A DNA stretch of 64,000 bases from Halobellus clavatus (lineage in GTDB: Archaea; Halobacteriota; Halobacteria; Halobacteriales; Haloferacaceae), in assembly GCF_900107195.1 (NCBI RefSeq), contig NZ_FNPB01000008.1:62001-126000 (forward strand), read 5' to 3'. Below the pieces are notes generated by a model. That model was not told the origin of the DNA. It made no database searches and saw nothing but the letters and a program-made list of their open reading frames with translations. Shown one piece after another: positions 1 to 64,000 of this stretch. Every line of letters begins with the position of its first letter. Positions within the stretch are counted from its first letter, which is position 1. The translations under genes were made by a program, and so were the position numbers.

Positions 1-2
1 CG

Positions 3-1817
3 GAGGGCGACGAGGAGCGCGCCCCGAACTACGTCGTGACGCCGACGGGCGCGCGCATCAACCGCCTGTTCGCCGTCGGCGCGCTCACCGAAGTCGAGGC
101 GGTCAACGACGAGATTGTGCGTGGGCGGGTCGCCGACCCCACGGGCGTCTTCGTCAGTTACGCCGGGCAGTACCAGCCGGACGCGATGGCCTTCCTCGAA
201 CGCGCGACGCCCCCGTCGTTCGTCTCGCTGACGGGGAAGGCCCGGACGTACCAACCCGATGACTCCGACCGCATCTTCACCTCGGTCCGGCCGGAGAGTC
301 TCAACGAAGTCGACGCCGACACCCGGGACCGCTGGGTCGTGGCCGCCGCGGAGGCGACGCTCGACCGCATCGCGACGACAGCCGCGGCGCTGAAAATAGA
401 CGCGCGCGGCGACGACCTGCGCGCGACACTCGAATCTCGGGGGGTCGAGGGGGCGCTCGCACAGGGGGTCGCGCTCGCGCTCGATCACTACGAACCCACC
501 GAGCACTACCTCGAAGCCGTCCGGACGATGGCGGTCCAGGGGCTGGAACTCGTCGCCGGCGACCGCGAAGCGGTCGACAGTCTCGACGTCGCCCCCGACG
601 AGACCGGCCCCGACACGCTCGGCCCGCTCCCCGCCGTCGCCGCGGCGTCGGCCACGGCGGACGAGGACGTCGCTTCTGCCGTCGGCGGGACGGCTTCGAG
701 TGCGGGCGGCGCCTCCGCCGACGAATCGACGGACGCCACCACCACGGAAGTGACAGACGACGCGGCAGCGACGGGGTCCGACACCGGCGCCGACGTCACC
801 GACGCGGAGTCCCCGGGGAGCGTCGACGACGCCTCCGACGGCGAGTCCGCATCCGGGGCTTCCGACACTGCGGAGACGGCAGAGGCCCCAGAGAGCACCG
901 CCTCGGATCCCGGCGCTGACGCCGAACAGACCGAGAGCGAACCGGCCGCCGACGAACCGACCGCATCGGAGGCGGCTGGCGTCGGCGACGACCCCGTGAA
1001 CGCGGCAGCGCCAGCGGACGACCCCGACTCGGGGTCCGACGGCCTCGGCGACTTCGGCGTCGAGGACGAGGCAGTCGTCGCCGACGAACCGACGGGCGAC
1101 GAGGGCCCCGCAGTCGGCGGAGGGACGACGAGCGGCGACGAACCGGCGGGTGGCAACGAATCGACGGCCGACGAACCGGCGGCCGACGAAGCGTCGGCGG
1201 CCGCCGACCCCGACCTCGACGAGGGCGAGATGTACGAACTCGACCCCGAGGAGCGCGCGGAGATCGAGGCCGAGTACGGGACCGAGTTCTCGACCGGGAA
1301 CGAGGTCAGTGAACCGGGAGAGGCCGACATCGACGTCCCGGACGTCGAGGAACTGGAATCGGCGGCTGCCGGTGCGGTGCCGAGCGAGGACTCGACAGCG
1401 GACGATTCCAGGGTCGATTCGACTCCCGACACGGGGACCGACTCGGCGGAGACCGACGCGGAGACAGCGGTCGATTCCGCCGACCCGACCGAGGAATCAC
1501 CGGCCGCAGTCGAGGACTCGCCCGGGGACGACCCGTCCGCCGATCACTCGTCACCAGACGACCCGGACGCTTCGGCGTCGTCGGACGCCGTCGCCGAGGC
1601 GCGCGAGACCGACCCATCGGACGTCGACCTCGAAGCCGCCGCGGTCTCGGTGATGGCGGAACTCGACGACGGCGACGGGGCCGACCGCGAGGCCGTCCTC
1701 GCGGCGGTCGTCGACGAGTACGGCGTCGACCCCGACGCCGTCGAAGACGCCATCCAGGAGGCGCTGATGAGTGGACAGTGCTATGAGCCCTCCGAGGGGA
1801 CGCTGAAGGCGATCTGA
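3..1817 (+). CDS. rpap1: RPA-associated protein (RPAP), 5' end outside window
   Basis: The frame is open from the first bases, and residues before the GTG at 36 already match the family, so the true start lies upstream of the window. RPAP proteins work with the archaeal single-strand-binding replication protein A; a companion rpa gene would be expected just upstream. The first ~190 residues form the conserved domain, with PTGARINRLF and GQYQPDAMAF stretches. Residues ~190-530 are an Asp/Glu/Ala/Thr/Ser-rich low-complexity linker. The last ~60 residues look like a winged helix. The phosphoesterase gene starts 5 bp downstream, as in the haloarchaeal rpa1-rpap1-rpe operon. The symbol rests on that gene order. 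Confidence 0.82.
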   Translation, partial: EGDEERAPNYVVTPTGARINRLFAVGALTEVEAVNDEIVRGRVADPTGVFVSYAGQYQPDAMAFLERATPPSFVSLTGKARTYQPDDSDRIFTSVRPESLNEVDADTRDRWVVAAAEATLDRIATTAAALKIDARGDDLRATLESRGVEGALAQGVALALDHYEPTEHYLEAVRTMAVQGLELVAGDREAVDSLDVAPDETGPDTLGPLPAVAAASATADEDVASAVGGTASSAGGASADESTDATTTEVTDDAAATGSDTGADVTDAESPGSVDDASDGESASGASDTAETAEAPESTASDPGADAEQTESEPAADEPTASEAAGVGDDPVNAAAPADDPDSGSDGLGDFGVEDEAVVADEPTGDEGPAVGGGTTSGDEPAGGNESTADEPAADEASAAADPDLDEGEMYELDPEERAEIEAEYGTEFSTGNEVSEPGEADIDVPDVEELESAAAGAVPSEDSTADDSRVDSTPDTGTDSAETDAETAVDSADPTEESPAAVEDSPGDDPSADHSSPDDPDASASSDAVAEARETDPSDVDLEAAAVSVMAELDDGDGADREAVLAAVVDEYGVDPDAVEDAIQEALMSGQCYEPSEGTLKAI

Positions 1818-1822
1818 CGCGG

Positions 1823-2629
1823 ATGGCCGGAGCCGATTCGGGGCCGGCGCTCGTCGAACCCGTCCCGGGCGCCCCCGCCGCCCGCGCGTCCGTCGATGGC
1901 GAGACGGCCCTCGTCGTGGCCGACTACCACGCCGGCATCGAGGTCGGACTCCGGTACGAGCGCGGGGTCGAACTCGAAAGCAACGCCGACCTCCGGCGGA
2001 TCCGTCTGGTCGGCCTGCTCGATCGCGTCGATCCCGACCGACTCGTCGTCCTCGGCGACCTCGGGCACCGGATCGGCGACGCCGGCGACCGGGAGGCCGA
2101 CGAACTCGCCACCCTGTTGACGGCGGTCCTCGACCGCGTGCCGGTGACGATCGTCCGCGGCAACCACGACGCCGGGTTCGATCCCGACGAGTTCGGCCAG
2201 TCAGGACGGCACCCGCTCGCGATCACGGAGCCAGCGGGGACCCGACTGGGTCGCGTCGGGTTCCTCCACGGGCACACCTGGCCCGCACGGGCAGTCGTCG
2301 AGAGCGATATCCTCTGCGTCGGTCACGAGCATCCCGCGGTGCGCCTCGAAGACGAGGTCGGCGGCGGGCGCAAAGAGCGCGCGTGGCTCCGTGGCCCGCT
2401 CCGTCCGGAGCCGTTCGCCGACCATCTGGGCGTCGCGGCCGACGACCTCGACTGGCGGAATCCAGCGGTCGTCGTCTTTCCGGCGTTCAACGACCGCTCC
2501 GGTGGGACCTGGGTGAACGTCGAGGGACAGGGGTTCCTCTCGCCGTTCCTCCCCGACGCGCTCGTCGCCGACGCCGTCGACGCGTACCTCCTCGACGGCA
2601 CCAGACTCGGGCCGTACCGGACGGTCTGA
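1823..2629 (+). CDS. rpe: RPA-operon metallophosphoesterase (Rpe, COG1407 type)
   Basis: A calcineurin-like metallophosphoesterase of 268 residues. The metal-binding motifs appear in order: DYH (residues 34-36), GDLGH (78-82), GNHD (113-116), HGH (149-151) and GHEH (167-170). These define the dinuclear-metal phosphoesterase fold. Family members of COG1407 include bacterial PdeM, a nuclease-like protein linked to DNA ligase and Lhr-core helicases. It is placed 5 bp after the RPA-associated protein gene, so the two are surely co-transcribed. A DNA-end or single-strand processing role with RPA is inferred; the substrate is unknown. Confidence 0.85.
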   Translation: MAGADSGPALVEPVPGAPAARASVDGETALVVADYHAGIEVGLRYERGVELESNADLRRIRLVGLLDRVDPDRLVVLGDLGHRIGDAGDREADELATLLTAVLDRVPVTIVRGNHDAGFDPDEFGQSGRHPLAITEPAGTRLGRVGFLHGHTWPARAVVESDILCVGHEHPAVRLEDEVGGGRKERAWLRGPLRPEPFADHLGVAADDLDWRNPAVVVFPAFNDRSGGTWVNVEGQGFLSPFLPDALVADAVDAYLLDGTRLGPYRTV

Positions 2630-2668
2630 CCGGGGTCGATTCGGATCGGCCGCGGACACGGCGGTCGC

Positions 2669-2929
2669 TCAGATCCCACCGATCAGCAGGGCGAGCGCGT
2701 AGCCGACCGCACCGAGGACGGCGGCGACGACAGTGAGATCCCACTTCTCGGGGCCGCCAACGTCTTCGGGTCTGCGGAGCGCGTATGCGGCGCTCGCGAC
2801 GATGAGCGCACCGGCGGCGGCGCTGACGACTGCGCTCGTGTCGCTGAGACGGAACGAATCGGCGACTGACGCGATCGAGAAGAGACCGTACGCGAGGAGG
2901 GCACTCCAGAACGTATTCCGGGGATTCAC
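2669..2929 (-). CDS. small three-helix membrane protein, conserved in haloarchaea
   Basis: Predicted protein of 86 residues with three hydrophobic segments (about residues 6-22, 33-51 and 64-86), so an integral membrane protein. No catalytic motif is visible and I do not recognise a function. A GTG at 2953 would give eight more residues, but a TATA-like stretch (minus strand, 2960-2953) lies just where it would drive a leaderless transcript starting at the GTG at 2929, so that start is preferred. It is convergent with the phosphoesterase and divergent from the 41-residue gene at 3055. Confidence 0.65.
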   Translation of the reverse strand: MNPRNTFWSALLAYGLFSIASVADSFRLSDTSAVVSAAAGALIVASAAYALRRPEDVGGPEKWDLTVVAAVLGAVGYALALLIGGI

Positions 2930-3054
2930 AGGTGCCGTTTCGTCAGCGAACACAAAAATACGCAGCCACCTGGAGTCTCGTCCGTCGGCGAGGCCGACGG
3001 CCCGGCCGGTCCTGTCGGCGCCGATCTTTTTGCGCCCCAGCGCGAGCGTGACGT

Positions 3055-3180
3055 ATGCGAACCTCGACGATCGTGCTGATCGCTGGTGTACTGTTGTTCG
3101 CGCTCCCGATCCCGGGCACGTTCATATTGGGTGTGCTCGTGGCGGCCACCGGCGTCGCGCTCAGAGTCTTCGTCGAGTGA
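3055..3180 (+). CDS. 41-residue hydrophobic protein
   Basis: A very short frame that begins with MRTSTIVLIAGVLLF and contains one long hydrophobic stretch or two short ones around a PIPGTF turn. A T-rich TATA-like element at 3025-3031 sits about 26 nt before the ATG, fitting a leaderless transcript. It ends 64 bp before the helicase gene on the same strand. The layout (short helix, P-x-PGTF, second helix) resembles small haloarchaeal membrane proteins seen next to Lhr genes, but this is from memory. Function unknown. Confidence 0.6.
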   Translation: MRTSTIVLIAGVLLFALPIPGTFILGVLVAATGVALRVFVE

Positions 3181-3244
3181 TCCGCCGGCCGGCCGGGACC
3201 GCCCGAACGCTGCGCTTAATCCGCTCGCGCCGGTAGTACCGTCG

Positions 3245-6097
3245 ATGTCGGACGGCACCGCCGCGCGGGGAATGGACGCCTTCACAGCCCTCGGCGACGC
3301 CGTACGCGCTGCGCTCTCCGAGCGCGGGTTCGAGACCCCGACCGAGCCACAGCGCCGCGCGATTCCGCCCCTCGCTGCCGGCGACGACGCCCTGGTGATC
3401 GCGCCCACCGGCACCGGCAAGACCGAGACGGCGATGTTGCCAGTCTTCGACGCGATCGTTCGCGCCGACGACGAGTCCCGACAGGGGCTCTCGGCGCTCT
3501 ACATCACGCCCCTGCGCGCGCTGAACCGCGATATGCGCCAGCGGCTGGAGTGGTGGGGCGAGACGCTGGACGTTGAGATCGACGTCCGTCACGGCGACAC
3601 GACCCAGTACCAGCGTGGCAAACAGGCCGACGACCCCCCGGACGTGCTCGTGACGACCCCCGAGACGCTGCAGGCGATGTTGACCGGGAAGAAACTCCGG
3701 CGCGCGCTTTCGGACGTCCGCCACGTCGTCGTCGACGAGGTCCACGAACTCGCCTCTGCAAAGCGCGGCGCGCAACTGACGATCGGGCTCGAACGCCTCC
3801 GAGCACTCGCGGGGCCGTTCCAGCGAATCGGGCTCTCGGCGACGGTCGGATCGCCCGAGGAAGTCGGGAAGTTCCTCACCGGCGACAGGGGGTTCGAGAT
3901 CGTCGAAGTCGACGTCGGTAGCGACGTCTCCTTCACCGTCACGCACCCCGAGGTGACGGCCGCGGACGAACGTCTGGCCGGCGAACTCGCGACCGACGCG
4001 GAGATCGCGAGCCACGTCAGAGTCATCCGTGACCTCGTCCGCGAGCACGAGTCTACCCTAGTGTTCGTCAACACCCGGCAGACCGCCGAGGCGCTCGGCT
4101 CCCGGTTCAAGACGCTCGGTGAACCCATCGAAGTCCACCACGGATCGCTCTCGAAGGACGTCCGGATCAACGTCGAGGACCGGTTCAAGGCCGGCGATCT
4201 CGACGCCCTCGTCTGCACGTCGTCGATGGAACTCGGCATCGACGTCGGCCGCGTCGACCACGTCGTCCAGTACGGTAGCCCCCGCGAAGTTTCCCGGCTC
4301 CTCCAGCGTGTGGGCCGCGCGGGCCACCGCCGCGACGAGGTGTCCCGCGGCACGCTCGTCACCGCCGAACCCGACGACACGCTGGAAGCCCTCGCGATCG
4401 CTCGCCGCGCCGAGGCCGGGGAGGTCGAGCCCGCGCGGATCCACCACGCCAGTCTCGACACCGTCGCAAACCAGATCGTCGGCGTCGTGATGGACGAGGG
4501 CGAGGTGTCGGCGCGGCGGGCGTACGAGATCGTGACCGCGGCCTACCCCTTCGCTGATCTGGAGGAAGCGACGTTCCGCGAGGTCGTCCGCGAACTCTCG
4601 AAGAACCGGCTCCTCTGGCTGGAGGAAGACGCCGACCGACTCGAGAAATCCGGCGGGACCTGGCAGTACTTCTACGCCAACCTCTCGATGATTCCCGACG
4701 AGGAGACCTACGAGGTCCACGACATCTCCTCGCGGGGCCAGATCGGCACGCTTGACGAGCGCTTCGTCGTCAACTTCGCCGAACCGGGGGCCGCGTTCAT
4801 CCAGCGCGGCGAGATGTGGCGCATCAACGACATCGACGACGAGGAGGCGCGGGTCAACGTCACCCCGATCGAGGACCCAAGCGGCGAGGTCCCCTCCTGG
4901 ACCGGCTCGGAGATCCCGGTCCCGCAACACGTCGCGCGCGAGGTCGGTGAGATCCGCGGCGTCGCCGCCGAGCAGTTCGGAGGGGGAGCCTCCCGCGAGT
5001 CGGTCGCTCGCGACCTCCGGCACCGCTATCCGACCGACAGCGACACGCTCGAAGCGGCGCTAGACCCGATCGAGCGACAGGTCGACGCCGACCTCCCGGT
5101 CCCGACGGCCGAGCGACTCGTCGCCGAGGGGCAAGCCCGCACGGTCGTCCTGAACAGCTGTTACGGCCACCGGATCAACGAGACGCTGGGGCGGGTGCTC
5201 GCCGCACTCGTCGGCCAGCGGACCGGCTCCTCGGTCGGGATGGAGGTCAGTCCCTATCGGATCGAACTCGAAGTGCCGACCCGCGCGTCGGTCACCGACG
5301 TCACGGACGTGCTGGAGACGACCGATCCCGCACACGTCGAGGCCGTCCTCGAACTCGCGCTGCAGAACTCGGACGCGCTGAAGTTCACGCTCGCTCAGGT
5401 CGCCGCGAAGTTCGGCGCGCTCAAGCGCTATCAGGGTCGGGACCGCTTCGGGGCCGACCGGCTACTGGCCGCGCTCGAAGACACGCCCGTCTACGACGAG
5501 GCCGTCCGCGAGGTGTTCCACGTCGATCTCGCCGTCGAGGCGGCGGCCGACCTCCTCGCGGGGCTGCAGGGCGACGCGGTGACGCTCGCGACCGCTCGCG
5601 AGCGGACCCCGATCGGGACGGGCGGCCGCTCGAGCGGTCGCGAGTTACTGGTCCCAGAGAACGCCGACGCCAGCGTGATCGAGGCCGTCAAAGAGCGGAT
5701 CAGGAACGATCGCGTTCGACTGCTGTGTCTGCACTGTTCCGACTGGGAACACAAGACGAAGGTGCGTCGCGTCCGCGACCAGCCCGAGTGTCCCGAGTGC
5801 GGTGCGACCCGGATCGCCTGTCTGAACCCCTGGGACGAAGAGACCGTGGCGGCGGTCCGTGCCGACGCCGCCGACCGCGATGACGAGGCGGAGCGACTGG
5901 TCGAGCGCGCGTATCGGTCAGCGAGCCTGGTCCAGAGCCACGGTAAGCAGGCCGTGATCGCGCTGGCGGCCCGTGGCGTCGGCCCGCAGACCGCCGCGCG
6001 GATCATCGCGAAACTCCGCGAGGACGAGGCCGACTTCTACCGCGACATCCTCGAACAGGAGCGGCAGTACGCCCGGACGCAGTCGTTCTGGGACTGA
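3245..6097 (+). CDS. lhr2: ATP-dependent DNA helicase, Lhr family (Lhr2-like)
   Basis: A superfamily 2 helicase of 950 residues. Walker A APTGTGKT is at residues 53-60, the DEVH box at about 163-166, SATVG follows as motif III, and motif VI is QRVGRAGHRRD. An Lhr winged-helix/beta-sheet region follows the RecA domains. A C-terminal cysteine set (CLHC, then CPECG and another Cys, about residues 828-860) forms a likely zinc site, the mark of the archaeal Lhr2 group. Upstream in-frame sequence exists, but the ATG at 3245 starts the conserved part. The neighbours point to replication-fork or repair work. Downstream cdc48 is convergent with a 22-bp gap. Confidence 0.9.
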   Translation: MSDGTAARGMDAFTALGDAVRAALSERGFETPTEPQRRAIPPLAAGDDALVIAPTGTGKTETAMLPVFDAIVRADDESRQGLSALYITPLRALNRDMRQRLEWWGETLDVEIDVRHGDTTQYQRGKQADDPPDVLVTTPETLQAMLTGKKLRRALSDVRHVVVDEVHELASAKRGAQLTIGLERLRALAGPFQRIGLSATVGSPEEVGKFLTGDRGFEIVEVDVGSDVSFTVTHPEVTAADERLAGELATDAEIASHVRVIRDLVREHESTLVFVNTRQTAEALGSRFKTLGEPIEVHHGSLSKDVRINVEDRFKAGDLDALVCTSSMELGIDVGRVDHVVQYGSPREVSRLLQRVGRAGHRRDEVSRGTLVTAEPDDTLEALAIARRAEAGEVEPARIHHASLDTVANQIVGVVMDEGEVSARRAYEIVTAAYPFADLEEATFREVVRELSKNRLLWLEEDADRLEKSGGTWQYFYANLSMIPDEETYEVHDISSRGQIGTLDERFVVNFAEPGAAFIQRGEMWRINDIDDEEARVNVTPIEDPSGEVPSWTGSEIPVPQHVAREVGEIRGVAAEQFGGGASRESVARDLRHRYPTDSDTLEAALDPIERQVDADLPVPTAERLVAEGQARTVVLNSCYGHRINETLGRVLAALVGQRTGSSVGMEVSPYRIELEVPTRASVTDVTDVLETTDPAHVEAVLELALQNSDALKFTLAQVAAKFGALKRYQGRDRFGADRLLAALEDTPVYDEAVREVFHVDLAVEAAADLLAGLQGDAVTLATARERTPIGTGGRSSGRELLVPENADASVIEAVKERIRNDRVRLLCLHCSDWEHKTKVRRVRDQPECPECGATRIACLNPWDEETVAAVRADAADRDDEAERLVERAYRSASLVQSHGKQAVIALAARGVGPQTAARIIAKLREDEADFYRDILEQERQYARTQSFWD

Positions 6098-6119
6098 CGG
6101 GTGGGCTCGTGGGTGCCGA

Positions 6120-8339
6120 TCACGCTTCCTCGGAGGGGCCGACTGCGTCGACGGCCGCCTCGACGTGCCGGCGTTCGATCAGCACTTCGTCGGCGTGCTC
6201 GTTCGCGGCGGCCCCCTCGTAGGCGGCCGCGACGTCCTCGATCGCGCGCATCGCCGCCTCGCGGACCACGGCGGCGACGTCCGCGCCCGAGTACCCCTCT
6301 AACTCCCGCGCGAGGGCGTCGCGGTCGACGTCCTCGCCGAGGGGCTTGCCGTCGAGATGAACGTCGATGATCTCACGCCTGGCGGCTCGGTCGGGGGCCG
6401 GTACCGCGACGTGTGACTCGAGGCGACCGGGGCGGAGCAGCGCGGGATCGAGTGCCGCCTTCCGGTTCGTCGCCGCGAGCACGACGAGGTTGGGATGATC
6501 GGCCAGCCGGTCGAGTTCGGTCAGGAGCTGTGAGACCACGCGCTCGCCGACGCCGGAGTCGCCGCCTGCGGCGTCGCGGTCGGTCGCGACCGCGTCGATC
6601 TCGTCGAAGAAGACGATCGCCGGCGCGGCCTGTCGCGCCCGCTCGAACACCTCACGGACGGCCTTCTCTGATTCGCCAACGTAGCGATCTAAGAGTTCGG
6701 GGCCCGCCACCTGGACGAAGTTGACGCCGCTCTCGCCGGCGATGGCGCGCGCGAGCAACGTCTTGCCCGTGCCCGGCGGGCCGTGGAGGAGCACCCCCGT
6801 CGGCGGCTCGGTCTTCGCCGCCTCGAACAGCGGGCCGTAGGTCAGCGGCCACGTCACGGCGCGCTCGAGCGTCCGCTTGGCGTCTTCGAGGCCACCGACG
6901 TCGTCGAACGTCGTCGTGGGCGACTCGGCGACGTACTCTCGCATCGCCGACGGCTCGACCGCGGCCATCGCGGCCTCGACGTCTGCGCGCGTGACCTCGA
7001 GATCCGTGATCGGTGCCTCGACGTGCTCCTTCCGCCCGCGACGGAGGGCGTTCATCGCCGCCTCGGTCGTCAGCGACTCCAGATCGGCGCCGACGAAGCC
7101 GTGGGTTCGACTCGCCAGGCGCTCGACGTCGACGTCGTCGGCGAGCGGCATCCGCCGGGTGTGGACCTCGAGGATCTCTCGGCGGCCCTGTTCGTTCGGC
7201 ACGCCGATCTCGATCTCGCGGTCGAAGCGACCGCCCCGCCGAAGCGCCGGGTCGAGCGTGTCGACGCGGTTTGTCGCGCCGATGACGACGACGTCGCCGC
7301 GGGCGTCCAGCCCGTCCATCAGCGAGAGCAACTGGCCGACGACTCGGTTCTCGACGTCCCCGCCGTCGTCTCGCTTCCCCGCAATCGAGTCGATCTCGTC
7401 GAAGAAGACGATCGCCGGCGCGTTCTCCCTGGCCGTCTGGAACTTCTCTCGGAGCTTCTCCTCGGATTCGCCCTTGTACTTCGACATTATCTCCGGCCCG
7501 GAGACGTCGACGAAGGTCGCATCGACCTCGCTGGCGACGGCCTTCGCGATCAGGGTCTTGCCCGTCCCCGGTGGCCCGTGGAGCAACACGCCCTTCGGCG
7601 GGTCGATCCCGAGGTGGGCGAACACCTCCGGCCGCGAGAGCGGGAGTTCGATCATCTCGCGGACGAGGTCCAACTCCTCGTCGAGACCGCCGATGTCCTC
7701 GTAGGTGACTGTCGGTCCCGGCTCTGATCCACCGACGTCGCCCCCGGAGCCCCCGCCGGACGCCGAGCCGGTCGGCCCACCCGCGGCACCGCCATCGCGG
7801 CCGCTTCCGGCGACCGCCGACACGACGCGACTCAGCGTCCCGTCCCGTTCGAGACGGAGTTTCGTGGCGTCTGTCACCCGGACGCGACCCGCGGGGGTCG
7901 TCTCGCTCACGACGAACGGGGATTCGCTCAGCGACTCGAAGTGGATCTGGCCGCCCGGCTGGATCGGCCGGTCGCGGATCGCGCGTTTGATGAGTTCGAC
8001 GGCACGGTCGTCGTCCGCGAAGGCGACGTCGTCCGGCATCGACAGCGTCACCGACCGGGCTTCCTCGACGTCGACCTTGCGGACGCGGACGGTCCCGTCG
8101 ATCTTCGCGCCCGCGTTCGTCCGCGTGTCGGCGTCGACGAGGACGACGTTCTCCGCGACGCCGCCACCCGCCGGCCACACCTTCGCGACCGTCTCGCGCT
8201 CGCCCTCGACGACGACGGTGTCCCCACTGAGTACGCCCAGTCGCCGCCGCGCCGCCTCGGGGAGTCGTGCGATCCCGCGGCCGGCGTCCCGCTTTTCGGC
8301 GCCCCGAACGACGAGTTCGAGGCCCTCGTCCGCGTTCAT
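6120..8339 (-). CDS. cdc48: CDC48/VCP-type AAA ATPase
   Basis: A tandem AAA+ ATPase of 739 residues that unfolds or extracts proteins from complexes, often ahead of the proteasome. The N-terminal ~180 residues form the CDC48 N domain (double-psi barrel), followed by a Gly/Ser-rich linker. D1 carries GPPGTGKTLIAKAVA and DEIDSIAGKRDD; D2 carries GPPGTGKTLLARAIA and DEIDAVATDRD. Both have arginine-finger regions (RRGGRFDRE and RPGRLESHV). Proteasome alpha is encoded in this window at 52.1 kb. Haloarchaea carry several paralogues and I cannot say which one this is. Confidence 0.92.
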   Translation of the reverse strand: MNADEGLELVVRGAEKRDAGRGIARLPEAARRRLGVLSGDTVVVEGERETVAKVWPAGGGVAENVVLVDADTRTNAGAKIDGTVRVRKVDVEEARSVTLSMPDDVAFADDDRAVELIKRAIRDRPIQPGGQIHFESLSESPFVVSETTPAGRVRVTDATKLRLERDGTLSRVVSAVAGSGRDGGAAGGPTGSASGGGSGGDVGGSEPGPTVTYEDIGGLDEELDLVREMIELPLSRPEVFAHLGIDPPKGVLLHGPPGTGKTLIAKAVASEVDATFVDVSGPEIMSKYKGESEEKLREKFQTARENAPAIVFFDEIDSIAGKRDDGGDVENRVVGQLLSLMDGLDARGDVVVIGATNRVDTLDPALRRGGRFDREIEIGVPNEQGRREILEVHTRRMPLADDVDVERLASRTHGFVGADLESLTTEAAMNALRRGRKEHVEAPITDLEVTRADVEAAMAAVEPSAMREYVAESPTTTFDDVGGLEDAKRTLERAVTWPLTYGPLFEAAKTEPPTGVLLHGPPGTGKTLLARAIAGESGVNFVQVAGPELLDRYVGESEKAVREVFERARQAAPAIVFFDEIDAVATDRDAAGGDSGVGERVVSQLLTELDRLADHPNLVVLAATNRKAALDPALLRPGRLESHVAVPAPDRAARREIIDVHLDGKPLGEDVDRDALARELEGYSGADVAAVVREAAMRAIEDVAAAYEGAAANEHADEVLIERRHVEAAVDAVGPSEEA

Positions 8340-8417
8340 ACGGTACGTTCGGCGCGGTCGGTCTTTTGTCTTGCCCGCGGGGGAAGCGTTTTGCCGGACG
8401 CCACCTTCTCACAGCGT

Positions 8418-8552
8418 ATGGTGAACACCGTCGAACGGGACGGTCAAACGTGGTACGAGTGTGAGGAGTGCGGCCTGTTGCTCGAAGACGAGACGGAAGC
8501 GAAGACCCACGAGGAGAACTGCAGCGCCGAGGAGCCGTCGTATCTCCAGTGA
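8418..8552 (+). CDS. small zinc-finger protein, DUF7128-like
   Basis: A 44-residue protein carrying CEECG, then HEENC, with spacing like a C2H2/C2HC zinc finger. The ATG at 8418 has a T-rich element about 26 nt upstream (8387-8396), fitting a leaderless start. It is divergent from cdc48. The family is recalled as haloarchaeal DUF7128; such tiny zinc proteins are abundant in haloarchaea and most have no assigned role. A longer frame reading upstream is just the complement of cdc48. Confidence 0.72.
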   Translation: MVNTVERDGQTWYECEECGLLLEDETEAKTHEENCSAEEPSYLQ

Positions 8553-8575
8553 GCGGGCTGCGGCCGGTCTCTCCG

Positions 8576-9265
8576 TCACTCGATGAGGAGCCAGCCCGCG
8601 ATCGCGACAGCCGCCGTGACGATCGCGACGACGAGGAGTGAGAGCAGGATCTCGCCGACCGCGGTGATCACGGCGAGTCCGACGACGAGCGCAACCGCAA
8701 CCACGCCGAGGAACGCCAGTCTTTCTCGAGAGTCGAGCCCGATCTGTGCGAGAAGTGTCGACGCCGTATCATCGAAGAACGTCGCCGTCCCGCGGCTCGA
8801 ACGCGTCGGACGCGATCGTTGACGGGCCTGCCGACTACGATTTCGGTTCGCGGTTCCGCCGCTGCCCGACGCCCCGGTGTGGGTGGCGGCCGCGCTGGCT
8901 TCGCTGGCCACTGTCTCCTCGGCGCCGTCGTCGGCGGTGGTCGGACCGTCGTCGACGAACGTGAGGTCGACGCGGGTCGTCTCCGCGCCGTACCCCGTGA
9001 CGATTTCGAGGACGCCACGCGCCGGCGCGTGTTCCGGGACGACCCCGATCGGAATCCGGCTCGTCTCGCCGCCCTCGACGTAGTGGTTCGTTTCGTCGAT
9101 CCGCGCGACCGCCGAGAGGTCGTCGTCGAAGTGGAGGTGAACGTGAACCGGCCCACCGCGATTCGCTAAGACGACGTGGAACGGGCCGCGGACCGTCGCC
9201 TCGTCGGGCGCGTCGATCGCGTGGACTGCCCCCTCGTTCAGTGCCACCCGAAGCGACTCTGACAC
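8576..9265 (-). CDS. haloarchaeal membrane-anchored protein, DUF7524-like
   Basis: Protein of 229 residues. The first ~115 residues look like a beta-rich soluble domain (LRVALNEGAVHAIDAPDEAT at the start). A low-complexity Ala/Ser/Arg linker follows, then two strong membrane helices at the C terminus (about residues 178-199 and 201-226). The name DUF7524 is recalled, not searched. No signal peptide is seen, so the soluble domain probably faces the cytoplasm. It is divergent from the ABC transporter genes. Function unknown. Confidence 0.72.
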   Translation of the reverse strand: MSESLRVALNEGAVHAIDAPDEATVRGPFHVVLANRGGPVHVHLHFDDDLSAVARIDETNHYVEGGETSRIPIGVVPEHAPARGVLEIVTGYGAETTRVDLTFVDDGPTTADDGAEETVASEASAAATHTGASGSGGTANRNRSRQARQRSRPTRSSRGTATFFDDTASTLLAQIGLDSRERLAFLGVVAVALVVGLAVITAVGEILLSLLVVAIVTAAVAIAGWLLIE

Positions 9266-9330
9266 GACCCGACTGACGTAGCGGACGAGTAAAAGCGTTC
9301 AGGTGGGTGGCGGTCCGGACGCGACGATGA

Positions 9331-9337
9331 TTTATTA
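9331..9337 (+). promoter_or_regulatory. TATA box for the ABC transporter operon
   Basis: The sequence tttatta lies 27-33 nt before the ATG at 9364. Transcription would begin at or within a few bases of the start codon. Confidence 0.65.
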
Positions 9338-9363
9338 GGCCCTGCGGTGTACCCGGACCCACG

Positions 9364-10251
9364 ATGGCCACGGTCGAGGTCCAGGGGCTGACCAAACGCT
9401 ACGGCGAGACGCTCGCGAACGACCACCTGGAATTCGCAGTCGAACGCGGCGAGATATTCGGCTACCTCGGCCCGAACGGCTCCGGAAAATCGACGACGAT
9501 CCGACAGCTACTCGGCTTTCACGCGCCCACTGAGGGCACCGCGACGGTTCTCGGCGCGGATGTCAGAGACGAGGCCGCGCTCCAGTCGGTGAAAGATCGG
9601 ATCGGATTCCTCCCGGGCGAACCCGCGTTCGACGGGAGCGTGACGGGCGCCGAATTCTTGGACTACCACGCCCGACTCAAGGGCGATCCGCGGCGCGAGG
9701 AACTCCTCGGACTGTTCACGCCGCCGCTCGACCGGAAGATCCGCGAATACTCCACGGGGAACAAGCAGATGCTCGGGATCGTCCAGGCGTTTATGCACGA
9801 TCCCGACCTCGTGGTGATGGACGAACCGACGTCGGGCCTGGATCCGCTGAAACAGGAGGCGTTTAATCGGTTCCTCCGGGGCGAGCGCGACGACGGCAAG
9901 ACGGTCTTCTTCTCCTCGCACGTCCTCGGCGAGGTCCGGCGCGTCTGCGACCGCGTCGGTATCATTCGTCAGGGGCGACTGATCACCGTCGAGAATGTCG
10001 AAGAACTGCTTCAGCGGGGCGGCAAGCGCATCCGCATCCACACGGACACGCCCCTGCGAGCGGCCGACCTCGATCTCGACGGTATCGTCGAGTTCGAGAC
10101 CGAGGGTCGAGAGGTCCAGTTCACGTTCACCGGCGACTACGACGTGCTCTTCGACGAACTCACGACCCACCATGTGATCGACGTCGAGATCGAAGAACCG
10201 CCCATCGAGGAGGTCTTTCTGCACTTCTACGGGGACGAACATGGGACTTGA
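9364..10251 (+). CDS. ABC transporter ATP-binding protein
   Basis: ABC ATPase of 295 residues, with Walker A GPNGSGKST, Walker B LVVMDEPTSGLD and the switch histidine in SSHVLGEV. The signature motif is STGNKQ rather than LSGGQ, common among ABC-2 exporters of this type. The stop codon overlaps the permease gene by 11 bp, so the two are translationally coupled. Export or membrane-stress functions are typical of this family (antibiotic, Na+ or lipid export); the sequence does not fix the substrate. Confidence 0.9.
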   Translation: MATVEVQGLTKRYGETLANDHLEFAVERGEIFGYLGPNGSGKSTTIRQLLGFHAPTEGTATVLGADVRDEAALQSVKDRIGFLPGEPAFDGSVTGAEFLDYHARLKGDPRREELLGLFTPPLDRKIREYSTGNKQMLGIVQAFMHDPDLVVMDEPTSGLDPLKQEAFNRFLRGERDDGKTVFFSSHVLGEVRRVCDRVGIIRQGRLITVENVEELLQRGGKRIRIHTDTPLRAADLDLDGIVEFETEGREVQFTFTGDYDVLFDELTTHHVIDVEIEEPPIEEVFLHFYGDEHGT

Positions 10252-11032
10252 CACGACGCGCTATGAAGCCCGTCGACGCATCCGTGGGTCTGTCGCGTTG
10301 ACGAGTATTCTGGCCGCGTTCGCGGTGCTCGTAGTCTATCTCTACCCGTCGATCGCGGAGTCGAGCGCCGACATCGACGCGCTGATTCAGGCCTTTCCCG
10401 AATCGGTCCGTCAGGGGCTCGGCATCGAAGCGTACTCGTCCATCGAGGGCTTCGTCGCCGCGGAACTGTATCAGTTTCTGTGGATTCTCCTCCTGGGGCT
10501 GTATATGGCCTACACTGCCGGTGGCGCTTTCGCCGGCGACATCGAGTCCAAGCGGCTGTACCTGGTGCTCGCAACGCCGATCTCCCGGGCCCGCCTTCTC
10601 GTCGAGAAGACCCTCGCGCTGCTCACGCCGCTCGTCGTACTCAATCTGGTACTTCCGCTCGTCGTCTTCGGCACGACCATCCTCATCGATTACCCCATCG
10701 ATCCGGCCTACCTCCTGGCGGTGCACGCCGTCTCGATCCCCTATCATCTGGTCTGTCTCGGCATCGGTCAGGTCCTCTCGATTGCCTTCAGTCGCGGCAA
10801 CACGGCCCAGCTGGGCGGCATCGCGATCATATTCCTGCTGTTCCTGCTCGACTCGGTCACTGCCGGCACGGACTACGAGTGGCTCGGACGCGTGAGTCCC
10901 ACCCGGTACGTGGATCCCACGGAGGTCCTCCTCGAAGAGACGATCCGCATCGGCGACGCGGTGTTCCTTCTCGCAGTCGCGTTGCTCTTGCTCTTCGCCA
11001 GCTTACTCGTATTTCAGTCCCGAGACGTCTGA
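10241..11032 (+). CDS. ABC-2 type transporter permease
   Basis: Permease of 263 residues with about six hydrophobic segments, beginning near residue 16 and ending with a helix at ~240-258. It follows the ATPase gene with an 11-bp overlap. The pair makes a minimal exporter, likely a dimer of each subunit. Extracytoplasmic residues 35-65 include the span between the first two helices. The substrate cannot be told from sequence. Confidence 0.87.
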   Translation: MGLDTTRYEARRRIRGSVALTSILAAFAVLVVYLYPSIAESSADIDALIQAFPESVRQGLGIEAYSSIEGFVAAELYQFLWILLLGLYMAYTAGGAFAGDIESKRLYLVLATPISRARLLVEKTLALLTPLVVLNLVLPLVVFGTTILIDYPIDPAYLLAVHAVSIPYHLVCLGIGQVLSIAFSRGNTAQLGGIAIIFLLFLLDSVTAGTDYEWLGRVSPTRYVDPTEVLLEETIRIGDAVFLLAVALLLLFASLLVFQSRDV

Positions 11033-11206
11033 CGCACTTCCGCGCCACCGCGTTTCGGGCTTGGGGCCAGATATGTAACCTGACCCATAATTTTACACTG
11101 GATGGCGGTGTCTGTGCCGAGCAATGCCCGCACACGCCGTCCATCGATTCAGCTCCGTCCAGCCTTTCGCGGCTCCCCGTCGGCACGAACGCGAGGGACC
11201 GGATCG

Positions 11207-12814
11207 ATGAGCGAACGGTTTGTGGTCCTCGTGATGGCCGTCCTGATCGCTCTTGCGGGCGTCACTCCGGCCGTCGTGGCTGCCGATCAGGTCACTGGAT
11301 CGCCCGACATCTCTCTGCAGGCGCCCGCGAACGAGGTCGCGCCGGGTACCGACGTCGAACTCCCGGTGTACGTCTCCAACGAGGGTCGACTCCAGGAGTC
11401 GGGGCCGGACGGGCTCGTCGCGCGGGTGACGACTGCGCGGGCCGTACGGCTCACCGCGCGGGACAGTGAGACGCCGATCGAGGTCAACACCGGGACCTAT
11501 CCCGTTGGCAACGTTCCCGAGGGCACGTCCGGTCCGATTCCGCTCTCGCTGACGATCCCCGAAGACACGCCGCCGGGTACCTACCGGATCCCGGTCCGGG
11601 TCCGGTACAGCTACGCGCCGTCTGTCGACTACGGGTCCGGGACTGACGGTCCCGAGTACCGCTACGTCGACCGGCGCGAGACGCTCGCCGTCTCGGTGAT
11701 CGTCAGGGACCGCGCGCAGTTCGCTATCGTCGACGTCGACTCGGCCGCGCGGGTCAGCGGCGACGGTCCGGTTTCGATCACGGTCCGGAACACGGGAACG
11801 GCCCCGGCGCGCGCGGCGACGCTTCGGGTGCATTCGTCTGACGATGAGGTGACGTTCGGCAGCGGAGCGGATCGATCGGACGCCTTCGCCGGGACCTGGG
11901 CGCCCGGCGAGAACCGCACTTTCGAGTTCCGGGCGACCGTCGCTGGCGACGCCGTGTCACGGCAGTATCCCCTCAACGGGACCGTCGCATTCACCGGCGT
12001 CGCGGGCGTCGAGCACATGTCGCGACCGCTGAACGCGGGGCTGCAGGCCCGTCCGGAGACCTCCTTCTCGGTGGGGAACCTCTCGGCGGAACTCCACGTC
12101 GACGAACCCGGGACGATCCGTGGTGAGATCCGCAACGAGGGACCGATCGCCGTTGACGACGCAGTCGTCGTCTTCCGGTCCGCCGGCTCGGTGACGGCGA
12201 CCGACCGCGCGGCGTCGGTGGGCCGCCTCGACCCCGGTGAGAGCCGGTCGTTCACCTTCGACGTCGACGTGGGATCAGCGGCCTCGGCGGGAGACCGACA
12301 GCTGAATCTCTCGGTCCGCTACCGCGACCCCCAGGGGACGCGCCACCGGAGCGATCCGCTCACACCGACGGTGTCGGTGGATCCCGAGCGAGACTGGCTC
12401 CGACTCGCCGCGCAGAATGCGACGTTCGGCATCGATACGGACAACCGGTTGGCCGTTCGCGTCGAGAACACGGAGGACGTCGCGCTGTCGAACCTCAGGG
12501 CGCGATTGGAGACCGAACCGCCGTTCTCGACGGAGTCGCGGCTCGCGTACGTCGATCAGCTCGACCCCGGCGAGACCGAGACGCTGGCGTTCGGGCTCAC
12601 GGTCTCAGAAGACGGGGTGGCGACTCGCTCGTCGATTGCGGTCACCGTCACCGCCGAGCGGCCCGACGGGGAGCGGATCACCGTCGACACGTTCGTCGTG
12701 CCGGTGTCGGTCGCCGCCGAGCAGCGTGCGAGTGACACGACTCTCCTCGCGATCGGGGCGCTCGTCGCCGTGGTCGCGATGATCGGGGGGTGGTGGTGGC
12801 TCCGCCGCCGATGA
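11207..12814 (+). CDS. secreted/anchored NEW3- or CARDB-like domain protein
   Basis: Protein of 535 residues beginning with a signal peptide (MSERFVVLVMAVLIALAGV, cleavage near VAAD). Several repeated Ig-like beta domains follow, with phrases such as VRNTGTAPARA, IRNEGPIAVDD and VENTEDVALSNL typical of CARDB/NEW3 domains (COG1361). A single membrane helix at the C terminus ends in RRR, giving a cell-surface protein with its bulk outside. An upstream in-frame ATG at 11102 sits only ~6 bp after the TATA-like ataattttaca (11087-11097) and would not be transcribed, so 11207 is chosen. It may serve the adjacent ABC transporter. Confidence 0.78.
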   Translation: MSERFVVLVMAVLIALAGVTPAVVAADQVTGSPDISLQAPANEVAPGTDVELPVYVSNEGRLQESGPDGLVARVTTARAVRLTARDSETPIEVNTGTYPVGNVPEGTSGPIPLSLTIPEDTPPGTYRIPVRVRYSYAPSVDYGSGTDGPEYRYVDRRETLAVSVIVRDRAQFAIVDVDSAARVSGDGPVSITVRNTGTAPARAATLRVHSSDDEVTFGSGADRSDAFAGTWAPGENRTFEFRATVAGDAVSRQYPLNGTVAFTGVAGVEHMSRPLNAGLQARPETSFSVGNLSAELHVDEPGTIRGEIRNEGPIAVDDAVVVFRSAGSVTATDRAASVGRLDPGESRSFTFDVDVGSAASAGDRQLNLSVRYRDPQGTRHRSDPLTPTVSVDPERDWLRLAAQNATFGIDTDNRLAVRVENTEDVALSNLRARLETEPPFSTESRLAYVDQLDPGETETLAFGLTVSEDGVATRSSIAVTVTAERPDGERITVDTFVVPVSVAAEQRASDTTLLAIGALVAVVAMIGGWWWLRRR

Positions 12815-12857
12815 CGCCGTCGGCGGAGACGCTCTCTGGCCGAGACTCGAATCCGGA

Positions 12858-13046
12858 TCAGTCCTCGTCGCGCATATCCGGGGGCAGGAGGTTCGGGATG
12901 CCGTCCTCGATGGGGTAGACTTCGCCCGTGACGGTTCCGATGAGTCGCCCTTCGATGATCTCGTCGCCGTCGCGTTCGTCGACCTCGAGTTCGAGGTCGC
13001 TCTTGTCGAGGGGGTCACAGAGGATGTCCATCAGTGACTCTTTCAT
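12858..13046 (-). CDS. Trm112 family methyltransferase activator
   Basis: A 62-residue protein beginning MKESLMDILCDPLDKSDLEL and ending in an IPNLLPPDMR motif, the Trm112/UPF0434 pattern. In haloarchaea Trm112 is the activating partner for several tRNA and translation-factor methyltransferases. Only one conserved Cys (CDPLDK) is present, so this is the zinc-free type. The frame extends upstream to 13181 but the family starts at the MKES Met. It lies 180 bp downstream of purA on the same strand. TrmI at 27.3 kb is a different methyltransferase class. Confidence 0.85.
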   Translation of the reverse strand: MKESLMDILCDPLDKSDLELEVDERDGDEIIEGRLIGTVTGEVYPIEDGIPNLLPPDMRDED

Positions 13047-13226
13047 CGGTCGATAGGTGGCGAGCGGCGGTGAAAAGACTACGGGTTCCCGGTGACTGCG
13101 CCGGAGGTTTATCACCGAAGGGGGGATCACCGACTCTGTGATCTGACGAATGCCCCGCGTCGGGTTGCGGTCGTCCGGCACGTCGACGCGGGATCGGTTC
13201 GAGAACGGGTGTGCCGGCTGCTCGCC

Positions 13227-14552
13227 TTACTGCTCGAAGGGATTCTGTCGTTCGATCGTCTGTGCGCGGTCGGGACCGACGCCGATGGCGTAGATGGGGG
13301 CGTCGACCGCATCGGCGAGGTACTCGAGATACGTGCGGGCGTTCTCGGGGATCGCGTCGTACCCCTCGGCGGCGACTTCGCTCCAGTCGACCTCCGGCCA
13401 CGGCTCGAACTCGCGGAGGTTCGGCTCACAGCGGCCCCAGCGCTCGGTCGTCGCGGGCATCGACAGGAGTTCCTCGCCGTCGAGATCGTAGGAGTGGCCC
13501 ACTTTCACTTCGTCGAGTCCCGCGAGCACGTCGATGTGGTTCACGGCGATGCCGGTGAAGCCGTTTGCGCGCGCGGCGTGCCGCAGCATCGGCACGTCCA
13601 GCCAGCCGATGCGTCGGGGACGGCCGGTGACAGTCCCGAACTCGCCGCCCTTCTCGCGAATGTAGTCCGCTAGCTCCTCGTCGTCACCGGTCAGTTCGGT
13701 CGGGAGCGGTCCCGTTCCGACGCGAGAGAGATACGCCTTCACGATGCCGACGATCTCGCCGCGGCCGACGACAGTCGGCCCGACGCCGGTGCCGGTAGCC
13801 GCACCGCCAGCGGTCGGATTCGAGGAGGTCACGTAGGGATAGATGCCGTGATCGATGTCGATCGAGGTTCCCTGTGCGCCCTCGAACAGCACGTTCTCGC
13901 CGGCGTCGACGTGCGAACTGAGGAACTCGCCGGCGTTGACGGTCATCGACTCGCGCTCGAGGCGCTCGCCGATCTCTCGGTACGTTTCGTAGACAGCGTC
14001 GACGTCGAACTCCTCGCCCGCCTCGACGCCGAAGACGTCCTCGGCGAGCGCGCGCTTCTGCGGGACCACGTACTCCAATCGATCGCGGAGCACCGCTGGA
14101 TCGAGAAGGTCTCCGATTCGGATGCCGCGACGGCCCACTTTGTCCTCGTACGTCGGGCCGATGCCGCGACCGGTCGTGCCGGCGTCGAGATCGGAATCCG
14201 ACTTCGCCTCCTCTTCGATTCCGTCGAGGACGCGGTGATACGGCATAATGACGTGTGCGCGCCGAGCCACGCGAACGTCAGGATCGAGCCCGCGCTCGCG
14301 CAATTCGTCGATCTCCGAGAACAGCGTCTTCGGGTTGACGACACAGCCGTTTCCGAGGACGCCGACCTTGTCGCGGACGGCCCCGCTCGGGACCAGCGAT
14401 AGCTTGTACTCATCGCCGTCTTGGACGACGGTGTGGCCGGCGTTGTCGCCGCCCTGATACCGGGCGACCACGTCGGCGTCGCCTCCCCACAGGTCGACGA
14501 GCGCGCCTTTGCCCTCGTCGCCCAGCTGGGAGCCGACAATCGTGACGGTCAT
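13227..14552 (-). CDS. purA: adenylosuccinate synthase
   Basis: Enzyme of 441 residues that joins IMP and aspartate using GTP, the first committed step to AMP. The N terminus carries the GDEGKG P-loop; NAGHT with the catalytic His follows; GTTGRGIGP and EGAQGTSIDID are also seen. An in-frame ATG 33 bp upstream exists, but the family begins MTVTIVGSQLGDEGKG. The gene is divergent from the winged-helix gene at 14827. Confidence 0.95.
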   Translation of the reverse strand: MTVTIVGSQLGDEGKGALVDLWGGDADVVARYQGGDNAGHTVVQDGDEYKLSLVPSGAVRDKVGVLGNGCVVNPKTLFSEIDELRERGLDPDVRVARRAHVIMPYHRVLDGIEEEAKSDSDLDAGTTGRGIGPTYEDKVGRRGIRIGDLLDPAVLRDRLEYVVPQKRALAEDVFGVEAGEEFDVDAVYETYREIGERLERESMTVNAGEFLSSHVDAGENVLFEGAQGTSIDIDHGIYPYVTSSNPTAGGAATGTGVGPTVVGRGEIVGIVKAYLSRVGTGPLPTELTGDDEELADYIREKGGEFGTVTGRPRRIGWLDVPMLRHAARANGFTGIAVNHIDVLAGLDEVKVGHSYDLDGEELLSMPATTERWGRCEPNLREFEPWPEVDWSEVAAEGYDAIPENARTYLEYLADAVDAPIYAIGVGPDRAQTIERQNPFEQ

Positions 14553-14793
14553 ACGTGCCGCTTCTGCGCCGGCGGTGAAACCCATTACGGTCCGTCGCGC
14601 AGCGACCTAAACCCTCGTGACGCCGCTTGATCGGGTGCAACGCCCGGGTTTCGATTGCGAGTTTGCGAGAGCCACGGCTCGATCGAGCGGGATCGGAGGG
14701 GCCGTCTACGGCTCCCGTTAACAAGATTAATTACGCGGACCGGCCTACTTCCACCTGTCCACTGTCTCGCGGTTCGGCGTCCGGAGGGCAAGG

Positions 14794-14800
14794 TTTAAAT
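14794..14800 (+). promoter_or_regulatory. TATA box for the gene at 14827
   Basis: The sequence tttaaat lies 27-33 nt before the ATG, preceded by purine-rich ggagggcaagg that could act as BRE. A leaderless transcript is implied. Confidence 0.65.
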
Positions 14801-14826
14801 CCCGACCAGACAAGTTAACAGATGAC

Positions 14827-15132
14827 ATGATAGACCGACTCGAAAAAGAAGTGGATATGCTTGAACGCCACTTACAGGTCCTGAGAATGGTTATCGAGAG
14901 CGAACCCATCGGCATCGTCAAGATGTCGAACGAGACGGGCTACCCCCATCACAAGGTCCGCTACTCCCTCCGCGTCCTCGAAGAAGAGAACCTCATCGAG
15001 CCGTCCAGTCAGGGTGCCATCACGACCGAGCAGACCGCTGAATTCGTCGACGAACTCGACGAGAAACTCGATCAGATCGTCGACAAACTCGACGAGATGA
15101 AGATCGAAGAGACCGTCGAAGTCGAAAACTGA
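14827..15132 (+). CDS. small winged-helix/coiled-coil regulator-like protein
   Basis: Protein of 101 residues. The middle (about residues 25-60, with IVKMSNETGYPHHKVRYSLR) is a winged-helix DNA-binding pattern, and Val/Leu/Asp heptads at the C terminus (about 68-95) suggest a coiled coil for dimerisation. It is a conserved haloarchaeal family, usually listed as hypothetical. Codon and residue make-up are unusually rich in Glu, Lys and Ile compared with the acidic neighbours, a sign of strong conservation. Its targets are unknown. Confidence 0.8.
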   Translation: MIDRLEKEVDMLERHLQVLRMVIESEPIGIVKMSNETGYPHHKVRYSLRVLEEENLIEPSSQGAITTEQTAEFVDELDEKLDQIVDKLDEMKIEETVEVEN

Positions 15133-15158
15133 ACGCTGTATCGGATTCGTCTCCGTCG

Positions 15159-17486
15159 CTATAGATCCGGAACGTTCAGGTGGAATTCGCCGTTTCGGGC
15201 CTCGACTAAGCAGAGGTGATAGCCGCGTTTTCGCGACTGTTTGACGTACGAGAGCTTGTTCGAACGGGAGAGCAACCCTCCGCCGGTGGCCCCTGCGACG
15301 GTCTCCAGCGCGCCCGGCTCGTAGAACGACTCGGTGACGTAGAAGCCCGAAGCCAACGACTCTTCGCTTTCGGCGATCGTCTTGGCGTTCTCGACGAGCG
15401 AACTCACCATCGCCTCGGTGGTCGCGTTGCGGGAAGCGTTGATGTCGGCGACGAAGAGGGGATCGCCCATCTGATCTCGGAAGATCACGTCGAAGTCGCG
15501 CTGCTCGACGCCCTCGTCGCCCTCGATCCCGACAGATCCGTCGAGTTCGATCCGGTCGATCTCCGGAATCGCATCGAAGACGCCGCTCAGCGACGAGCGG
15601 TTGCCCGTCTCGCCGATCTCGTAGAGCAGGTCGATCACGACCCACTCGGCAAACGAGTACTCTGTCGTGTCTCGGAGGAACTCCTCGTAGGGGCGATCGT
15701 CGACGACGAGGCCGTCGGTCTCGAAGGTGGTGTGGTGTTCGAGACGGAGGTTGGCGCTGACGTCCTCTCGGGTCGATTCGCCGTCGTGGGCGTGTTCGAG
15801 CGTCGCCTCGCTCTTTCGGTCGTATCGCACGAAGAGATTCGTCCCAGCGAGTGCGCGCTCGGGCGGCATCGTCTCCGTGTCGGTTCCGACCGCCTCCTCG
15901 ACGCCTGCTCCTACGGCTTCCAGACGGTCGATTTCCGCCTGGAGTTCGTCTCGCTCGGCTTCGAGGTCTGCGACGAGCGTCCGCTGCTCGTCGAGTTCGG
16001 CTTCCAGTTTGTCGATGCGCTCCTGCTGTTGGTCCCGGGTCGCGGCGAGCTCGTCGCGTTCGGTTTCGAGCGCTTCGATCCGGTCTCTCGCCCGCGAGAG
16101 TCGCTTTCGGAGGCGATCGGCTTCCGGCGACTCCTCGGAGTCGGACCGACTGCGACTCCGGCGTTGCTCTCGGCCGGACGCCGTACGCTCCCGCGTCCGC
16201 GCTGCCGGCTGGCGCTGTGTCATCTGTGCCGTGGCCTCGCGGGCCGAGTGCTGGTCGGCGTCCGCGCCATCGTCCTGGGCCCGGGCCTCGCCACTCGACT
16301 CACTCGGGTCCAGCGACGGGATCGTCTGCGCCTCCCGCCAGCGCGCCTCGTCGGAGAACACGCCGTCTGCACCGTCGGCGTCCGCCGCTGCCGACTCCTC
16401 TGGGTCGGCTGCATCGACCTGGGGCTCGTTCGGGTCGTCTGTCGGGGGAGGATCTGTCCGGTCCGTCTCGGGCTCGTCCGGAGTGGTCGCGTCGGTGGAG
16501 TCCGCGACCTCGGCCGCCGACGCCTGTGTCGTGGCCGCCACCGACTCGGTATCGGTCGTCGCCTCCGCCTCCCCAGACGGCTCCTCGTCGGCGTCGGCCG
16601 ACACCGGATCTTCGGCCGCGACTCCCCCGTCGTCGGATTCGGGAGAGTCGGGCTGATCGGAAGTTTCGCGGGCCGTTACGGCGTCGTCCTCGGCTGGTCC
16701 GTCCACGTCGGAGCCGGTGTCGGGCCCTTCTGTCACTCCTGCGTCGGAGCCGGTGTCGGGCCCTTCTGTCACTCCTGCGTCGGAGCCGGTGTCGGGCCCT
16801 TCTGTCATTCCCGCGTCGGGATCGGCTACCGCGGCGTCTTCGGAGGCTGTCTGTCCCGCGTCGTCGCCGGACTGTTCCGCGTCGTCTCCGCTGCTGGCGT
16901 CCTCCTCGGAGGTGGGGTCGGCCGCCGGATCGGATTCCGGATCCGAGTGGTCCGGAATCTCGGTCAGTTCCACGTCGACGTCTGTGACCTCGTAGATCCC
17001 GACCTCGTCGGCGGCGCGCTCGAACGCCTCGTCCCCCGTGATGAGCCGTTCGGAACTGCCTACGAAGGCGGCACTCATCGACTTCCCGCCGTGGTAGACG
17101 ACGTAGTAGTCCCCCGAGAGCACGTTCTCCGACAGTTCGATGTAGCCCGTGAACCCGCCGCTCGACAGCGTCTGATCCGCGTCCGAGAGCGGCGTCTTGT
17201 TGGTGTAGTAGTTCGCCCGCGTCTCGCCGCCGCGCTCCTGCATCGAGAAAAGCAGTGGCAGGCTGGGATCGGCGGCGCGGTACGCAGTGAACTGTGCGTC
17301 CTCGAAGTCCTCGATCTTCCCCTCGAACACCCCGACGATCCGGCCGTTCAAGAAGAAGGCCCACGTCGTCCCGGCGGAGACGGCCCCGCTAAACTCCGAT
17401 TCCGAAAGCTGGTGGAGCCCCTCGTATCCGTCCGGCGCGGCGACCGTCTCCCAATCGGTCACCACGTCGATAGTACGACTGTTCAT
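15159..17486 (-). CDS. large haloarchaeal protein with central low-complexity and coiled-coil regions (DUF7527-like)
   Basis: Protein of 775 residues. Residues 1-~185 are a folded domain (starts MNSRTIDVVTDWETV; includes WAFFLNGRIVGVFEG). Residues ~190-430 are acidic low complexity containing three near-perfect copies of VTEGPDTGSDAG. Residues ~450-525 form a long heptad coiled coil. The last ~240 residues are a second folded domain. A leaderless start at 17486 fits the TATA-like tatttgat (minus strand, 17518-17511), so the Met five codons upstream is not used. The C-terminal domain contains RDFDVIF followed by FVADIN, loosely like a nuclease core without the usual ExK lysine. Function unknown. 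Confidence 0.75.
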   Translation of the reverse strand: MNSRTIDVVTDWETVAAPDGYEGLHQLSESEFSGAVSAGTTWAFFLNGRIVGVFEGKIEDFEDAQFTAYRAADPSLPLLFSMQERGGETRANYYTNKTPLSDADQTLSSGGFTGYIELSENVLSGDYYVVYHGGKSMSAAFVGSSERLITGDEAFERAADEVGIYEVTDVDVELTEIPDHSDPESDPAADPTSEEDASSGDDAEQSGDDAGQTASEDAAVADPDAGMTEGPDTGSDAGVTEGPDTGSDAGVTEGPDTGSDVDGPAEDDAVTARETSDQPDSPESDDGGVAAEDPVSADADEEPSGEAEATTDTESVAATTQASAAEVADSTDATTPDEPETDRTDPPPTDDPNEPQVDAADPEESAAADADGADGVFSDEARWREAQTIPSLDPSESSGEARAQDDGADADQHSAREATAQMTQRQPAARTRERTASGREQRRSRSRSDSEESPEADRLRKRLSRARDRIEALETERDELAATRDQQQERIDKLEAELDEQRTLVADLEAERDELQAEIDRLEAVGAGVEEAVGTDTETMPPERALAGTNLFVRYDRKSEATLEHAHDGESTREDVSANLRLEHHTTFETDGLVVDDRPYEEFLRDTTEYSFAEWVVIDLLYEIGETGNRSSLSGVFDAIPEIDRIELDGSVGIEGDEGVEQRDFDVIFRDQMGDPLFVADINASRNATTEAMVSSLVENAKTIAESEESLASGFYVTESFYEPGALETVAGATGGGLLSRSNKLSYVKQSRKRGYHLCLVEARNGEFHLNVPDL
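16711..16818. repeat. three tandem 36-bp repeats inside the gene at 15159-17486
   Basis: Copies occupy 16711-16746, 16747-16782 and 16783-16818. The first two are identical and the third differs at two bases (actcct to attccc). The unit is a multiple of three and encodes a 12-residue acidic motif, so copy number can change without breaking the frame. Confidence 0.9.
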
Positions 17487-17581
17487 CCCTATGTGTATCA
17501 CTGAATCCGCATCAAATACTTTCCGGAGGTTCGACCTCCCGCTGCGCTCCTCTCAGGGCGCGCGGCACCCACTACTCGGCG

Positions 17582-18850
17582 TCAGGCCGCCCGGTCACCG
17601 AGTGCGACGACGGCGCTCGCGAGGACGTCGATCCCGACGCCGATGCTCGACTCGTCGACGTCGAACGTCTCGGTGTGGTGGCCGCCCGGGTGATCCGTCC
17701 CCACCCCGACGTATGCGGCCTTTCCGCCCTGTTCCTGCACGCGGCGCATCAGGAACGTCGCGTCTTCGCTCCCGCCGAGATGGTCGTTTTCGACGACGGA
17801 CGTCACGCCCGTCGTCTCGCTCGCGACCGACGAGACGAGATCGCGGAGTTCGGGGTCGCTCTCAGCCGAGGGGGCCCGCCCCGCGGGCGTGCGCTCGACC
17901 GTACAGCCGTGCATCTCGGCTGCTGACTCGAGCACTCGTTCCGCCTTCGTATCCATGTACTCCATCAGTTCTGTCGTCTCACCGCGTACCTCTCCCTCGA
18001 TTCGGACCCGCTCTGGGACGATGTTCGTCGCGGTCCCGCCCTCGATCACACCGACGTTGACCCGGGTCGGACCGTCCCCGTGCCGCGGAATCCCGTAGAG
18101 GTTCTCGATCGCTGTCGCGGCCGCCTGCATCGCGTTATCGCCGGCCTCGGGGCGCGCCCCCGCGTGCGCTGGTGACCCGGTGAACTCGGCCGCGAACTGC
18201 GAGACGGCGAGGAAGCCGTCGATCCCGGCGACGACCTCGCCCGATGGATGATCGAGGCCGACGTGGACGGCCAGCAGGTAGTCCACGTCGTCGAGGTGGC
18301 CGGAGTTCGCCATCGGTTCGCCGCCGACGATCCGCTCCTCGCCGGGCTGGAAGAACACCTTCAGCGTCCCCTCGAAGTCACTCTCCAGCACCGCATCGAG
18401 GACGCCGAGCCCGATCGTCGCGTGGGCGTCGTGGCCGCAGGCGTGCATATACCCCTCGTTCTCCGAGCGGAAGCCCCCCGCCGCGGGTGCGTGCGTGTCG
18501 TCGTCGGACTCGGTGATCGGGAGCGCATCGATGTCGACCCGCAGTCCCACGGTCGGCCCCTCGCCCCGCTCTGCGACCGCGACTGCGCCCGTCTGCCCGC
18601 CGTCGAGGCGGTTGAGGATATCCTCGCGAGCGCCCGCCTCGCGAGCGCGCTCGCGCCAGGCGTCGCGTTCGTCTTCGTCGGGGACACCAGCGCGGTCGTC
18701 TCCGAGGACTTCGCTCCCGACGTAGAGCGCGTCGATGTCGCGCGTCTCCAGTTCGTCGACGATCCGGGCGGTGGTGTAGAACTCGCGCCACGCGGGTTCG
18801 GGATGCCGGTGCAGGTCGCGACGGAGTGCCACGAGGTCGGCGGCGGTCAT
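17582..18850 (-). CDS. M20 family amidohydrolase (aminoacylase/IAA-amino-acid hydrolase type)
   Basis: Zinc amidohydrolase of 422 residues. It starts with RRDLHRHPE, then MHACGHDAHAT, where the His/Asp residues ligate metal, then FFQPGEE with the catalytic Glu pair, and GTDHPGGHHTE near the end. Substrates in this family are N-acyl or N-carbamoyl amino acids and their conjugates. The start at 18850 is supported by a TATA-like attttattg (minus strand, 18881-18873) and avoids an eight-residue extension. It is divergent from the antiporter. Confidence 0.88.
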   Translation of the reverse strand: MTAADLVALRRDLHRHPEPAWREFYTTARIVDELETRDIDALYVGSEVLGDDRAGVPDEDERDAWRERAREAGAREDILNRLDGGQTGAVAVAERGEGPTVGLRVDIDALPITESDDDTHAPAAGGFRSENEGYMHACGHDAHATIGLGVLDAVLESDFEGTLKVFFQPGEERIVGGEPMANSGHLDDVDYLLAVHVGLDHPSGEVVAGIDGFLAVSQFAAEFTGSPAHAGARPEAGDNAMQAAATAIENLYGIPRHGDGPTRVNVGVIEGGTATNIVPERVRIEGEVRGETTELMEYMDTKAERVLESAAEMHGCTVERTPAGRAPSAESDPELRDLVSSVASETTGVTSVVENDHLGGSEDATFLMRRVQEQGGKAAYVGVGTDHPGGHHTETFDVDESSIGVGIDVLASAVVALGDRAA

Positions 18851-18977
18851 ATCTCCCTCTGGGCAGTCACCCAATAAAATCGCGTCGGCTACGACGGGTC
18901 ACGCGAACCGACATCGTGCGGTCGCGCTCGCGCGTTCGAGTGAGTCACCTTCACTCACCCCGGCCCAGTATCGGTCG

Positions 18978-18984
18978 GTTTATC
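18978..18984 (+). promoter_or_regulatory. TATA box for the NhaC-type antiporter
   Basis: The sequence gtttatc lies 26-32 nt before the ATG at 19010, which supports that ATG over the GTG at 18995. Confidence 0.6.
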
Positions 18985-19009
18985 GGGAGGGATCGTGATC
19001 CTCCGCGCG

Positions 19010-20530
19010 ATGAGTGATACGAGTGACGAGTCGACGACGCTTCGATTCTACGGCGGTCGCGCCGCCAGCGCGATCCCGATCGGCTTCTTCATCGTCTGGG
19101 CCATCGTCCAGAGCGGACTCCTCGGAATCGGGGATACGAGCGGCCTCATCGTGGGAATCCTGCTGGGACTGATCGTCGGGATGTTCTTCGTTCGCGGGGC
19201 CTGGAAGGTCTACGCGGACGTCCTCTTCGACGGAATGACCCAGCGAGTCGCCGCGACGGCGATCGTTGCCTGGCTGTGGGCCGGGATGTTCGCCGAGACG
19301 ATCCAGGCCGGTGGGTTCGTGGACGGGCTGGTCTGGGCGGCCGACGTCGCGCAGGTCGGGGCCGGGCTGTTTCCCGCTGTGACGTTCGTGCTCGCGGCGC
19401 TCCTGGCGACGGGGATCGGCACCGGATACGGCACCGCTATCGCGTTCACCGCCCTGGTCTTCCCCGCGGGCGTCGCGATCGGGGCTGCCCCGGTGCTCCT
19501 GTTCGGCGCGATCCTCTCCGGAGCGGTCTTCGGCGACAACCTCGCGCCCGTCAGCGACACCACGATCGTCTCCGCGGTGACGCAGAACGCCGACATCGGC
19601 GGTGTCGTCGCGTCGCGATTCAAGTACGCGATCGTCGCGGCCGTCTTCGCGTTTGCCGCATACCTGTTCGCCGGACAGACGATGCAGGGGACGCCCGTCG
19701 ACGTCGGCAGCGCCGGGGGGGCGGGGACCGCGCTCGGATTAGTCCACCTGCTCTCGATCGGCGTCGTGATCGTCACTGCGGTCCGCGGCCGCCACATCGT
19801 CGAAGCCATCTCGTGGGGGATCATCCTCTCGGTCGTGCTCAACTTGGTGCTGGGTCTCGCGGAGGCGTCCGCGATCGTCGCCTTCGAGGCACCCCGGACG
19901 TCGGGTATCGTGCAAGCGCTGGACGCGGTCCCGGTCATCGGCGCACTCGTGGTTCCCGTCGACCCGGGCAACGCGGCCGTCTCGGGGAGCCTCTATACGG
20001 GCGCGGTCGGCTTCTTCCCGCTGATCGTGCTCGTCCTCCTGATCGTCGCGGCCGCGCAGGTGATGCAACGCGGCGGCGGCTTCGAGGCGATCCAGGAGTT
20101 CCTCCTCGAGCGCGTCGCCACCACGGTTCGGCGTGCCGAGACGACGATGGTGGTCGGGACGGCGCTCGTGAACGCGATGATCACGATCAACACCGCCGCG
20201 GAGATCGCGATCGCGCCATACATCCGAACGCTCGGCCGCCGATTCAACATCAACGGGTACCGCCGGGCGAATATCCTCGACGCCAACACGTCGGCGCTGG
20301 GCTACATCTTCCCGTGGGGCGGCGGCCTGCTCGCGGGGTTCTCCGCGATGCAGCGACTCCCCGAGCAGTACGAGTGGTTCACCCAGGCGATGGTCGTCAA
20401 CCCCGCCTCGGTCTTCCCGTTCGTCTTCCACGGGTGGTTCCTCGTCGCCGTCTTCCTGCTTGCGGCGTGGACCGGCTACGGCCGGGAGTACGTCTCCGAT
20501 CGGGCGAGTGAGGAGGTGAGTCGCGTATGA
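19010..20530 (+). CDS. NhaC family Na+/H+ antiporter
   Basis: Membrane protein of 506 residues with about 11-12 hydrophobic segments. GDNLAPVSDTT is the conserved ion-transport motif of the NhaC family, and later AMITINTAAEIAIAP and DANTSALGYIFPWGGG also match. These carriers exchange sodium for protons, and some NhaC members are malate/lactate exchangers. The next gene overlaps by 4 bp (ATGA), so the small protein at 20527 is co-translated. Confidence 0.86.
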   Translation: MSDTSDESTTLRFYGGRAASAIPIGFFIVWAIVQSGLLGIGDTSGLIVGILLGLIVGMFFVRGAWKVYADVLFDGMTQRVAATAIVAWLWAGMFAETIQAGGFVDGLVWAADVAQVGAGLFPAVTFVLAALLATGIGTGYGTAIAFTALVFPAGVAIGAAPVLLFGAILSGAVFGDNLAPVSDTTIVSAVTQNADIGGVVASRFKYAIVAAVFAFAAYLFAGQTMQGTPVDVGSAGGAGTALGLVHLLSIGVVIVTAVRGRHIVEAISWGIILSVVLNLVLGLAEASAIVAFEAPRTSGIVQALDAVPVIGALVVPVDPGNAAVSGSLYTGAVGFFPLIVLVLLIVAAAQVMQRGGGFEAIQEFLLERVATTVRRAETTMVVGTALVNAMITINTAAEIAIAPYIRTLGRRFNINGYRRANILDANTSALGYIFPWGGGLLAGFSAMQRLPEQYEWFTQAMVVNPASVFPFVFHGWFLVAVFLLAAWTGYGREYVSDRASEEVSRV

Positions 20531-20790
20531 GCCGCTTCGAGAGTCTGTTCGCCGGCCTCACCTTCCGCACGTCGACGCCGGCCTTCGAGGTCGGCGACGA
20601 GGTCCCGGCGTTCGTGACCGGCCGCGGCGACGACGGCCTCCTCGTCCGCGTCGGCGATACGGTGCTGGAACTCCCCGACGCGGACCCGTCGCTGCTCGAC
20701 GCGAAAGTGCAGATCGAGATCGAGTCGTTCGACGCGCGAACGCACCGCGGGACCGCCCGAGTCGTCGACGTCCTCGAAGAAGCCGAGTGA
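20527..20790 (+). CDS. small protein co-translated with the antiporter (DUF7513-like, TRAM/OB-like)
   Basis: An 87-residue protein overlapping the antiporter stop by 4 bp. The pattern FEVGDEVPAFVTGRGDDGLL then VRVGDTVLELPDA suggests a small beta-barrel of the TRAM/OB kind. The name DUF7513 is recalled. The tight coupling suggests a helper or regulatory role for the antiporter, but this is inference; a nucleic-acid-binding role is equally compatible with the fold. Confidence 0.72.
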   Translation: MSRFESLFAGLTFRTSTPAFEVGDEVPAFVTGRGDDGLLVRVGDTVLELPDADPSLLDAKVQIEIESFDARTHRGTARVVDVLEEAE

Positions 20791-20905
20791 GGGCGTCGAT
20801 CGGACGGTCTTCGGGTGTGACGTCTGGAGGCGTGAAGCCGTCAGCCGCAGGCGTCGGAGGCTGGAGAAGAGACGGGGTCAGTCGTGATCGCCGGGGGTGA
20901 TGACG

Positions 20906-21238
20906 TCAGTCGCGCCGGTGGCCGAGCGGCTTCTTCTGTTCGACTTCGATCTCGATGTGGAGGCTCTCCGGGAACTCCATGTGGCCGACCTCGCGGGCGA
21001 TGTGGTCGTTGCCGTGGATCTCCAGTTGCCGGGAGTAGACCGTGTAGTCCCACGAGGAGAACTCGTCGCCCGGCTGGAGTTGTCGGTACTGCGGGACGGT
21101 GATCCGCTCGGGCGGGTCGGCGTGGGGGCCCTTGCACTCGGCGCCCTTGCGTTCGATCATCGACTTGAGGTCGGAGACCGCGGACTCCAGTTCGTATCGG
21201 TTCCCCGACTGAAAGTGTAGTTTTGTGACGAAAGTCAT
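20906..21238 (-). CDS. uS10/mL48-fold protein (S10-like)
   Basis: Protein of 110 residues with the S10-like pattern: TKLHFQSGNRYELESAV at the N terminus and PERITVPQYR in the middle. The canonical S10 is much closer to 102 residues and lies in translation operons, so this is a paralogous family, annotated in haloarchaea as uS10/mL48-like. A translation-related or RNA-binding role is inferred. It is convergent with the gene at 20527 and has an A-rich stretch upstream (21275-21282) that could hold its promoter. Confidence 0.7.
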   Translation of the reverse strand: MTFVTKLHFQSGNRYELESAVSDLKSMIERKGAECKGPHADPPERITVPQYRQLQPGDEFSSWDYTVYSRQLEIHGNDHIAREVGHMEFPESLHIEIEVEQKKPLGHRRD

Positions 21239-21432
21239 CGTGAGGCTGAGTTACTGACACATCGACGCCGAGCCGTAAAAACACATCTATCGGGCGCGTG
21301 AGCCCTCGTGACAGGAGGGGACGACAGTGCGTCCACCGGCCGGTGGGCGAGCCGAGTTCGGGGCTCCGACGGGGGTCTGCCGGCCTCGAACGTCCGATAG
21401 TCTCTTAACTCCCTACCCGGTTTATCCACCTA

Positions 21433-21894
21433 ATGACAGTGGAAGCGGTAAGCGCTGGAGCCATCCTCTTCCGCGACACCCGCGGCGAACGGGAGTATTT
21501 GCTCCTGAAGAGCCGACCGGGGGACTGGGAGTTCCCCAAAGGCGGGGTCGAGGGCGAAGAGGAGCTCCAGCAGACGGCTATCAGGGAAGTGAAAGAGGAG
21601 GCGGGAATCGACGATTTCCGCCTCATCGACGGGTTCCGCGAGGAGTACGACTACGTCTTCGAGGCGAACGGGAAGACGATTCACAAGACGGTCCACCTGT
21701 TCATCGCGCGCTCGTTCGAGGCCAGTGCGGAACTCTCGAACGAGCACCGCGACCTGCAGTGGCGCGACTACGAGCAGGCGCTCAACACGATCACGCAGGA
21801 CGGTCCGCGCGAGATCTTCGAGCAGGCCCACGAATACCTCGACCAACTCGCCGCCGAGAGCGGTGAGGGCGAGGAAGGGAAGTACCTCGCGTAG
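21433..21894 (+). CDS. Nudix hydrolase (diadenosine tetraphosphatase type)
   Basis: Protein of 153 residues. The Nudix box is complete: Gly, five residues, Glu, seven residues, then REVKEEAGI at about residues 36-58. The sequence around it (LKSRPGDWEFPKGGVEGEEE) matches the Ap4A hydrolase branch. It probably cleaves dinucleoside polyphosphates or related nucleoside diphosphates. A TATA-like tcttaact at 21403-21410 supports a leaderless start. Downstream DUF5787 starts 8 bp after the stop, so the two are likely an operon. Confidence 0.88.
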   Translation: MTVEAVSAGAILFRDTRGEREYLLLKSRPGDWEFPKGGVEGEEELQQTAIREVKEEAGIDDFRLIDGFREEYDYVFEANGKTIHKTVHLFIARSFEASAELSNEHRDLQWRDYEQALNTITQDGPREIFEQAHEYLDQLAAESGEGEEGKYLA

Positions 21895-21902
21895 GCGGCG
21901 GC

Positions 21903-22967
21903 GTGTCCCCCGGAACTGCGGAGTTCGGATTCGAACTGTCCGTCTGTCGCTGGGCGGAGCTGTCGTGGCCGCCGACGGGCGACCGCGAGCACGCCGTCGT
22001 GGTCGCGCGTCAACTCGGTACGCAGCAGCGGCGCTGGGATACAGTCGTTCTCGAATGCGACCCTGCGGGACTCGCGGCCCGTCAGCGATTCGGCCCGCGT
22101 GAACTCGATTCGGACCTGTTGCACGTCGTTCGCCACGCGCCCGCCGAGTGGGCGTGGTACCGCGACGCGCTCCCGGATCCGGGCTATCCGTGGCGCTATG
22201 TTCGCGCTGCGGTCCACCGCGCGGCCGACCGCGACGTCGTCGAGACGCGCCGCCAGGGCAACCGGATCGAGATCAGACGCATCGCGCCGTATCCCGACTG
22301 GCTGCATCGACTCGTCGCCATCGAGAACAAACCCGATCTGGACGCGTCGGCCGCGCGAGCGCTCGCCGATCAGGTCGCCCACGACGTCGAGACCGGACTG
22401 GCCGACGAGGTCTGGGTCGCCACGGAGGCGACCGGCGAGCGTATCGAACCGGCGCTCTTGGCGGACTTCCCGGTCGACGTCGGGATCCTCGCGTTCTCGT
22501 TCGACGAGGCTGACAGCGCCGGCGGGGACGGGGCCGCTGACGGTCCCGTCGCTGCCGGTCCGGCCCGCACCGCGGCGTCGGTCGAGTGGCTCCCGAGCGA
22601 GGTGACGCCCCCCGGTGCGCCCGGCGACGACGAGCGGCGTCGCCGTCGCTTCGAGCTCGCCGAGCGGGCCTACGGACGCGGCTGGCGCTCGTACGTCGAG
22701 ACGATGCGACCGGACTGCAGACACTTCGAACTCCGTCGGTTCGGGCGGTCGCTGCTCCCGCACTGCGCGGCCAAGGACCGATCTCCGACCGCCGCCGAAT
22801 GCGCCGGGTCGTGTCCGGCGTTCGAGCCTGAGCCGCCAGCCTGGCGCACCCGCGGGTGGCCGATCGAGGGCGGCCCCGGAACGGGCATCCAGGCGTTGCT
22901 TCGCGGGCGACGCGAGTGGGTCCGCGAACGGGAACGCGAGACGAGTGGTGGCGGAGACGGCGGCTGA
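21903..22967 (+). CDS. DUF5787 family protein, nuclease-like with clustered cysteines
   Basis: Protein of 354 residues starting at GTG. It contains PDWLHRLVAIENK at about residues 131-143, an Asp (132), Glu (141) and Lys (143) set like the PD-(D/E)XK nuclease core. Six cysteines occur at 15, 52, 272, 288, 300 and 304; one near the N terminus plus a C-terminal cluster is how Cas4/AddB-type nucleases hold an iron-sulfur cluster. A low-complexity insert lies at about 200-245. The family name is recalled; nuclease and Fe-S assignments are my inference. It follows the Nudix gene by 8 bp. Confidence 0.75.
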   Translation: MSPGTAEFGFELSVCRWAELSWPPTGDREHAVVVARQLGTQQRRWDTVVLECDPAGLAARQRFGPRELDSDLLHVVRHAPAEWAWYRDALPDPGYPWRYVRAAVHRAADRDVVETRRQGNRIEIRRIAPYPDWLHRLVAIENKPDLDASAARALADQVAHDVETGLADEVWVATEATGERIEPALLADFPVDVGILAFSFDEADSAGGDGAADGPVAAGPARTAASVEWLPSEVTPPGAPGDDERRRRRFELAERAYGRGWRSYVETMRPDCRHFELRRFGRSLLPHCAAKDRSPTAAECAGSCPAFEPEPPAWRTRGWPIEGGPGTGIQALLRGRREWVRERERETSGGGDGG

Positions 22968-22970
22968 GTT

Positions 22971-23489
22971 TCAGGAGTCCGTCACTTCGATGTCGATCTC
23001 CTCGCGCGGAGCGGCCAGTCGGAACGTCGGGACCGTCCGGTAGATCACCTCGACGACGCCCTTCCTGCGGAGGCTCTGGAGCGCCTCCCGGACGTCTTCG
23101 ACCGGCGGGTCGACGTCGAACGCTTCGCGAACCCCCTGCAGAACGCTGACGACGCTCTCGGACCGCTCCTCAGGACCGGCGACGACCGCGAACACCTGCG
23201 ATTCCAGTTCGGGCACGCGGATTACCGCGGGAACGCCGTCGGAGCCGTCGCCTCCCTCGACGCCCGGTTCGACGTCCACCAGATCGGCAGCCTCGGGGGT
23301 CGCCCGAATGAGGCTGTTGTCGTCGCGGTAGTAGTAGTCCCCCAGTTCGTTCTCGAGGTACTGGTGGACCTCGCTGCCGGATTCCATCCCCCACGCGTCC
23401 TGTAATTCCTTGTTCTTCGTCGGCTGCAACCGGACGACGTCGGCGAGGCGCGAAATCTCCGCTTCGGAGAGGGCTGGATCGGTGGTCAC
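22971..23489 (-). CDS. DUF5797-like haloarchaeal protein with winged-helix features
   Basis: Protein of 172 residues. The N-terminal part (EAEISRLADVVRLQPTKNKE then ESGSEVHQYLENEL) and the C-terminal part (DVDPPVEDVREALQSLRRKG) both read as winged-helix-like helices, with a variable acidic stretch between. DUF5797 is recalled. It is convergent with DUF5787 (3-bp gap) and divergent from transcription factor S, with no recognised enzymatic motif. A DNA- or RNA-binding role is inferred. Confidence 0.72.
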   Translation of the reverse strand: MTTDPALSEAEISRLADVVRLQPTKNKELQDAWGMESGSEVHQYLENELGDYYYRDDNSLIRATPEAADLVDVEPGVEGGDGSDGVPAVIRVPELESQVFAVVAGPEERSESVVSVLQGVREAFDVDPPVEDVREALQSLRRKGVVEVIYRTVPTFRLAAPREEIDIEVTDS

Positions 23490-23590
23490 ACCCGGCAGTT
23501 CGTCCCCGAGTACAAAGTCGTTTCAACATCCCGTCGCGTCGATCCCGGTCGTTTAAGTCCGTCAAGCCTCTGCGTGGCGGTAGACGTACT

Positions 23591-23914
23591 ATGGAGTTCT
23601 GCGACGAATGCGGCTCGATGATGAAGACCGACGGCGACGTCTGGGTCTGCAACAACTGCGGGAACGAAGCGGACCGCGACACAGCCGACGAAGCACATAT
23701 GACCTCGACGGCCGCCCGCGAGGAGAGCGAGGTCGTCGATATGTCCGACGTCGACGACTCCGAGATCGGCCCGACGACGACCGTCATCTGCCCGGAGTGC
23801 GGCCACGACCGCGCGCGCTATGAGATGAAGCAAATCCGCTCCGCGGACGAATCCGAGACGCGCTTTTTCACCTGTACAGACTGCGGGCACAAGTGGCGCG
23901 AGGACGACCACTGA
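23591..23914 (+). CDS. tfs: transcription factor S (RNA polymerase cleavage factor)
   Basis: A 107-residue protein with two zinc ribbons: CDECG/CNNCG at the N terminus (residues 4-24) and CPECG/CTDCG at the C terminus (about 68-99). The acidic tip of the second ribbon, SADESETRFF, carries the Asp-Glu pair that reaches into the polymerase active site to stimulate cleavage of backtracked RNA. A TATA-like gtttaagt at 23551-23558 lies 33-40 nt before the ATG. Divergent from the DUF5797 gene. Confidence 0.92.
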   Translation: MEFCDECGSMMKTDGDVWVCNNCGNEADRDTADEAHMTSTAAREESEVVDMSDVDDSEIGPTTTVICPECGHDRARYEMKQIRSADESETRFFTCTDCGHKWREDDH

Positions 23915-24550
23915 ACGGTCGAGGGCCAGTGTCTCGATCCGGTCGGGGCCACAAGACAGTCTGCAGTCCTGCAGTCCGCCCGCAACGCTTCTGCCGCTAT
24001 CCGCTCGGTACGGTTCTCACGACACCCAGCGCGCTTATCAGCGACACCGACGCGCGCCGAACGTCCAACTGAACAGGGACCCGTCTCCGTTCCGACGACA
24101 GCGACTGCGACAGCGACTGTGAACGCGACTTCGGAACTGGCGAAGACGAGAATCACTGCGGCGGAGCTGTCCGGCCTGTTGCTCAGCGCTCCTCGAACGT
24201 CGACAGACATAGCGAACCCGAGTACGAGAACGTCCCAGGTCTACCACGCGGATCATCCGGCCGGTGTCGGGCAGTCACCCGGGAATCGAGCGCGAGGCGA
24301 GTATCGCCAGCGACAGGACCAGCACCTCCTACCGGAAGCCGGGGATCCGTCCGAACGGGGTCAGCGCGTCCAGCGTCCAGACCTGCGTGCGTCCTGTACC
24401 CCCGTGTAGTCGGTCGACGACGGGAGTTATGGATATTTTATGTAGCAAAAAGCGGTTTATGACTCTCGAAACGAGCCGGCTGCTGGTCCGCTGAGGACTG
24501 TCTGAGCCCCACCGCGACGAATTAAGTCGCCACCACCCGAAGGATCGGGA
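23915..24550. other. gene-poor gap with possible decayed membrane-protein gene
   Basis: No gene is supported across 636 bp. Read on the minus strand, protein-like pieces appear in changing frames: LDALTPFGRIPGFR, then EVLVLSLAILASRSIPG, then DVLVLGFAMSVD and a hydrophobic run rich in Ala and Val, each cut by stops. This could be a decayed membrane gene or chance. An AT-rich patch at 24430-24468 could be a relic promoter. Confidence 0.3.
24519..24526 (+). promoter_or_regulatory. TATA box for the gene at 24551
   Basis: The sequence gaattaag lies 25-32 nt before the GTG start, which supports the GTG as a leaderless start. Confidence 0.55.
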
Positions 24551-25105
24551 GTGACGCGCGACGTCCCGCCGCCCGAACTGGATGTGCCCGACGACTGGCG
24601 TCTGGTCTCCGAAGAGCGGCAGACACCGTTCGACGTCGGCGTCGTCTCGGTCGACGCGACGACCCGGATCTACGAGGACGACGCGCTTCGCGACCGCCTC
24701 GCCGACGTCACCGGCACGGAAACCACCTGGCGGTTCGTCTTCGCCAGTCGACTCCGAATCCGCCCGGCGACGTCGGTGTCGCAGTCGCTCACACGACTCG
24801 TCACGGACAGAGCGAACGCGCGTTTCCGGGACGTGTTGCGTGAGCGCGGGTTCGAGGCGATCGAGCGGGCCGACGACCACCGCCTGGACGTGGGCGAAGA
24901 GACGGCCGACGCGACGCGATACCGGGCCAGCGTGCGGATCGACGGCCTCGACGTCCCGGTCGAGGCGTACGTCGCGGTGTGGCCCGACGACGGCGCGTAT
25001 CTGCTCGGCGGCGGTGCGTATCCGTTGTCGCTCCCCGATTCGGAGACGTTCGATCCCGAACGTGGACGGGAAGAACTGTTCTCGATGCTGCGATCGATCC
25101 GATGA
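24551..25105 (+). CDS. conserved haloarchaeal protein of unknown function
   Basis: Protein of 184 residues starting at GTG. It opens MTRDVPPPELDVPDDWRLV and later has WRFVFASRLRIRP and VPVEAYVAVWPDDGAYLLGG. The folded part looks like an alpha/beta single domain without membrane segments or signal peptide. I do not recognise the family. It is convergent with the ribbon-helix-helix gene across a 163-bp gap in which I see nothing else. Confidence 0.7.
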   Translation: MTRDVPPPELDVPDDWRLVSEERQTPFDVGVVSVDATTRIYEDDALRDRLADVTGTETTWRFVFASRLRIRPATSVSQSLTRLVTDRANARFRDVLRERGFEAIERADDHRLDVGEETADATRYRASVRIDGLDVPVEAYVAVWPDDGAYLLGGGAYPLSLPDSETFDPERGREELFSMLRSIR

Positions 25106-25268
25106 GACGACGGGGACGCGTTCGACAGCAGTGACGGCCGGCCCCGACTGCAGATGGTGCGGTGAGGCTGCTGTGAGACGAGGGGCAGGCCGAAACGTAC
25201 TATCAGTTGAAGAATTAGAGATAGTGCTGGCCCGAGGGGACGGACGACTCGGCGTTGCGACTGTCGCC

Positions 25269-25544
25269 CTAGCGGTCGTCGGACTCGGCGACAGACCGCC
25301 ACGCGTCGATCCGTTCGTCGGACGCTCCAGTGCGGTCGAGGGCCTCGAACCGGCTTTCGAGCGACGCGAGGCGCGTCTCCAACTCGGCAACGCGGTCGGC
25401 TCCGGCGTCTGTATTCGGTTCACTATCGAAATGATTACGCAGCACGAATCGAATGTATTCGGATTGACTACGCTCCGAGGCGTCGGCGGCCTCCTCGACT
25501 GCTTCGGCGAGGTCGTCCGGAAGCCGTACGGTAGTCACTTTCAC
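25269..25544 (-). CDS. ribbon-helix-helix (CopG/MetJ-type) DNA-binding protein
   Basis: A 91-residue protein starting at GTG with the typical RHH N terminus: a strand MKVTTVRLP, then DDLAEAVEEAADAS and SQSEYIRFVLRNHF helices. The C-terminal half has Leu heptads (VAELETRLASLESRFEAL) for oligomerisation. A TATA-like gattactt (minus strand, 25578-25571) supports a leaderless start. No toxin gene lies beside it, so it is probably a stand-alone regulator. Confidence 0.8.
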   Translation of the reverse strand: MKVTTVRLPDDLAEAVEEAADASERSQSEYIRFVLRNHFDSEPNTDAGADRVAELETRLASLESRFEALDRTGASDERIDAWRSVAESDDR

Positions 25545-25924
25545 ACCAGTCGTACTCGGTCGCCATCACCAAGTAATCACGAGTATTCGAACGTATTCGC
25601 CGGTGTCGTTGCATCCCCCAGAGCCTGATCCCCTCGCGTCTGTGAGTCCTGGCCTCTGAACCGTCGGCCCGCGTCGCTGTCGCAGCGCGATGTCCGTCCG
25701 GGCCGATACTTCATCCTCGCCGGTATCGCTGAGGCGTTCGACGACCTGACTGTCGGCGACATCGCGCGTGTAGCGGTGCCGTCCGAGCGCTCGATTGATA
25801 TCGCCAGTACCGTGTGGCTGTCCCGATGGTCGCCACTTCCGATTCGAACTGTCGTGTCAAGGCTCTAAACTATGGTTCAGCAGGTGTTCACTCGGCAAGC
25901 ATACAGCTCGAATGCGGATTCGAC
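25545..25924. other. gap holding an open but startless stretch
   Basis: Between the RHH gene and the Yip1 gene, the plus strand from about 25690 to 25868 reads RPGRYFILAGIAEAFDDLTV and continues to a stop without any start codon. It reads like a protein fragment, so a gene remnant is possible. AT content is locally higher. No complete gene is supported. Confidence 0.3.
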
Positions 25925-26566
25925 TCAGACGAGCGAAGCACTCAGCAGTGAGAGGCCGAGATTAACCAGGAGCTGGAGGAGGACGACAGCACCGGAGACG
26001 ACCCCGGCGGTTCGAGTGGTGAGGTTCTGCGTGGAGGCAATCGCGTGAGTCCACATCCATCCAGCCCAGATGAACATCACCGCGTTCACCCCCTGTGACA
26101 CCAGGCCGAGCGTCCCAGTCGTGGCCGTTTGAGATAGTCTGCGAGCCTGCTGCGGGTCAGAGAAGTTCGTCCCGGAGAGGAGCAGGAACGCGACGACTCC
26201 ACCGACGAGGGGGACGACGATTCGTGGGGCAAACCCCCACCCGGCGAGGGCGAACAGGTCCCGAAACGCCCCATCGCCGCCCGCCAGCACTGCGCCGATG
26301 AAGAGCAACGTGGCGACTATCACCCACGACACGAACGGACCGATCACAGCGGTGATGCTGCCGAACAAGAAGCCGATGGCCGCAAACAGTCCGGCTTCCG
26401 CTGGAAGCGCTCGGTTGACCGCGAGAACCGTCGGGATCGATCCGAGGATTCCCGCCACTGCGACGAGTCCGACAACCACCACCGGTGGCCCCAGACTCGG
26501 ATCCTCTGATTCCGTCTCAAAGAACGTTGCCGGCTGCGTCACTGCTCGCTGGAGGGCCGAGAGCAT
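25925..26566 (-). CDS. Yip1 domain membrane protein
   Basis: Protein of 213 residues with five membrane segments after an N-terminal amphipathic piece (SALQRAVTQPATFFETES). The first helix is at about residues 29-47, the last at about 188-210. This is the YIP1 pattern, and haloarchaea carry several copies. In eukaryotes Yip1 proteins work in vesicle traffic; the archaeal role is unknown. Its upstream region (26586-26595) has a T-rich element that could be its TATA box. Confidence 0.75.
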   Translation of the reverse strand: MLSALQRAVTQPATFFETESEDPSLGPPVVVVGLVAVAGILGSIPTVLAVNRALPAEAGLFAAIGFLFGSITAVIGPFVSWVIVATLLFIGAVLAGGDGAFRDLFALAGWGFAPRIVVPLVGGVVAFLLLSGTNFSDPQQARRLSQTATTGTLGLVSQGVNAVMFIWAGWMWTHAIASTQNLTTRTAGVVSGAVVLLQLLVNLGLSLLSASLV

Positions 26567-26898
26567 ACCTCGAATTTGTTCCTAATCACAAAGTAGCCGG
26601 CGGTTTCACAGCCTCGCGTTTGATTTGGGAACTGTAGGCTCCCGGCCTCACGGGCGATTGGTCGGTGCCGGCAACTGATGGACTCTGTCCCAAAACGGTC
26701 GGGCGACAGTGAGGGGACTAGCGCCTCTGTATTCCTATCGATTCGCGTGGGATGCCGACAGCGTTCGCGTGGTATCGGACGCGAGCGCGATTCTCTCGGT
26801 GTATAAGTGTGGTCGGTCGGGTCGGCTTTCCGGCCGTGTCGACAGTGGCTGCTATTTTAGACAAACACACAAGTGTCGAGCCGACTGAAGATATCGCT
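26567..26898. other. 332-bp intergenic region, promoters only
   Basis: This divergent gap holds the promoter of the Yip1 gene at its left and ctattttag at 26852-26860 for the pterin dehydratase at its right. An in-frame extension of the dehydratase up to 26752 is not supported by the family. The middle has no open frame worth naming; part of it (26690-26720, with ctctgtcccaaaac) may be the edge of an old insertion, a weak impression only. Confidence 0.4.
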
Positions 26899-27252
26899 AT
26901 GGCATCATCACTTGCTGATGAGGAATGTGAGGCCTGTACGTCAGAGGACGAACCGCTCACCGAGACGGCGTACGCCGAGTACCTGACCGAAATCGACGAC
27001 GACGTCTGGGACGTCGTTGACGATCACCATCTCGAAGGCGTGTACCCGTTCGAGGATTTCCGCGATGCACTGGAGTTCACCTACGAGATCGGGGAACTCG
27101 CGGAACGAGAGTGGCACCATCCGGATATCCAACTCGAGTGGGGCGAGGTTCGAGTCGAGATGTGGACCCACAAAATCGACGGACTACACAAGACCGACTT
27201 CGTAATGGCGGCGCGTATGGATCGAATTCACGAAGCGTACGCTCCGGAGTGA
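26899..27252 (+). CDS. pterin-4a-carbinolamine dehydratase
   Basis: A 117-residue protein of the PCD/DCoH family: [19 protein letters not shown], then [19 protein letters not shown], which holds the catalytic histidines and the Trp/His pair of the active site. The enzyme regenerates oxidised pterin cofactors; in archaea it also has been linked to molybdopterin. A preceding in-frame ATG is ignored. The TATA-like element is 39-47 nt upstream, giving a leader of about 12 nt. Confidence 0.88.
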
Positions 27253-27270
27253 CCTGCGCCGATTACAGCG

Positions 27271-28005
27271 CTATCGCCCGCTTCGCGCGAACGTCAGATA
27301 GCCGGTGTGACCGACGCCGGCCGTCGAGGGTCGGGACCCGCGCTCGCCGAAGTCCATCTCGCGCTGGATCGTCTCGTAGGTCTCGATGTCGACCAGCCCC
27401 GCCTCGCGGGCGGCCTCGACGGCCTCGCGGCTGTGCTCGACGAACGGCGAGTAGACGGCGACGTGGCCGCCATCCGACAGGAGATCCGGTGCGTGGCGGA
27501 CGACCTCGGGTGCGTCACCCGTATCGAGCGTGATCGCGTCGAACGCTCCACCGCTGGGGAGGTCGTCGAGGCGCTCGGTGAGGTCGCCCGTCCGCACGTC
27601 GACGCGGTCGTCGACGCCGGCCAGGCGCATATTCTCGCGAGCGACCTCGGCGAATTCGGGGTCGATCTCGTAGGAGGTCACGCGGGCCCGCATCCGACCG
27701 AGATACGCCGCGAGGACACCTGTCCCGGTCCCGGCGTCGAGAACACGGTCGTCGGCCGCGATGCCGGTGTAGCCCACCACGAGGCCGACGTCGCGCGGCA
27801 TCATCGGCGCGCCGGTGCGCTCGAAGTGGTTGAACAGGTCCGGCCCGCGCAGCCGACGGACGACGAACGGTTCCCCGAGATGCGTCTCAAGGACGTCTCC
27901 GGGTTCGACGTCTTCGGGCACGTCCAGCACCCCGAGATCGGTCTGGAGTTCGTCGCCCGGCGCGCGGAGGTACTCGCGATTCTCGTGGACGAGGAGGTAG
28001 CTCAC
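27271..28005 (-). CDS. trmI: tRNA (adenine-N1)-methyltransferase TrmI
   Basis: A class I SAM-dependent methyltransferase of 244 residues. The SAM motif [16 protein letters not shown] is preceded by the [10 protein letters not shown] substrate region, and [10 protein letters not shown] is motif IV. The archaeal enzyme makes m1A at tRNA positions 57/58. Its start codon overlaps the stop of the NAC gene by 4 bp, so the two are translationally coupled. No TATA is needed between them. Confidence 0.9.
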
Positions 28006-28394
28006 TCGAGGTGGGCGATGGCGGCCGCGAGGTCGCCGTCGTGTGCTTCGAGAGCCTCTCGGGCCGCATCAGTGTTCACGCCCGCTCGCTGGGCGACGAG
28101 TTCGACGTCCTCGGTCGGGATGCCCTCCTCCCCGTCCGCCCCGTCGTCGATGGCTTCGGCGTCGGCACCGTCGGATCCGCCGGCGCCGCGCTCGCGGGTC
28201 TCGGGCTCGCCGACGACCTGGTACGTCTCCTGCCCCTGGGCGTCCATCCGGGTGACCTGCGCGTCGGAGAAGACGAGTTCCTCGTCGGCCGTCTTGATGA
28301 CGACCTCCTCGGCATCGAGTTCGGTGACGTCGATGCCCATCTGTTCCATCATTTGCTTCATCTTCCGGGGGTTCATTCCGCCTCCGCCAAACAT
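28002..28394 (-). CDS. nac: nascent polypeptide-associated complex protein
   Basis: A 130-residue homodimeric ribosome-associated chaperone. It begins [20 protein letters not shown], has the NAC beta domain ([18 protein letters not shown]), an acidic linker, then a UBA domain ([19 protein letters not shown]). An upstream open frame exists but the family begins here. The stop overlaps the trmI start by 4 bp. Gene order nac-trmI pairs protein biogenesis with tRNA modification. Confidence 0.92.
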
Positions 28395-28480
28395 AGTTGT
28401 CCGATGCGAGGGCGGCCGGTAGCAAAAGCGTGGCGAACCCGGCCTGTGCGGGCATTTCGTTCGACGCGCCGGGCCAGCGG

Positions 28481-28939
28481 TCACTCCTCGGGCGAGCGCT
28501 GCAGGCCGGTCGCCTCCTCGATCTCCATCTCGTACCCGACGATCGAAAGTTGCCGTGGGCCCACATTCGAGAGGTCCGGCGACCACGCGTTCTCGTCGAT
28601 CAACGCGCCGATATCGGACCACTCCTTTGTCGAGAGTTCCCTCAGCGGCCCGAACGCGAGCACGCTTCGCCAGTCAGCCTGCGATTCGATGTCGTACACC
28701 GCCAGGCAAGCGCGCTCGGTCGCCTCACTGAACGCGATCTTCTGGCTGTCGGACCGGAATCGCCAGAAGGCGAACACCGCCCGTCCGGATTCATACCCGA
28801 ACGAGATCGGCACTGCGTAGGCTTCACTGTCGTCGGCCAGTGAGAGAATGCCGGTACCCTGTTCTGAGAGATATGCGTCGATCTCCGCGTCGGTCATTTG
28901 CCCGCCGCGAACCCGACCCGGATCGACATCATCAGACAT
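28481..28939 (-). CDS. pyridoxamine 5'-phosphate oxidase-fold flavoprotein
   Basis: A 152-residue protein with the split-barrel FMN-binding pattern: [40 protein letters not shown] and ACLAVYDI. In haloarchaea many such proteins are flavin-dependent reductases of F420 or unknown type. The start at 28939 is chosen because the conserved part begins just after it; an alternative Met is at residue 15. It is divergent from the mutase gene. Confidence 0.78.
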
Positions 28940-29044
28940 AACCGGCGCTTCGTCGGCCTCCGTTATGGCCTTTGTTCCTTCGGGCGGCGTCACGACGACA
29001 CGCGCGTCACACAGTTTCAAGGTCGCCGGCGCGCTCGTTCGGGT

Positions 29045-30721
29045 ATGTTCGACCCCGACGACCTCGCGAAGATCCGCGCGGCCAAGCGCGAGTGGGAGGA
29101 GGAGACGCTCGAACCCACGATCGAACGCTTCGGGGAGCGAAAGGAGACGTTCACGACGGACACGAGCGGCCCGGAACTGGATCGGGTCTACACTCCCGAC
29201 GACGTCGCAGACCTCGACTACGACGCGGATCTCGGACTCCCGGGTGCGGAACCGTACACGCGGGGGGTCTATCCGACGATGCACCGCGGCCGACTCTGGA
29301 CGATGCGGCAATACGCCGGGATGGGGACCGCACGTGAGACGAACGAGCGGTTTCGGTATCTGATCGACCAGGGCTCCTCGGGGCTCTCGATGGCGTTCGA
29401 CCTCCCGACGCAGAAGGGCTATGACTCCGACGCGGGGATGGCCGCCGGCGAGGTCGGGAAGGCGGGCGTCGCCATCGACAGCCTCCGGGATATGGAAGTC
29501 GTCTTCGATGGGATTCCGCTCGATGAGGTCTCGACGTCGATGACGATCAACGCGCCCGCAGCGGTGCTGCTCGCGATGTACGTCGCTATCGGCGATCAGC
29601 AGGGCGTCGACCGTGATAAACTGCGTGGCACTATACAGAACGACATCCTCAAGGAGTACATCGCACGGAACCTCTACATCTACCCGCCGGAGCCCTCGAT
29701 GCGGCTCATCACGGACATCTTCGAGTTCTGCGCCGAGGAAGTGCCGAACTTCAACACCATCTCGATTTCGGGATATCACATCCGCGAGGCGGGATCGACA
29801 GCGGCCCAGGAGATCGCGTTTACCCTCGCTGACGGGATTGCCTACGTTGAGGCGGCGCTCGACGCCGGTCTCGCGGTCGACGACTTCGCGCCGCAACTGT
29901 CGTTCTTCTTCAACGCACACAACAACGTCCTCGAGGAAGTCGCGAAGTTCCGGGCCGCGAGGCGACTGTGGGCCGGGATTATGGACGAGCGGTTCGGCGC
30001 CGACAACCCAAAGTCGAAGCAACTGAAGTTCCACGCCCAGACCGGGGGCTCGACGCTGACGGCCCAGCAGGTCGAAAACAACGTGGTCCGCGTGGCTTAC
30101 CAGGCGATGGCGGCCGTCCTCGGCGGGGCCCAGAGCCTCCACACCAACGGGAAAGACGAGGCCCTCTCACTGCCGACCGAAGAGTCGGTTCGGACCGCGC
30201 TGCGGACGCAGCAGATCCTCGCGCACGAGTCGGGGGTCGCAGATACCATCGACCCGCTCGGCGGGAGTTACGCCGTCGAGTCGCTCACCGACGAGATCGA
30301 GGCCGAAGCCCGAGACCTGCTCGAGGAGATCGACGACCGCGGCGGGATGCGGCCGGCCGTCGAATCCGGGTGGGTCAAACGCCAGATCCAGGACGTCGCG
30401 TTCGAGCGCCAGCGCGAGATCGAAGCCGGCGAACGGGTCGTCGTCGGCGTCAACAAGTACCAGGTCGACGAGGAACCCGAGGCGGACATCGAAGCGGTCG
30501 ATCCCGAGGACGAACGGCGGCAGCAAGAGCGCCTTCGAGCGGTGAAAGACGAGCGCGACGACGAGGCTGTCGAGGCGGCGCTGTCAGACATCCGGGCGGC
30601 CGCTGCAGGCGAGGAGAACCTCCTCCCGCCGATCGTCGAGGCGGTGAAGGCGTACGCGACGGTCGGGGAGATCTCGGACGTCCTTCGCGAGGAGTTCGGC
30701 GAGTATCGCCCCGCGGTGTGA
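29045..30721 (+). CDS. mcmA1: methylmalonyl-CoA mutase large (catalytic) subunit
   Basis: A 558-residue TIM-barrel subunit (starts [20 protein letters not shown]) containing [16 protein letters not shown] and [11 protein letters not shown]. It isomerises methylmalonyl-CoA and succinyl-CoA using adenosylcobalamin. It lacks the C-terminal DxHxxG cobalamin-binding domain, as expected for the split archaeal enzyme; the small subunit is not in this window. An upstream in-frame extension to 28898 is rejected. The epimerase follows, making a complete partial pathway for propionyl-CoA use. Confidence 0.93.
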
Positions 30722-30775
30722 TCGCCCGCTGTAGCGGCTGTAGCGACGTCCGTACTCGTCGCACCGACCCCGACG

Positions 30776-30782
30776 CTTTATT
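30776..30782 (+). promoter_or_regulatory. TATA box for the epimerase gene
   Basis: The sequence ctttatt is 25-31 nt upstream of the ATG at 30807, implying a transcript separate from the mutase. Confidence 0.55.
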
Positions 30783-30806
30783 CGCCTCTCGCGCGAGGAA
30801 TCCGGT

Positions 30807-31214
30807 ATGTCGGTGTCTTTCGACCACCTTGGCGTCGCGACCGAGTCGGGAGCGGACCTCGCCGAGACGTTCGAGACGCTCTTCGACGCGTCGCTCGTCC
30901 ACGAGGAGCGCTTCGGGGGGATGACCGTCCGGTTCTTGGATCTCGGGAGGGGCTACTTCGAGATTCTCGAACCGCACGAAACGGGGACGATTTCGCAGTT
31001 CCTCTCGCGGAACGGACCGGGTATCCACCACGTCGCACTGCGGACTGCGGACCTCGACGCTGCCCTGAACCGCGCCCGCGACGCCGGTGTCGAACTCGTC
31101 GACGAGGAGCCCCGTCCCGGCGCCTGGGGCCACGACGTGGCGTTCTTACACCCGAACTCGACCGGTGGCGTGCTCGTCGAGTACGTCGACGGCGCGTCGG
31201 CCGCGTCCGAGTGA
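30807..31214 (+). CDS. mce: methylmalonyl-CoA epimerase
   Basis: A 135-residue vicinal-oxygen-chelate protein. The two half-domains begin FDHLGVATES and IHHVALRTAD; metal-binding His/Glu residues are in these and in FEILEP and VLVEYV. It interconverts (R)- and (S)-methylmalonyl-CoA between propionyl-CoA carboxylase and the mutase just upstream. It has its own TATA-like element. Confidence 0.92.
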   Translation: MSVSFDHLGVATESGADLAETFETLFDASLVHEERFGGMTVRFLDLGRGYFEILEPHETGTISQFLSRNGPGIHHVALRTADLDAALNRARDAGVELVDEEPRPGAWGHDVAFLHPNSTGGVLVEYVDGASAASE

Positions 31215-31232
31215 CGGCCCCCCGGTCAGTAC

Positions 31233-31239
31233 AGTTTAG
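31233..31239 (+). promoter_or_regulatory. TATA box for the MenE-like ligase
   Basis: The sequence agtttag is 27-33 nt upstream of the ATG at 31266. Confidence 0.5.
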
Positions 31240-31265
31240 ACCGTCGCCTACCCAGTGGTGGTAGT

Positions 31266-33176
31266 ATGCGCGATTGGCTCTCTCACCGCGCCCGGATCGA
31301 GCCGTCCGGCGAGGCGCTCGTCGTCGCTCGCAGCGGCGACGTGTTCACTTTCGAAGACCTCGATACGCTCGTCGAGGACCTCGCCGGCCGCCTCGCCGCG
31401 GCGGGGGTCGGGGCGGGCACACATCTCGGTGCCGTTCTCGACACTCGTCTCGAGTACGTCTGTCTGATCCACGCCGCGATGCGCCTCGGTGCCCGGCTCG
31501 TCCCGATAGGGGACGAACTCACCTCGCGCGAGCTGGCCGGACAGTTCGAGACGGCCGACGTGACTACTGTCGTCTGCGGCGCGGAGACCGAACCGGCCGT
31601 CGTCGACGCCACCGAGGGCCGCGAGACCACAGAGCGCATTTCGGTGTTGAGCGTCGACGATCCGCGAACGTCGGGGGCCGAAGCGCTCTCGCAGATGGAG
31701 CCCGAGACGGTGTCGCCGGCGGACTGGGCGCTCCACGACACGACTCTCGTGCTGTTCACCTCGGGGACGACGGGGGATCCGAAGGCCGTCCAGTTGACGA
31801 TGCAGAACCTCCTCGCGAGCGCGGTCGCGTCCGCGTTCCGGCTGGGGATCGATCCCGACGACCGGTGGCTGGTGACGCTCTCGCTGCACCATATGGGCGG
31901 CATCGCGCCGATCTTGCGGCTCCCGCTGTACGGCACGACGGTCGTCCTCCGGCAGTCGTTCGATGCCGGCGCGACTGTTGACGACATCGACCGTTACGAC
32001 GCCACCGCGACTTCACTGGTGCCGACGATGCTTCGACGGATGCTCGCCCGTCGCGGCACGCTCCCGGACTCGCTCCGGGTCGTGCTGCTCGGCGGCGCAC
32101 CCGCCTCCACCGACCTGATCGAACGCTGTCGAGACTACTCGGTCCCGGTGTACCCGACCTACGGGATGACCGAAACGGCGTCGCAGATCGCCACTGCCAG
32201 CCCAGCCGAGGCGTTCGAGGCGCCCCAGTCGGTGGGCCGGCCCCTGTTTTTCACCGATGTGACCATCGTCGACGAGGCGGGGGCCCCGCTGCCGGCGGGC
32301 GAATCCGGTGAGATCGTCGTCGAGGCGCCGACCGTCACTCCGGGGTACTACGGCGACGCCGACGCGACGGCCGACGCGTTCGGCCAGCACGGCTTTCACA
32401 CCGGCGACGTCGGCGTTCGGGCGGCGGACGGCGTTCTCACGGTGTTGAACCGCCTCGACGATCGGATCCTCACCGGCGGGAAAAACGTCGATCCCGGCGA
32501 AGTCGCCGACGTCCTCCGGGCCCACCCGACAGTCTACGACGCGGCAGTCGTCGGCGTCCCCGACGCCGAGTGGGGCGAGCGCGTCTCCGCGCTCGTGGTC
32601 CCGGAGCGCGCCCACCGGAGCGACGTCGACGCCCACGCGGACGACCCCAGTGATCCCCTGGATCGAGACGACGTGCTCGCGTTCGCCCGCGAGCGACTGG
32701 CGGGATTCAAACTCCCGAAGACGATCGCGATCGCGGAGTCGCTCCCCCGGACGGTCTCGGGCACGATCGATCGAGAAGCCGTGCGGGCGCAGTTCTCTGG
32801 TGCCGACGCGGGCCAGCCCCCGGCAGGCGACGACGGGGCGACGGTCGCCGATGTCGGGGCCGATTCGGTCGCCAATCCCGAGACCCCTGGCGAATCGGCA
32901 TCGGCTGGCGGGTCCGAGTCGGGCAGTGACTCCGAGTCGGGCAGTGACTCCGAGTCGGGCAGTGGCTCCGAGTCTGGCAGTGGATCCGAGTCGGGCAGTG
33001 ACTCCGAGTCGGGCAGTGGCTCCGAGTCTGGCAGTGACTCCGACTCGGACGGTGGCTCCAAGTCGCCCCCCGAGTCTGCATCGCCTGCGGGACCCGAATC
33101 GACCGCTGACCACGACGGAACGCACGAGGAACCAGCGTCGGAGTCTGACGACGGTGAGGACGGCGAAACGCGGTGA
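31266..33176 (+). CDS. menE: o-succinylbenzoate--CoA ligase (MenE-like) with Ser/Asp-repeat tail
   Basis: An ANL-superfamily adenylating ligase of 636 residues. The P-loop-like TLVLFTSGTTGDPK, GMTETAS, FHTGDVG and LDDRILTGGKNVDPGEV motifs are in order. It would activate o-succinylbenzoate in menaquinone synthesis. The C-terminal A10 motif reads LPRTVSGTIDREAV, so the usual catalytic Lys after SG is a Thr. After residue ~515, a ~120-residue acidic tail of repeated GSDSES/GSGSES units is fused, unlike ordinary MenE (about 500 residues). No other men genes are nearby, so a different acyl substrate is possible. Confidence 0.78.
   Translation: MRDWLSHRARIEPSGEALVVARSGDVFTFEDLDTLVEDLAGRLAAAGVGAGTHLGAVLDTRLEYVCLIHAAMRLGARLVPIGDELTSRELAGQFETADVTTVVCGAETEPAVVDATEGRETTERISVLSVDDPRTSGAEALSQMEPETVSPADWALHDTTLVLFTSGTTGDPKAVQLTMQNLLASAVASAFRLGIDPDDRWLVTLSLHHMGGIAPILRLPLYGTTVVLRQSFDAGATVDDIDRYDATATSLVPTMLRRMLARRGTLPDSLRVVLLGGAPASTDLIERCRDYSVPVYPTYGMTETASQIATASPAEAFEAPQSVGRPLFFTDVTIVDEAGAPLPAGESGEIVVEAPTVTPGYYGDADATADAFGQHGFHTGDVGVRAADGVLTVLNRLDDRILTGGKNVDPGEVADVLRAHPTVYDAAVVGVPDAEWGERVSALVVPERAHRSDVDAHADDPSDPLDRDDVLAFARERLAGFKLPKTIAIAESLPRTVSGTIDREAVRAQFSGADAGQPPAGDDGATVADVGADSVANPETPGESASAGGSESGSDSESGSDSESGSGSESGSGSESGSDSESGSGSESGSDSDSDGGSKSPPESASPAGPESTADHDGTHEEPASESDDGEDGETR
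32921..33060. repeat. 18-bp tandem repeats encoding a Ser/Asp/Gly/Glu tail
   Basis: About seven to eight imperfect copies of an 18-bp unit (gggcagtgactccgagtc) in phase with the ligase frame. Variation is mostly gac/ggc in one codon, giving GSDSES or GSGSES. The unit preserves the reading frame. Confidence 0.85.
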
Positions 33177-33217
33177 TAAACGAACAACCCAGTTGAAGTT
33201 TTCTCCAGTTCTGGGGG

Positions 33218-33225
33218 TTATTTAG
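33218..33225 (+). promoter_or_regulatory. TATA box for the acyl-CoA dehydrogenase
   Basis: The sequence ttatttag lies 23-30 nt before the ATG at 33248; this supports that ATG over the GTG two codons upstream. Confidence 0.65.
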
Positions 33226-33247
33226 TTTCGCGCCCCCATCCGTGGCT

Positions 33248-34399
33248 ATGGATCTGCTCGACGAATCGGTCGTCCCTGCGCACGCCCACGAGGTGAAGCG
33301 GGAGGCCCGAGAGTTCGCCGACGAACACATCCGACCGAACGCTGAGGAGTACTTCCGATCGGGGGAGTACCCGTGGGACGTTCTGGAGGCGGGAATGGAC
33401 GCGGGACTCGTCGCTCAGGACATCAGCGAAGAGTACGGCGGTCGGGGGCTCGACCTCGAACAGGTACTCGCGATCAACGAGGAGTTCTACGCCGCTGACG
33501 CGGGGATCGCGCTCACGCTGATGCTCGCCTCCTTCGGGTGTGAGATCATCGAGACCTACGGAACCGAAGCACAGAAAGACGAGTATCTCCGCCCGGTCGC
33601 GGCCACCGACCAACTCTCCGGACTCGCGGTGTCGGAACCCCAGACGGGGTCGGATATGGCCGGGATGACCACCACCGCCGAGCGGACTGACGACGGCTGG
33701 GTCCTGAACGGTGAGAAGTACTGGGTGGGGAACGCAGTGGAAGCCGACTGGCTCACCGTCTACGCGAAGACCGGCGACGGCGACGACCGCTACGGCAACT
33801 ACTCGATGTTCATCGTCGAGACGGATACCGCCGGCTACGAGGCCCAGCACATCCCCGAGAAGATCGGGATGCGCGCGTCCAAGCAGGGACACATCATCTT
33901 CGACGATTGCGAGATCCCCGAGGAGAACCTCGTCGGCACCGAGGGCGGCGGATTCTACGTGCTCGCGGACTTCTTCAACCACGGTCGGGTGGTCGTCGGC
34001 GGCCACGGGATCGGTCTCGCGGCTCACGCCATCGAGGAGACCTGGAAGTTCGTCCACGACCGGGAGGCGTTCGGTCGGGACATCGCAGAATTCCAATCGA
34101 CGCAGCACATCCTCGCGGATATGCGAATGGAGTTCGAGGCGGCACGAGCGCTGAACTGGCGCGCCGCCCGGAAGGTCAAACAGGGCGAGGACGCCGGATT
34201 CTGGGCCGCCGCGACGAAGACCAAATCCACGGAGACTGCGGTCGATTGCTCCGAGCGCGGGATGCAACTCCACGGCGGACGCTCGGTGCTCGAAGAGTAC
34301 CCCATCTCGCGTGTGTACCGCGACGCCCGTATTCCGGTGATCTACGAGGGTGCGAACGAGATTCAACGCAATCTCATCTACCGACAGGGCGACATCTGA
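33248..34399 (+). CDS. acd: acyl-CoA dehydrogenase
   Basis: A 383-residue FAD-dependent enzyme introducing the alpha,beta double bond in acyl-CoAs. GLAVSEPQTGSDMAGM (flavin/substrate) and the C-terminal IYEGANEIQRNLIYR, holding the catalytic Glu, are seen, as in short/medium-chain enzymes. The neighbours (mutase, epimerase) suggest a role in branched- or odd-chain catabolism. It has its own promoter. Substrate length cannot be assigned. Confidence 0.92.
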   Translation: MDLLDESVVPAHAHEVKREAREFADEHIRPNAEEYFRSGEYPWDVLEAGMDAGLVAQDISEEYGGRGLDLEQVLAINEEFYAADAGIALTLMLASFGCEIIETYGTEAQKDEYLRPVAATDQLSGLAVSEPQTGSDMAGMTTTAERTDDGWVLNGEKYWVGNAVEADWLTVYAKTGDGDDRYGNYSMFIVETDTAGYEAQHIPEKIGMRASKQGHIIFDDCEIPEENLVGTEGGGFYVLADFFNHGRVVVGGHGIGLAAHAIEETWKFVHDREAFGRDIAEFQSTQHILADMRMEFEAARALNWRAARKVKQGEDAGFWAAATKTKSTETAVDCSERGMQLHGGRSVLEEYPISRVYRDARIPVIYEGANEIQRNLIYRQGDI

Positions 34400-34401
34400 T
34401 C

Positions 34402-34430
34402 GACACCCTAACATTGTAGGGTCCGGTGTC
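34402..34430. promoter_or_regulatory. CCCTA-N6-TAGGG palindrome, copy 1
   Basis: CCCTA at 34406-34410 and TAGGG at 34417-34421 are exact inverted repeats, and an outer gacacc/ggtgtc pair (34402-34407, 34425-34430) flanks them. It lies after the acyl-CoA dehydrogenase stop and before the zinc-ribbon gene. A stem-loop terminator or operator is possible. Its core CCCTAAC-N4-TAGGGT recurs at 36628-36644. Confidence 0.6.
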
Positions 34431-34468
34431 AATGTTGTGGCAGTCCTCGTTTGTAGTACCGAACAACG

Positions 34469-34669
34469 ATGTCCAAGAGCCAGCCCACTGTCACCGAACT
34501 GACCGAGTACTGTGAGACCTGCGACACCCGGACCCCCCACGAGGTCTCGATCGAACTCAAGACCGAGAGCAAAAAGGAGACCAACCGAGCGTTCTCCCGC
34601 GAGCCCTACCGCGTGACCAAGTGTCACACCTGCGGCGACGAGCGAAGCCAGCGGATGAACGACGCCTGA
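34469..34669 (+). CDS. small zinc beta-ribbon protein (DUF7835-like)
   Basis: A 66-residue protein with CETC near the N terminus (residues 15-18) and CHTC near the C terminus, the four cysteines of one zinc ribbon, with a Lys/Glu-rich middle. The name DUF7835 is recalled. Upstream is the palindrome at 34402-34430. The Bat-like gene ends 10 bp downstream on the opposite strand. The role is unknown, but nucleic-acid or protein binding is typical of such ribbons. Confidence 0.75.
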   Translation: MSKSQPTVTELTEYCETCDTRTPHEVSIELKTESKKETNRAFSREPYRVTKCHTCGDERSQRMNDA

Positions 34670-34678
34670 GCGGCGGCG

Positions 34679-36562
34679 TCAGTCGTCGTCGGCCGCGTTG
34701 CCCGCGCGCCGTTCGCCTGCCCGCCTGTCCGCTTCGGTCTCTGCGAAGAACGACTCGATAAGCTTCCGCTCGCCGGCGCGGAGGTGTTCGTGGAACGTCG
34801 GCGCGGCGATTCCCAGCGAGTCTGCGACTTCTTCTGCGGTGCTCCCCCGCGGCCACTCGAAGTACCCCGAGGCCAGCGCCGTCTGCATCACGTCGCGCTG
34901 GCGATCGGTCAGTTTCTCCTCCAGTTGCCGTCGGAACGACGACGGCGACTGCACCGCCGACTCCACCTCGCGCTTCGCCAGCACCGACGTCTCCGGGAAC
35001 TCAGACTCGATCGCGTCCCGGAGGGCCCTGAGGTCCGCCTGGGGCGGGACACTGACGACGAACTCGCCGTCACCCCGCGTCGCACTGAAGGATTCCAGCG
35101 TCGCTCCCAGCGCCGCCACCGTCACGAAGACCGACGCGCCAGTCATCCGAAACTCGAACAGCGCCTCGTCGGCTTCCTCAGAGACCGTCCGCGCGTCGAT
35201 CACCGCATCGAGCGGCGCGACCGCTCCGACGACCGCCGCTGGGTCTCCGTCCTCGACGGCGATGTACGCCGAAACCACGCCCTCGTGCGTTGGTGTGATC
35301 CCCTCGACGCGAACAGTCGTCTCGAACTCCAGTGAGAGATCGATCACGAGGTCCCGAGTGTCGGTGTGGCCGAACACCAGTTCGACCGCCGTATCGGCGT
35401 AGAGCAACTGTTTCGACTCCGCGGCGTTGATGCCGTTGCCCACGGTTTCGCCGATCTCGGCGAGCATCGATCGCTCCTCGGCGGAAATGTCCCCGCGAAC
35501 GTAGATCACGAGCGCCCCGTAGATCGTCTCCCGATAGACGATCGGGACGGCGATCACGCTGTGACCTCCGTCGACCGACGGAGGGGTCGTCAGTGCGCGT
35601 TCGACGTGCGCTTTCGACACCGGCGCGGTGACAACCGACCGCGACTCGATTGCCTCGCGGACGACGGCGGTGGGCTCCCGTGCCGCGGCCGACTGCCCGC
35701 TCGCGTCTCCGCTCGGCCCGTCCTCGCTCGCGAGTGGGTCGCCGATCGACGCAGCAGCCGCCTGACGCTCGATGGCGTCGATCGTCTCGTCGTATCGAGC
35801 GATCCAGGCACCGTCGTACGGTGACGCCTCGAAGGAGTCACAGACCGTCTGTGCGATGTCGTCGCGGGTGGTCGCATCCACCAGCGCCTGATCGATCTGT
35901 CGGAGGAAGCCGTTGATCCGGCGGGCCCGTTCGAGTTGGCGTTCCCGCTCGCGGATCGCCGACTCCTGTTCGGCCCTGAGCTCTTGGACTCGGGCCGTCA
36001 GATCGTCGAGCGCGCCCGGGTCGCCGAGGTCGTGGGCGTCGCGGGATTCGAGGACGGCCTCGGTGGATTCGAGAGCGAAGTACTCGCGCACCCGCGCGTC
36101 GAACTCGGCGCGGACGAGGAGTTCCTCGACGGTCTCCCGGAGGTCCGTCTCGTTGACCGGCTTGACGAGGTACTCGTCGAACGGCATCTCGACGATGTCG
36201 GTGTCGGGCTCGACCGCAGTCATCATCGCGATCCGGCAGTCGTACCCCTGCTCGTCGATCGCCGCGAGGACCTCGTCGCCCGAGAGATCCGGCATCCGAC
36301 GGTCTAAGAGGACCACGTCCACGGCGTCGTCCATCCGGTCGAGCCCCTCCCGTCCGCCGTACGCGACGCGGACGGCGAAATCGTCCCGGAGCCAGTACTC
36401 GCAGGTGTCTGCGAGGTCCCTGTCGTCGTCGACGACGAGCACGACCGGTTCGTCGTCCTCCTCTTCGGCCCGCCCCGTCTGCGCCGCGGGAGCGGCCGCG
36501 CGTTCGTCGGCGGCCCCGCTCGCGCTCTCGATATCGTCGGCTGCGGGACGCTCGGACGGCAT
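34679..36562 (-). CDS. Bat-type response regulator (REC-HalX-GAF-BAT-HTH_10)
   Basis: A 627-residue regulator. After an acidic N terminus comes a receiver domain with VLVVDDDRD, the phospho-acceptor Asp in VVLLDRRMPDLSG, and Lys in YLVKPVNE. A HalX-like segment and coiled coil follow, then a GAF domain, then the bacterio-opsin-activator domain, then a C-terminal HTH_10 (LTDRQRDVMQTALASGYFEW). The gene probably drives light-, oxygen- or redox-related genes, but no bop gene is here. TATA-like ttatttac (minus strand, 36599-36592) and a palindrome at 36628 sit upstream. An in-frame extension to 36673 is not used. Confidence 0.86.
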   Translation of the reverse strand: MPSERPAADDIESASGAADERAAAPAAQTGRAEEEDDEPVVLVVDDDRDLADTCEYWLRDDFAVRVAYGGREGLDRMDDAVDVVLLDRRMPDLSGDEVLAAIDEQGYDCRIAMMTAVEPDTDIVEMPFDEYLVKPVNETDLRETVEELLVRAEFDARVREYFALESTEAVLESRDAHDLGDPGALDDLTARVQELRAEQESAIRERERQLERARRINGFLRQIDQALVDATTRDDIAQTVCDSFEASPYDGAWIARYDETIDAIERQAAAASIGDPLASEDGPSGDASGQSAAAREPTAVVREAIESRSVVTAPVSKAHVERALTTPPSVDGGHSVIAVPIVYRETIYGALVIYVRGDISAEERSMLAEIGETVGNGINAAESKQLLYADTAVELVFGHTDTRDLVIDLSLEFETTVRVEGITPTHEGVVSAYIAVEDGDPAAVVGAVAPLDAVIDARTVSEEADEALFEFRMTGASVFVTVAALGATLESFSATRGDGEFVVSVPPQADLRALRDAIESEFPETSVLAKREVESAVQSPSSFRRQLEEKLTDRQRDVMQTALASGYFEWPRGSTAEEVADSLGIAAPTFHEHLRAGERKLIESFFAETEADRRAGERRAGNAADDD

Positions 36563-36627
36563 CGTATCTCCCGGAAGAAGCGAGTCCACGGGTAAATAAC
36601 TGCCCCTCGGTCGAATCAGCGAACGGT

Positions 36628-36644
36628 CCCTAACGACATAGGGT
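36628..36644. promoter_or_regulatory. CCCTA-N6-TAGGG palindrome, copy 2
   Basis: CCCTA at 36628-36632 and TAGGG at 36639-36643 form an interrupted palindrome between the Bat-like gene (leftward) and the zinc-ribbon gene at 36718 (rightward). The 17-base core CCCTAAC-N4-TAGGGT matches the copy at 34406-34422. It lies 66 bp upstream of the Bat-like start and about 30 bp beyond its TATA box, a place suited to an activator or autoregulatory operator. Confidence 0.6.
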
Positions 36645-36717
36645 TCCGTGTTAGGTACTCCCGTTCCCTCCACCTAAGTGGATATGCACGACCGAACTGT
36701 CACCGAGGTGGGCCCCG

Positions 36718-36885
36718 ATGCCTGAATGCCAGAACTGCGGCTCCTTCGTATCGCGGGACTACGTCCGCGTGTTCGCCCCCGAGGGGCTGAAGGACGCCCG
36801 CGTCTGCCCGCACTGCGAGGACGCGATCCGCGAGGGTGCCGAGGTCCGCGACGCCCGTGCCCGCCGCGTCTCGTCGTCTCCCTGA
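36718..36885 (+). CDS. small zinc-ribbon protein (DUF7563-like)
   Basis: A 55-residue protein starting MPECQNCGSFVSRDYVRVFA with CxxC at residues 4-7 and CPHC at 30-33, one four-cysteine zinc site. DUF7563 is recalled. It is divergent from the Bat-like gene and shares the palindromic intergenic region. An upstream 13-codon frame starting at 36684 overlaps its start; it is treated as coincidence. Confidence 0.72.
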   Translation: MPECQNCGSFVSRDYVRVFAPEGLKDARVCPHCEDAIREGAEVRDARARRVSSSP

Positions 36886-36980
36886 CGCCGAGGGTCACAC
36901 AGTTCTCTCCCACCCCGTTTCCCCGCCGGTCCGCGCGTCCCGTGTTGCGGTCGGGTCGCGCGGCCGGCAGACGGACGCCG

Positions 36981-37376
36981 TCACTCCCCCCGTCGGCGTT
37001 CCCTGAACGCGTCGAGCGCGAGGAGCACGTACACCGCTCCGAGCGCGCGGACGCCGGTATCGAGCGCGTCGGTCCAGACGACGTCGCCGCCGTCCTCGTA
37101 GAGGAACGCAGCGGCGAACCGACGGTAGAGGCGTGGAGCGATCAAGACGACACCGCCGAATATCCCGGTGAGATTCAGCATCCAGGCGTAGGCTCGTCCG
37201 TCGGTGCGGCTGGCGGCAGCCACGACGACGCCCTCCGCTCGTATCGCCGACGCGGCCCACGACCGCCGCGTTCGGTCGTCCGCGTTCTCGACGGCGAGGG
37301 TCTCGAATACGTCGAGTAGCCGGCCCGGCACCGCAGCGGCGAGACACCCGAGGAGACCGATGAGTGATCGGATCAT
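36981..37376 (-). CDS. conserved haloarchaeal small membrane protein
   Basis: A 131-residue protein with an N-terminal hydrophobic segment (residues 2-18), a middle segment (about 67-80) and another at about 107-122. Phrases FETLAVENADD and RAEGVVVAAASRTDGRAYAWM are characteristic of a conserved haloarchaeal family. No catalytic motif. It is convergent with the zinc-ribbon gene and divergent from the MutS-like gene. Confidence 0.7.
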   Translation of the reverse strand: MIRSLIGLLGCLAAAVPGRLLDVFETLAVENADDRTRRSWAASAIRAEGVVVAAASRTDGRAYAWMLNLTGIFGGVVLIAPRLYRRFAAAFLYEDGGDVVWTDALDTGVRALGAVYVLLALDAFRERRRGE

Positions 37377-37467
37377 ACCTGAACCGACGACCGCGATGGA
37401 CCTAACGGTACCTGACCGTTCTCAGCGGGTGGGACTGAGGATCCGCGGCGCTCCCGCTGACTGATAC

Positions 37468-37525
37468 CGCCGTCGGTCGGCATCATCGTAGTCCGACGCC
37501 ATCGGTCGGCGTCGTCACAGCCCGA
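37468..37525. repeat. two degenerate 29-bp tandem repeats
   Basis: Units at 37468-37496 and 37497-37525 match at about 22 of 29 positions (both begin cgcc and contain tcggtcggc). They lie in the 250-bp divergent gap between the membrane-protein gene and the MutS-like gene. A weaker third unit may follow. Probably local duplication. Confidence 0.5.
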
Positions 37526-37626
37526 CGTCGTCGGTGCAGGTCACCGCCGTGAGGAGACACCGCGGCTGTCGGTCGCCGCCACCGCCGACCGGAAACCTAC
37601 AAGACGGTCCCGGCTGAGGTGCGGAT

Positions 37627-39426
37627 ATGCGACTGGAGGACTACTGGGGCGTCGGCCCGAAGACGAGCGAGCGACTCCGCGAGTCGATTGGTGTCGAGGC
37701 AGCGGTCGCGGCCATCGAAGACGCCGACATCAGGGCGCTCGCGGACGCCGGACTCCCGCGGGGGCGCGCGGTTCGCATTCTCCGACGAGCCAACGGCGCG
37801 GACGGGATCGAGACGCTCGGGACGCGCGACGCCCGCGACGTCTACGACGACCTGCTCTCGCTCGCGAGCGAATACGCGCTCACCCGACACGCGGCCGACC
37901 GCGTCCGCGTGATGACGCCGCTTTCCACCATCGACGAACGAGAGACGCGACTCGACCGGGTTCTCGACGCGCGCGACGCGTGGCTGGGACTCGACGAGGC
38001 CGCCCGCGAAGCGATCACGTCGGCCTTCGACGCGTACGATCGCGAGGACGGTACCGACCGCGCAGCCGTCGAGACGGCGCTGGAACTCCGCGACGCGGGG
38101 CTTCGCGGGGGGACGTTCGCCGCGCTCGACGACCTCGACGACGACGCGCTGCAGGCAGCTGCCGAGGCGCTCGGCACCATCGATGCGGACGGCCGCGTCG
38201 CCGCCGGCGCGGACGAGGAACTCGACCGCCTGCGCCAGCGGCGCGACGCCGTCGCCGAACTGGAGACGAACGCGCTCGACGTTCTGGAATCGATCAGAGA
38301 GCGCGGCGTCCGCGACTTCGAGGAGTTCCGCGCCGCTTTCGTCGAGTACGTGGCCAGCGAGGCCGACGTGCGCCGGGGACGCGTCGAGGCCGCCGTCGCC
38401 GGCGATGCCCACGACGAGGCCGACTTCGCCGCCACCTCGCTTCGCGCGCTTCGGTCGGAACTCGACGATGAGGTCGACGAGCGGGAGGCGACCGTCGCCG
38501 CTCAGCTCGAAGAGTCGATCGAGACGGCACGCGAGGGCGTCGAGACTGCGGTCTCGGCGGTTTCGGACATCGCGTTGGACCTCTCGCTGGGGCGGTTCGC
38601 AGCAGCGCACGATCTCACACGCCCGCGACTCGTCGACGACGGCCTCGCGGTCGTCGGGGCGCGGAATCTCACGCTCTCGGGCGAGGTGCAACCCGTGACC
38701 TACGCCATCGGCGATCACGACCTGGACGGCCCGAGTGCCGGGGACGCGTCCGCGCCCCGGGCTGACGCCTCGACCCGTCGTGAGAGTCCGCAAACGCCAC
38801 CGACCGGCGACCGAGTCGCGGTTCTCACCGGCGCGAACTCCGGCGGGAAGACGACGCTCCTGGAGACGCTCGCGCAGGTCGCCCTGCTGGCGGCGATGGG
38901 ACTGCCGGTCCCCGCGTCCGACGCGGCCGTCGGCCGGTTCGATACGATCGTCTTCCACCGTCGACACGCCAGTTTCAACGCCGGCGTGTTGGAATCGACG
39001 CTGAAGTCGATCGTCCCGCCGCTCTCGACGGGCGAGCGGACCCTGATGCTCGTCGACGAGTTCGAGGCGATCACCGAACCCGGTCGGGCCGCCGATCTCC
39101 TGAACGGACTCGTCGATCTGACGGTCGACCAGGAGGCACTCGGCGTCTACGTCACCCACCTGGCAGACGACCTCAGTCCGCTCCCGCCCGAGGCGCGCAT
39201 CGACGGTATCTTCGCGGAAGGATTGACCGAGGACCTCGCTCTGGAAGTCGACTATCAGCCGCGGTTCGGCACCGTCGGAAAGTCGACACCGGAGTTCATC
39301 GTCTCCCGACTCGTGGCCAACGCACGCGATCGGGCGGAGCGCCGTGGGTTCGAGGCGCTGGCGGCCGCCGTCGGCGAAGAGGCCGTCCAGCGGACGCTCT
39401 CGGACGCACAGTGGTCGAATGATTGA
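37627..39426 (+). CDS. MutS-family ATPase (haloarchaeal MutS5-like)
   Basis: A 599-residue protein with an N-terminal helix-hairpin-helix (YWGVGPKTSERLRESIG), a helical lever region, and a C-terminal MutS ATPase with Walker A LTGANSGGKTTLLETL, Walker B LMLVDEFEA and YVTHLADDL. The mismatch-recognition domain I of MutS1 is absent, so it is not a mismatch-recognition MutS; MutS2/MutS5-type roles in recombination or junction binding are more likely. The stop codon is the first base overlap of the 82-bp element at 39426-39507. Confidence 0.85.
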   Translation: MRLEDYWGVGPKTSERLRESIGVEAAVAAIEDADIRALADAGLPRGRAVRILRRANGADGIETLGTRDARDVYDDLLSLASEYALTRHAADRVRVMTPLSTIDERETRLDRVLDARDAWLGLDEAAREAITSAFDAYDREDGTDRAAVETALELRDAGLRGGTFAALDDLDDDALQAAAEALGTIDADGRVAAGADEELDRLRQRRDAVAELETNALDVLESIRERGVRDFEEFRAAFVEYVASEADVRRGRVEAAVAGDAHDEADFAATSLRALRSELDDEVDEREATVAAQLEESIETAREGVETAVSAVSDIALDLSLGRFAAAHDLTRPRLVDDGLAVVGARNLTLSGEVQPVTYAIGDHDLDGPSAGDASAPRADASTRRESPQTPPTGDRVAVLTGANSGGKTTLLETLAQVALLAAMGLPVPASDAAVGRFDTIVFHRRHASFNAGVLESTLKSIVPPLSTGERTLMLVDEFEAITEPGRAADLLNGLVDLTVDQEALGVYVTHLADDLSPLPPEARIDGIFAEGLTEDLALEVDYQPRFGTVGKSTPEFIVSRLVANARDRAERRGFEALAAAVGEEAVQRTLSDAQWSND

Positions 39427-39507
39427 TACTGGCTACGCTCACTATTTACCGCCGGGCGTCACCCCCGTTGACGGCGCCCGGCGGTAAGAGACGAGAGTCA
39501 TCAGTAT
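39426..39507. repeat. 82-bp palindromic element, copy A
   Basis: A stem-loop element. The 13-bp arms ttaccgccgggcg (39446-39458) and cgcccggcggtaa (39475-39487) are perfect inverses, and outer arms starting atactg/cagtat complete an 82-bp near-palindrome. Its reverse complement matches copy B at 69 of 82 positions, including the loop ACGGGGG. It starts on the last base of the MutS-like gene stop. Confidence 0.85.
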
Positions 39508-39591
39508 GCGGCCCGAGCGGGTATCCCAAACGACTCGGCAACTCCCGGTCGGGCCGAACGCTTTTGCGAGCGCTCTGGGTAGACTCCGGCG

Positions 39592-39960
39592 ATGATCGAC
39601 TTCCCCTGGGGTGGCGGTGGTGGCGATTCGAGCGACGACGCCGACGAATACCCCGACGCGATAGTCGTCTGTTCGTTTCAGGACGGGACGCTCGTCGTCT
39701 ACGCCGACCGCGTCGAGATCGAGCGCGTCGAGCGCTCGCGGTTCGACGACAAGACGATCCCGGCGGACGAGATCGAGGGCGTCGACCTCTCGAAGGGCGT
39801 CACCATCGGCTATTTCCAGATCGAACAGACCGGGGTTGCGGTCGACGCCGGCGGCCTGCTGAGCGATCCGGTCAACGAGAACACGCTGCACTTCGGCCGA
39901 AGCGGTCGCGACTGCGCCTCTGAGGCCCGCACGGAAATCTTAGCCCACGCGTCGGGCTGA
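39592..39960 (+). CDS. conserved haloarchaeal protein, PH-like
   Basis: A 122-residue protein. An acidic Gly-rich N terminus is followed by VVCSFQDGTLVVYADRVEIE and VTIGYFQIEQTGVAVDAGG, strand-rich sequence like bacterial pleckstrin-homology folds. There are no membrane segments. I do not recognise a named family. It lies just after the palindromic element with no obvious own promoter, so it may be read through from upstream. Confidence 0.65.
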   Translation: MIDFPWGGGGGDSSDDADEYPDAIVVCSFQDGTLVVYADRVEIERVERSRFDDKTIPADEIEGVDLSKGVTIGYFQIEQTGVAVDAGGLLSDPVNENTLHFGRSGRDCASEARTEILAHASG

Positions 39961-39999
39961 TCGGGCGCTCACAGACCGAAGCCCGGGGAAGACGAGGTT

Positions 40000-40305
40000 T
40001 CAGAGCTCTCGCTCGCTCGCTTCGCTGACCGTGAACTGTGTCAGCTCCGGTTCGTCTGCGAGGAGGTCCGAGAGCGCCTCGACGAACGCCTGAGCGTGCG
40101 CCGTCTGGGCGTGGTGCTCGACGGCCGCTTCGTCCTCGTACTGCTCGAAAAAGCGGAGCGTGTTGTTGTCGACGACGTCTCTCGCTATGCGGTAGTCGAT
40201 GACGCCTGGCTCGTCGTTCGTTTTTTCGACCAGTCGGTCGGCGTGCGCGAGCGCGTCGTCCATCCGCTCGGGATCGATCGGAAAGGTGCCGTGAAAGACG
40301 ATCAT
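40000..40305 (-). CDS. putative quinol monooxygenase, ABM domain
   Basis: A 101-residue antibiotic-biosynthesis-monooxygenase-fold protein. FHGTFPIDPERMDDALAHA and LRFFEQYEDEAAVEHHAQTA are typical, the latter holding the conserved E-x-Y and histidine region. The family includes YgiN-like quinol monooxygenases and heme-degrading relatives. The start at 40305 is chosen over an upstream in-frame Met. It may be the last gene after cheF on the same strand, 73 bp away. Confidence 0.78.
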   Translation of the reverse strand: MIVFHGTFPIDPERMDDALAHADRLVEKTNDEPGVIDYRIARDVVDNNTLRFFEQYEDEAAVEHHAQTAHAQAFVEALSDLLADEPELTQFTVSEASEREL

Positions 40306-40378
40306 CGGTCGTTCTCTGCGTCGCCGGCCGACGGGATATAGCCACGGGTCGGCCGACCGTGTCGGTCGCGGCGCGCTG

Positions 40379-41263
40379 TCACATCTCCGCGCCCTGTTCG
40401 TCGATCGCGTCCGCCGCGATCGACCGGCCACGGGCGTTGAGTTCCACCTCGTGACGGATCCGCACCTCGTCGAGGACGTCGTGATCGATCAGTCGGACGA
40501 AGAGCTCTTCGACCTGATCGACGTCGATGCCGAGGAACTGCGGGATGTCGAACGGTGACACACCGGAGTACAGCGCCATCAGCACCTGTTTGTCCTGCAT
40601 CGAGAGATCCAGCGACGTCTCGGTCTGCTCCTCGCCGATTCGGAGGAGCGACTTCAGGATACTCACGGCTCGTTCGGGGCCGGAGACGTACGTCTGCACG
40701 CTCGTCCCCTCGCTGTCGGAGTGTTCGACTTCGATGACCTCGCGGGGTTCCTCGCGGACAGTCCGTCGGCCCATCTCGATGTCACCGATGTCGTCGAGGC
40801 GGATCTCGACGAAGGTCCCAGAGACGGTCGCGACGCTGACGGACTCCTCTTCGACCTTCATCCGCGCACCCTCCCACTCGGTGTTCTGCACCACGCCGCC
40901 CTCGACGGCCGGGTGGCGGACGAGGAACTTCGTCGAAGAGAGGAGGGCGTCGTAGAGGTCCATCTCGAACTCCTCGAAATCGGCGGGTGCGATGAGGATC
41001 ACGTTCTCGCCGTCGTCGAACTGCAGCGCGAGGTAGTCCGAGACGGTAGCGACGCGCTGGTTCACGTCGAACCGTCCGCCGACCCGGTCGATGGCGTCGA
41101 GCCGGAACGTGCGTTTCCCGCCCGTCCCCGCCAGAACGATTCGCTTGTTCGATAAGAGAATACGTCCGTTGGTCCAGCCGGCGTCGTTCCGTTCGCGACC
41201 GTCACGGAGGGCTCTCAGGAACTCCCCTCGTGTGTCAGCGATCTTCGTTTCGCCGGGTTGCAC
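40379..41263 (-). CDS. cheF: taxis protein CheF
   Basis: A 294-residue archaea-specific adaptor linking the Che system (CheY, CheC, CheD) to the archaellum motor proteins. It begins MQPGETKIADTRGEFLRAL; the DUF439-type core spans most of the length and a C-terminal winged-helix-like part has LSMQDKQVLMALYSGVSPFD. It follows cheR by 6 bp on the same strand, so it belongs to the cheB-cheA-cheR-cheF operon. Confidence 0.88.
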   Translation of the reverse strand: MQPGETKIADTRGEFLRALRDGRERNDAGWTNGRILLSNKRIVLAGTGGKRTFRLDAIDRVGGRFDVNQRVATVSDYLALQFDDGENVILIAPADFEEFEMDLYDALLSSTKFLVRHPAVEGGVVQNTEWEGARMKVEEESVSVATVSGTFVEIRLDDIGDIEMGRRTVREEPREVIEVEHSDSEGTSVQTYVSGPERAVSILKSLLRIGEEQTETSLDLSMQDKQVLMALYSGVSPFDIPQFLGIDVDQVEELFVRLIDHDVLDEVRIRHEVELNARGRSIAADAIDEQGAEM

Positions 41264-41269
41264 GCGTGC

Positions 41270-42163
41270 TCACCTCCGTGAGCGGTTTCTGGACCGCGAC
41301 CCACCGTCGCCGGCGTCACTGGCGTCGCGGTAGATTCGGAGCCGTTTCTCCACCGGATCGAACCGGTCACGACAGGAACTCGGTATCGTCTCCGTCATTC
41401 CGATCGTGAGGTATCCGCCGGATTCGACGGCCGAACTCAGCGTCTCGAAGATCGCCTCCTTCGCCTCTCGGTTGATGTAAATGAAGAGGTTTCGACAAAT
41501 GACCAGATCGAACGTCTGCGGCGGGTCCTCTTGGACCAGGTCGTGTTTCCGGAACGAGACCAGGTCTTTCACCTCGTCGGTGACGCTAAACGTGTCCCCG
41601 TCGCGTTCGACGTACTGGGCGTTGCCCGCCAGCGGTTCGAGTTGTTCTTCGAGGTCGTTGGTCTCGGAGGCGTGATACTCACCGCGTCGGGCGGCCCGCA
41701 GGATCTCGGGTTTGATGTCGGTCCCGAGGATCTCGACCTTCCGCTCGTTGATCCGGTCGTCGTCGAGCGCCAACATTGCCGCGGAGTACGCCTCCCGGCC
41801 GTCGGAACTGGCGGCGCTCCAGATCCGCGTTCGCCCGTCTTGGCTGAGTTCAGCGATGATCTCCCGGAGCGACTCCCAGACCTCGGGGTTGCGGAAGAAG
41901 CTGGTGACGTTGACGCTGAGCGCGTTCAACAGCGCCTCACGCTCGTCGTCGTCCTCCGCGAGCAGGTCTTGATACACGCCGTACTCGTCGATTCGCTGGC
42001 GACGCATCCGGGCGGAGATCCGGCGGTCGAGATACGAGCGGTTGTACGAACTCGTCGCGAACGACAGCGAGGACTCGACGTACTCCAGCAACTCCTCGAA
42101 CCCCTCGTCGTCCTCGTCGGCGTCGTCGTCGGACCCCGAGCCGATGTCGATGTCCAACCCCAT
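41270..42163 (-). CDS. cheR: chemotaxis protein methyltransferase CheR
   Basis: A 297-residue SAM-dependent methyltransferase that methylates glutamates on transducers. VTSFFRNPEVWESL (methyl-acceptor/active-site region) and FDLVICRNLFIYIN are seen; the SAM loop reads SAASSDGREAYS rather than the common SAACSTGEEPYS. The ATG overlaps the cheA stop by 1 bp. An upstream extension to 42214 is not used because the overlap gives the natural start. It acts together with cheB upstream. Confidence 0.92.
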   Translation of the reverse strand: MGLDIDIGSGSDDDADEDDEGFEELLEYVESSLSFATSSYNRSYLDRRISARMRRQRIDEYGVYQDLLAEDDDEREALLNALSVNVTSFFRNPEVWESLREIIAELSQDGRTRIWSAASSDGREAYSAAMLALDDDRINERKVEILGTDIKPEILRAARRGEYHASETNDLEEQLEPLAGNAQYVERDGDTFSVTDEVKDLVSFRKHDLVQEDPPQTFDLVICRNLFIYINREAKEAIFETLSSAVESGGYLTIGMTETIPSSCRDRFDPVEKRLRIYRDASDAGDGGSRSRNRSRR

Positions 42164-44772
42164 CAGTCGGCTGCCCCCTCTGCTTCGGCGGCGTCGTCTT
42201 CCGGCGGGGCCCACTGGCGGCGAGCCTGCTTGCCCTGTTCCGGGATCGAGAGGGAGTTCACGTCGAGGATCGGCACGACGTTCCCGTCGCCCACGACGGC
42301 CGTCCCCGAGAGCCCCTCAGTCCCCTTGAGCGGCCCCTGCAGCGGCGTGACGACGACTTCTTCCTGCCGCGAGACGCTGTCACATCGGAGCGCGACCTGC
42401 CGGTCGGCCGGCCGGATCCGGACGGTCATACCGGCCTCGTGGCGCGGCCCGTCGATATCGAGCGCCTCTCGGAGTCGGATCAGCGGGAAGATGCGCTCCT
42501 CATGGACGATGACCTCCGCGCCGTCGACGCGCTCGACGCGGGACTGCTGGGAGACCTCGTCGATGTACTTGATCGGAACGCCGAACTCCCGGTCGCCGAT
42601 CCGGACGAAGAGGACCTTGATGATCGCGACCGACACCGGCAGTCGAATCGAAATGGTCGTCCCCTCGCCGAGTGTACTCTCGACGTTGACCGACCCGTCG
42701 AGCGACTCGACGGTGGTCTTGACGACGTCCATCCCGACACCGCGGCCGCTGACGTCGGTGATCTCTTCGTTGGTCGAAAAGCCCGGGTGGAAGATGTAGT
42801 CGTACACTTCGCTGTCGGTCAGCTCTGCGAGTTCGCTCCGCGGGCGGATCCCCTTCTCGGCCGCTTTGTCTCTGATCACGTCGGCGTCGATGCCGCCCCC
42901 GTCGTCCTCGACGGTGATGACGACCGTGTCGTGTTCGCGCTCCGCTCGGAGTTCGACCGACCCGGTCTTCGGTTTGCCGACCGATTCGCGCTCCTCGGGG
43001 GGCTCGATCCCGTGGTCGACCGCGTTGCGGAGCACGTGCATCAGCGGGTCGGAGATCTCGTCGAGAATCGTCCGGTCGAGTTCGATGTCCTGTCCCTCGA
43101 CGGAGAAGTCCACTCGCTTGTCCTGATCCCGCGCGAGGTCCCGCACCAGCCGCGGGAACTTGTCGAACACCTTCTTCAGCGGGATCAGCCGCATATCCAT
43201 CACGGTGTCTTGGAGGTCCGAGGAGATCTTGTCGAGTTCGTCGAGCGTGTCGCGGCCGGCGGAGTCGTCCGCGCCGAGCGCCTGACGGAGTTTGATCCGG
43301 CTCGTGACCAGTTGCTCGACGAGGCTGTGGAGTTCGTCCAGTTGGTCGACGTCGACGCGGACCGACTTCACCGCGGAGATCGAGCGGGCCTCCTCCTCCT
43401 CGGAGTCCTCTTCGGCTCCCCCCTCGTCGGTGTCACCACCACGCTCGTCGGGCTCGGCGGCCCCGTCGTCGGTGTCGGCTGTGCGCTCGTCGGGTTCCGC
43501 GTCACCGTCGCCCGCTTGATGGGCAGGCGAATCGTCGGTCGATTCGTCCTCGGCCGCCTCGAACCCAGCCGCAGCCAGATCGGCATCGGTCTCCTCCGGG
43601 ACCGCTTCGATGGCTGGTTCGCCCGCCTCCGCTTCTGCGGGCGTCCCGTCGTCCGATCCAGTCGCAGCGGATTCGCCATCGCCCTCGCCGCCGGAATCGT
43701 CGGTCGAGCCGCTCTCGGCGTCGTCATCCGACGATTCGCCGTCAGTGTAGGCACTGACCACGGCGTCGACCGCCGCGGCCGCGGAGTCGGTGTCGACGTC
43801 CTCGGTGGGCGTAGCGGTCGAAACGGCGGGTGCGGACTCGTCCGCCGCGTCGTCCGGTGTCGGTCCCTCGGTGCCGGCGGCACTGCCATCCGCGTCCGCC
43901 CCGGCGTCGGAACCGCCTGCGGTCGCCGAGTCGCCGTCCACTCCCCCATCGGTGTCCTCGACGATAGCGGTGACGTCGGTGAGCGTCACCGACTCGACCT
44001 TCCAGAGATCCCACAGGGTCTCTTCGAGGTCGCCCCGCTCTTCGTCGGCGATGTAGACGACGAACGTTTCGCCGAAGTCGCCCGCTTCGATCCGATCCAG
44101 GCTCGGGTCGGCCCCGACAACCCCGAGGTCTTCCGGCAGCCCCTGGACGAATAGCCCGCCGTCGACGCCCTTCATATCGCCGACGTTCAGCGCGATCTCT
44201 GCGCTGTGGAGCCGGTCGGCGTCCGCGACGGCAGGATCGTCGAGTTCGAGCGCCTCGGCCGCGGCTTCGACCGCCTGCCCCGCATCCGATTCGGTGCTCT
44301 CCGCGTCGTCCGCGCCGCTCTCCGCGTCGTCGTCCGGAGTGCTCTCTGCGTCCGCCCCGTCCGGCGCCGATTCGGCGTCAGCCTCGTCGCCCTCGACGGG
44401 CTCTGCGGCCGCGCGGATCTCGTCGACGAGGTCGCTGGGGTCCCGCGTGGACTCGCCGTTCTTCTCGATCTCGTGGAGGATGTCGAGGATCTCGTCCATC
44501 CCGTCGAAGACCAGGTCCATCCGCTCGTGAGTCACCTCGATCCGGTCGTTGCGGACCTCATCGAGCAGGTCCTCGACGGCGTGAGCCACCTTCGCCGCGT
44601 CGTCGAAGCCCATCGCACCGAAGTTCCCCTTCAGGGTGTGTGCCTGCCGGAAGATGTCGTCGATCGCCTCGTCGTCCTCGGGGTTCGATTCGAGATCCAA
44701 GAGGGAGTTGTTCAACTGGGTGATGCTCTCTTCTGACTCGGTGATGAATTCCTGGTAAAGTTCGTCGTCCAT
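42163..44772 (-). CDS. cheA: chemotaxis histidine kinase CheA
   Basis: An 869-residue kinase. P1 HPt has the phospho-histidine in FRQAHTLKGNFGAMGF (His45). A P2-like domain lies at about 190-280. A long acidic Ser/Asp-rich linker occupies about 280-480. P3 dimerisation (VRVDVDQLDELHSLVEQLVT), the HATPase domain (LRNAVDHGIE, DDGGGIDA, GRGVGMDVV) and a C-terminal CheW-like domain follow. The linker is much longer than in bacterial CheA (about 650-700 residues), a haloarchaeal trait. Starts 3 bp after cheB. Confidence 0.94.
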   Translation of the reverse strand: MDDELYQEFITESEESITQLNNSLLDLESNPEDDEAIDDIFRQAHTLKGNFGAMGFDDAAKVAHAVEDLLDEVRNDRIEVTHERMDLVFDGMDEILDILHEIEKNGESTRDPSDLVDEIRAAAEPVEGDEADAESAPDGADAESTPDDDAESGADDAESTESDAGQAVEAAAEALELDDPAVADADRLHSAEIALNVGDMKGVDGGLFVQGLPEDLGVVGADPSLDRIEAGDFGETFVVYIADEERGDLEETLWDLWKVESVTLTDVTAIVEDTDGGVDGDSATAGGSDAGADADGSAAGTEGPTPDDAADESAPAVSTATPTEDVDTDSAAAAVDAVVSAYTDGESSDDDAESGSTDDSGGEGDGESAATGSDDGTPAEAEAGEPAIEAVPEETDADLAAAGFEAAEDESTDDSPAHQAGDGDAEPDERTADTDDGAAEPDERGGDTDEGGAEEDSEEEEARSISAVKSVRVDVDQLDELHSLVEQLVTSRIKLRQALGADDSAGRDTLDELDKISSDLQDTVMDMRLIPLKKVFDKFPRLVRDLARDQDKRVDFSVEGQDIELDRTILDEISDPLMHVLRNAVDHGIEPPEERESVGKPKTGSVELRAEREHDTVVITVEDDGGGIDADVIRDKAAEKGIRPRSELAELTDSEVYDYIFHPGFSTNEEITDVSGRGVGMDVVKTTVESLDGSVNVESTLGEGTTISIRLPVSVAIIKVLFVRIGDREFGVPIKYIDEVSQQSRVERVDGAEVIVHEERIFPLIRLREALDIDGPRHEAGMTVRIRPADRQVALRCDSVSRQEEVVVTPLQGPLKGTEGLSGTAVVGDGNVVPILDVNSLSIPEQGKQARRQWAPPEDDAAEAEGAAD

Positions 44773-44775
44773 AGG

Positions 44776-45993
44776 TCACTCCTCCGCGAAGTACTGCAGT
44801 GCATTCTCGGCGATTTCGCCCGCCGGCGCCACGTCGTCGACACAGTCGGCTTCGATTGCCCGTCGGGGCATCCCGAAGATCGCCGAGGTCTCCTCGTCTT
44901 GGGCGACAGTGTGACCGCCGCTCCCAGCGACGCGCTGGAGCCCATCGACCCCGTCGCGGCCCATCCCCGTCAGGAGGACCGCACAGAGCGGCCCATCGAC
45001 GGTCTCTGCGGCCGCAGCCATCGTAACGTCGATTGCGGGTCTCACCCCGTGGATCGGTTCGCTCTCGGTGAGTTCGAGTTCCAGTCGACCGCTCCGGTCA
45101 GACGTCGTGAGCAAATGGTGGCCCCCCGGGGCGACCCGGGCTTCACCCGGTCCGATCCGCTCGCCGGACGTCGCTTCCGTGACGGTGTAGGACGACCGGC
45201 CGTCGAGACGGTCCGCGAAGCGCGTCGTGAACCCTTCTGGCATGTGTTGAACCACGAGCACGCGGAGGTTCGCGTCCGTCGGCAGACCGCCGAGGACCCG
45301 CTCGACGACTGCCGGACCGCCGGTCGATGCGCCAACGACGAGCGTGCCCACGTCCGGGTACGACGACGCTGACCCGCTCGCGCTGGCCGCTCCCGTCGAA
45401 CTCCGACTGTCGCTCCGTCCGAGCCCGCTCGCGCCCCCGGCGGCTGTGGGGTCGCTGCTCGCCTCGCCGGATGTCGATCCGGCGGTTGCCGCGCCGCCAC
45501 CGGCCGATCCGGCCCCGCCACGCCCACTCGATGATCGACCGGTGGCCCGCACGTCCGCCGAGAGATCGACGCGAGCGGCGGACTCGACCTTCTCGACCAG
45601 TTCGCGTTTCACGCGCGGCATCGACGACGTGACCTCGCCGCCCGGCTTCGTCACGAAGTCGACCGCGCCCCGCTCAAGTGCCTTGAAGGTCACGTCTGCG
45701 TCCTCCTCGGCGTGTGCCGAGAGCATCAACACGGGCGTGGGGTGATCTGCCATAATCGCCTCGACAGCCTCGAGCCCGTTCATCGAGGGCATCTCGATGT
45801 CCATCGTCACGACGTCCGGATCGTGTTCGACGACCGCATCGAGCGCGTCCGAGCCGTCCGCTGCCTCGCCGACGACCTCGACGCCGCCCTCCTCGAGGAG
45901 ACTCCGGATCAGGGTGCGCATGAACCGCGAGTCATCGACGACGACCGCGCGGGTCGATCCCTCGCTCCCGCCCGGTTCGGAGGCCGCGCTCAC
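44776..45993 (-). CDS. cheB: chemotaxis methylesterase CheB
   Basis: A 405-residue response regulator/methylesterase starting at GTG. The receiver has Asp20/21, phospho-acceptor Asp65 in VVTMDIEMPSMNG and Lys116 in FVTKPGG. The esterase has Ser in VVGASTGGPAV, His in VQHMPEGF and Asp in LTGMGRDGVDG. The Ala/Ser/Gly linker (about residues 150-225) is long. The GTG overlaps the stop of the 56-codon frame at 45990-46160. CheB demethylates and deamidates transducers, opposing CheR. Confidence 0.92.
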   Translation of the reverse strand: MSAASEPGGSEGSTRAVVVDDSRFMRTLIRSLLEEGGVEVVGEAADGSDALDAVVEHDPDVVTMDIEMPSMNGLEAVEAIMADHPTPVLMLSAHAEEDADVTFKALERGAVDFVTKPGGEVTSSMPRVKRELVEKVESAARVDLSADVRATGRSSSGRGGAGSAGGGAATAGSTSGEASSDPTAAGGASGLGRSDSRSSTGAASASGSASSYPDVGTLVVGASTGGPAVVERVLGGLPTDANLRVLVVQHMPEGFTTRFADRLDGRSSYTVTEATSGERIGPGEARVAPGGHHLLTTSDRSGRLELELTESEPIHGVRPAIDVTMAAAAETVDGPLCAVLLTGMGRDGVDGLQRVAGSGGHTVAQDEETSAIFGMPRRAIEADCVDDVAPAGEIAENALQYFAEE

Positions 45994-46160
45994 CGGTCCG
46001 CACCCCCGTTGTCGACCACGGCGATACCTCGCTCGTCGCGTGTTGCCGCGTGCGGTCCGATCGTGCGGCCCGCCAGACGGCCGCCGAATACCTCGGACGC
46101 ACACTGCCGGCGGTCCGGCGTCGGAGTCGACTTCCCCGCGGCATACTCGTACCCGCTCAT
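45990..46160 (-). CDS. 56-residue frame translationally coupled to cheB
   Basis: An ATG at 46160 (minus strand) opens a 57-codon frame beginning MSGYEYAAGKSTPT. Its TGA shares two bases with the cheB GTG, forming a GTGA overlap. A TATA-like cttaagt (minus strand, 46192-46186) is about 26-32 nt upstream of the ATG, fitting a leaderless transcript. The product has no recognised motif. The sequence is not in the usual haloarchaeal cheB neighbourhood as I recall it. Alternatively cheB has its own leader and this is chance; the combination of TATA, ATG and overlap argues otherwise. Confidence 0.5.
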   Translation of the reverse strand: MSGYEYAAGKSTPTPDRRQCASEVFGGRLAGRTIGPHAATRDERGIAVVDNGGADR

Positions 46161-46232
46161 CTATACTTGCACTTCCGAATTGGGGGACTTAAGCACTCGC
46201 CGGCGAAAATCATCACTGATAATAGCGTGCGT

Positions 46233-46240
46233 ACATTTAT
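46233..46240 (+). promoter_or_regulatory. TATA box for cheW
   Basis: The sequence acatttat lies 57-64 nt before the cheW ATG, predicting a leader of about 30 nt rather than leaderless. Confidence 0.45.
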
Positions 46241-46296
46241 TGCCGACGTGTGCCCCGATTTGTGTAAGACCGACGGCCCCGGCCGTCGACCACCAT

Positions 46297-46782
46297 ATGT
46301 CCCAAGAACAAACTGCGGCGGCGGGCGCGTCCGCACCCACCGCCACCGACGACACCGACGCTACCGCCCGCAAGATGCAGGTCCTCGAGTTCGAACTGGG
46401 GGGCGAAACGTACTGTGTCGACATCGACTACGTCTCTGAAATCGTCGATCGGGGCTCGCTCACGGCGGTTCCGAACGCGCCCGAGTTCGTCGAAGGCGTG
46501 ATGGACCTCCGCGGCCGGACGACGTCGATCGTGAATCCGAAGACGCTCCTGAACGTCGAAGACACGGGCGAGGCCAGCCGGATCGTCATCTTCGACGCCA
46601 GCAAATTCAAAGACGATGCCGCCGTCGGGTGGCTCGTCGACGAAGTCGACCAGGTCGTCCGCGTCTCGATGGACGACGTCGAGGATCCGCCGATGGAGCG
46701 CGGGGAGTTCATCGAGGGAATCGTCCGCCGCGAGGAGGGGCTCGTGGTCTGGATCTCCCCGACGAGTACGACGTCGAACTGA
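46297..46782 (+). CDS. cheW: chemotaxis adaptor CheW
   Basis: A 161-residue CheW that couples transducers to CheA. LEFELGGETYCVDIDYVSEI, VPNAPEFVEGVMDLRGRTT and VGWLVDEVDQVVRV are the family signatures. The C terminus ends VVWISPTSTTSN. The ATG is preceded by a 30-nt region and it diverges from cheB. The upstream in-frame extension to 45712 covers cheB on the other strand and is rejected. Confidence 0.93.
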   Translation: MSQEQTAAAGASAPTATDDTDATARKMQVLEFELGGETYCVDIDYVSEIVDRGSLTAVPNAPEFVEGVMDLRGRTTSIVNPKTLLNVEDTGEASRIVIFDASKFKDDAAVGWLVDEVDQVVRVSMDDVEDPPMERGEFIEGIVRREEGLVVWISPTSTTSN

Positions 46783-46824
46783 TCGCTCTCGGTTCCACTG
46801 CGCGTCCGACGGTTCTCTCCGTTC

Positions 46825-48393
46825 TCATCGTATCGCACTACTGCGGTCCGCAGCGTTGCCGCGCACGATGAGCACCGCGACGGCAACGAGGCCGCTGGCG
46901 ACGACGAACGCGGCAGAGTAGCCGAATCCCTCGGCGACGGCACCGCCGAGCGCGCTCCCGATCCCGCCACCGAGGCTCCCGATCGCGGTGTACAGTCCCA
47001 GCGCTTCTGCCCGTCCCGTCTCGGTCGCGAACCGCGTCACTAACCCCGTCGCCGTCACCGCGACGACCGCCCACGAGACGCCGATCCCGACGAACAGCCC
47101 AGCGACGGCGACGAGACCGAACGGCGGCGCGACAGCCGCGCCGACGATGGCGACGATCGGAAAGCTTCCCGCGCGGAAGGCGAGTGCGCCGAGTTGGAGG
47201 CCCACGGCATCCCGCTCGGACGCCAAGACGCCGGCGCGGCCGTACGCGACGGCCGATGCCGCGGAGTTGATGATGAACAGCGCGAACACCTCGCCGGTCC
47301 CGTAGCCCGCGCTGACGAAGTACGCCGGGAGCGGGCCGAAGAACGCCGAGAATCCCGCGAAGAAGACCGTCGCCGCGAGCAGGTATCGACGGAGCGACGC
47401 CGGGAAGCGGTCACGGAACCCCTCCACGAGACCGTGCCAGCCCGCGCCCCGGCCGCCGAGGTCCCCGAGCGCCCAGTAGATGCGGACCGGTCCGAACGGG
47501 ATCCCGCGCGCGCTCCGGATCGGCCCCACGCCGGAGAGGCGGATCCGGCGGGACAGCCGCCGGAAACGCTGTTCGGACATCGTCGGGGCCTCTGGGTACC
47601 ACGCGAGAACGACGAGCACGCCCAGCGCGCCCGCGACGCCGCTGAAGACGAAGAACAGTCGCATCGCTGGGAGTGACGCGAGCCCGAAGCGTGGGCCTGC
47701 GGCGACCGACCAGGCACCGCCGGCCACGAGACCGGCGAGCCAGCCGTAGCCCTGGTAGTGGTTCAGGAGGCCGAAGCGACGGTTCCACTGGTCCGTCGCG
47801 TAGCCCTCGACGACGATGATGTTCAACACCGGGGCCGCGGCCGCGACGACGAACCACAGGACGGCGTTCGCCAGCAGGACCGTCCACGGCGACGTGAGGA
47901 ACGGCAACGAGAGCAGGACCCCCGTAGTGAGACCCAGTGCCACGAGGACGAACGGGCGTCGCTGACGCGTCCGCGCCACCAGCCGTCCCCAGAGGATCGC
48001 GCCCGGGACACCCGCGAAGGCGGCCGTTGCGGCGATCAGACTGACAACGAACGCGCCCGCCCCCAGATCGATCGCGTACAGGGGCACCGACAGCGACGCC
48101 GCACCGACCGCCGCGTACCCGAGCGCCCACCCGTAGAGCCACGCGTCCGTGCCGCTGGGGTCGGAGCCGTCGGTTCCGTGTCCCCCGTCCGGACCGCCGG
48201 ATGCGTGTCCCCCGTCCGGACCGCCGGATCCGCCGTCCTCGGTGGCATTCTCGGCCACCCGGCTCTCTGCAGCCCGCTCAGTCACTGGGTCGTCGTCGCC
48301 GTCGATCGCCTCGGCGTCCGGGTCGGTTCGGCGCTTCCCGGTCGTGACTTCCGGCAGCGGATCGCCCGACGACTCGGCCCCCCAATCGCTCAC
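46825..48393 (-). CDS. major facilitator superfamily transporter
   Basis: A 522-residue protein with an acidic ~85-residue N-terminal tail, including two GGPDGGH repeats, then about 12 hydrophobic segments in two halves. The WGRLVARTRQRRPFV loop after helix 2 is the MFS A-motif region. A central cytoplasmic loop is at about residues 270-320. Substrate unknown; haloarchaeal members of this kind are often annotated as drug or sugar exporters. Confidence 0.85.
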   Translation of the reverse strand: MSDWGAESSGDPLPEVTTGKRRTDPDAEAIDGDDDPVTERAAESRVAENATEDGGSGGPDGGHASGGPDGGHGTDGSDPSGTDAWLYGWALGYAAVGAASLSVPLYAIDLGAGAFVVSLIAATAAFAGVPGAILWGRLVARTRQRRPFVLVALGLTTGVLLSLPFLTSPWTVLLANAVLWFVVAAAAPVLNIIVVEGYATDQWNRRFGLLNHYQGYGWLAGLVAGGAWSVAAGPRFGLASLPAMRLFFVFSGVAGALGVLVVLAWYPEAPTMSEQRFRRLSRRIRLSGVGPIRSARGIPFGPVRIYWALGDLGGRGAGWHGLVEGFRDRFPASLRRYLLAATVFFAGFSAFFGPLPAYFVSAGYGTGEVFALFIINSAASAVAYGRAGVLASERDAVGLQLGALAFRAGSFPIVAIVGAAVAPPFGLVAVAGLFVGIGVSWAVVAVTATGLVTRFATETGRAEALGLYTAIGSLGGGIGSALGGAVAEGFGYSAAFVVASGLVAVAVLIVRGNAADRSSAIR

Positions 48394-48456
48394 GCTCCAC
48401 GCAACGGCAGGCCCCCGTATAGTAGTTAGCGCTCTCTATCGACTGTGGCGCTCCCG

Positions 48457-48762
48457 TTAGGCCTCCTCTGAGTCGACGTCCCGATCGAACTCGAAGAGCA
48501 GGTCGATCGCTGCGTGCTTGTCCAGGACTGTCCCACAGGCACGGCATCGGGTCAGGAGGCTCCGCTCGGCCGCCCACCTGTCGGCACGCAAGACGACTGC
48601 CGTCCCCCGCTGGCCGTAGTGACCGCCCGACGTCGAGACGTGATCGAAGTCTCCGCCACCACAGACCGGACAGGGCTCCCGCAGGTCGCGCCAGTCCGCC
48701 CGCCGGATAGCAGTGATCGGGAACGACCCGTCTCCGGTCTCGACGCGAAAGGTTCGCTCCAT
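48457..48762 (-). CDS. zinc-ribbon-containing haloarchaeal protein
   Basis: A 101-residue protein with CPVCGGGDF at about 31-39 and CRACG at about 74-78, a four-cysteine zinc site. Histidines in HVSTSGGHYGQRG lie between. The start at 48762 agrees with a conserved MERTFRVETGDG opening. No named family is recalled. It lies between the MFS gene and the nuclease-like gene on the same strand, 24 bp from the latter. Confidence 0.7.
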   Translation of the reverse strand: MERTFRVETGDGSFPITAIRRADWRDLREPCPVCGGGDFDHVSTSGGHYGQRGTAVVLRADRWAAERSLLTRCRACGTVLDKHAAIDLLFEFDRDVDSEEA

Positions 48763-48786
48763 CGACCGGTCTGGCCTCGTGCTCCC

Positions 48787-50028
48787 CTAAGAACGTTCGG
48801 CCGATCCGGGCCCCACCGGATGTTCGAGCGCCCAGGGGTCGTCGAGCGCGGCCGCCTTGTCGTCGGTCCCCCGCGCAGTCAGGAGGCCGACGTGATACAG
48901 TTGCGCTTTGTACTGGAAGTGCAGTCCCGACTTGTAGACGGCTGGCCGGTCGAGTGCGTCCCGGCGGAGGGTCCCGTCGCGGGCGAGCACGTCGTCGCGG
49001 CCGTCGGCGGTGAAGAAGACCTCCACGGCCAGCGGTCGGTTAATACGACAGGCCGCGGTCGCGACGGTCGGCAGCGTCGCCGGGCGGACACCGTCCTCGT
49101 GAAGGGATTCGAGGGCGTCGACGATGAGCCGTGTCGGTTCGTACTGCATCGTCACGCTCCGCGCCAGTTGCGCCCAGCGCGGCGCGAGTTCGGTGAAGCG
49201 CGTCGACTTCCCGGTCCACTCGTCGAACGCCGAGAGCGCCGCCTCGACGCTTCCGTGTCGCGAGCGGGCGAATCTGACGACCTCGCTCCCGAGGTGCGTG
49301 AGTCGCTCTCGGGCTCCGTCCTCGACGAGTCCGAGGAGGATCGCCCCCCGGCGGCCATCCGCAGTGAGGCGGATGACGTGCTCTTCGTACGTCGCCGCCG
49401 TGTCGCCCTCGGCGGCGAGCGCGAGCGCGTACCCGAGGTAGTTCTTCGGGTGATTCACCGGAAAACTGCCGTCGGTCAGCCGGTGGGTTCGCGCCTGGAA
49501 CCGAACCGCCTCGACGCCCGTGGAGAACGCCCCTGCTCCGGTCACGCGCGGCGGTTCAATCACCGTGGCTGCGTCGGTGCCCGCGACGCCGACGACTCCG
49601 ACGTTCAGTTCCCGCGCGAGCGACCGCGTCGTCTCGGTAACGCTGTCGGCGGGGGCGGCCACGTAGCCGAGGTTCACCTCCGAGAGTCGCGAGTGGGCCT
49701 GCTCGATGCCGCGCGCCACGTCGACCGAACCCGTCTTCGACCGGCCCTTGGCTTCGACCGCCACGACGGGCGCGCTCGCGGCCGCCGCGTCCAGGACTTC
49801 GCCCGCGGGCAGGCCGACCCCGAGGAGGTCCGGTTCGCCGGAGTGGAGGCGGATCGCGTTGTACGGACGGAGCCGCTCGCGGATCCCGTCGGGGACGGAC
49901 CAGCCACCCCACGAGTCGACGGTGAACTGCGTCTCCGTGACGGCGTACCGGTCGTCCCGTTCGGCGATGTCGGGGTAGAGCGCGTCTTTCGCCGCGGCGA
50001 GCACCGCGGGCTCTGCGAGCGTCGCCAT
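48787..50028 (-). CDS. restriction-endonuclease-fold-like haloarchaeal protein
   Basis: A 413-residue protein. EPDLLGVGLPAGEVL, a gap, then APVVAVEAKGRSKTG gives an Asp and a Glu-Ala-Lys, the PD-(D/E)XK nuclease core. The C-terminal half is helical. I do not know a named family. The start at 50028 (MATLAEPAVL) is supported by a TATA-like cacttaag (minus strand, 50060-50051); an upstream extension exists. It is divergent from thyA. Confidence 0.7.
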   Translation of the reverse strand: MATLAEPAVLAAAKDALYPDIAERDDRYAVTETQFTVDSWGGWSVPDGIRERLRPYNAIRLHSGEPDLLGVGLPAGEVLDAAAASAPVVAVEAKGRSKTGSVDVARGIEQAHSRLSEVNLGYVAAPADSVTETTRSLARELNVGVVGVAGTDAATVIEPPRVTGAGAFSTGVEAVRFQARTHRLTDGSFPVNHPKNYLGYALALAAEGDTAATYEEHVIRLTADGRRGAILLGLVEDGARERLTHLGSEVVRFARSRHGSVEAALSAFDEWTGKSTRFTELAPRWAQLARSVTMQYEPTRLIVDALESLHEDGVRPATLPTVATAACRINRPLAVEVFFTADGRDDVLARDGTLRRDALDRPAVYKSGLHFQYKAQLYHVGLLTARGTDDKAAALDDPWALEHPVGPGSAERS

Positions 50029-50132
50029 CGGCGAGGCATTCTGCACGCGGTCACTTAAGTGTCGGACGACGGGCACCGGCGACCCAAACAACCAATACGA
50101 CACGTGCGCCACCATAGGACATCCGGTTCACT

Positions 50133-51131
50133 ATGCGACAGTATCTCGATCTCGTCACTGACGTCCTCGAAGACGGGCGGCACAAGCCGAACCGTACCGG
50201 CGTGGACACCGTCTCGGCGTTCAGCCGGCACTACCGCGTCGATCTCTCGGAGGGCTTCCCGCTGCTCACGACCAAAGACCTCTCGGGCCCGCGATGGAAC
50301 TCGCTGATCCACGAGTTCGTCTGGTATCTCTCGGGCGAGGAACACATCCGGACGCTCCGCGAGGAGACGGGGATCTGGGACGCCTGGGCCGACGAGGAGG
50401 GCCACCTCGACACCGCCTACGGCCGCTTCTGGCGTCGATTTCCCGTCCCCGAGGCGGGCCTCCCGGGCGAGTCCTGGCCCGAAGCCGACCACCGCTGGAT
50501 GAACGAGGAAGGAACGTTCGATCAGATCGCGTACGCGCTCGATATGCTCCGGGAGAACCCCAACTCCCGACGGATCGTCGTCAACGCGTGGCACCCCGCC
50601 AACGCGGCGGTCTCGACGCTCCCGCCGTGTCACTACACCTTCGTCCTCAACGTTCAAGGAGACACGTTGAACGTCCATCTGCACCAGCGCTCCGGCGACG
50701 TCGCGCTCGGAATCCCGTTCAATATCGCGGCGTACTCGCTGCTCGCGACGGCAATCGCTCAGCGGACCGGCTTCGAGGTCGCTGAGTTCGCGCACAGCGT
50801 CGTCGACGCCCACATCTACTGCGGCGCGGGCGAGCGAGGCGCGTGGTACGCCGACAACCTCGGCGAACTCCAGTCGCGCCTCGCAGCCGTCGAATCCCGG
50901 AGCGAGTACCGCGACGTCCGCGAGTGGCTCGAGGACACCGCGCCGCCGGAGGCCGATGGCGAGGAGCGCTACGATCACGTGCCAGGGCTCCTCGAACAGT
51001 GTGCCCGGGAACCGCGTGACCGGCCCGAGATCGACGTCGCGGACGTGCCCCTCGACGAACTCACCTACGAGGACGTGGAACTCTCCGGGTACGACCCCGC
51101 GCCCGGAATCCGCTTCGCGGTGGCAGAATGA
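50133..51131 (+). CDS. thyA: thymidylate synthase
   Basis: A 332-residue ThyA-type enzyme that converts dUMP to dTMP using methylene-tetrahydrofolate. The catalytic Cys lies in STLPPCHYTF, and RRIVVNAWHP and QRSGDVALGIPFN are conserved. It is longer than E. coli ThyA (264 residues) because of an acidic region at about 90-125 and a C-terminal extension. The dihydrofolate reductase gene follows 70 bp later, so the two form a folate-cycle unit. Confidence 0.95.
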   Translation: MRQYLDLVTDVLEDGRHKPNRTGVDTVSAFSRHYRVDLSEGFPLLTTKDLSGPRWNSLIHEFVWYLSGEEHIRTLREETGIWDAWADEEGHLDTAYGRFWRRFPVPEAGLPGESWPEADHRWMNEEGTFDQIAYALDMLRENPNSRRIVVNAWHPANAAVSTLPPCHYTFVLNVQGDTLNVHLHQRSGDVALGIPFNIAAYSLLATAIAQRTGFEVAEFAHSVVDAHIYCGAGERGAWYADNLGELQSRLAAVESRSEYRDVREWLEDTAPPEADGEERYDHVPGLLEQCAREPRDRPEIDVADVPLDELTYEDVELSGYDPAPGIRFAVAE

Positions 51132-51201
51132 CGGCCACAGCGCGGCGTCCTGCTCGGCGTACGAGCGGCGAGCCACGACGTCGGCAGCCGATGGGGTCGA
51201 T

Positions 51202-51756
51202 ATGACCGAGCACGACGACGACGAGTCGGACGCCGCTATCGACTCGCCGACCGACATCGACATCGTGTTGATCGCTGCAGTCGCGGCGAACCGCGTCATC
51301 GGCCGCGATGGGGAGATGCCGTGGCACCTCCCAGCAGACCTCAAGCACTTCAAGCAGACGACGACGGATCACCCCGTGATCCTCGGACGGAAGACCTACG
51401 AGACCGTCGTGGCGGGACTCGGCGAACCGTTCCCCGAGCGGACGAGCGTCGTCCTCACCTCGCAGTCGCTCGACCTTCCGGAGTCGGCCGTCGTCGCCAA
51501 CTCGATCGAGGAGGCACTCGAACTGGCCCGCGACGATGCCGCCGAACGTGGCGTCGACACCGTCTACGTCGCGGGCGGCGGGCGGATCTACGAGCAGTTC
51601 CTCCAGCGGGCGAGTCGGCTCGTGCTCACCGAGATTAACGAAGCGCACGACGGTGACACGCGCTTTCCCGCCTGGGACGACGCGGCGTGGACAGAGGTCG
51701 AGCGGGACGAGCGCGACGGGTTCGACTTCGTGACCTACGAACGCGTCGACGAGTGA
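51202..51756 (+). CDS. folA: dihydrofolate reductase
   Basis: A 184-residue NADPH-dependent DHFR. GRDGEMPWHLPADLKHFK, ILGRKTYET and VYVAGGGRIYEQFL are conserved; the start at 51202 follows an acidic 18-residue lead. It regenerates tetrahydrofolate used up by ThyA just upstream. An in-frame extension to 50956 overlaps thyA in another frame and is rejected. Confidence 0.93.
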   Translation: MTEHDDDESDAAIDSPTDIDIVLIAAVAANRVIGRDGEMPWHLPADLKHFKQTTTDHPVILGRKTYETVVAGLGEPFPERTSVVLTSQSLDLPESAVVANSIEEALELARDDAAERGVDTVYVAGGGRIYEQFLQRASRLVLTEINEAHDGDTRFPAWDDAAWTEVERDERDGFDFVTYERVDE

Positions 51757-51779
51757 CGCGAACGGGAAGTTTCCGTGCC

Positions 51780-51787
51780 AAAATTTA
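51780..51787 (+). promoter_or_regulatory. TATA box for the HVO_2922-type gene
   Basis: The sequence aaaattta is 27-34 nt upstream of the ATG at 51814, a leaderless arrangement. Confidence 0.65.
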
Positions 51788-51813
51788 CCACACCCCCCTG
51801 CGAACGCTTGCGT

Positions 51814-51999
51814 ATGTCCGCAACGTTCGAGCTGTTCGAAGACAAGTCGGGGCAGTACCGCTGGCGACTAGTCCACTCCAACGGCAACATCATCGCCGAC
51901 GGCGGCGAAGGCTACGCGACGAAACAGAAGGCCAAGCAGGGCATCGAGAGCGTCAAGGATAACGCGCACGACGCGGACGTGGTCGAAGTCGACGGGTGA
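51814..51999 (+). CDS. HVO_2922-family small protein (YegP/DUF1508-like)
   Basis: A 61-residue protein with FELFEDKSGQYRWRLVHSNG then GYATKQKAKQGIESVK, the DUF1508 double-strand/helix unit, present once. Bacterial YegP has two copies. HVO_2922 of Haloferax is a dimer of one unit. The function is unknown. The start at 51814 is supported by the TATA element; an in-frame upstream codon lies inside the promoter. Confidence 0.82.
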   Translation: MSATFELFEDKSGQYRWRLVHSNGNIIADGGEGYATKQKAKQGIESVKDNAHDADVVEVDG

Positions 52000-52068
52000 G
52001 CATCTCGACGGGTGAGCATCCGACCGGGGGTCGCTCTCGGTTCCGGTAATATCGTGTGACGCTGGTGG

Positions 52069-52076
52069 CTTTATCC
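52069..52076 (+). promoter_or_regulatory. TATA box for psmA
   Basis: The sequence ctttatcc lies 25-32 nt before the ATG at 52101. Confidence 0.55.
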
Positions 52077-52100
52077 GTCCCCGGCCCGGAGTAGGGATAG

Positions 52101-52850
52101 ATGAACCGAAACGACCAGCAGGCGTACGACCGCGGGACGTCGCTCTTCTCCCCGGACGGACGCATCTATCAGGTCGAGTACGCACGCGAAGCCGTCAACC
52201 GCGGCGCACCGAGTCTCGGCGTCCGGACGAACGACGGCGTCGTCCTCGCCGCTCAGCGCCGGACGAGTTCCCCGCTGATGGAGGGTGATAGCATCGAAAA
52301 GTTGCACAAACTCGACGATTATCTCGGGGCCGCCTCGGCCGGGCACGTCGCCGACGCTCGTCGACTCATCGACGGCGCACGGACGGCCGCACAGCGCAAC
52401 CGCCTGCGGTACGGTGAACCGCTGGGCGTCGAGACGCTCACCAAAGACCTCTCTGACGAGATCCAGGAGACGACTCAGGTGGGAGGAACCAGACCCTTCG
52501 GAGCGGCGCTCCTCGTCGCCGGGCTGGACGGCGACGATCCCGATGCCGACCCGCGACTCTTCCAGACCGACCCGTCGGGCGCACCGCAGGAGTGGCGCGC
52601 CGTCGCCATCGGCTCCGGCCGCGACGACATCCAGGAGTTCCTCGAAGACAACTGGACGGACGATCTCACGCTGGACGACGGGGTCTCGATCGCCATCCGT
52701 GGGCTGCTGGAGTCAGAGGCCGAACTCGACGCCGACAGCATCAGCGTCGCGACCATCACGACCGAGGGCTACGAAGTCGTTTCCGAGGACGAGATCGACG
52801 CGGTCGTCGACGAACACGCGCCCGAGGATAGCGACGACGACGACGAATAA
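52101..52850 (+). CDS. psmA: proteasome alpha subunit
   Basis: A 249-residue 20S proteasome alpha subunit. The N-terminal gate signature YDRGTSLFSPDGRIYQVEYA and EAVNRGAPSLGVR are clear. It has no N-terminal catalytic threonine, as expected for the alpha type; seven form each outer ring and bind the AAA unfoldase. The acidic C terminus (DDDDE) is haloarchaeal; the HbYX motif is on the ATPase side. No beta subunit is in this window. Confidence 0.93.
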   Translation: MNRNDQQAYDRGTSLFSPDGRIYQVEYAREAVNRGAPSLGVRTNDGVVLAAQRRTSSPLMEGDSIEKLHKLDDYLGAASAGHVADARRLIDGARTAAQRNRLRYGEPLGVETLTKDLSDEIQETTQVGGTRPFGAALLVAGLDGDDPDADPRLFQTDPSGAPQEWRAVAIGSGRDDIQEFLEDNWTDDLTLDDGVSIAIRGLLESEAELDADSISVATITTEGYEVVSEDEIDAVVDEHAPEDSDDDDE

Positions 52851-52910
52851 CCGCCGTCTCAGGGCTCACGAGCCGGGGGCCTCCGTACGCTACACCACCG
52901 CACGGCGCTG

Positions 52911-52930
52911 GTAAAACGGAACCGTTTTAC
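52911..52930. promoter_or_regulatory. perfect palindrome overlapping the tRNA promoter
   Basis: The sequence gtaaaacgg-aa-ccgttttac is a 9+2+9 inverted repeat. Its right half overlaps the likely TATA (ttttacac, 52925-52932) about 30 nt upstream of the tRNA gene. It could be a BRE/TATA symmetric element, or an operator. Confidence 0.5.
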
Positions 52931-52961
52931 ACATCCCGGCGATATCCAGAAGTGCGAGATA

Positions 52962-53036
52962 GCTCCGTTGGTGTAGTCCGGCCAATCATCTTGCCCTCTC
53001 ACGGCAAGGACCAGGGTTCGAATCCCTGACGGAGCA
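52962..53036 (+). tRNA. trnE: tRNA-Glu (CTC)
   Basis: The acceptor stem gctccgt (52962-52968) pairs with acggagc (53029-53035) with discriminator A at 53036. The anticodon stem is ttgcc/ggcaa and the seven-base loop ctctcac gives anticodon CTC, reading GAG. The T arm is ccagg-gttcgaat-ccctg. No intron is seen and the CCA tail is not encoded. A T-run at 53040-53045 follows and could end transcription. Confidence 0.93.
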
Positions 53037-53039
53037 CTC

Positions 53040-53046
53040 TTTTTCC
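53040..53046 (+). terminator. T-rich terminator after the tRNA
   Basis: A run of five T with pyrimidines around it follows the tRNA directly, the usual simple archaeal termination signal. Confidence 0.5.
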
Positions 53047-53204
53047 GTCGCCGTCCGGTGGTTTTTCCCAGTGAATCAGAGGTATATCCATCGGTGAGTT
53101 CGAGAAATCCGACGCAGACATCAGATGGGTATAGGCAGCTCCGATAGCTCCTTTCGCTTCAGTACCACTCGGAGAGTCCCCCGTAGCACGGTGCTTTGCT
53201 CAAC

Positions 53205-53275
53205 TATAATGAAATTTCTATAATATTTTATTTGATAATTTCAACTAAAAGATTATACTGCAGATGAAAGTACTC
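53205..53275. other. AT-rich leader of the hemAT gene
   Basis: About 70 bp with runs such as taatattttatttgataat, far lower in GC than anything else in the window. It ends with TATA-like gattatac at 53251-53258, 23-30 nt before the ATG at 53281. The 244-bp gap also holds the tRNA terminator and no other gene. Confidence 0.7.
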
Positions 53276-53280
53276 TCTGT

Positions 53281-54975
53281 ATGGCCAAAGCAGCGTATGG
53301 GAGAGAGGACTTCGGACAAGGTGGCCTGAACAAGCAATTAGACGTAGACTCACTGCTCGAGCAGATCGATCTCGACCGAGACGAGATCGCCTGGCGAAAG
53401 GACTTCATCGACTTCGACGAGGACGACGAGCGCCGCCTGCAGCAGTACGAAGGCGTGTTCCGGGAACACGCTGACCAGGTCGCCGAAGACTTCTACGACA
53501 ACCTCACCGACTACGACCAAACGCTCGAAGTTATTGGCCGATCAGAAAAGAGCGTCGAGCAACTCGGGCGCACGCAGTCCGCCTACCTGGTAACGCTCGT
53601 GAGCGGGGACTACGGGATGGAGTACTTCCGTGATCGGGCTCGCATTGGCAAGATCCACGATATTCTGGAGATGCCGATGAAGCACTATCTCGGCCAGTAT
53701 GGCGTCTATTACGAGCTGATTCTCCCACTCATCGGTGATCATCTCACCGAGACGCTTACCGACCGGCTGGGCGGCACCGAAACACAGAGTGAAACGGAAG
53801 CCATCATCGAAGAAACGGTCGGTGACACGATTCAGGACCTCCTCTCGATTCTTCGCATCATCAATCTCGATATGCAGGTCGTCACGGACACGTACATTCA
53901 TTCCTACAGTCAGAAGCTCGCAGACGAAATCGAGCGCAACGAACGACTGATGGCCAACGTGCAGAGAGAGGTCCAGGATCCGGTCGAAGACCTGCGGACG
54001 ATCTCTGCGGACGTTTCGGACAGTGCCGAGGATATCTCTGCGACGGCTAACACGCAGGTCGAACAGATGGACGAAATCGCATCTGAGGTGGCGAACCTCT
54101 CGGCGACGATCGAAGAGATTGCCTCGACGGCCGATCAGGTCGAAAACACGAGCGATCGCGCCGAAGAACTCGCGCAAGATGGCAAAGTAGCCGCCGACGA
54201 CGCGGCAGAGACGATGACCGATATCGGCGATGCCGCCCAGACAACTCGCGAGGATATGCACCAGTTACAGGATGGTATCGAAGAGATCGACGAATTTGCC
54301 GTCGCTATCAACGATATCGCTTCACAGACGAACATCCTCGCGCTGAATGCACAGATCGAAGCCGCCCGCGTTGGTGAGGCTGGCGAGGGATTCGCCGTCG
54401 TGGCGGAGGAGGTGAAGAGCCTGGCTGAAAAGTCTCAAAACCGCGCTGATGACGTCGAAGAGCGCGTTGCAACGGTCAAGGACGACACCGAACAGACCGT
54501 CGAGAGTCTCGCCGAGATGACCGAGCAGGTCGACCAGGGGATCGACCAGGCCCAGGACGCGATGGCCAAGTTGGTCGACATCGCCGAAGCAATTTCGGAG
54601 ACCGCCAACGGCATCGGCGAAGTGTCCAATGCGACCGACGACCAGGCGGCAAGCAGTGAGGAAATCGCTTCGATGGTCGACGAAATCGTGGGCCAGACCG
54701 AGAGCGTGGCTGCAGAGATTGACGACTTAGCCGCGGCAAATCAACAGCAGGCGACGATGGTCAACGAGATCCAGACCACCATAGATACGCTGACAGATAG
54801 CACCACGGCGACCGACGGTGGACAGGAGAGCAGCGGAGGCGAGGCATCGGCTGGTTCGGTGTCAATCCCGGATGATCTGCCCGAGGGAATCCCCGACTTC
54901 GTCGTCGAATCACTCCCCGAGGAGACACTCCGGAAGATCGCTCGCGGTGAACTCGACGCGACCGACGTCCGCTGA
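53281..54975 (+). CDS. hemAT: globin-coupled methyl-accepting transducer (HemAT)
   Basis: A 564-residue soluble transducer. The first ~200 residues are a protoglobin domain with the proximal heme-binding His126 in [20 protein letters not shown], so it likely senses oxygen. A coiled coil follows, and the signalling tip is [20 protein letters not shown] (about residues 343-362) followed by [20 protein letters not shown]. Methylation helices flank it. It has no membrane segments. CheA, CheW, CheR and CheB are encoded 7-12 kb away. Codon use is less GC-rich than the neighbours, possible transfer. Confidence 0.92.
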
Positions 54976-55077
54976 TCGTTCGTCACTCCGTCCCCGCGAT
55001 GTCCCCGTTTGTGTCGTGCAATTTGTCGCTGAATAGAGTCAGATATATATCCAGTCCACCCGACCTAGATTCGAAGC

Positions 55078-55224
55078 GTGAGGGTCGAATTTGCGTGTGT
55101 CATTTGCGGTGAAACAGCAACGGCGACAGTGAACGAAGACGAGGTTCGCGCTACCGATCGGCCGCTGGAGACGTTGCGTGACTGTCCGAACTGCAATCTC
55201 GAAACGATTTGGACGGAGTCCTGA
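55078..55224 (+). CDS. 48-residue zinc-ribbon protein
   Basis: A GTG-started frame of 49 codons with CVIC at residues 7-10 and CPNC at 36-39, a four-cysteine zinc ribbon. A TATA-like agatatatat at 55041-55050 lies about 28-37 nt before the start. It is too short for ordinary gene calls. Function unknown; the sequence resembles small haloarchaeal CxxC proteins. Confidence 0.55.
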   Translation: MRVEFACVICGETATATVNEDEVRATDRPLETLRDCPNCNLETIWTES

Positions 55225-55316
55225 GGCTCCGGGGCTCAGTCCGAGACGGCGGACACGAGGATTCGAGATCCCGATCGAGGCCAATTTTTATGCGGATTTG
55301 TGCCGGATACTTCACT

Positions 55317-55716
55317 ATGTGCGGTGACTCAGCGGAGGACCGCCCTGCCGTGACCGACGCCGAGTCGGCGTTTATGACGCTGAGTCACGACCTCCGGCTG
55401 AAGATCCTCCTGGCGCTGTGGAACGCGTCTTCGTTCTCGCTCTCGTTCTCCGAACTGCGCAAGAGCGTCGGCGAGCGCGATTCGGGGAGCTTCAATTACC
55501 ACCTGTCGGAGTTAGAAGGCCACTTCGTCGCCGATACCGACGACGGGTACGAACTCCAGTATCCCGGGCACCGAGTCCTCGATGCGATCCAGAGCGGCGT
55601 CTTCCACGACCAGGCAGCGATCGGTCCGGTCGAACTCGAAGCGCCCTGCCCGGCCTGTGGCGAACGGCTGACGTTCGAGTACGATACGGATTACATCGCC
55701 CTCCGCTGCGCACGCC
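55317..55716 (+). pseudogene. winged-helix regulator, apparently truncated at the C terminus
   Basis: Begins MCGDSAEDRPAV with a winged helix (TLSHDLRLKILLALWN, SGSFNYHLSELEGHF) and then a zinc-ribbon start CPACGERLTFEYDTDYIALRC. Related haloarchaeal regulators continue for another ~150 residues with further cysteines. Here the reading frame passes into sequence that encodes nothing similar and runs through the btpA gene to a stop at 56144. A deletion joining it to the btpA promoter is inferred. TATA-like attttta at 55284-55290 supports the start. A functional short form cannot be excluded. Confidence 0.55.
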
Positions 55717-55740
55717 GGTTGACCGCCCCCACAACTGTAG

Positions 55741-55748
55741 GATTAAGG
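55741..55748 (+). promoter_or_regulatory. TATA box for btpA
   Basis: The sequence gattaagg is 23-30 nt upstream of the btpA ATG at 55771 and lies inside the tail of the truncated regulator. Confidence 0.6.
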
Positions 55749-55770
55749 CCATCGCACGGCCACGGGTGGT

Positions 55771-56568
55771 ATGGACGTCTTCAGCACCGACACGCCGATC
55801 ATCGGGATGGTCCACCTCCCACCGCTTCCGGGGGCTCCCGGTTTCGAGGGCGACCGCGAGGACCTTCGCCGGCGACTCCGTCGGGACGCGACGGCCCTCG
55901 AATCGGGCGGCGTCGACGGCATTATGCTCGAAAACTTCGGCGACGCTCCGTTCTATCCGGACCGCGTGCCGCGCCACGTCGTCGCCGACGTCACGGCACT
56001 CGCGGAAACGCTTCGCGACCAGATTTCCATCCCGTTCGGCGTGAACGTGCTCCGGAACGACGGGCAGAGTGCGCTCGGCATCGCCGCCGCGACGGGCGGG
56101 GCGTTCGTCCGAGTGAACGTCCACACCGGTGCCCGGCTCACTGACCAGGGGATCATCGAGGGGACGGCCCACGAAACGCTTCGGCTCCGTGAGCGACTCG
56201 ACGCCGACGTGGCGATCCTCGCCGACATCGACGTGAAGCACTCCGCCCCGCTCACCGAGCGGTCGTACAGCGAGGTGGTGAGCGAACTCGTCGACCGCGG
56301 CGGGGCCGACGCTATCGTCGTGAGCGGTGCCGGCACCGGCGAATCGGTCGAGACGAGCGTGCTCGAACGGGTGGTAGAATCGCGCGATGCACAGGCGCTC
56401 GACGTCCCCGTGTTGCTCGGCAGCGGTGTGACATCAGAAACCGCGCCGGAGCTGCTCTCGCTGGCCGATGGCGCGATCGTCGGCACGGCCCTCAAACGCG
56501 GCTCTCAGACGACGAACCCCGTCGACGAGGCGGCGGTCGAGCGTCTCGTCGAGGCCGTGTCTCACTGA
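55771..56568 (+). CDS. btpA: BtpA/SgcQ family protein
   Basis: A 265-residue TIM-barrel protein. It begins MDVFSTDTPIIGMVHLPPLPG; VDGIMLENFGDAPF and VLLGSGVTSETAPELL are family signatures. BtpA was first tied to photosystem I stability in cyanobacteria; SgcQ relatives act on sugars or nucleosides. The function here is not known. It ends convergently with the PfkB kinase gene with a 7-bp overlap. A leaderless start is supported. Confidence 0.85.
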   Translation: MDVFSTDTPIIGMVHLPPLPGAPGFEGDREDLRRRLRRDATALESGGVDGIMLENFGDAPFYPDRVPRHVVADVTALAETLRDQISIPFGVNVLRNDGQSALGIAAATGGAFVRVNVHTGARLTDQGIIEGTAHETLRLRERLDADVAILADIDVKHSAPLTERSYSEVVSELVDRGGADAIVVSGAGTGESVETSVLERVVESRDAQALDVPVLLGSGVTSETAPELLSLADGAIVGTALKRGSQTTNPVDEAAVERLVEAVSH

Positions 56569-57491
56569 CTCGACAGGAACGCTCGAACGTCGCTCGCTGT
56601 GGGAAGGGTGCCGCGTGCGCCCACCGCAGTACAGTTGAGTGCCGCGGCAGCGGCGGCAAAGCGCCCTGCGTCCCGTGCGGAGTGACTCTCGCGCATCCAC
56701 GTGTGGATGAGGCCCGCGGTGAACGTGTCGCCAGCGCCCGTCGTGTCTTCGACGTCCACGTCGAAGGCCGGAATCTCGGTCACCCTGCCCTCGTGTACGA
56801 GGAGCGCCCCCTCGGCCCCCTGGGTGACAGCGGCACGAGACACGTTCCGCTCGGAGAGTGCGGCGGCCGCGTCGTCGCCCCCACTACCGAAATACGACTG
56901 CGCGGCGATGTCGCCCACCACGAACAGATCGACGACCGGGAGCAGTCGATCGATCGTGGCGGACGTCGTTCCCCGGCCTTCGAGTTCCGAGAGCGGCCCC
57001 GCGAGGTCGAATACGAGCCTCGAAACCTCACCTCGTTCACGAGCGCTCACAAGCGCAGAGACCACCTGGTCCGGTGCGTACGCGCTGGTGAACACGACAT
57101 CCGCATCACTCACGTACTCGAGATCCTGCTCGTCGAGCCGCAGATTCGGGACGCTCGGGCCGCCGGCGACGATCATCCGTTTCCCGTCGGGGTCACGGAG
57201 AATCAGGGTGTAGGACGACTCCTCGGGACCGGTGCGCAACCGGGCGCAGTCGAGTCCGCGGTTCCGGAGGTCCGCTTTGATCTCGTCTGCGGCATCGGCA
57301 CCGACCCGCGAGACGATCCCCGTGTCGTTCCCGAGTCTCGCCAGACCGGAGGCGACGTTGGCAGCGACGCCGCCGACGTCGGTGGCGTGGTTGCGGACGA
57401 ACGCGCCGCCGTCGGGTTCCGGCAAGTTCGAGAGACCGTATCTGTGATCGATCACCGCACTCCCGACCGCAACCGCATCTAACGACGACAT
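56562..57491 (-). CDS. PfkB family carbohydrate/nucleoside kinase
   Basis: A 309-residue ribokinase-fold enzyme. GGVAANVASGLARLG is the substrate-binding glycine motif and DTTGAGDTFTAG the ATP/catalytic motif with Asp. Substrates in the family include ribose, fructose, pseudouridine and other nucleosides. Sharing 7 bp with the convergent btpA, and given SgcQ links to sugars, a common pathway is plausible but not shown. Confidence 0.86.
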   Translation of the reverse strand: MSSLDAVAVGSAVIDHRYGLSNLPEPDGGAFVRNHATDVGGVAANVASGLARLGNDTGIVSRVGADAADEIKADLRNRGLDCARLRTGPEESSYTLILRDPDGKRMIVAGGPSVPNLRLDEQDLEYVSDADVVFTSAYAPDQVVSALVSARERGEVSRLVFDLAGPLSELEGRGTTSATIDRLLPVVDLFVVGDIAAQSYFGSGGDDAAAALSERNVSRAAVTQGAEGALLVHEGRVTEIPAFDVDVEDTTGAGDTFTAGLIHTWMRESHSARDAGRFAAAAAALNCTAVGARGTLPTASDVRAFLSSQ

Positions 57492-57642
57492 TGGCTGCCG
57501 TAGTGGACCGATCGTGTTGAACCCACAGGCGACGAGTTCGAAGATGCTGTTGGCTTTCTCTCGATCAGTCCCGCAAACGCTTCCCCGTCGCTGAGATCAC
57601 TGTCTGTGAATCCGTTCGGGTACGTAGCCACCGCCACGATGG

Positions 57643-57855
57643 CTACGGATCGATGTGGTGGACTGCGTCGGGCGAGAGCAACCGGCCGGTCGGCAGCGCG
57701 ATCCACCCGTTTGGGAGCATCCGGATTCGTCCCTGGTGGAGCACTCGCTCCTGTTCGAAGTCGCCGTAGACCGTGGCCTTCTCGTATTCGATGACCGATT
57801 CGGACGTGAACTCTTCGGAGATCTCGTCCCAGACCGACGTGGTTGAAATCACCAT
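57643..57855 (-). CDS. 70-residue conserved haloarchaeal protein
   Basis: A short protein beginning MVISTTSVWDEISEEFTSES and ending GRLLSPDAVHHIDP, probably a small beta-rich fold. An in-frame upstream region to 57948 is not used, since TATA-like atcaatac (minus strand, 57888-57877 region) fits the start at 57855. An 8-bp stem (57623-57647) that could end transcription overlaps its stop. No known function. Confidence 0.6.
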   Translation of the reverse strand: MVISTTSVWDEISEEFTSESVIEYEKATVYGDFEQERVLHQGRIRMLPNGWIALPTGRLLSPDAVHHIDP

Positions 57856-57961
57856 ATCACGCGCCTCGGGTTTCGACGTATTGATCCTTTCTACGACCCT
57901 GATAGTGACCCCGATCGGAGTCGGACGAACCCTTATGTGACAGTCCACCGAACTCGAACGT

Positions 57962-58171
57962 ATGATTCAGCGCCTCTGGAGGGTCTTCCTCAACCGCCTC
58001 GGAAGGTCCGAAGAGGAGGCCGACGGGCGTGACGCCGAGACGTTCGTTCCGTCGCCGCTCGATCTGTCCGTCAGAATCGGGCACGGGGGGCGCGACGACG
58101 AGGTGGCGCGCGAACTCTCGAAGATCGACGACCGCGCGGCGGAGTTAGAGGACGCCCGACGCGAGGAGTGA
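57962..58171 (+). CDS. 69-residue conserved haloarchaeal protein
   Basis: A protein starting MIQRLWRVFLNRLGRSEEEA with an amphipathic helix, then a low-complexity middle and a charged helix with ARELSKIDDRAAELEDARR. TATA-like ccttatg at 57930-57937 supports a leaderless ATG. Its stop codon ends exactly where the 82-bp palindromic element B begins. Function unknown. Confidence 0.6.
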   Translation: MIQRLWRVFLNRLGRSEEEADGRDAETFVPSPLDLSVRIGHGGRDDEVARELSKIDDRAAELEDARREE

Positions 58172-58252
58172 TAGTGTTTACTCTCATCTCTTACCGCCGG
58201 GCGCTGCCAACGGGGGTGGCGCTCGGCGGTAAAAAGTGAGAGTAAACACTAT
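58171..58252. repeat. 82-bp palindromic element, copy B
   Basis: Perfect 16-bp outer arms, atagtgtttactctca (58171-58186) and tgagagtaaacactat (58237-58252), surround an inner stem ttaccgccg.../...cggcggtaa with loop acggggg. It matches the reverse complement of copy A at 69 of 82 positions. It starts on the last base of the upstream stop codon. Together with copy A it defines a dispersed element family. Confidence 0.88.
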
Positions 58253-58360
58253 GAGTACCGCGCGGGGAGGGGTGTGGTCGACGGCAAGACGGGAGTCGTC
58301 GAGTGAGAGCTGTTCTGGATCCGATGCTGACCGCGCCCCCGGGCGACAGTGAGCGTCGAA

Positions 58361-58367
58361 ACTATTT
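58361..58367 (+). promoter_or_regulatory. TATA box for the Gfo6-like oxidoreductase
   Basis: The sequence actattt lies 26-32 nt before the ATG at 58393, preceded by cgaa as BRE; it supports this start over one 90 bp upstream. Confidence 0.6.
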
Positions 58368-58392
58368 CGAGCCGCCCCCTCGCTCTTCGAGT

Positions 58393-59496
58393 ATGGAGCA
58401 GCCGTTCGCTGAGTATCTCGACGACTTCACGCGCCGTGACTGGCAGACGCTCGACCCCGAGGACGTGAGCGCCCCCGTCCGCATCGCCGTCGTGGGTCTG
58501 GGGTGGTTCGCTCGCGAGTGGGCACTCCCGGGCATCGCGCGGTCGGCGTTCACCGACGCGACCGTCGTGACCGACGTTGACGCGGAGGCGGTCGAGACGG
58601 TCGCCGCCGAACGCGACGTCCACGGCGTCAGTCCGGAGGAACTTCGCGCTGGTAGCGTGGCCGACGAGTACGACGCGGTCTACGTCGCGACGCCGAACGC
58701 CACGCACCTCGAGTATGTGACTGCCGCCGCCGAACAGGGCAAAGCGGTGCTGTGCGAGAAGCCGCTCGAGGCCACCCTCGACCGCGCTCGACGACTCGTG
58801 AGCGCGTGCCGCGACGCCGGAGTGCCGCTGATGGTCGGCTATCGGATGCAGACCGATCCCGCAGTGCGTCGGCTTCGCGACCTGGTTCGGGCCGGCGTCG
58901 CCGGCGACGTGATCCACGTCCACGCGACGATGTCGCAGACGATGCTCGGCGAACTCGGCAGCGACCACGACCAGTGGCGACTCGACGCCCAACTCTCCGG
59001 TGGGAGTGCGGTGATGGATCTCGGCGTGTACCCGCTCAACACCATTCGGTTCGTCCTCGGGACCGATCCGGTACGCGTGTCCGGACGGACCCGCACGGAG
59101 CACGAGGCGTTCGCCGACGTCGACGAGCACGCGATGTATCGACTAGAATTCCCCGGCGGCGTCGACGCGATGTGCACAGTGAGTCAGAATGCCCAGCACG
59201 CGAGCCGTCTCGAGATCACCGGGACGGACGCCAGGCTGATCCTCGATCCGGCGTTCTACGAGCGCGAGGACCGCGGGTTCGCGCTCGACCGCGGCGGGAC
59301 CCGGATCGACGTGGATTTCGAGCAAGTCCATCAACTCGAAGAGGAGTTCGCTTACTTCGGTCACCAGCTACTGGCCGAGGAGCCGTTCTCCCCGGACGGG
59401 GACCACGCACTCACCGATATGGAGGCGCTCGACGGGATCTACGAATCGGCCGAGACCAGAGAGCCGGTGGCGCTCTCGGGTGAACTGCCGGACTGA
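58393..59496 (+). CDS. Gfo/Idh/MocA oxidoreductase (D-xylose 1-dehydrogenase Gfo6-like)
   Basis: A 367-residue NAD(P)-dependent oxidoreductase. The Rossmann motif VRIAVVGLGWFAREWALPG is at about residues 29-47, and the catalytic CEKPLE follows; GGSAVMDLGVYPLNTIRF is the second conserved region. The opening MEQPFAEYLDDFTRRDWQTL matches haloarchaeal Gfo6. A sugar dehydrogenase role is likely. The next gene, an aldo/keto reductase, is convergent and suggests sugar or aldehyde metabolism nearby. Confidence 0.83.
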   Translation: MEQPFAEYLDDFTRRDWQTLDPEDVSAPVRIAVVGLGWFAREWALPGIARSAFTDATVVTDVDAEAVETVAAERDVHGVSPEELRAGSVADEYDAVYVATPNATHLEYVTAAAEQGKAVLCEKPLEATLDRARRLVSACRDAGVPLMVGYRMQTDPAVRRLRDLVRAGVAGDVIHVHATMSQTMLGELGSDHDQWRLDAQLSGGSAVMDLGVYPLNTIRFVLGTDPVRVSGRTRTEHEAFADVDEHAMYRLEFPGGVDAMCTVSQNAQHASRLEITGTDARLILDPAFYEREDRGFALDRGGTRIDVDFEQVHQLEEEFAYFGHQLLAEEPFSPDGDHALTDMEALDGIYESAETREPVALSGELPD

Positions 59497-59505
59497 CTCC
59501 GGGCC

Positions 59506-60342
59506 TCACCGCTCGATGCCGTACACGTCTCGCGACCAGTCCCGCGTCGGCGTGTCGTAGACCGGCTGATCGCGATCCCGGCCGTCGAGGCGTCGTCGGT
59601 CCGCCGGATCGAGGTCCCAGTCGAGATCGGCGTTCGCCCGCACGTGCTCCGGCGACGAGGACCGCGGCAGCGCGACGATTCCGCGGTCGAGTGCCCACCG
59701 AAGGATCACCTGCGCCGGGTGTTTGTCGTACGTCTCGGCCAACTCCTGGACGGCTTCGTCTTCGAACACCGCTGCCCGGGCCAGCGGCGCTGCCGCCTCG
59801 ACGACGGTGTCGGTCTCCTGGCAGTACTCGACGAGTTCGGGGCGCTGGAACCACGGGTGGAACTCGACCTGATTCACCGCGATCGGGACGTCCGCGATGT
59901 GCTGCGCACAACTCAGTTGATACGCGCTGAAGTTCGAGACGCCGACGTTGCGGACGAGGCCCCGCTCGTGCAGTCGAGCCATCGCCTGCAACGACTCCCG
60001 CAGCGAGATTGCCGGGTTCGGCCAGTGGATGAGATAGAGATCGAGATAATCGGTTCCGAGTCGCTCCAGCGACGCCTCACACGAGCGGATCAGCGACCCG
60101 TAGTCAAGGTGTTTCGGGAGGACCTTCGACGTGAGGAACACGTCGTCGCGGTCGTACTCCGCGAGGACCTCACCGATGACCGTCTCGTTGTGATATCCCT
60201 CGGCCGTGTCGATGTGCGTGTACCCGGCGTCGAGTGCCGCGCGAACACTCTCGGCTGTCTGCTCGTCGTCCAGTCCGTACGTGCCCAATCCGAGTGCGGG
60301 CAGTTCGTCACCGCTCGGGAGCGTCTGCGTCGAGAACGTCAC
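59506..60342 (-). CDS. aldo/keto reductase
   Basis: A 278-residue NADPH-linked oxidoreductase with the AKR catalytic tetrad: Asp and Tyr in HIDTAEGYHNE, Lys in SKVLPKH, His in LIHWPNP. The GTG at 60342 begins the conserved VTFSTQTLPSGDELPALGLG and agrees with TATA-like tagtttcaat (minus strand, 60378-60369). Substrates are aldehydes or 2,5-diketo-gluconate-like sugars. Confidence 0.87.
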   Translation of the reverse strand: MTFSTQTLPSGDELPALGLGTYGLDDEQTAESVRAALDAGYTHIDTAEGYHNETVIGEVLAEYDRDDVFLTSKVLPKHLDYGSLIRSCEASLERLGTDYLDLYLIHWPNPAISLRESLQAMARLHERGLVRNVGVSNFSAYQLSCAQHIADVPIAVNQVEFHPWFQRPELVEYCQETDTVVEAAAPLARAAVFEDEAVQELAETYDKHPAQVILRWALDRGIVALPRSSSPEHVRANADLDWDLDPADRRRLDGRDRDQPVYDTPTRDWSRDVYGIER

Positions 60343-60966
60343 AGCAGCGTGTTCGGCAGATCCCCGATTGAAACTACCGCTTCGCGCTCCCCGAACAGCC
60401 AACGGAGCAGACTCGACCCCCCGGGGACGAGGGCATCGGGGCCATCGAACTGCAGACCCCCCACGAGGACCGCGAACCGTACGCCGCGTTAGCCCACGTC
60501 GAAGTGTCGACTGCGCGTCTTCCCAGACCCTCGATACTCCGTCCCATCACCGCATCAGAGCCTCAGGAGTCTCCGATCACGGCGCTTGGTTCTGCTCGTT
60601 GCTCGAACTGCTGGAGCGCAAACCTGTGGCGGCAGACGCGGCGGCCCGGTGTGCGGAGGTTCGGTGGGGGCCGGTGAGTGAAAATCGCGGTGGAGGGCCG
60701 ATGCGCAGCGGTCAGTGTGGAGGGCCAGTGTCCGGAGATTGCGGTGGAGGGCCGATGCGCGGGGATGCGTTCACTGCCGGTGCAGTCGCCTGGGCGGGGC
60801 GGTGACGCCGGAGGACTCAGGCGGCCTGCATCCACGCAAGTGTACCGGAGAGAAGCGTAAAAGCACTACGCTGACAAAATAATACTATTGCTGACGCTAG
60901 CGACGTTGATAACAGTAACAGAATAACCGCAGTATTCATACGCGAACTCCCGTTACCCCCTTCCAT
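60343..60966. other. gap with a coding-looking fragment and 27-bp repeats
   Basis: A startless stretch, about 60426-60510 on the plus strand, reads GDEGIGAIELQTPHEDREPY and looks like a real protein fragment, followed by stops and frame changes, so a gene remnant is possible. A 27-bp tandem repeat lies at 60684-60764. The right end (60847-60941) is AT-rich promoter DNA with gtattcatac at 60932-60941 for the gene at 60967. No intact gene is supported. Confidence 0.4.
60684..60764. repeat. three tandem 27-bp repeats
   Basis: Copies at 60684-60710, 60711-60737 and 60738-60764 share ggtggagggcc or its variant; the third matches the first almost fully (both contain gcggtggagggccgatgcgc). If translated on the plus strand they read as 9-residue units such as IAVEGRCAA, but no start supports a gene. 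Confidence 0.7.
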
Positions 60967-61764
60967 ATGAGTGACACCACCGACGCCGCAAACGCGCAGC
61001 AGGACCCCGAAGCGGTCTCCTTCGAGGGCCTGAACGTCTCCGATCGGGTCCACATCGTCCCGCTGGGCTACGAGTACGAACGGGTCACGGTTCCGGCGGT
61101 CCGGATGCGGGCCGACCGCGTGCACCTCGTCTACCACGAGGGCGACGATCCCGACGAGCGCCCGGGCTACTACGAAGACATCCACGCGGATCTGCGCGCG
61201 GCGGGTATCGAGATCGACGACGACACCGTCTGCGACATCTTCGACCTCTACGACACCCTTCGAACCATCGCCGAACTCATCCAGGCCAACCGGGCACACG
61301 ACGTCTACGTGAACCTCGCCGCCGGCGGCAAGGTCACCGCGATCGCGGGGATGATCGCCTGTATGGTCACGGGCGAGGCCGAGCCGATCTACGTGAGCGC
61401 CGCGGAGTACGGTCAGGACAAAGAGGTGCCAGTGGCCAAAGACGTGACGAGCGTCTCGCGACTCCCGACGTATCCGATCCAGGCGCCATCGCGCGACCCG
61501 CTGGTGCTCCTCCAGTACATCGTCGAGGAGGGACCGGTCACCAAACAGGAGTGCATCGAGTTCGCCGTCGCCGCCGGCATCGACCCCCTGGCGCAGCATT
61601 CGGCGGACGATACCCGCGGGCTGTACCGACTACTCGATTCCCACCTCCTCGACTCGCTCCGGGCGGACGAGTACGTTGAAACCTACAAGCAGGGGCGGAA
61701 CAAGTACGTCCAGGCGACCACTGAGGGCGAGAACACCCTCGACGCGTTCTCGTATATGTTGTAA
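60967..61764 (+). CDS. HFX_2341-family regulator (DUF6293, CARF-like plus winged helix)
   Basis: A 265-residue protein. The first ~160 residues form a Rossmann-like domain (HIVPLGYEYERVTVPAV, then VYVNLAAGGKVTAIAGM with the Gly-Gly ligand loop), like the CARF nucleotide-sensing domains tied to CRISPR. The C-terminal ~100 residues are a winged helix. CARF proteins bind cyclic oligoadenylates, but no CRISPR genes are visible in this window. The family is widespread in haloarchaea. The CARF link is recalled; ligand binding is inferred. Confidence 0.8.
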   Translation: MSDTTDAANAQQDPEAVSFEGLNVSDRVHIVPLGYEYERVTVPAVRMRADRVHLVYHEGDDPDERPGYYEDIHADLRAAGIEIDDDTVCDIFDLYDTLRTIAELIQANRAHDVYVNLAAGGKVTAIAGMIACMVTGEAEPIYVSAAEYGQDKEVPVAKDVTSVSRLPTYPIQAPSRDPLVLLQYIVEEGPVTKQECIEFAVAAGIDPLAQHSADDTRGLYRLLDSHLLDSLRADEYVETYKQGRNKYVQATTEGENTLDAFSYML

Positions 61765-61875
61765 CGGCGGTCGTCACCGACCGGTGGCGCCCACGGAGTC
61801 AGATCGACCGCTACCCCCTGTCTGGACCCTGCCACGAGGCTTACTTACCTCCTGTGTATAGCCTTCGAGACAGCC

Positions 61876-62340
61876 GTGAGATCCCCCAAGTTCGACGATT
61901 TCGACCACGAGGCGCATATGCAAGCCGCATTCCAGTGCGCTCGTGAGGCGGCGGCGCGAGGCGACGAACCGTTCGGATCGGTGCTCGTCCGGGACGACGA
62001 GGTGATTCACGCCGAGTCGAACCGGGTCGTCACCGCCTCTGATCTCCGGCGGCATCCCGAACTCCACCTCGCCCAGCGCGCGCACCGGGCGCACAGCTCC
62101 GCGGAGCGCGCTGCGATGGTGATGTACACGAGTACCGAACCGTGTCCGATGTGCGCCGGCGGGATGGCAACCGCCGGGTTCGGCCGCGTCGTCTACAGCG
62201 TCGGGGCCGACGAAATCGGGTCGTTCACCGGTAGCGAGCCGGCCGTTCGCGCCGAATCCATCCTCGACGGCGTCACCGAGGTGGTCGGGCCCGTTCTGAA
62301 CGACGAGGGGCGGGAGATCCACCGCTCGTACGATTGGTGA
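61876..62340 (+). CDS. nucleoside deaminase (CDA fold)
   Basis: A 154-residue zinc deaminase starting at GTG. The catalytic segment reads RRHPELHLAQ, then EPCPMCAGGMATAGF supplies the Cys ligands. The usual HAE box is HPE in this protein. The family includes guanine deaminase and tRNA adenosine deaminase relatives. A TATA-like ttacttacc at 61841-61849 supports the start. It is separate from the regulator upstream. Confidence 0.82.
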   Translation: MRSPKFDDFDHEAHMQAAFQCAREAAARGDEPFGSVLVRDDEVIHAESNRVVTASDLRRHPELHLAQRAHRAHSSAERAAMVMYTSTEPCPMCAGGMATAGFGRVVYSVGADEIGSFTGSEPAVRAESILDGVTEVVGPVLNDEGREIHRSYDW

Positions 62341-62485
62341 GACGACTGCCACTGGGCTTCCCAGCCCCCGCGACCACCTGGACGAGACGAGACGTCCCGA
62401 CGGCCACGTGCCGTCGGTTCCGAAGGTCTCTCCGGGGCCGGAGGATTGAGGGCGGCGGCGATAGTACCGACGGGTACCTTCGGTG

Positions 62486-63946
62486 ATGGTTGTTCGCGAT
62501 TCCATCTCGCGTGTCCTCGCCCTCTATCCCGCGGCGCTCGCCCGGCTCGGACTCGTCGACCGGGACCAGGCGGCGGACGCGTTCGACCTGGCGGTTCCGG
62601 TGATGGTGACCGGTGGGCTCCGGGTCCTCGTCCGGATCGCGGACTTCCTGATGGTGGGCATCGCGCTGGGCGACGCAGCCATCGCCGGGCTGGAACTCGG
62701 CTTCCAGTACTACTTCATCGGATTCGGGCTGTCGCTGGCGATCTCCTCGGGAACGATCAGCGTCGTCTCCCGGCTTCAGGGTGCCGGCCAGCCCGACCGC
62801 GCGAACCTCGCGGTCAAGCAATCGGTGTGGCTCGGACTCCTGATCTCGATACCGCTCACCGTGGGCGCCTGGCTGTACGCCGAACCGCTCGTCGGCCTGC
62901 TCAGCGACGATCCCGCGGCAGTGGAGTACGGCGCCACGTACCTCACTCTCGTGATGCTGTCGATGGCGCCGCGGTTCTGGTCGATGATCGCCGCGCGGGC
63001 CCTCGCGGGGAGCGCCGACACGCGGACCCCGATGTACGTGCGGTCGCTGACGCTGCCGACGAACGTCGCTCTCAACGCGCTCTTAATCTTCGGAGTCGGG
63101 CCGATCCCCGCGCTCGGCATCGCGGGCGCGGCGATCGGCACTGCAGTCGCGAACGCCGTCGCAGCCGTGGCGTTTCTGGCCCTCCTCGTCTCCGGCGACT
63201 ACGCGGTCAGGCTCCCGCTGCGCGGGCGACAGTTCGATCTCGACCTCATCACGGAGGTCCTCCGGGTGGGACTGCCGCTCTCGGGGATGCGGCTGGCACA
63301 GACGTTCGCGCGGTTCCCGTTCCTGTTCATTCTGGGCGTTCTCGGGACGCCCGCACTGGCGGCCTACGCGATCGCCCGGCGGGTGATGTTGCTGGCGCTG
63401 ATGCCGGCGTGGGGGTACTCCACCGCCGCATCGACGCTCGTCGGCCAGCACATCGGTGCCGGCGACGACGACTTGGCGACGGCCTACGGGTGGCAGACGC
63501 TGCGGATCGCGCTGGTGACGCAACTGCTCTTGGCCGGCGTCATCGTGCTCGCTGCACGGCCGATCGCGCTAGCGTTCGGGACCCAGTACGTCGGACTGAC
63601 CGTCTCGTTCATCCGGCTGTTCGGCGTCGCCGTCGCTGGCTTCTCGATCTCGCGGACGATGCGCGGGGGTCTCCGCGGCGCCGGCGACACGCGCTGGCCG
63701 CTGTACGCGATGGTCGTCGGTGCAGTCTTCGTCCGACTCCCGATCGCGGTGCTCGCGCTCCCTGTCGGCTTCAGTATCACCCTTCTGGGGCTCGGCTTCG
63801 CACCCGGACTCGGCCTCGGGTTCCCGGCGGTGTATCTCGCAATCGCCGCCGACTTCTACGTGAAGGCTGCGGTGAACACCGGGCGGTTCTGGTCCGGGCG
63901 CTGGCGCGCGGTCGCCCGCGCGTCGGGCATCGGGACCGCAGACTGA
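62486..63946 (+). CDS. MATE family efflux transporter
   Basis: A 486-residue membrane protein with about 12 hydrophobic segments in two pseudo-symmetric halves, each with a MATE signature (LGLLISIPLTVGAW and GFSISRTMRGGLRGAGDTR). It exports cationic compounds in exchange for Na+ or H+. An ATG at 62486 is chosen; a GTG precedes it by one codon. A short stem (gtcgcggtccgcgac) at 63947-63961 follows. A new frame begins at 63993 (ATGAAG), too close to the window end to judge. Confidence 0.9.
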   Translation: MVVRDSISRVLALYPAALARLGLVDRDQAADAFDLAVPVMVTGGLRVLVRIADFLMVGIALGDAAIAGLELGFQYYFIGFGLSLAISSGTISVVSRLQGAGQPDRANLAVKQSVWLGLLISIPLTVGAWLYAEPLVGLLSDDPAAVEYGATYLTLVMLSMAPRFWSMIAARALAGSADTRTPMYVRSLTLPTNVALNALLIFGVGPIPALGIAGAAIGTAVANAVAAVAFLALLVSGDYAVRLPLRGRQFDLDLITEVLRVGLPLSGMRLAQTFARFPFLFILGVLGTPALAAYAIARRVMLLALMPAWGYSTAASTLVGQHIGAGDDDLATAYGWQTLRIALVTQLLLAGVIVLAARPIALAFGTQYVGLTVSFIRLFGVAVAGFSISRTMRGGLRGAGDTRWPLYAMVVGAVFVRLPIAVLALPVGFSITLLGLGFAPGLGLGFPAVYLAIAADFYVKAAVNTGRFWSGRWRAVARASGIGTAD

Positions 63947-64000
63947 GTCGCGGTCCGCGACGGACGAGCGTACGGAACGGCAGGGATGTAGTATGAAGTC

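Follow-up and report, generated by a model that had tools for sequence, protein, structure and literature searches.

The stretch of DNA analyzed here, which we call the window, comprises 64,000 nucleotides of the Halobellus clavatus genome (assembly GCF_900107195.1; contig NZ_FNPB01000008.1, positions 62,001 to 126,000), which totals 3.75 Mb in 30 contigs. A few nucleotides past the stop codon of a plus-strand acyl-CoA dehydrogenase gene (33242-34399), the window has a palindromic site (CCCTAACATTGTAGGGT; site 1, 34406 to 34422, plus strand), situated 63 nt ahead of the start codon (ATG) of the gene for a 66-residue zinc-ribbon protein of the DUF7835 family (34469 to 34669, plus strand; Pfam PF25205, E value of 2.2e-30). 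Between the two is a T-N-A element, which is either a TATA-like box or a third half-site (34428 to 34433, plus strand). The next gene, on the minus strand (34679 to 36562), encodes a Bat-type response regulator of 627 residues if read from the ATG at 36562. Beyond it lie a putative TATA box for the regulator (TATTTA on the minus strand; TAAATA region, 36593 to 36598), with AAATA present at this place in all 12 of the Halobellus-type loci compared (the window and L093-L103), and a second palindromic site between the regulator and DUF7563 genes (CCCTAACGACATAGGGT; site 2, 36628 to 36644, plus strand). Site 2 is followed by a second conserved element (CCGTGTTAGG, 36646 to 36655, plus strand), which may be a third half-site (GTTAGG) or a TATA-like box and recurs as CGTGTTAGG in the same 12 loci. 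The gene for a 55-residue DUF7563 zinc-ribbon protein (36718 to 36885, plus strand; Pfam PF24444, E value of 2.1e-15) comes next, followed by genes for an unknown protein of 131 residues (36981-37376, minus strand) and a MutS_V-like ATPase (37627-39426, plus strand), whose Pfam MutS_V score of 29.9 bits is just under the cut-off of 30.2. Both copies of CCCTAAC-N4-TAGGGT, which the original prediction had placed at sites 1 and 2, are exact to the base.

The longest open reading frame of the regulator begins with a GTG at 36673, which would place site 2 within it; the ATG at 36562, 66 bp from site 2, is the more likely start. On the opposite strand, a small frame of 13 codons (MHDRTVTEVGPDA, closed by a stop; 36684 to 36725, plus strand) begins 34 nt before the DUF7563 start and overlaps it. 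Such a frame recurs, with varying sequence, in all 12 Halobellus-type loci, and its GAGGTG codons could serve also as a ribosome site, which suggests translational coupling with DUF7563. Upstream of the acyl-CoA dehydrogenase gene, an AMP-binding enzyme (31266-33176) carries a long low-complexity SGSES/SGSDSE repeat tail beyond its C-terminal domain.

The regulator and its relatives

Pfam matches place a receiver, a HalX, a GAF, a BAT, and an HTH_10 domain in that order in the regulator; a match to the PAS domain was not found in it at E values of up to 0.001. The protein is thus of Bat type without being Bat itself: its orthologs and their tree, along with its domains, make it an HVO_1357-type response regulator with the architecture receiver-HalX-GAF-BAT-HTH_10. 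Its domains and gene order suggest that it is orthologous to HVO_1357 of Haloferax volcanii, which is described as having the same five domains and as giving rise to hypermotility upon transposon insertion (PMC7824242). The genes reported around HVO_1357 code for the sensor kinase HVO_1356, the receiver protein HVO_1358, a CPxCG zinc finger protein, and MutS5b (PMC7824242), and the Haloferax loci compared here show the same neighborhood of kinase, receiver protein, zinc finger protein, and MutS5b. The HVO_1356-HVO_1359 locus resembles the present one in the domain order of the regulator, the receiver protein, the small zinc finger protein, and the MutS5b-type neighbor; in the window the last two are the small CPxCG zinc finger gene (DUF7835, 34469) and the MutS_V-like gene (37627). 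By family type and position, the DUF7835 protein is the probable counterpart of HVO_1359, the CPxCG zinc finger protein near HVO_1357 (PMC7824242, PMC12240190). The H. volcanii locus differs from the Halobellus one in possessing a kinase, whereas the latter lacks a kinase and has DUF7563. No sensor kinase was found beside the regulator in the window or in the other Halobellus-type loci, and there is no room for one between the regulator and site 2; in contrast, a kinase gene heads the regulator operon in loci of the Halogeometricum, Haloferax, and Haloquadratum types (36562-36718 of the window compared with L104, L108, and L122).

A further parallel is offered by the Bat/Brz system of Halobacterium salinarum, where an HTH_10 regulator likewise has a small CPxCG zinc finger gene nearby. 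Two homologs of Bat in H. salinarum are reported also to have small zinc finger genes that are adjacent or one gene off (PMC2253796). Bat itself carries PAS and GAF domains and controls bop and the retinal genes, whereas the present regulator has receiver and HalX domains in place of PAS. An imperfect inverted repeat is described as overlapping the brz and brp promoters (PMC2253796). An upstream activator sequence has been described 5' to bop, brp, and crtB1 in Halobacterium. Unlike in the Bat-Brz system, both zinc-ribbon genes here themselves bear the site.

Distribution and conservation of the palindrome

The original prediction held that the window has no further copy of the palindrome, and this extends to the entire genome: across all 30 contigs, there are two exact matches and none with a single mismatch, so that the palindrome is not a frequent motif scattered at random places. 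With up to two mismatches, the window yields three matches (one being site 1 in the reverse reading) versus 0.32 expected, a count reached by none of 100 shuffled versions. The genome as a whole yields 16 such matches in total versus 36 for a reversed control pattern, and the two-mismatch matches, being rarer than those of the control, are taken to be noise. In the 17 genomes of the genus set (g1, which takes in Halobellus species along with Haloquadratum walsbyi J07HQW1 [G015] and J07HQW2 [G016]), CCCTA-N6-TAGGG occurs 24 times versus 34 for the reversed control; 22 copies are at the regulator locus, one lies before the DUF7835 gene of J07HQW2, and one is elsewhere, in a genome that is 68% complete (G011). 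Across the family, an exact copy is present in 38 of 170 genomes. These include 26 genomes out of the 36 that were assigned a close regulator (14 from g1, 15 from g9, which takes in Haloferax, 5 from g10, which takes in Halogeometricum, and 2 from g16, a further genus) and 12 of the remaining 134 (G011, G016, and ten with stray copies), among which are the 22 genomes that fall outside the regulator screen (148 of 170 covered). The stray exact palindromes in regulator-less genomes (L179-L183 and L191-L195, with L180 and L181 corresponding to one place in two closely related genomes) have no context in common with the regulator locus.

The same picture emerges from R1, a 32-position model built from sequence only, with the Haloferax DUF7835 sites excluded except that of L132. 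At E values of up to 3, it gave 27 matches in 14 genomes of the genus, all 27 at the regulator locus; the training sites are matched by construction, and the informative part is that nothing else was matched in the genus. In 14 genomes of Halogeometricum, g16, and Haloferax, it gave 29 matches, of which 27 fall at the locus or at a DUF7344 gene (one of these 27 being the second-strand reading of a DUF7344 site) and two elsewhere. A wider regulon with this site, which we also considered, is unlikely in the genus, where R1 had no further match and where, in the H. clavatus genome, matches with up to two mismatches fall below the control. As separate observations, a site with CCCTAAATCTATAGGG (L177, 4142; L178, 4381) lies directly before a 385-residue gene, away from the regulator, in two close Haloferax genomes, and a one-mismatch match was seen away from the regulator locus in one genome (G009:C1:159550, L112).

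The palindrome is retained upstream of the orthologs of both zinc-ribbon genes: in all 12 Halobellus-type loci, NCCTA-N6-TAGGN lies 63 to 64 nt before the DUF7835 ATG and 90 nt before that of DUF7563. The columns of its arms average 1.92 and 1.88 bits in these 12 loci, compared with averages of 0.30 and 0.42 over the 40 nt flanking it on the left. Since the loci are related by descent, counts across them are not independent. On a broader scale, the best palindrome is at the same place in 36 of 36 DUF7835 loci of Halobellus, Haloquadratum, Halogeometricum, g16, and Haloferax (a count that omits L107, L112, and L127-L131, which lack a DUF7835 match). Its ten core bases have no mismatch in 13 of these loci, one in 10, two in 10, and three in 3, and only 1% of 5,000 random 100-nt windows from the same loci reach one mismatch or fewer. 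The 13 sites with two or three mismatches are all from Haloferax, where the left arm has decayed to CCAAA; the Haloferax kinase-promoter site retains CCTA and TAGG. In an alignment of 47 of the 56 collected sites, with near duplicates omitted, CCTA and TAGG are invariant because the sites were selected by them, but an A 25 nt after the start of the palindrome is also invariant in 47 of 47. This A belongs to the T-N-A element, which reads TTA in the DUF7563 and kinase promoters, mostly TCAAT, TGATT, TGAAT, or TCTAT before DUF7835, and mostly TGATA-like before DUF7344. The element could act as a weak TATA box, or else as a third half-site where the promoter is divergent.

Site 2 had been assigned to the regulator promoter. 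It does lie in the divergent region shared by the regulator and DUF7563, and the palindrome heads the regulator or kinase-regulator operon in all Halobellus-type loci and in nearly all Haloferax and Halogeometricum loci examined, being conserved in the operon promoter along with the regulator, as would befit autoregulation; in L109, it was not found at the operon start. Its position, however, is locked to the two zinc-ribbon genes rather than to the regulator's own TATA box: the spacing between the palindrome and this putative box varies from 22 to 40 nt in the 12 Halobellus-type loci. Eleven of these 12 spacings (seven computed and five counted by eye from the sequence) fall at 29 to 32 or 39 to 40 nt. 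These two classes are about one helical turn apart, a hint of autoregulation that is only suggestive. In one of these loci (L103, 4938-4978), a second palindrome (CCCTACCCGTTTAGGG) adjoins the first one, close to the TATA box of the regulator.

Coupling of the palindrome to the regulator

The DUF7563 family allows the site to be compared with and without the regulator, for it is widespread, being found in 48 of 51 genomes outside g1, g9, g10, and g16. Among DUF7563 promoters linked to the regulator, 19 of 22 have the palindrome with at most one mismatch within 200 nt (L131 being scored as a miss with its site just past this limit), and two more have it with two mismatches. In 30 control promoters, namely, 29 from genomes without an assigned close regulator and one from a paralog in G085, none has it with at most one mismatch within 200 nt, and two have it with two. 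Similarly, the palindrome is found in none of five distant DUF7835 loci (Halococcus, Halospeciosus, Natronococcus, and Haladaptatus) that are regulator-less in the stretch examined. In two genomes with a more divergent regulator (36 to 38% identical) and another gene order (G082 and G085), variants of the palindrome are present by DUF7563 and also between the regulator and the second receiver gene. Near the genes for the regulators of L187-L190, which are 39 to 41% identical and have a very similar recognition helix, no such palindrome was found, nor was any other palindrome seen in common among them; a comparison of recognition helices does not separate palindrome-bearing from palindrome-free regulators. 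Genes for zinc ribbons of the DUF7129 family were observed near the receiver-BAT-HTH_10 regulators in two of these loci (L187, 10536-10745; L188, 7458-7622), a hint that the pairing of small zinc ribbons with Bat-type regulators is more widespread.

A third target is suggested by a Halogeometricum gene of the DUF7344 family (Pfam PF24035; L226-L230), which has the palindrome 95 to 96 nt before its start in all five genomes (with 0, 1, 1, 2, and 1 mismatches). In G058 and G055, some 230 kb separate it from the regulator; in the remaining three genomes, the two are on different contigs. In g16, the palindrome is 99 to 101 nt before the aligned start of the DUF7344 gene in two of two genomes (with one and two mismatches), and none of 22 weaker DUF7344-type loci has it with one mismatch or fewer; L239, which could not be usefully aligned, is left out of this promoter comparison. 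This conserved site, unlinked to the regulator, argues for a diffusible binder acting in trans and against roles as RNA or terminator.

A candidate operator and its possible regulon

Taking these findings together, we propose that CCCTAAC-N4-TAGGG is probably the operator of the adjacent HVO_1357-type response regulator, and that the regulator is the protein that would bind it. This proposal is supported by the conservation of the sites at both promoters, their near absence elsewhere, their association with loci that carry the regulator, as seen in the DUF7563 genes that lack both the regulator and the site, and the unlinked third site. Points against it are the perfect site that H. walsbyi J07HQW2 retains after losing the regulator, the palindrome-free regulators of L187-L190 with their very similar recognition helix, the decayed left arms of the Haloferax DUF7835 sites, and the variable spacing to the regulator TATA box. 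The best reading of the locus is that of a candidate two-promoter regulon comprising the zinc-ribbon genes and the regulator's own operon. A dimer of the regulator would bind the two CCTAA-type half-sites through its C-terminal HTH_10 domains, most likely in a phosphorylation-dependent manner, and would be placed about 8 bp upstream of the T-N-A element, which is probably a weak TATA box unless it is a third half-site. From there it would control initiation at the DUF7835 and DUF7563 promoters and, via the shared divergent region, that of its own gene or of the kinase-regulator operon. As the palindrome is just upstream of a TATA-like element, our guess as to the direction of control is that the zinc-ribbon genes would be activated. 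As the kinase gene has been lost or moved in Halobellus, its part would have to fall to a different kinase in that group.

The most serious alternative, which we nevertheless consider unlikely, is that the palindrome is a true operator of some other protein, such as one of the zinc-ribbon proteins encoded nearby, the second receiver protein, or a transcription factor whose gene is unlinked. The small zinc finger protein Brz is reported to regulate bop transcription in Halobacterium (PMC2253796), which lends this some weight, as does the spacing of the site to the zinc-ribbon genes rather than to the regulator TATA box. A further point in its favor comes from H. walsbyi J07HQW2 (L106), where the block of DUF7563, kinase, regulator, and receiver genes has been lost, leaving remnants of 42 to 52 nt at 79 to 83% identity, while the DUF7835 site is perfect, with its arms identical to both relatives at 10 of 10 positions and its left flank at 15 and 16 of 61. 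This orphan site could be accounted for by a recent loss of the regulator, which the remaining identity of the remnants fits, but equally by a second protein that binds it. Against this alternative, no other gene matches the constancy of the regulator across the palindrome-bearing loci: DUF7835 was not found at the G082 and G085 loci, DUF7563 was not found at the Haloferax loci, and the kinase was not found at the Halobellus loci. The absence of the site, at up to one mismatch, from the 30 control DUF7563 promoters also speaks against it.

Far less probable is an RNA element or a terminator hairpin, for instance one serving the acyl-CoA dehydrogenase transcript, as the closeness of site 1 to the stop codon of that gene might suggest. 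The site persists at L099 and L102, two loci where we found no acyl-CoA dehydrogenase gene, it also occurs in a divergent promoter and upstream of DUF7344, an unlinked gene, its spacing is fixed relative to the downstream gene, and its stem is of only 5 bp with no U run after it. Least credible is chance or common ancestry without function: the loci are indeed related by descent, but the arms are invariant while the left flanks are randomized, the palindrome is nearly absent elsewhere in the genomes and is borne by three unrelated genes, and chance occurrence as such is ruled out by the genome-wide rarity, the conservation pattern, and the R1 scan.

In conditioned (quorum) medium, HVO_1356 of H. 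volcanii is reported to be less abundant and HVO_1359 more abundant (PMC12240190), as might be expected if the two promoters are affected in opposite ways. HVO_1359 is also said to belong to a cluster of proteins thought to act early in the disk transition (PMC10869688). The account of its deletion gives two phenotypes, glycerol loss and, in brackets, bile acid loss, with none in swarming or biofilm (PMC6562870), which does not favor DUF7835 alone as the motility effector. Our literature searches for HVO_1357, for HVO_1359, and for CCCTAAC/TAGGGT in haloarchaea brought up, in the portions of the literature they covered, no report of a target, DNA site, or operator.

More tentatively, we suggest that the regulator might govern a miniature, near-private regulon, with the two zinc-ribbon microproteins and its own operon as the only recognizable targets, in which the zinc-ribbon outputs might relay a motility or quorum signal, and that Bat-Brz could be one case of a general, operator-controlled pairing of Bat-type regulators with zinc ribbons. 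A link between Bat-type regulators and zinc finger proteins was suspected by the authors of the Brz study, who left it open (PMC2253796). The candidate operator would give a concrete form to such a link between the Bat-type regulators and the many small zinc finger proteins of archaea, and, being a defined element of 16 bp with two to three target promoters, it makes the HVO_1357-type regulator directly testable in H. volcanii.

Follow-up and report, generated by a model that had tools for sequence, protein, structure and literature searches.

A leader reading frame before cheB in Halobellus clavatus and its probable part in delivering ribosomes to the che operon

How is the first gene of a chemotaxis operon translated when a short reading frame occupies the space between its promoter and its start codon? 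The question is raised by a 64,000-nucleotide stretch of Halobellus clavatus DNA (the window, taken at its full length), in which a minus-strand frame of 56 codons plus a stop, found in the sequence and in the list of open reading frames and here called the uORF, extends over 46160..45990. It is of the leaderless type, opening with an ATG at 46160-46158 and closing with a TGA at 45992-45990 that overlaps the GTG of cheB at 45993-45991; the resulting 4-nt GTGA at 45993-45990 (minus strand) is a stop-start overlap of the kind seen in termination-reinitiation (TeRe) coupled pairs and the proposed site of reinitiation. A weak Shine-Dalgarno-like stretch, GGGGGTG (46001..46007, minus strand; a 4-nt match), lies within the end of the uORF, 5' of the cheB GTG. 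The original prediction for this DNA had described a 56-codon minus-strand frame that starts about 30 nt after a TATA-like cttaagt and ends in a GTGA overlap with cheB, and this description proves accurate, the A of the ATG lying 33 nt from the first base and 27 nt from the last base of the TATA-like element.

The cheB gene itself (44776..45993, minus strand; 405 aa; receiver and CheB methylesterase domains by Pfam) starts with GTG, and in the 130 nt ahead of its conserved core GTG 45993 is the sole start codon. It is followed on the same strand by cheA (42163..44772), whose start lies 3 nt past the cheB stop (TGA CCT ATG), by cheR (41270..42163), whose start shares 1 nt with the cheA stop (TGATG), and by cheF (CheF-arch; 40379..41263), which begins with a GTG 6 nt past the cheR stop and has GGAGGTGA in front; all of these junctions, between 41264 and 44775 of the minus strand, are tight. 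Across the intergenic region lies the divergent cheW (CheW domain; stretch searched, 46297..46782 of the plus strand), the intergenic side of which served as a frame-free control. For H. volcanii, transposon insertions between cheB and cheW1 have been published (PMC5198076). A plasmid collection was also searched for cheB, and no match was obtained.

The promoter module and the position of the leader frame

The promoter of the cheB operon contains the TATA-like CTTAAGT (46187..46193, minus strand), which has TTTAAG as its counterpart in Halogeometricum and TTTATATA in Haloferax, together with a partly symmetric element, ATTATCAGTGATGATT (46208..46223, minus strand), in which ATTATCA and TGATT flank GTGA and the TATCA begins 61 nt before the uORF ATG. 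This element matches the motif of CsmR, published for H. volcanii from ChIP-seq as TATCA(N4)TGATA (Nussbaum et al. 2026, June, PMC13286277); in that species the deletion of csmR raises the CheB/A/R/F1 transcripts (PMC13286277). In the window TGATT replaces TGATA and the TATA-like element adjoins, as in the sequence of a CsmR-regulated promoter, the ChIP-seq data behind the motif being those of H. volcanii and the Halobellus site being known from its sequence match.

The distance from the start of TATCA-N4-TGAT to that of the TATA-like element is exactly 28 nt in 71 of the 73 related loci where both were found, and a search of seven genomes for the motif and a TATA at this spacing returned the cheB and cheY promoters plus some others. 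The cheY gene, with its unambiguous start, has its ATG at +57 to +60 from the start of the motif; other motif genes, where an ATG occurs in range, mostly have it at 58-60 nt, and the uORF ATG lies at +60 to +63 across loci (in the window at +61, and 33 nt from the TATA-like start). Because cheY and the other motif genes have their ATGs at a matching distance from the motif, the uORF ATG is placed at the position of a leaderless start codon, and the module that it shares with cheY argues, by inference from sequence, for leaderless initiation at that ATG.

Copies of the module occur elsewhere. The motif and TATA at 28 nt also precede cheY in the same genome (G000:C9:2997-3029) and both the cheB and the cheY operons in related genera, so that the CsmR promoter module appears to reach beyond Haloferax. 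A second exact ATTATCA-N4-TGATT, situated outside the window (L133:1882-1945; G000:C12:135881-135941), precedes a histidine-kinase-like gene, 58 nt ahead of its ATG; at the customary 28 nt, no TATA of the form used in the search was found. Similarly, a CsmR-type motif with a TATA at the standard distance accompanies a family of small membrane-like proteins of 144-168 aa (MTRWRxVxAGFxLAACSEALVF...), represented at loci L162, L180, L188 and L190 (each at about position 1500) in four genomes including that of H. clavatus; this family is possibly an unrecognised member of the motility regulon.

Retention of the frame among relatives

In a small background scan of the window, cheB alone among 53 crudely called genes had the layout of a promoter, an ATG and a stop at the start of the gene, and a random frame would produce this layout at the window locus alone with P ~0.17. 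The frame at a single locus is weak evidence; with the relatives added, comparison of their sequences takes it far beyond chance. A promoter-proximal ATG opens a frame of 18-56 aa that ends in a 4-nt ATGA or GTGA overlap with cheB at 44 of 44 loci, spread over six genera (Halobellus 11, Haloferax 12, Haloplanus 10, Halogeometricum 5, Salinigranum 4, g7 2), and its length varies even between species of one genus. In most of the Haloferax species examined, the uORF ATG stands 107 nt ahead of the cheB ATG. On a cheB DNA tree of 41 taxa (three Salinigranum loci are absent as too short, not as out of frame), the distance from the ATG to cheB changed at least 17 times, each time by a multiple of 3, which gives (1/3)^17 = 8e-9; this and the other P values assume independence of lineages or indels and hinge on the choice of cheB start, and since lineages are not fully independent they are to be read as guides. 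The opposite side of the intergenic region supplied a control: in the same genera, motif-to-cheW distances fall into all three classes modulo 3, and the commonest class holds 8 of the 21 distinct distances, whereas on the uORF side a single class holds 16 of 16 (Fisher p = 6e-5). Shuffles with a random frame served as the null, a fixed-length null being uninformative since the frame is retained; counting stops within the uORF span was given up, since by definition the uORF frame contains none.

The same loci bear on where cheB begins. In the window the cheB frame is open up to GTG 46104, from which a protein of 442 aa could be read, and a start at the promoter-proximal ATG could likewise be imagined if a sequencing error had shifted the frame; that cheB starts farther upstream in either manner is scarcely credible. 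The longer N-terminus was rejected because this stretch is interrupted by in-frame stops in H. salinus and H. captivus, and its residues are unrelated in other Halobellus; a sequencing error was ruled out because the identical out-of-frame layout is shared by 44 loci.

Across the class Halobacteria, 19 of 21 lineage types have a uORF that either overlaps cheB by at most 10 nt or stops at most 5 nt short of it, measured from a cheB start; random-frame shuffles lead one to expect 4.7 of 21 (P ~7e-12 if the types are independent); the two misses are Halobium, with a 14-nt overlap, and Halorhabdus, with a 15-nt gap. The form of the junction varies: it is TGA-n-ATG in Haloarcula, TAG-n-ATG in Halorientalis marina, directly adjacent or TAATG in other Halorientalis and TGATG in two Halovenus, while Halosimplex has a 10-nt overlap of uORF and cheB, and Halonotius and Halohasta have 8-nt overlaps (GTGCGTAA, ATGCGTAA). 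Outside the 21-type count, a few genomes, Halapricum among them, have no such frame upstream of cheB, and Halorubrum has a matching promoter module with the ATG of cheB itself at the leaderless position. At the Halorubrum loci L122, L125, L129 and L132, cheB lies 30 nt from the TATA-like start and there is no uORF, which offers a natural comparison for uORF loss. The uORF is not indispensable, as the leaderless position of cheB in Halorubrum and the lack in Halorhabdus of a uORF stop near cheB indicate.

These data also bear on the choice between a retained frame and an accidental one. If the frame were open by chance, in a 5' leader that is not translated, cheB would be initiated de novo at its GTG or ATG. 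This would accord with the P value of the window locus alone and with the scarcity of stops in GC-rich DNA, but it is a highly improbable explanation of a frame that has survived at least 17 length changes, whose stop placement is shared by those 19 lineage types and which faces a frame-free cheW side. The suggestion in the original prediction that cheB is coupled to the upstream frame, and hence has no promoter close by, gains strong comparative support, although coupling is here deduced from sequence: the frame and its stop position are kept in six genera without exception and, in variant form, across most of the class, and the promoter module stands at a fixed distance from the uORF ATG.

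In Halobacterium, Halorussus, Halomicrococcus, Haladaptatus and two Natrialbaceae, cheB is likewise preceded by a frame with a 4-nt ATGA overlap. The upstream frame there encodes the 120-aa CheY, that of the Halobellus-type layout a variable peptide; in the latter layout, cheY has its own promoter elsewhere. It may be speculated that the uORF is a relic of cheY; no residual likeness to CheY was seen when the uORF was judged by eye.

The encoded peptide

Conservation in relatives had been set beforehand as a test of the predicted small gene, and the outcome is divided, for the frame is kept and the peptide is not. A search with the uORF peptide among 119 genomes of the family gave weak matches in 114, nearly all with E of 0.01-1 and, among the matches listed, none at cheB; such weak and scattered matches are as chance would give. 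The best match outside (E 1.6e-4; 42% over 38 aa) came from G099, a genome of another genus, the matches within the genus having E of 0.03 or worse, and comparison with Pfam and NCBIfam yielded no match. When relatives whose uORFs have equal length were compared in seven groups, pN/pS was 0.66-1.49 for the uORF versus 0.07-0.18 for cheB; substitutions in the uORF are spread about evenly over codon positions, and the pooled G+C by codon position is 0.68/0.68/0.70 for the uORF versus 0.70/0.36/0.86 for cheB. A functional small protein should show purifying selection on its amino acids and homologues at the matching place in relatives, and neither was found. The lack of a clear homologue and the neutral evolution make it probable that the uORF is no functional protein gene, and on these grounds the idea of a small upstream protein lacks support.

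A real small-protein gene acting in taxis, to which the coupling would be incidental, is accordingly very improbable; in its favour, the first residues MSG(Q/Y/H) recur in Halobellus, Halogeometricum, g7 and Haloferax, but the uORF varies in length from 13 to 56 aa with unrelated sequences in other genera, lacks any clear sequence homologue or match in Pfam or NCBIfam, has a pN/pS of about 1 in the seven groups without a GC3 signal, and encodes a peptide of basic pI. Nor does it resemble a regulatory leader peptide or attenuator, as neither a conserved arrest peptide nor a conserved codon run was found among the relatives. The RNA fold around the cheB start gave nothing above shuffles (z-scores -0.84 to 0.10).

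Probable ribosome delivery and related systems

Very probably, as the comparative sequence evidence suggests, the uORF is a leaderless, peptide-independent frame that carries ribosomes to cheB, and then to cheA, cheR and cheF, by termination-reinitiation. Its length and letters vary freely while its stop stays at the cheB start, so that it is probably a ribosome carrier and not a useful small protein. To judge from the promoter geometry, the transcript would begin at the uORF ATG or a few nucleotides before it, and the promoter module upstream of the uORF would place the uORF and cheB on one transcript. Ribosomes would load on the 5'-terminal AUG as on other haloarchaeal leaderless mRNAs, translate the uORF, terminate at the TGA overlapping the cheB GTG and reinitiate at cheB, and the close junctions that follow (+3, -1 and +6 nt) would hand them on to cheA, cheR and cheF, with a presumed effect on the whole operon. 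Selection would then act on the frame and the stop position, leaving the peptide free.

In H. volcanii, 72% of the protein-coding transcripts are leaderless (PMC4983044), and of the overlapping or closely spaced gene pairs tested, 9 of 9 were strictly coupled (Huber et al. 2019, PMC6728339), whereas a separation of about 20 nt is stated to abolish coupling almost entirely (Huber et al. 2023, PMC10666635). Shine-Dalgarno motifs are reported there to give no support to de novo initiation (PMC6728339); among 78 related loci, SD-like matches of at least 5 nt stand before cheB in 33 and before the uORF ATG in 8, where shuffles expect 6, the match in the window being of only 4 nt. In coupled pairs, how much an SD motif in the 3' part of the first frame contributes is variable.

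The delivery of ribosomes might additionally be regulated. As a selected throttle or regulatory gate, the uORF would set the dose of CheB, CheA, CheR and CheF through reinitiation at less than full efficiency or through a link to the leaderless mode of initiation. This is a tentative and rather unlikely reading: the uORF persists though a direct leaderless cheB is possible, as in Halorubrum, and the same promoter family drives other genes without a uORF, but nothing able to act as a sensor was found, be it a conserved peptide, a codon run or an RNA fold. A throttle and a plain bridge would look alike in sequence, and the former is compatible with the delivery explanation rather than opposed to it. 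It is similarly doubtful, on the same footing, that the uORF is a dedicated and widely conserved control device, in which forced entry into the whole cheB-cheA-cheR-cheF operon by way of a leaderless AUG and reinitiation would set or switch the taxis dose whatever the peptide encoded, possibly in replacement of an ancestral cheY in first position.

Several known systems resemble parts of this arrangement. The haloarchaeal termination-reinitiation pairs (PMC6728339, PMC10666635) share with it the 4- or 1-nt overlap and a downstream gene without a nearby promoter, and their upstream frames end with an SD-like motif, for which the window has its weak 4-nt match; as described in the accessible text of these reports, both genes of a pair are protein-coding, whereas here the upstream frame is without protein selection and only frame and stop are kept, and cheB is not among the tested coupled pairs named in that text. 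The uORFs listed for long 5'-UTRs of H. volcanii (Babski et al. 2016, Table 2, PMC4983044) are likewise short frames between a mapped transcription start and a normal-sized gene; these are frames of 15-31 aa with low pI in leaders of 150-250 nt, and the available part of that report has no cheB (HVO_1224) in its list and describes no conserved overlap. Promoters of the CsmR regulon (PMC13286277) have a TATCA(N4)TGATA-type motif beside a TATA box, as here, but that work concerns transcription, and a search of its main text gave no mention of a reading frame lying between promoter and cheB. Some bicistronic designs (PMC10367133) likewise use a short leader frame to feed a downstream start, as would happen here on a leaderless promoter; in the available text those designs are engineered and bacterial, whereas the che uORF is a natural feature of archaea and is kept across much of the class. 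No description of the cheB leader frame was found in the open-access literature; termination-reinitiation is already known in haloarchaea, and a conserved, dedicated ribosome shuttle appears to be undescribed.

Such frames will escape homology-based annotation, which is a warning for the reading of related genomes. The locus presents a natural case in which a reading frame and its stop position are preserved while the encoded peptide drifts neutrally, and because the frame is kept while the peptide drifts, ribosome delivery becomes testable apart from protein function. The proposed reading predicts transcription and translation starts that can be checked in existing data for H. volcanii and, if true, would explain how the first gene of the che operon is translated at about 40-170 nt from the leaderless start point of its promoter.
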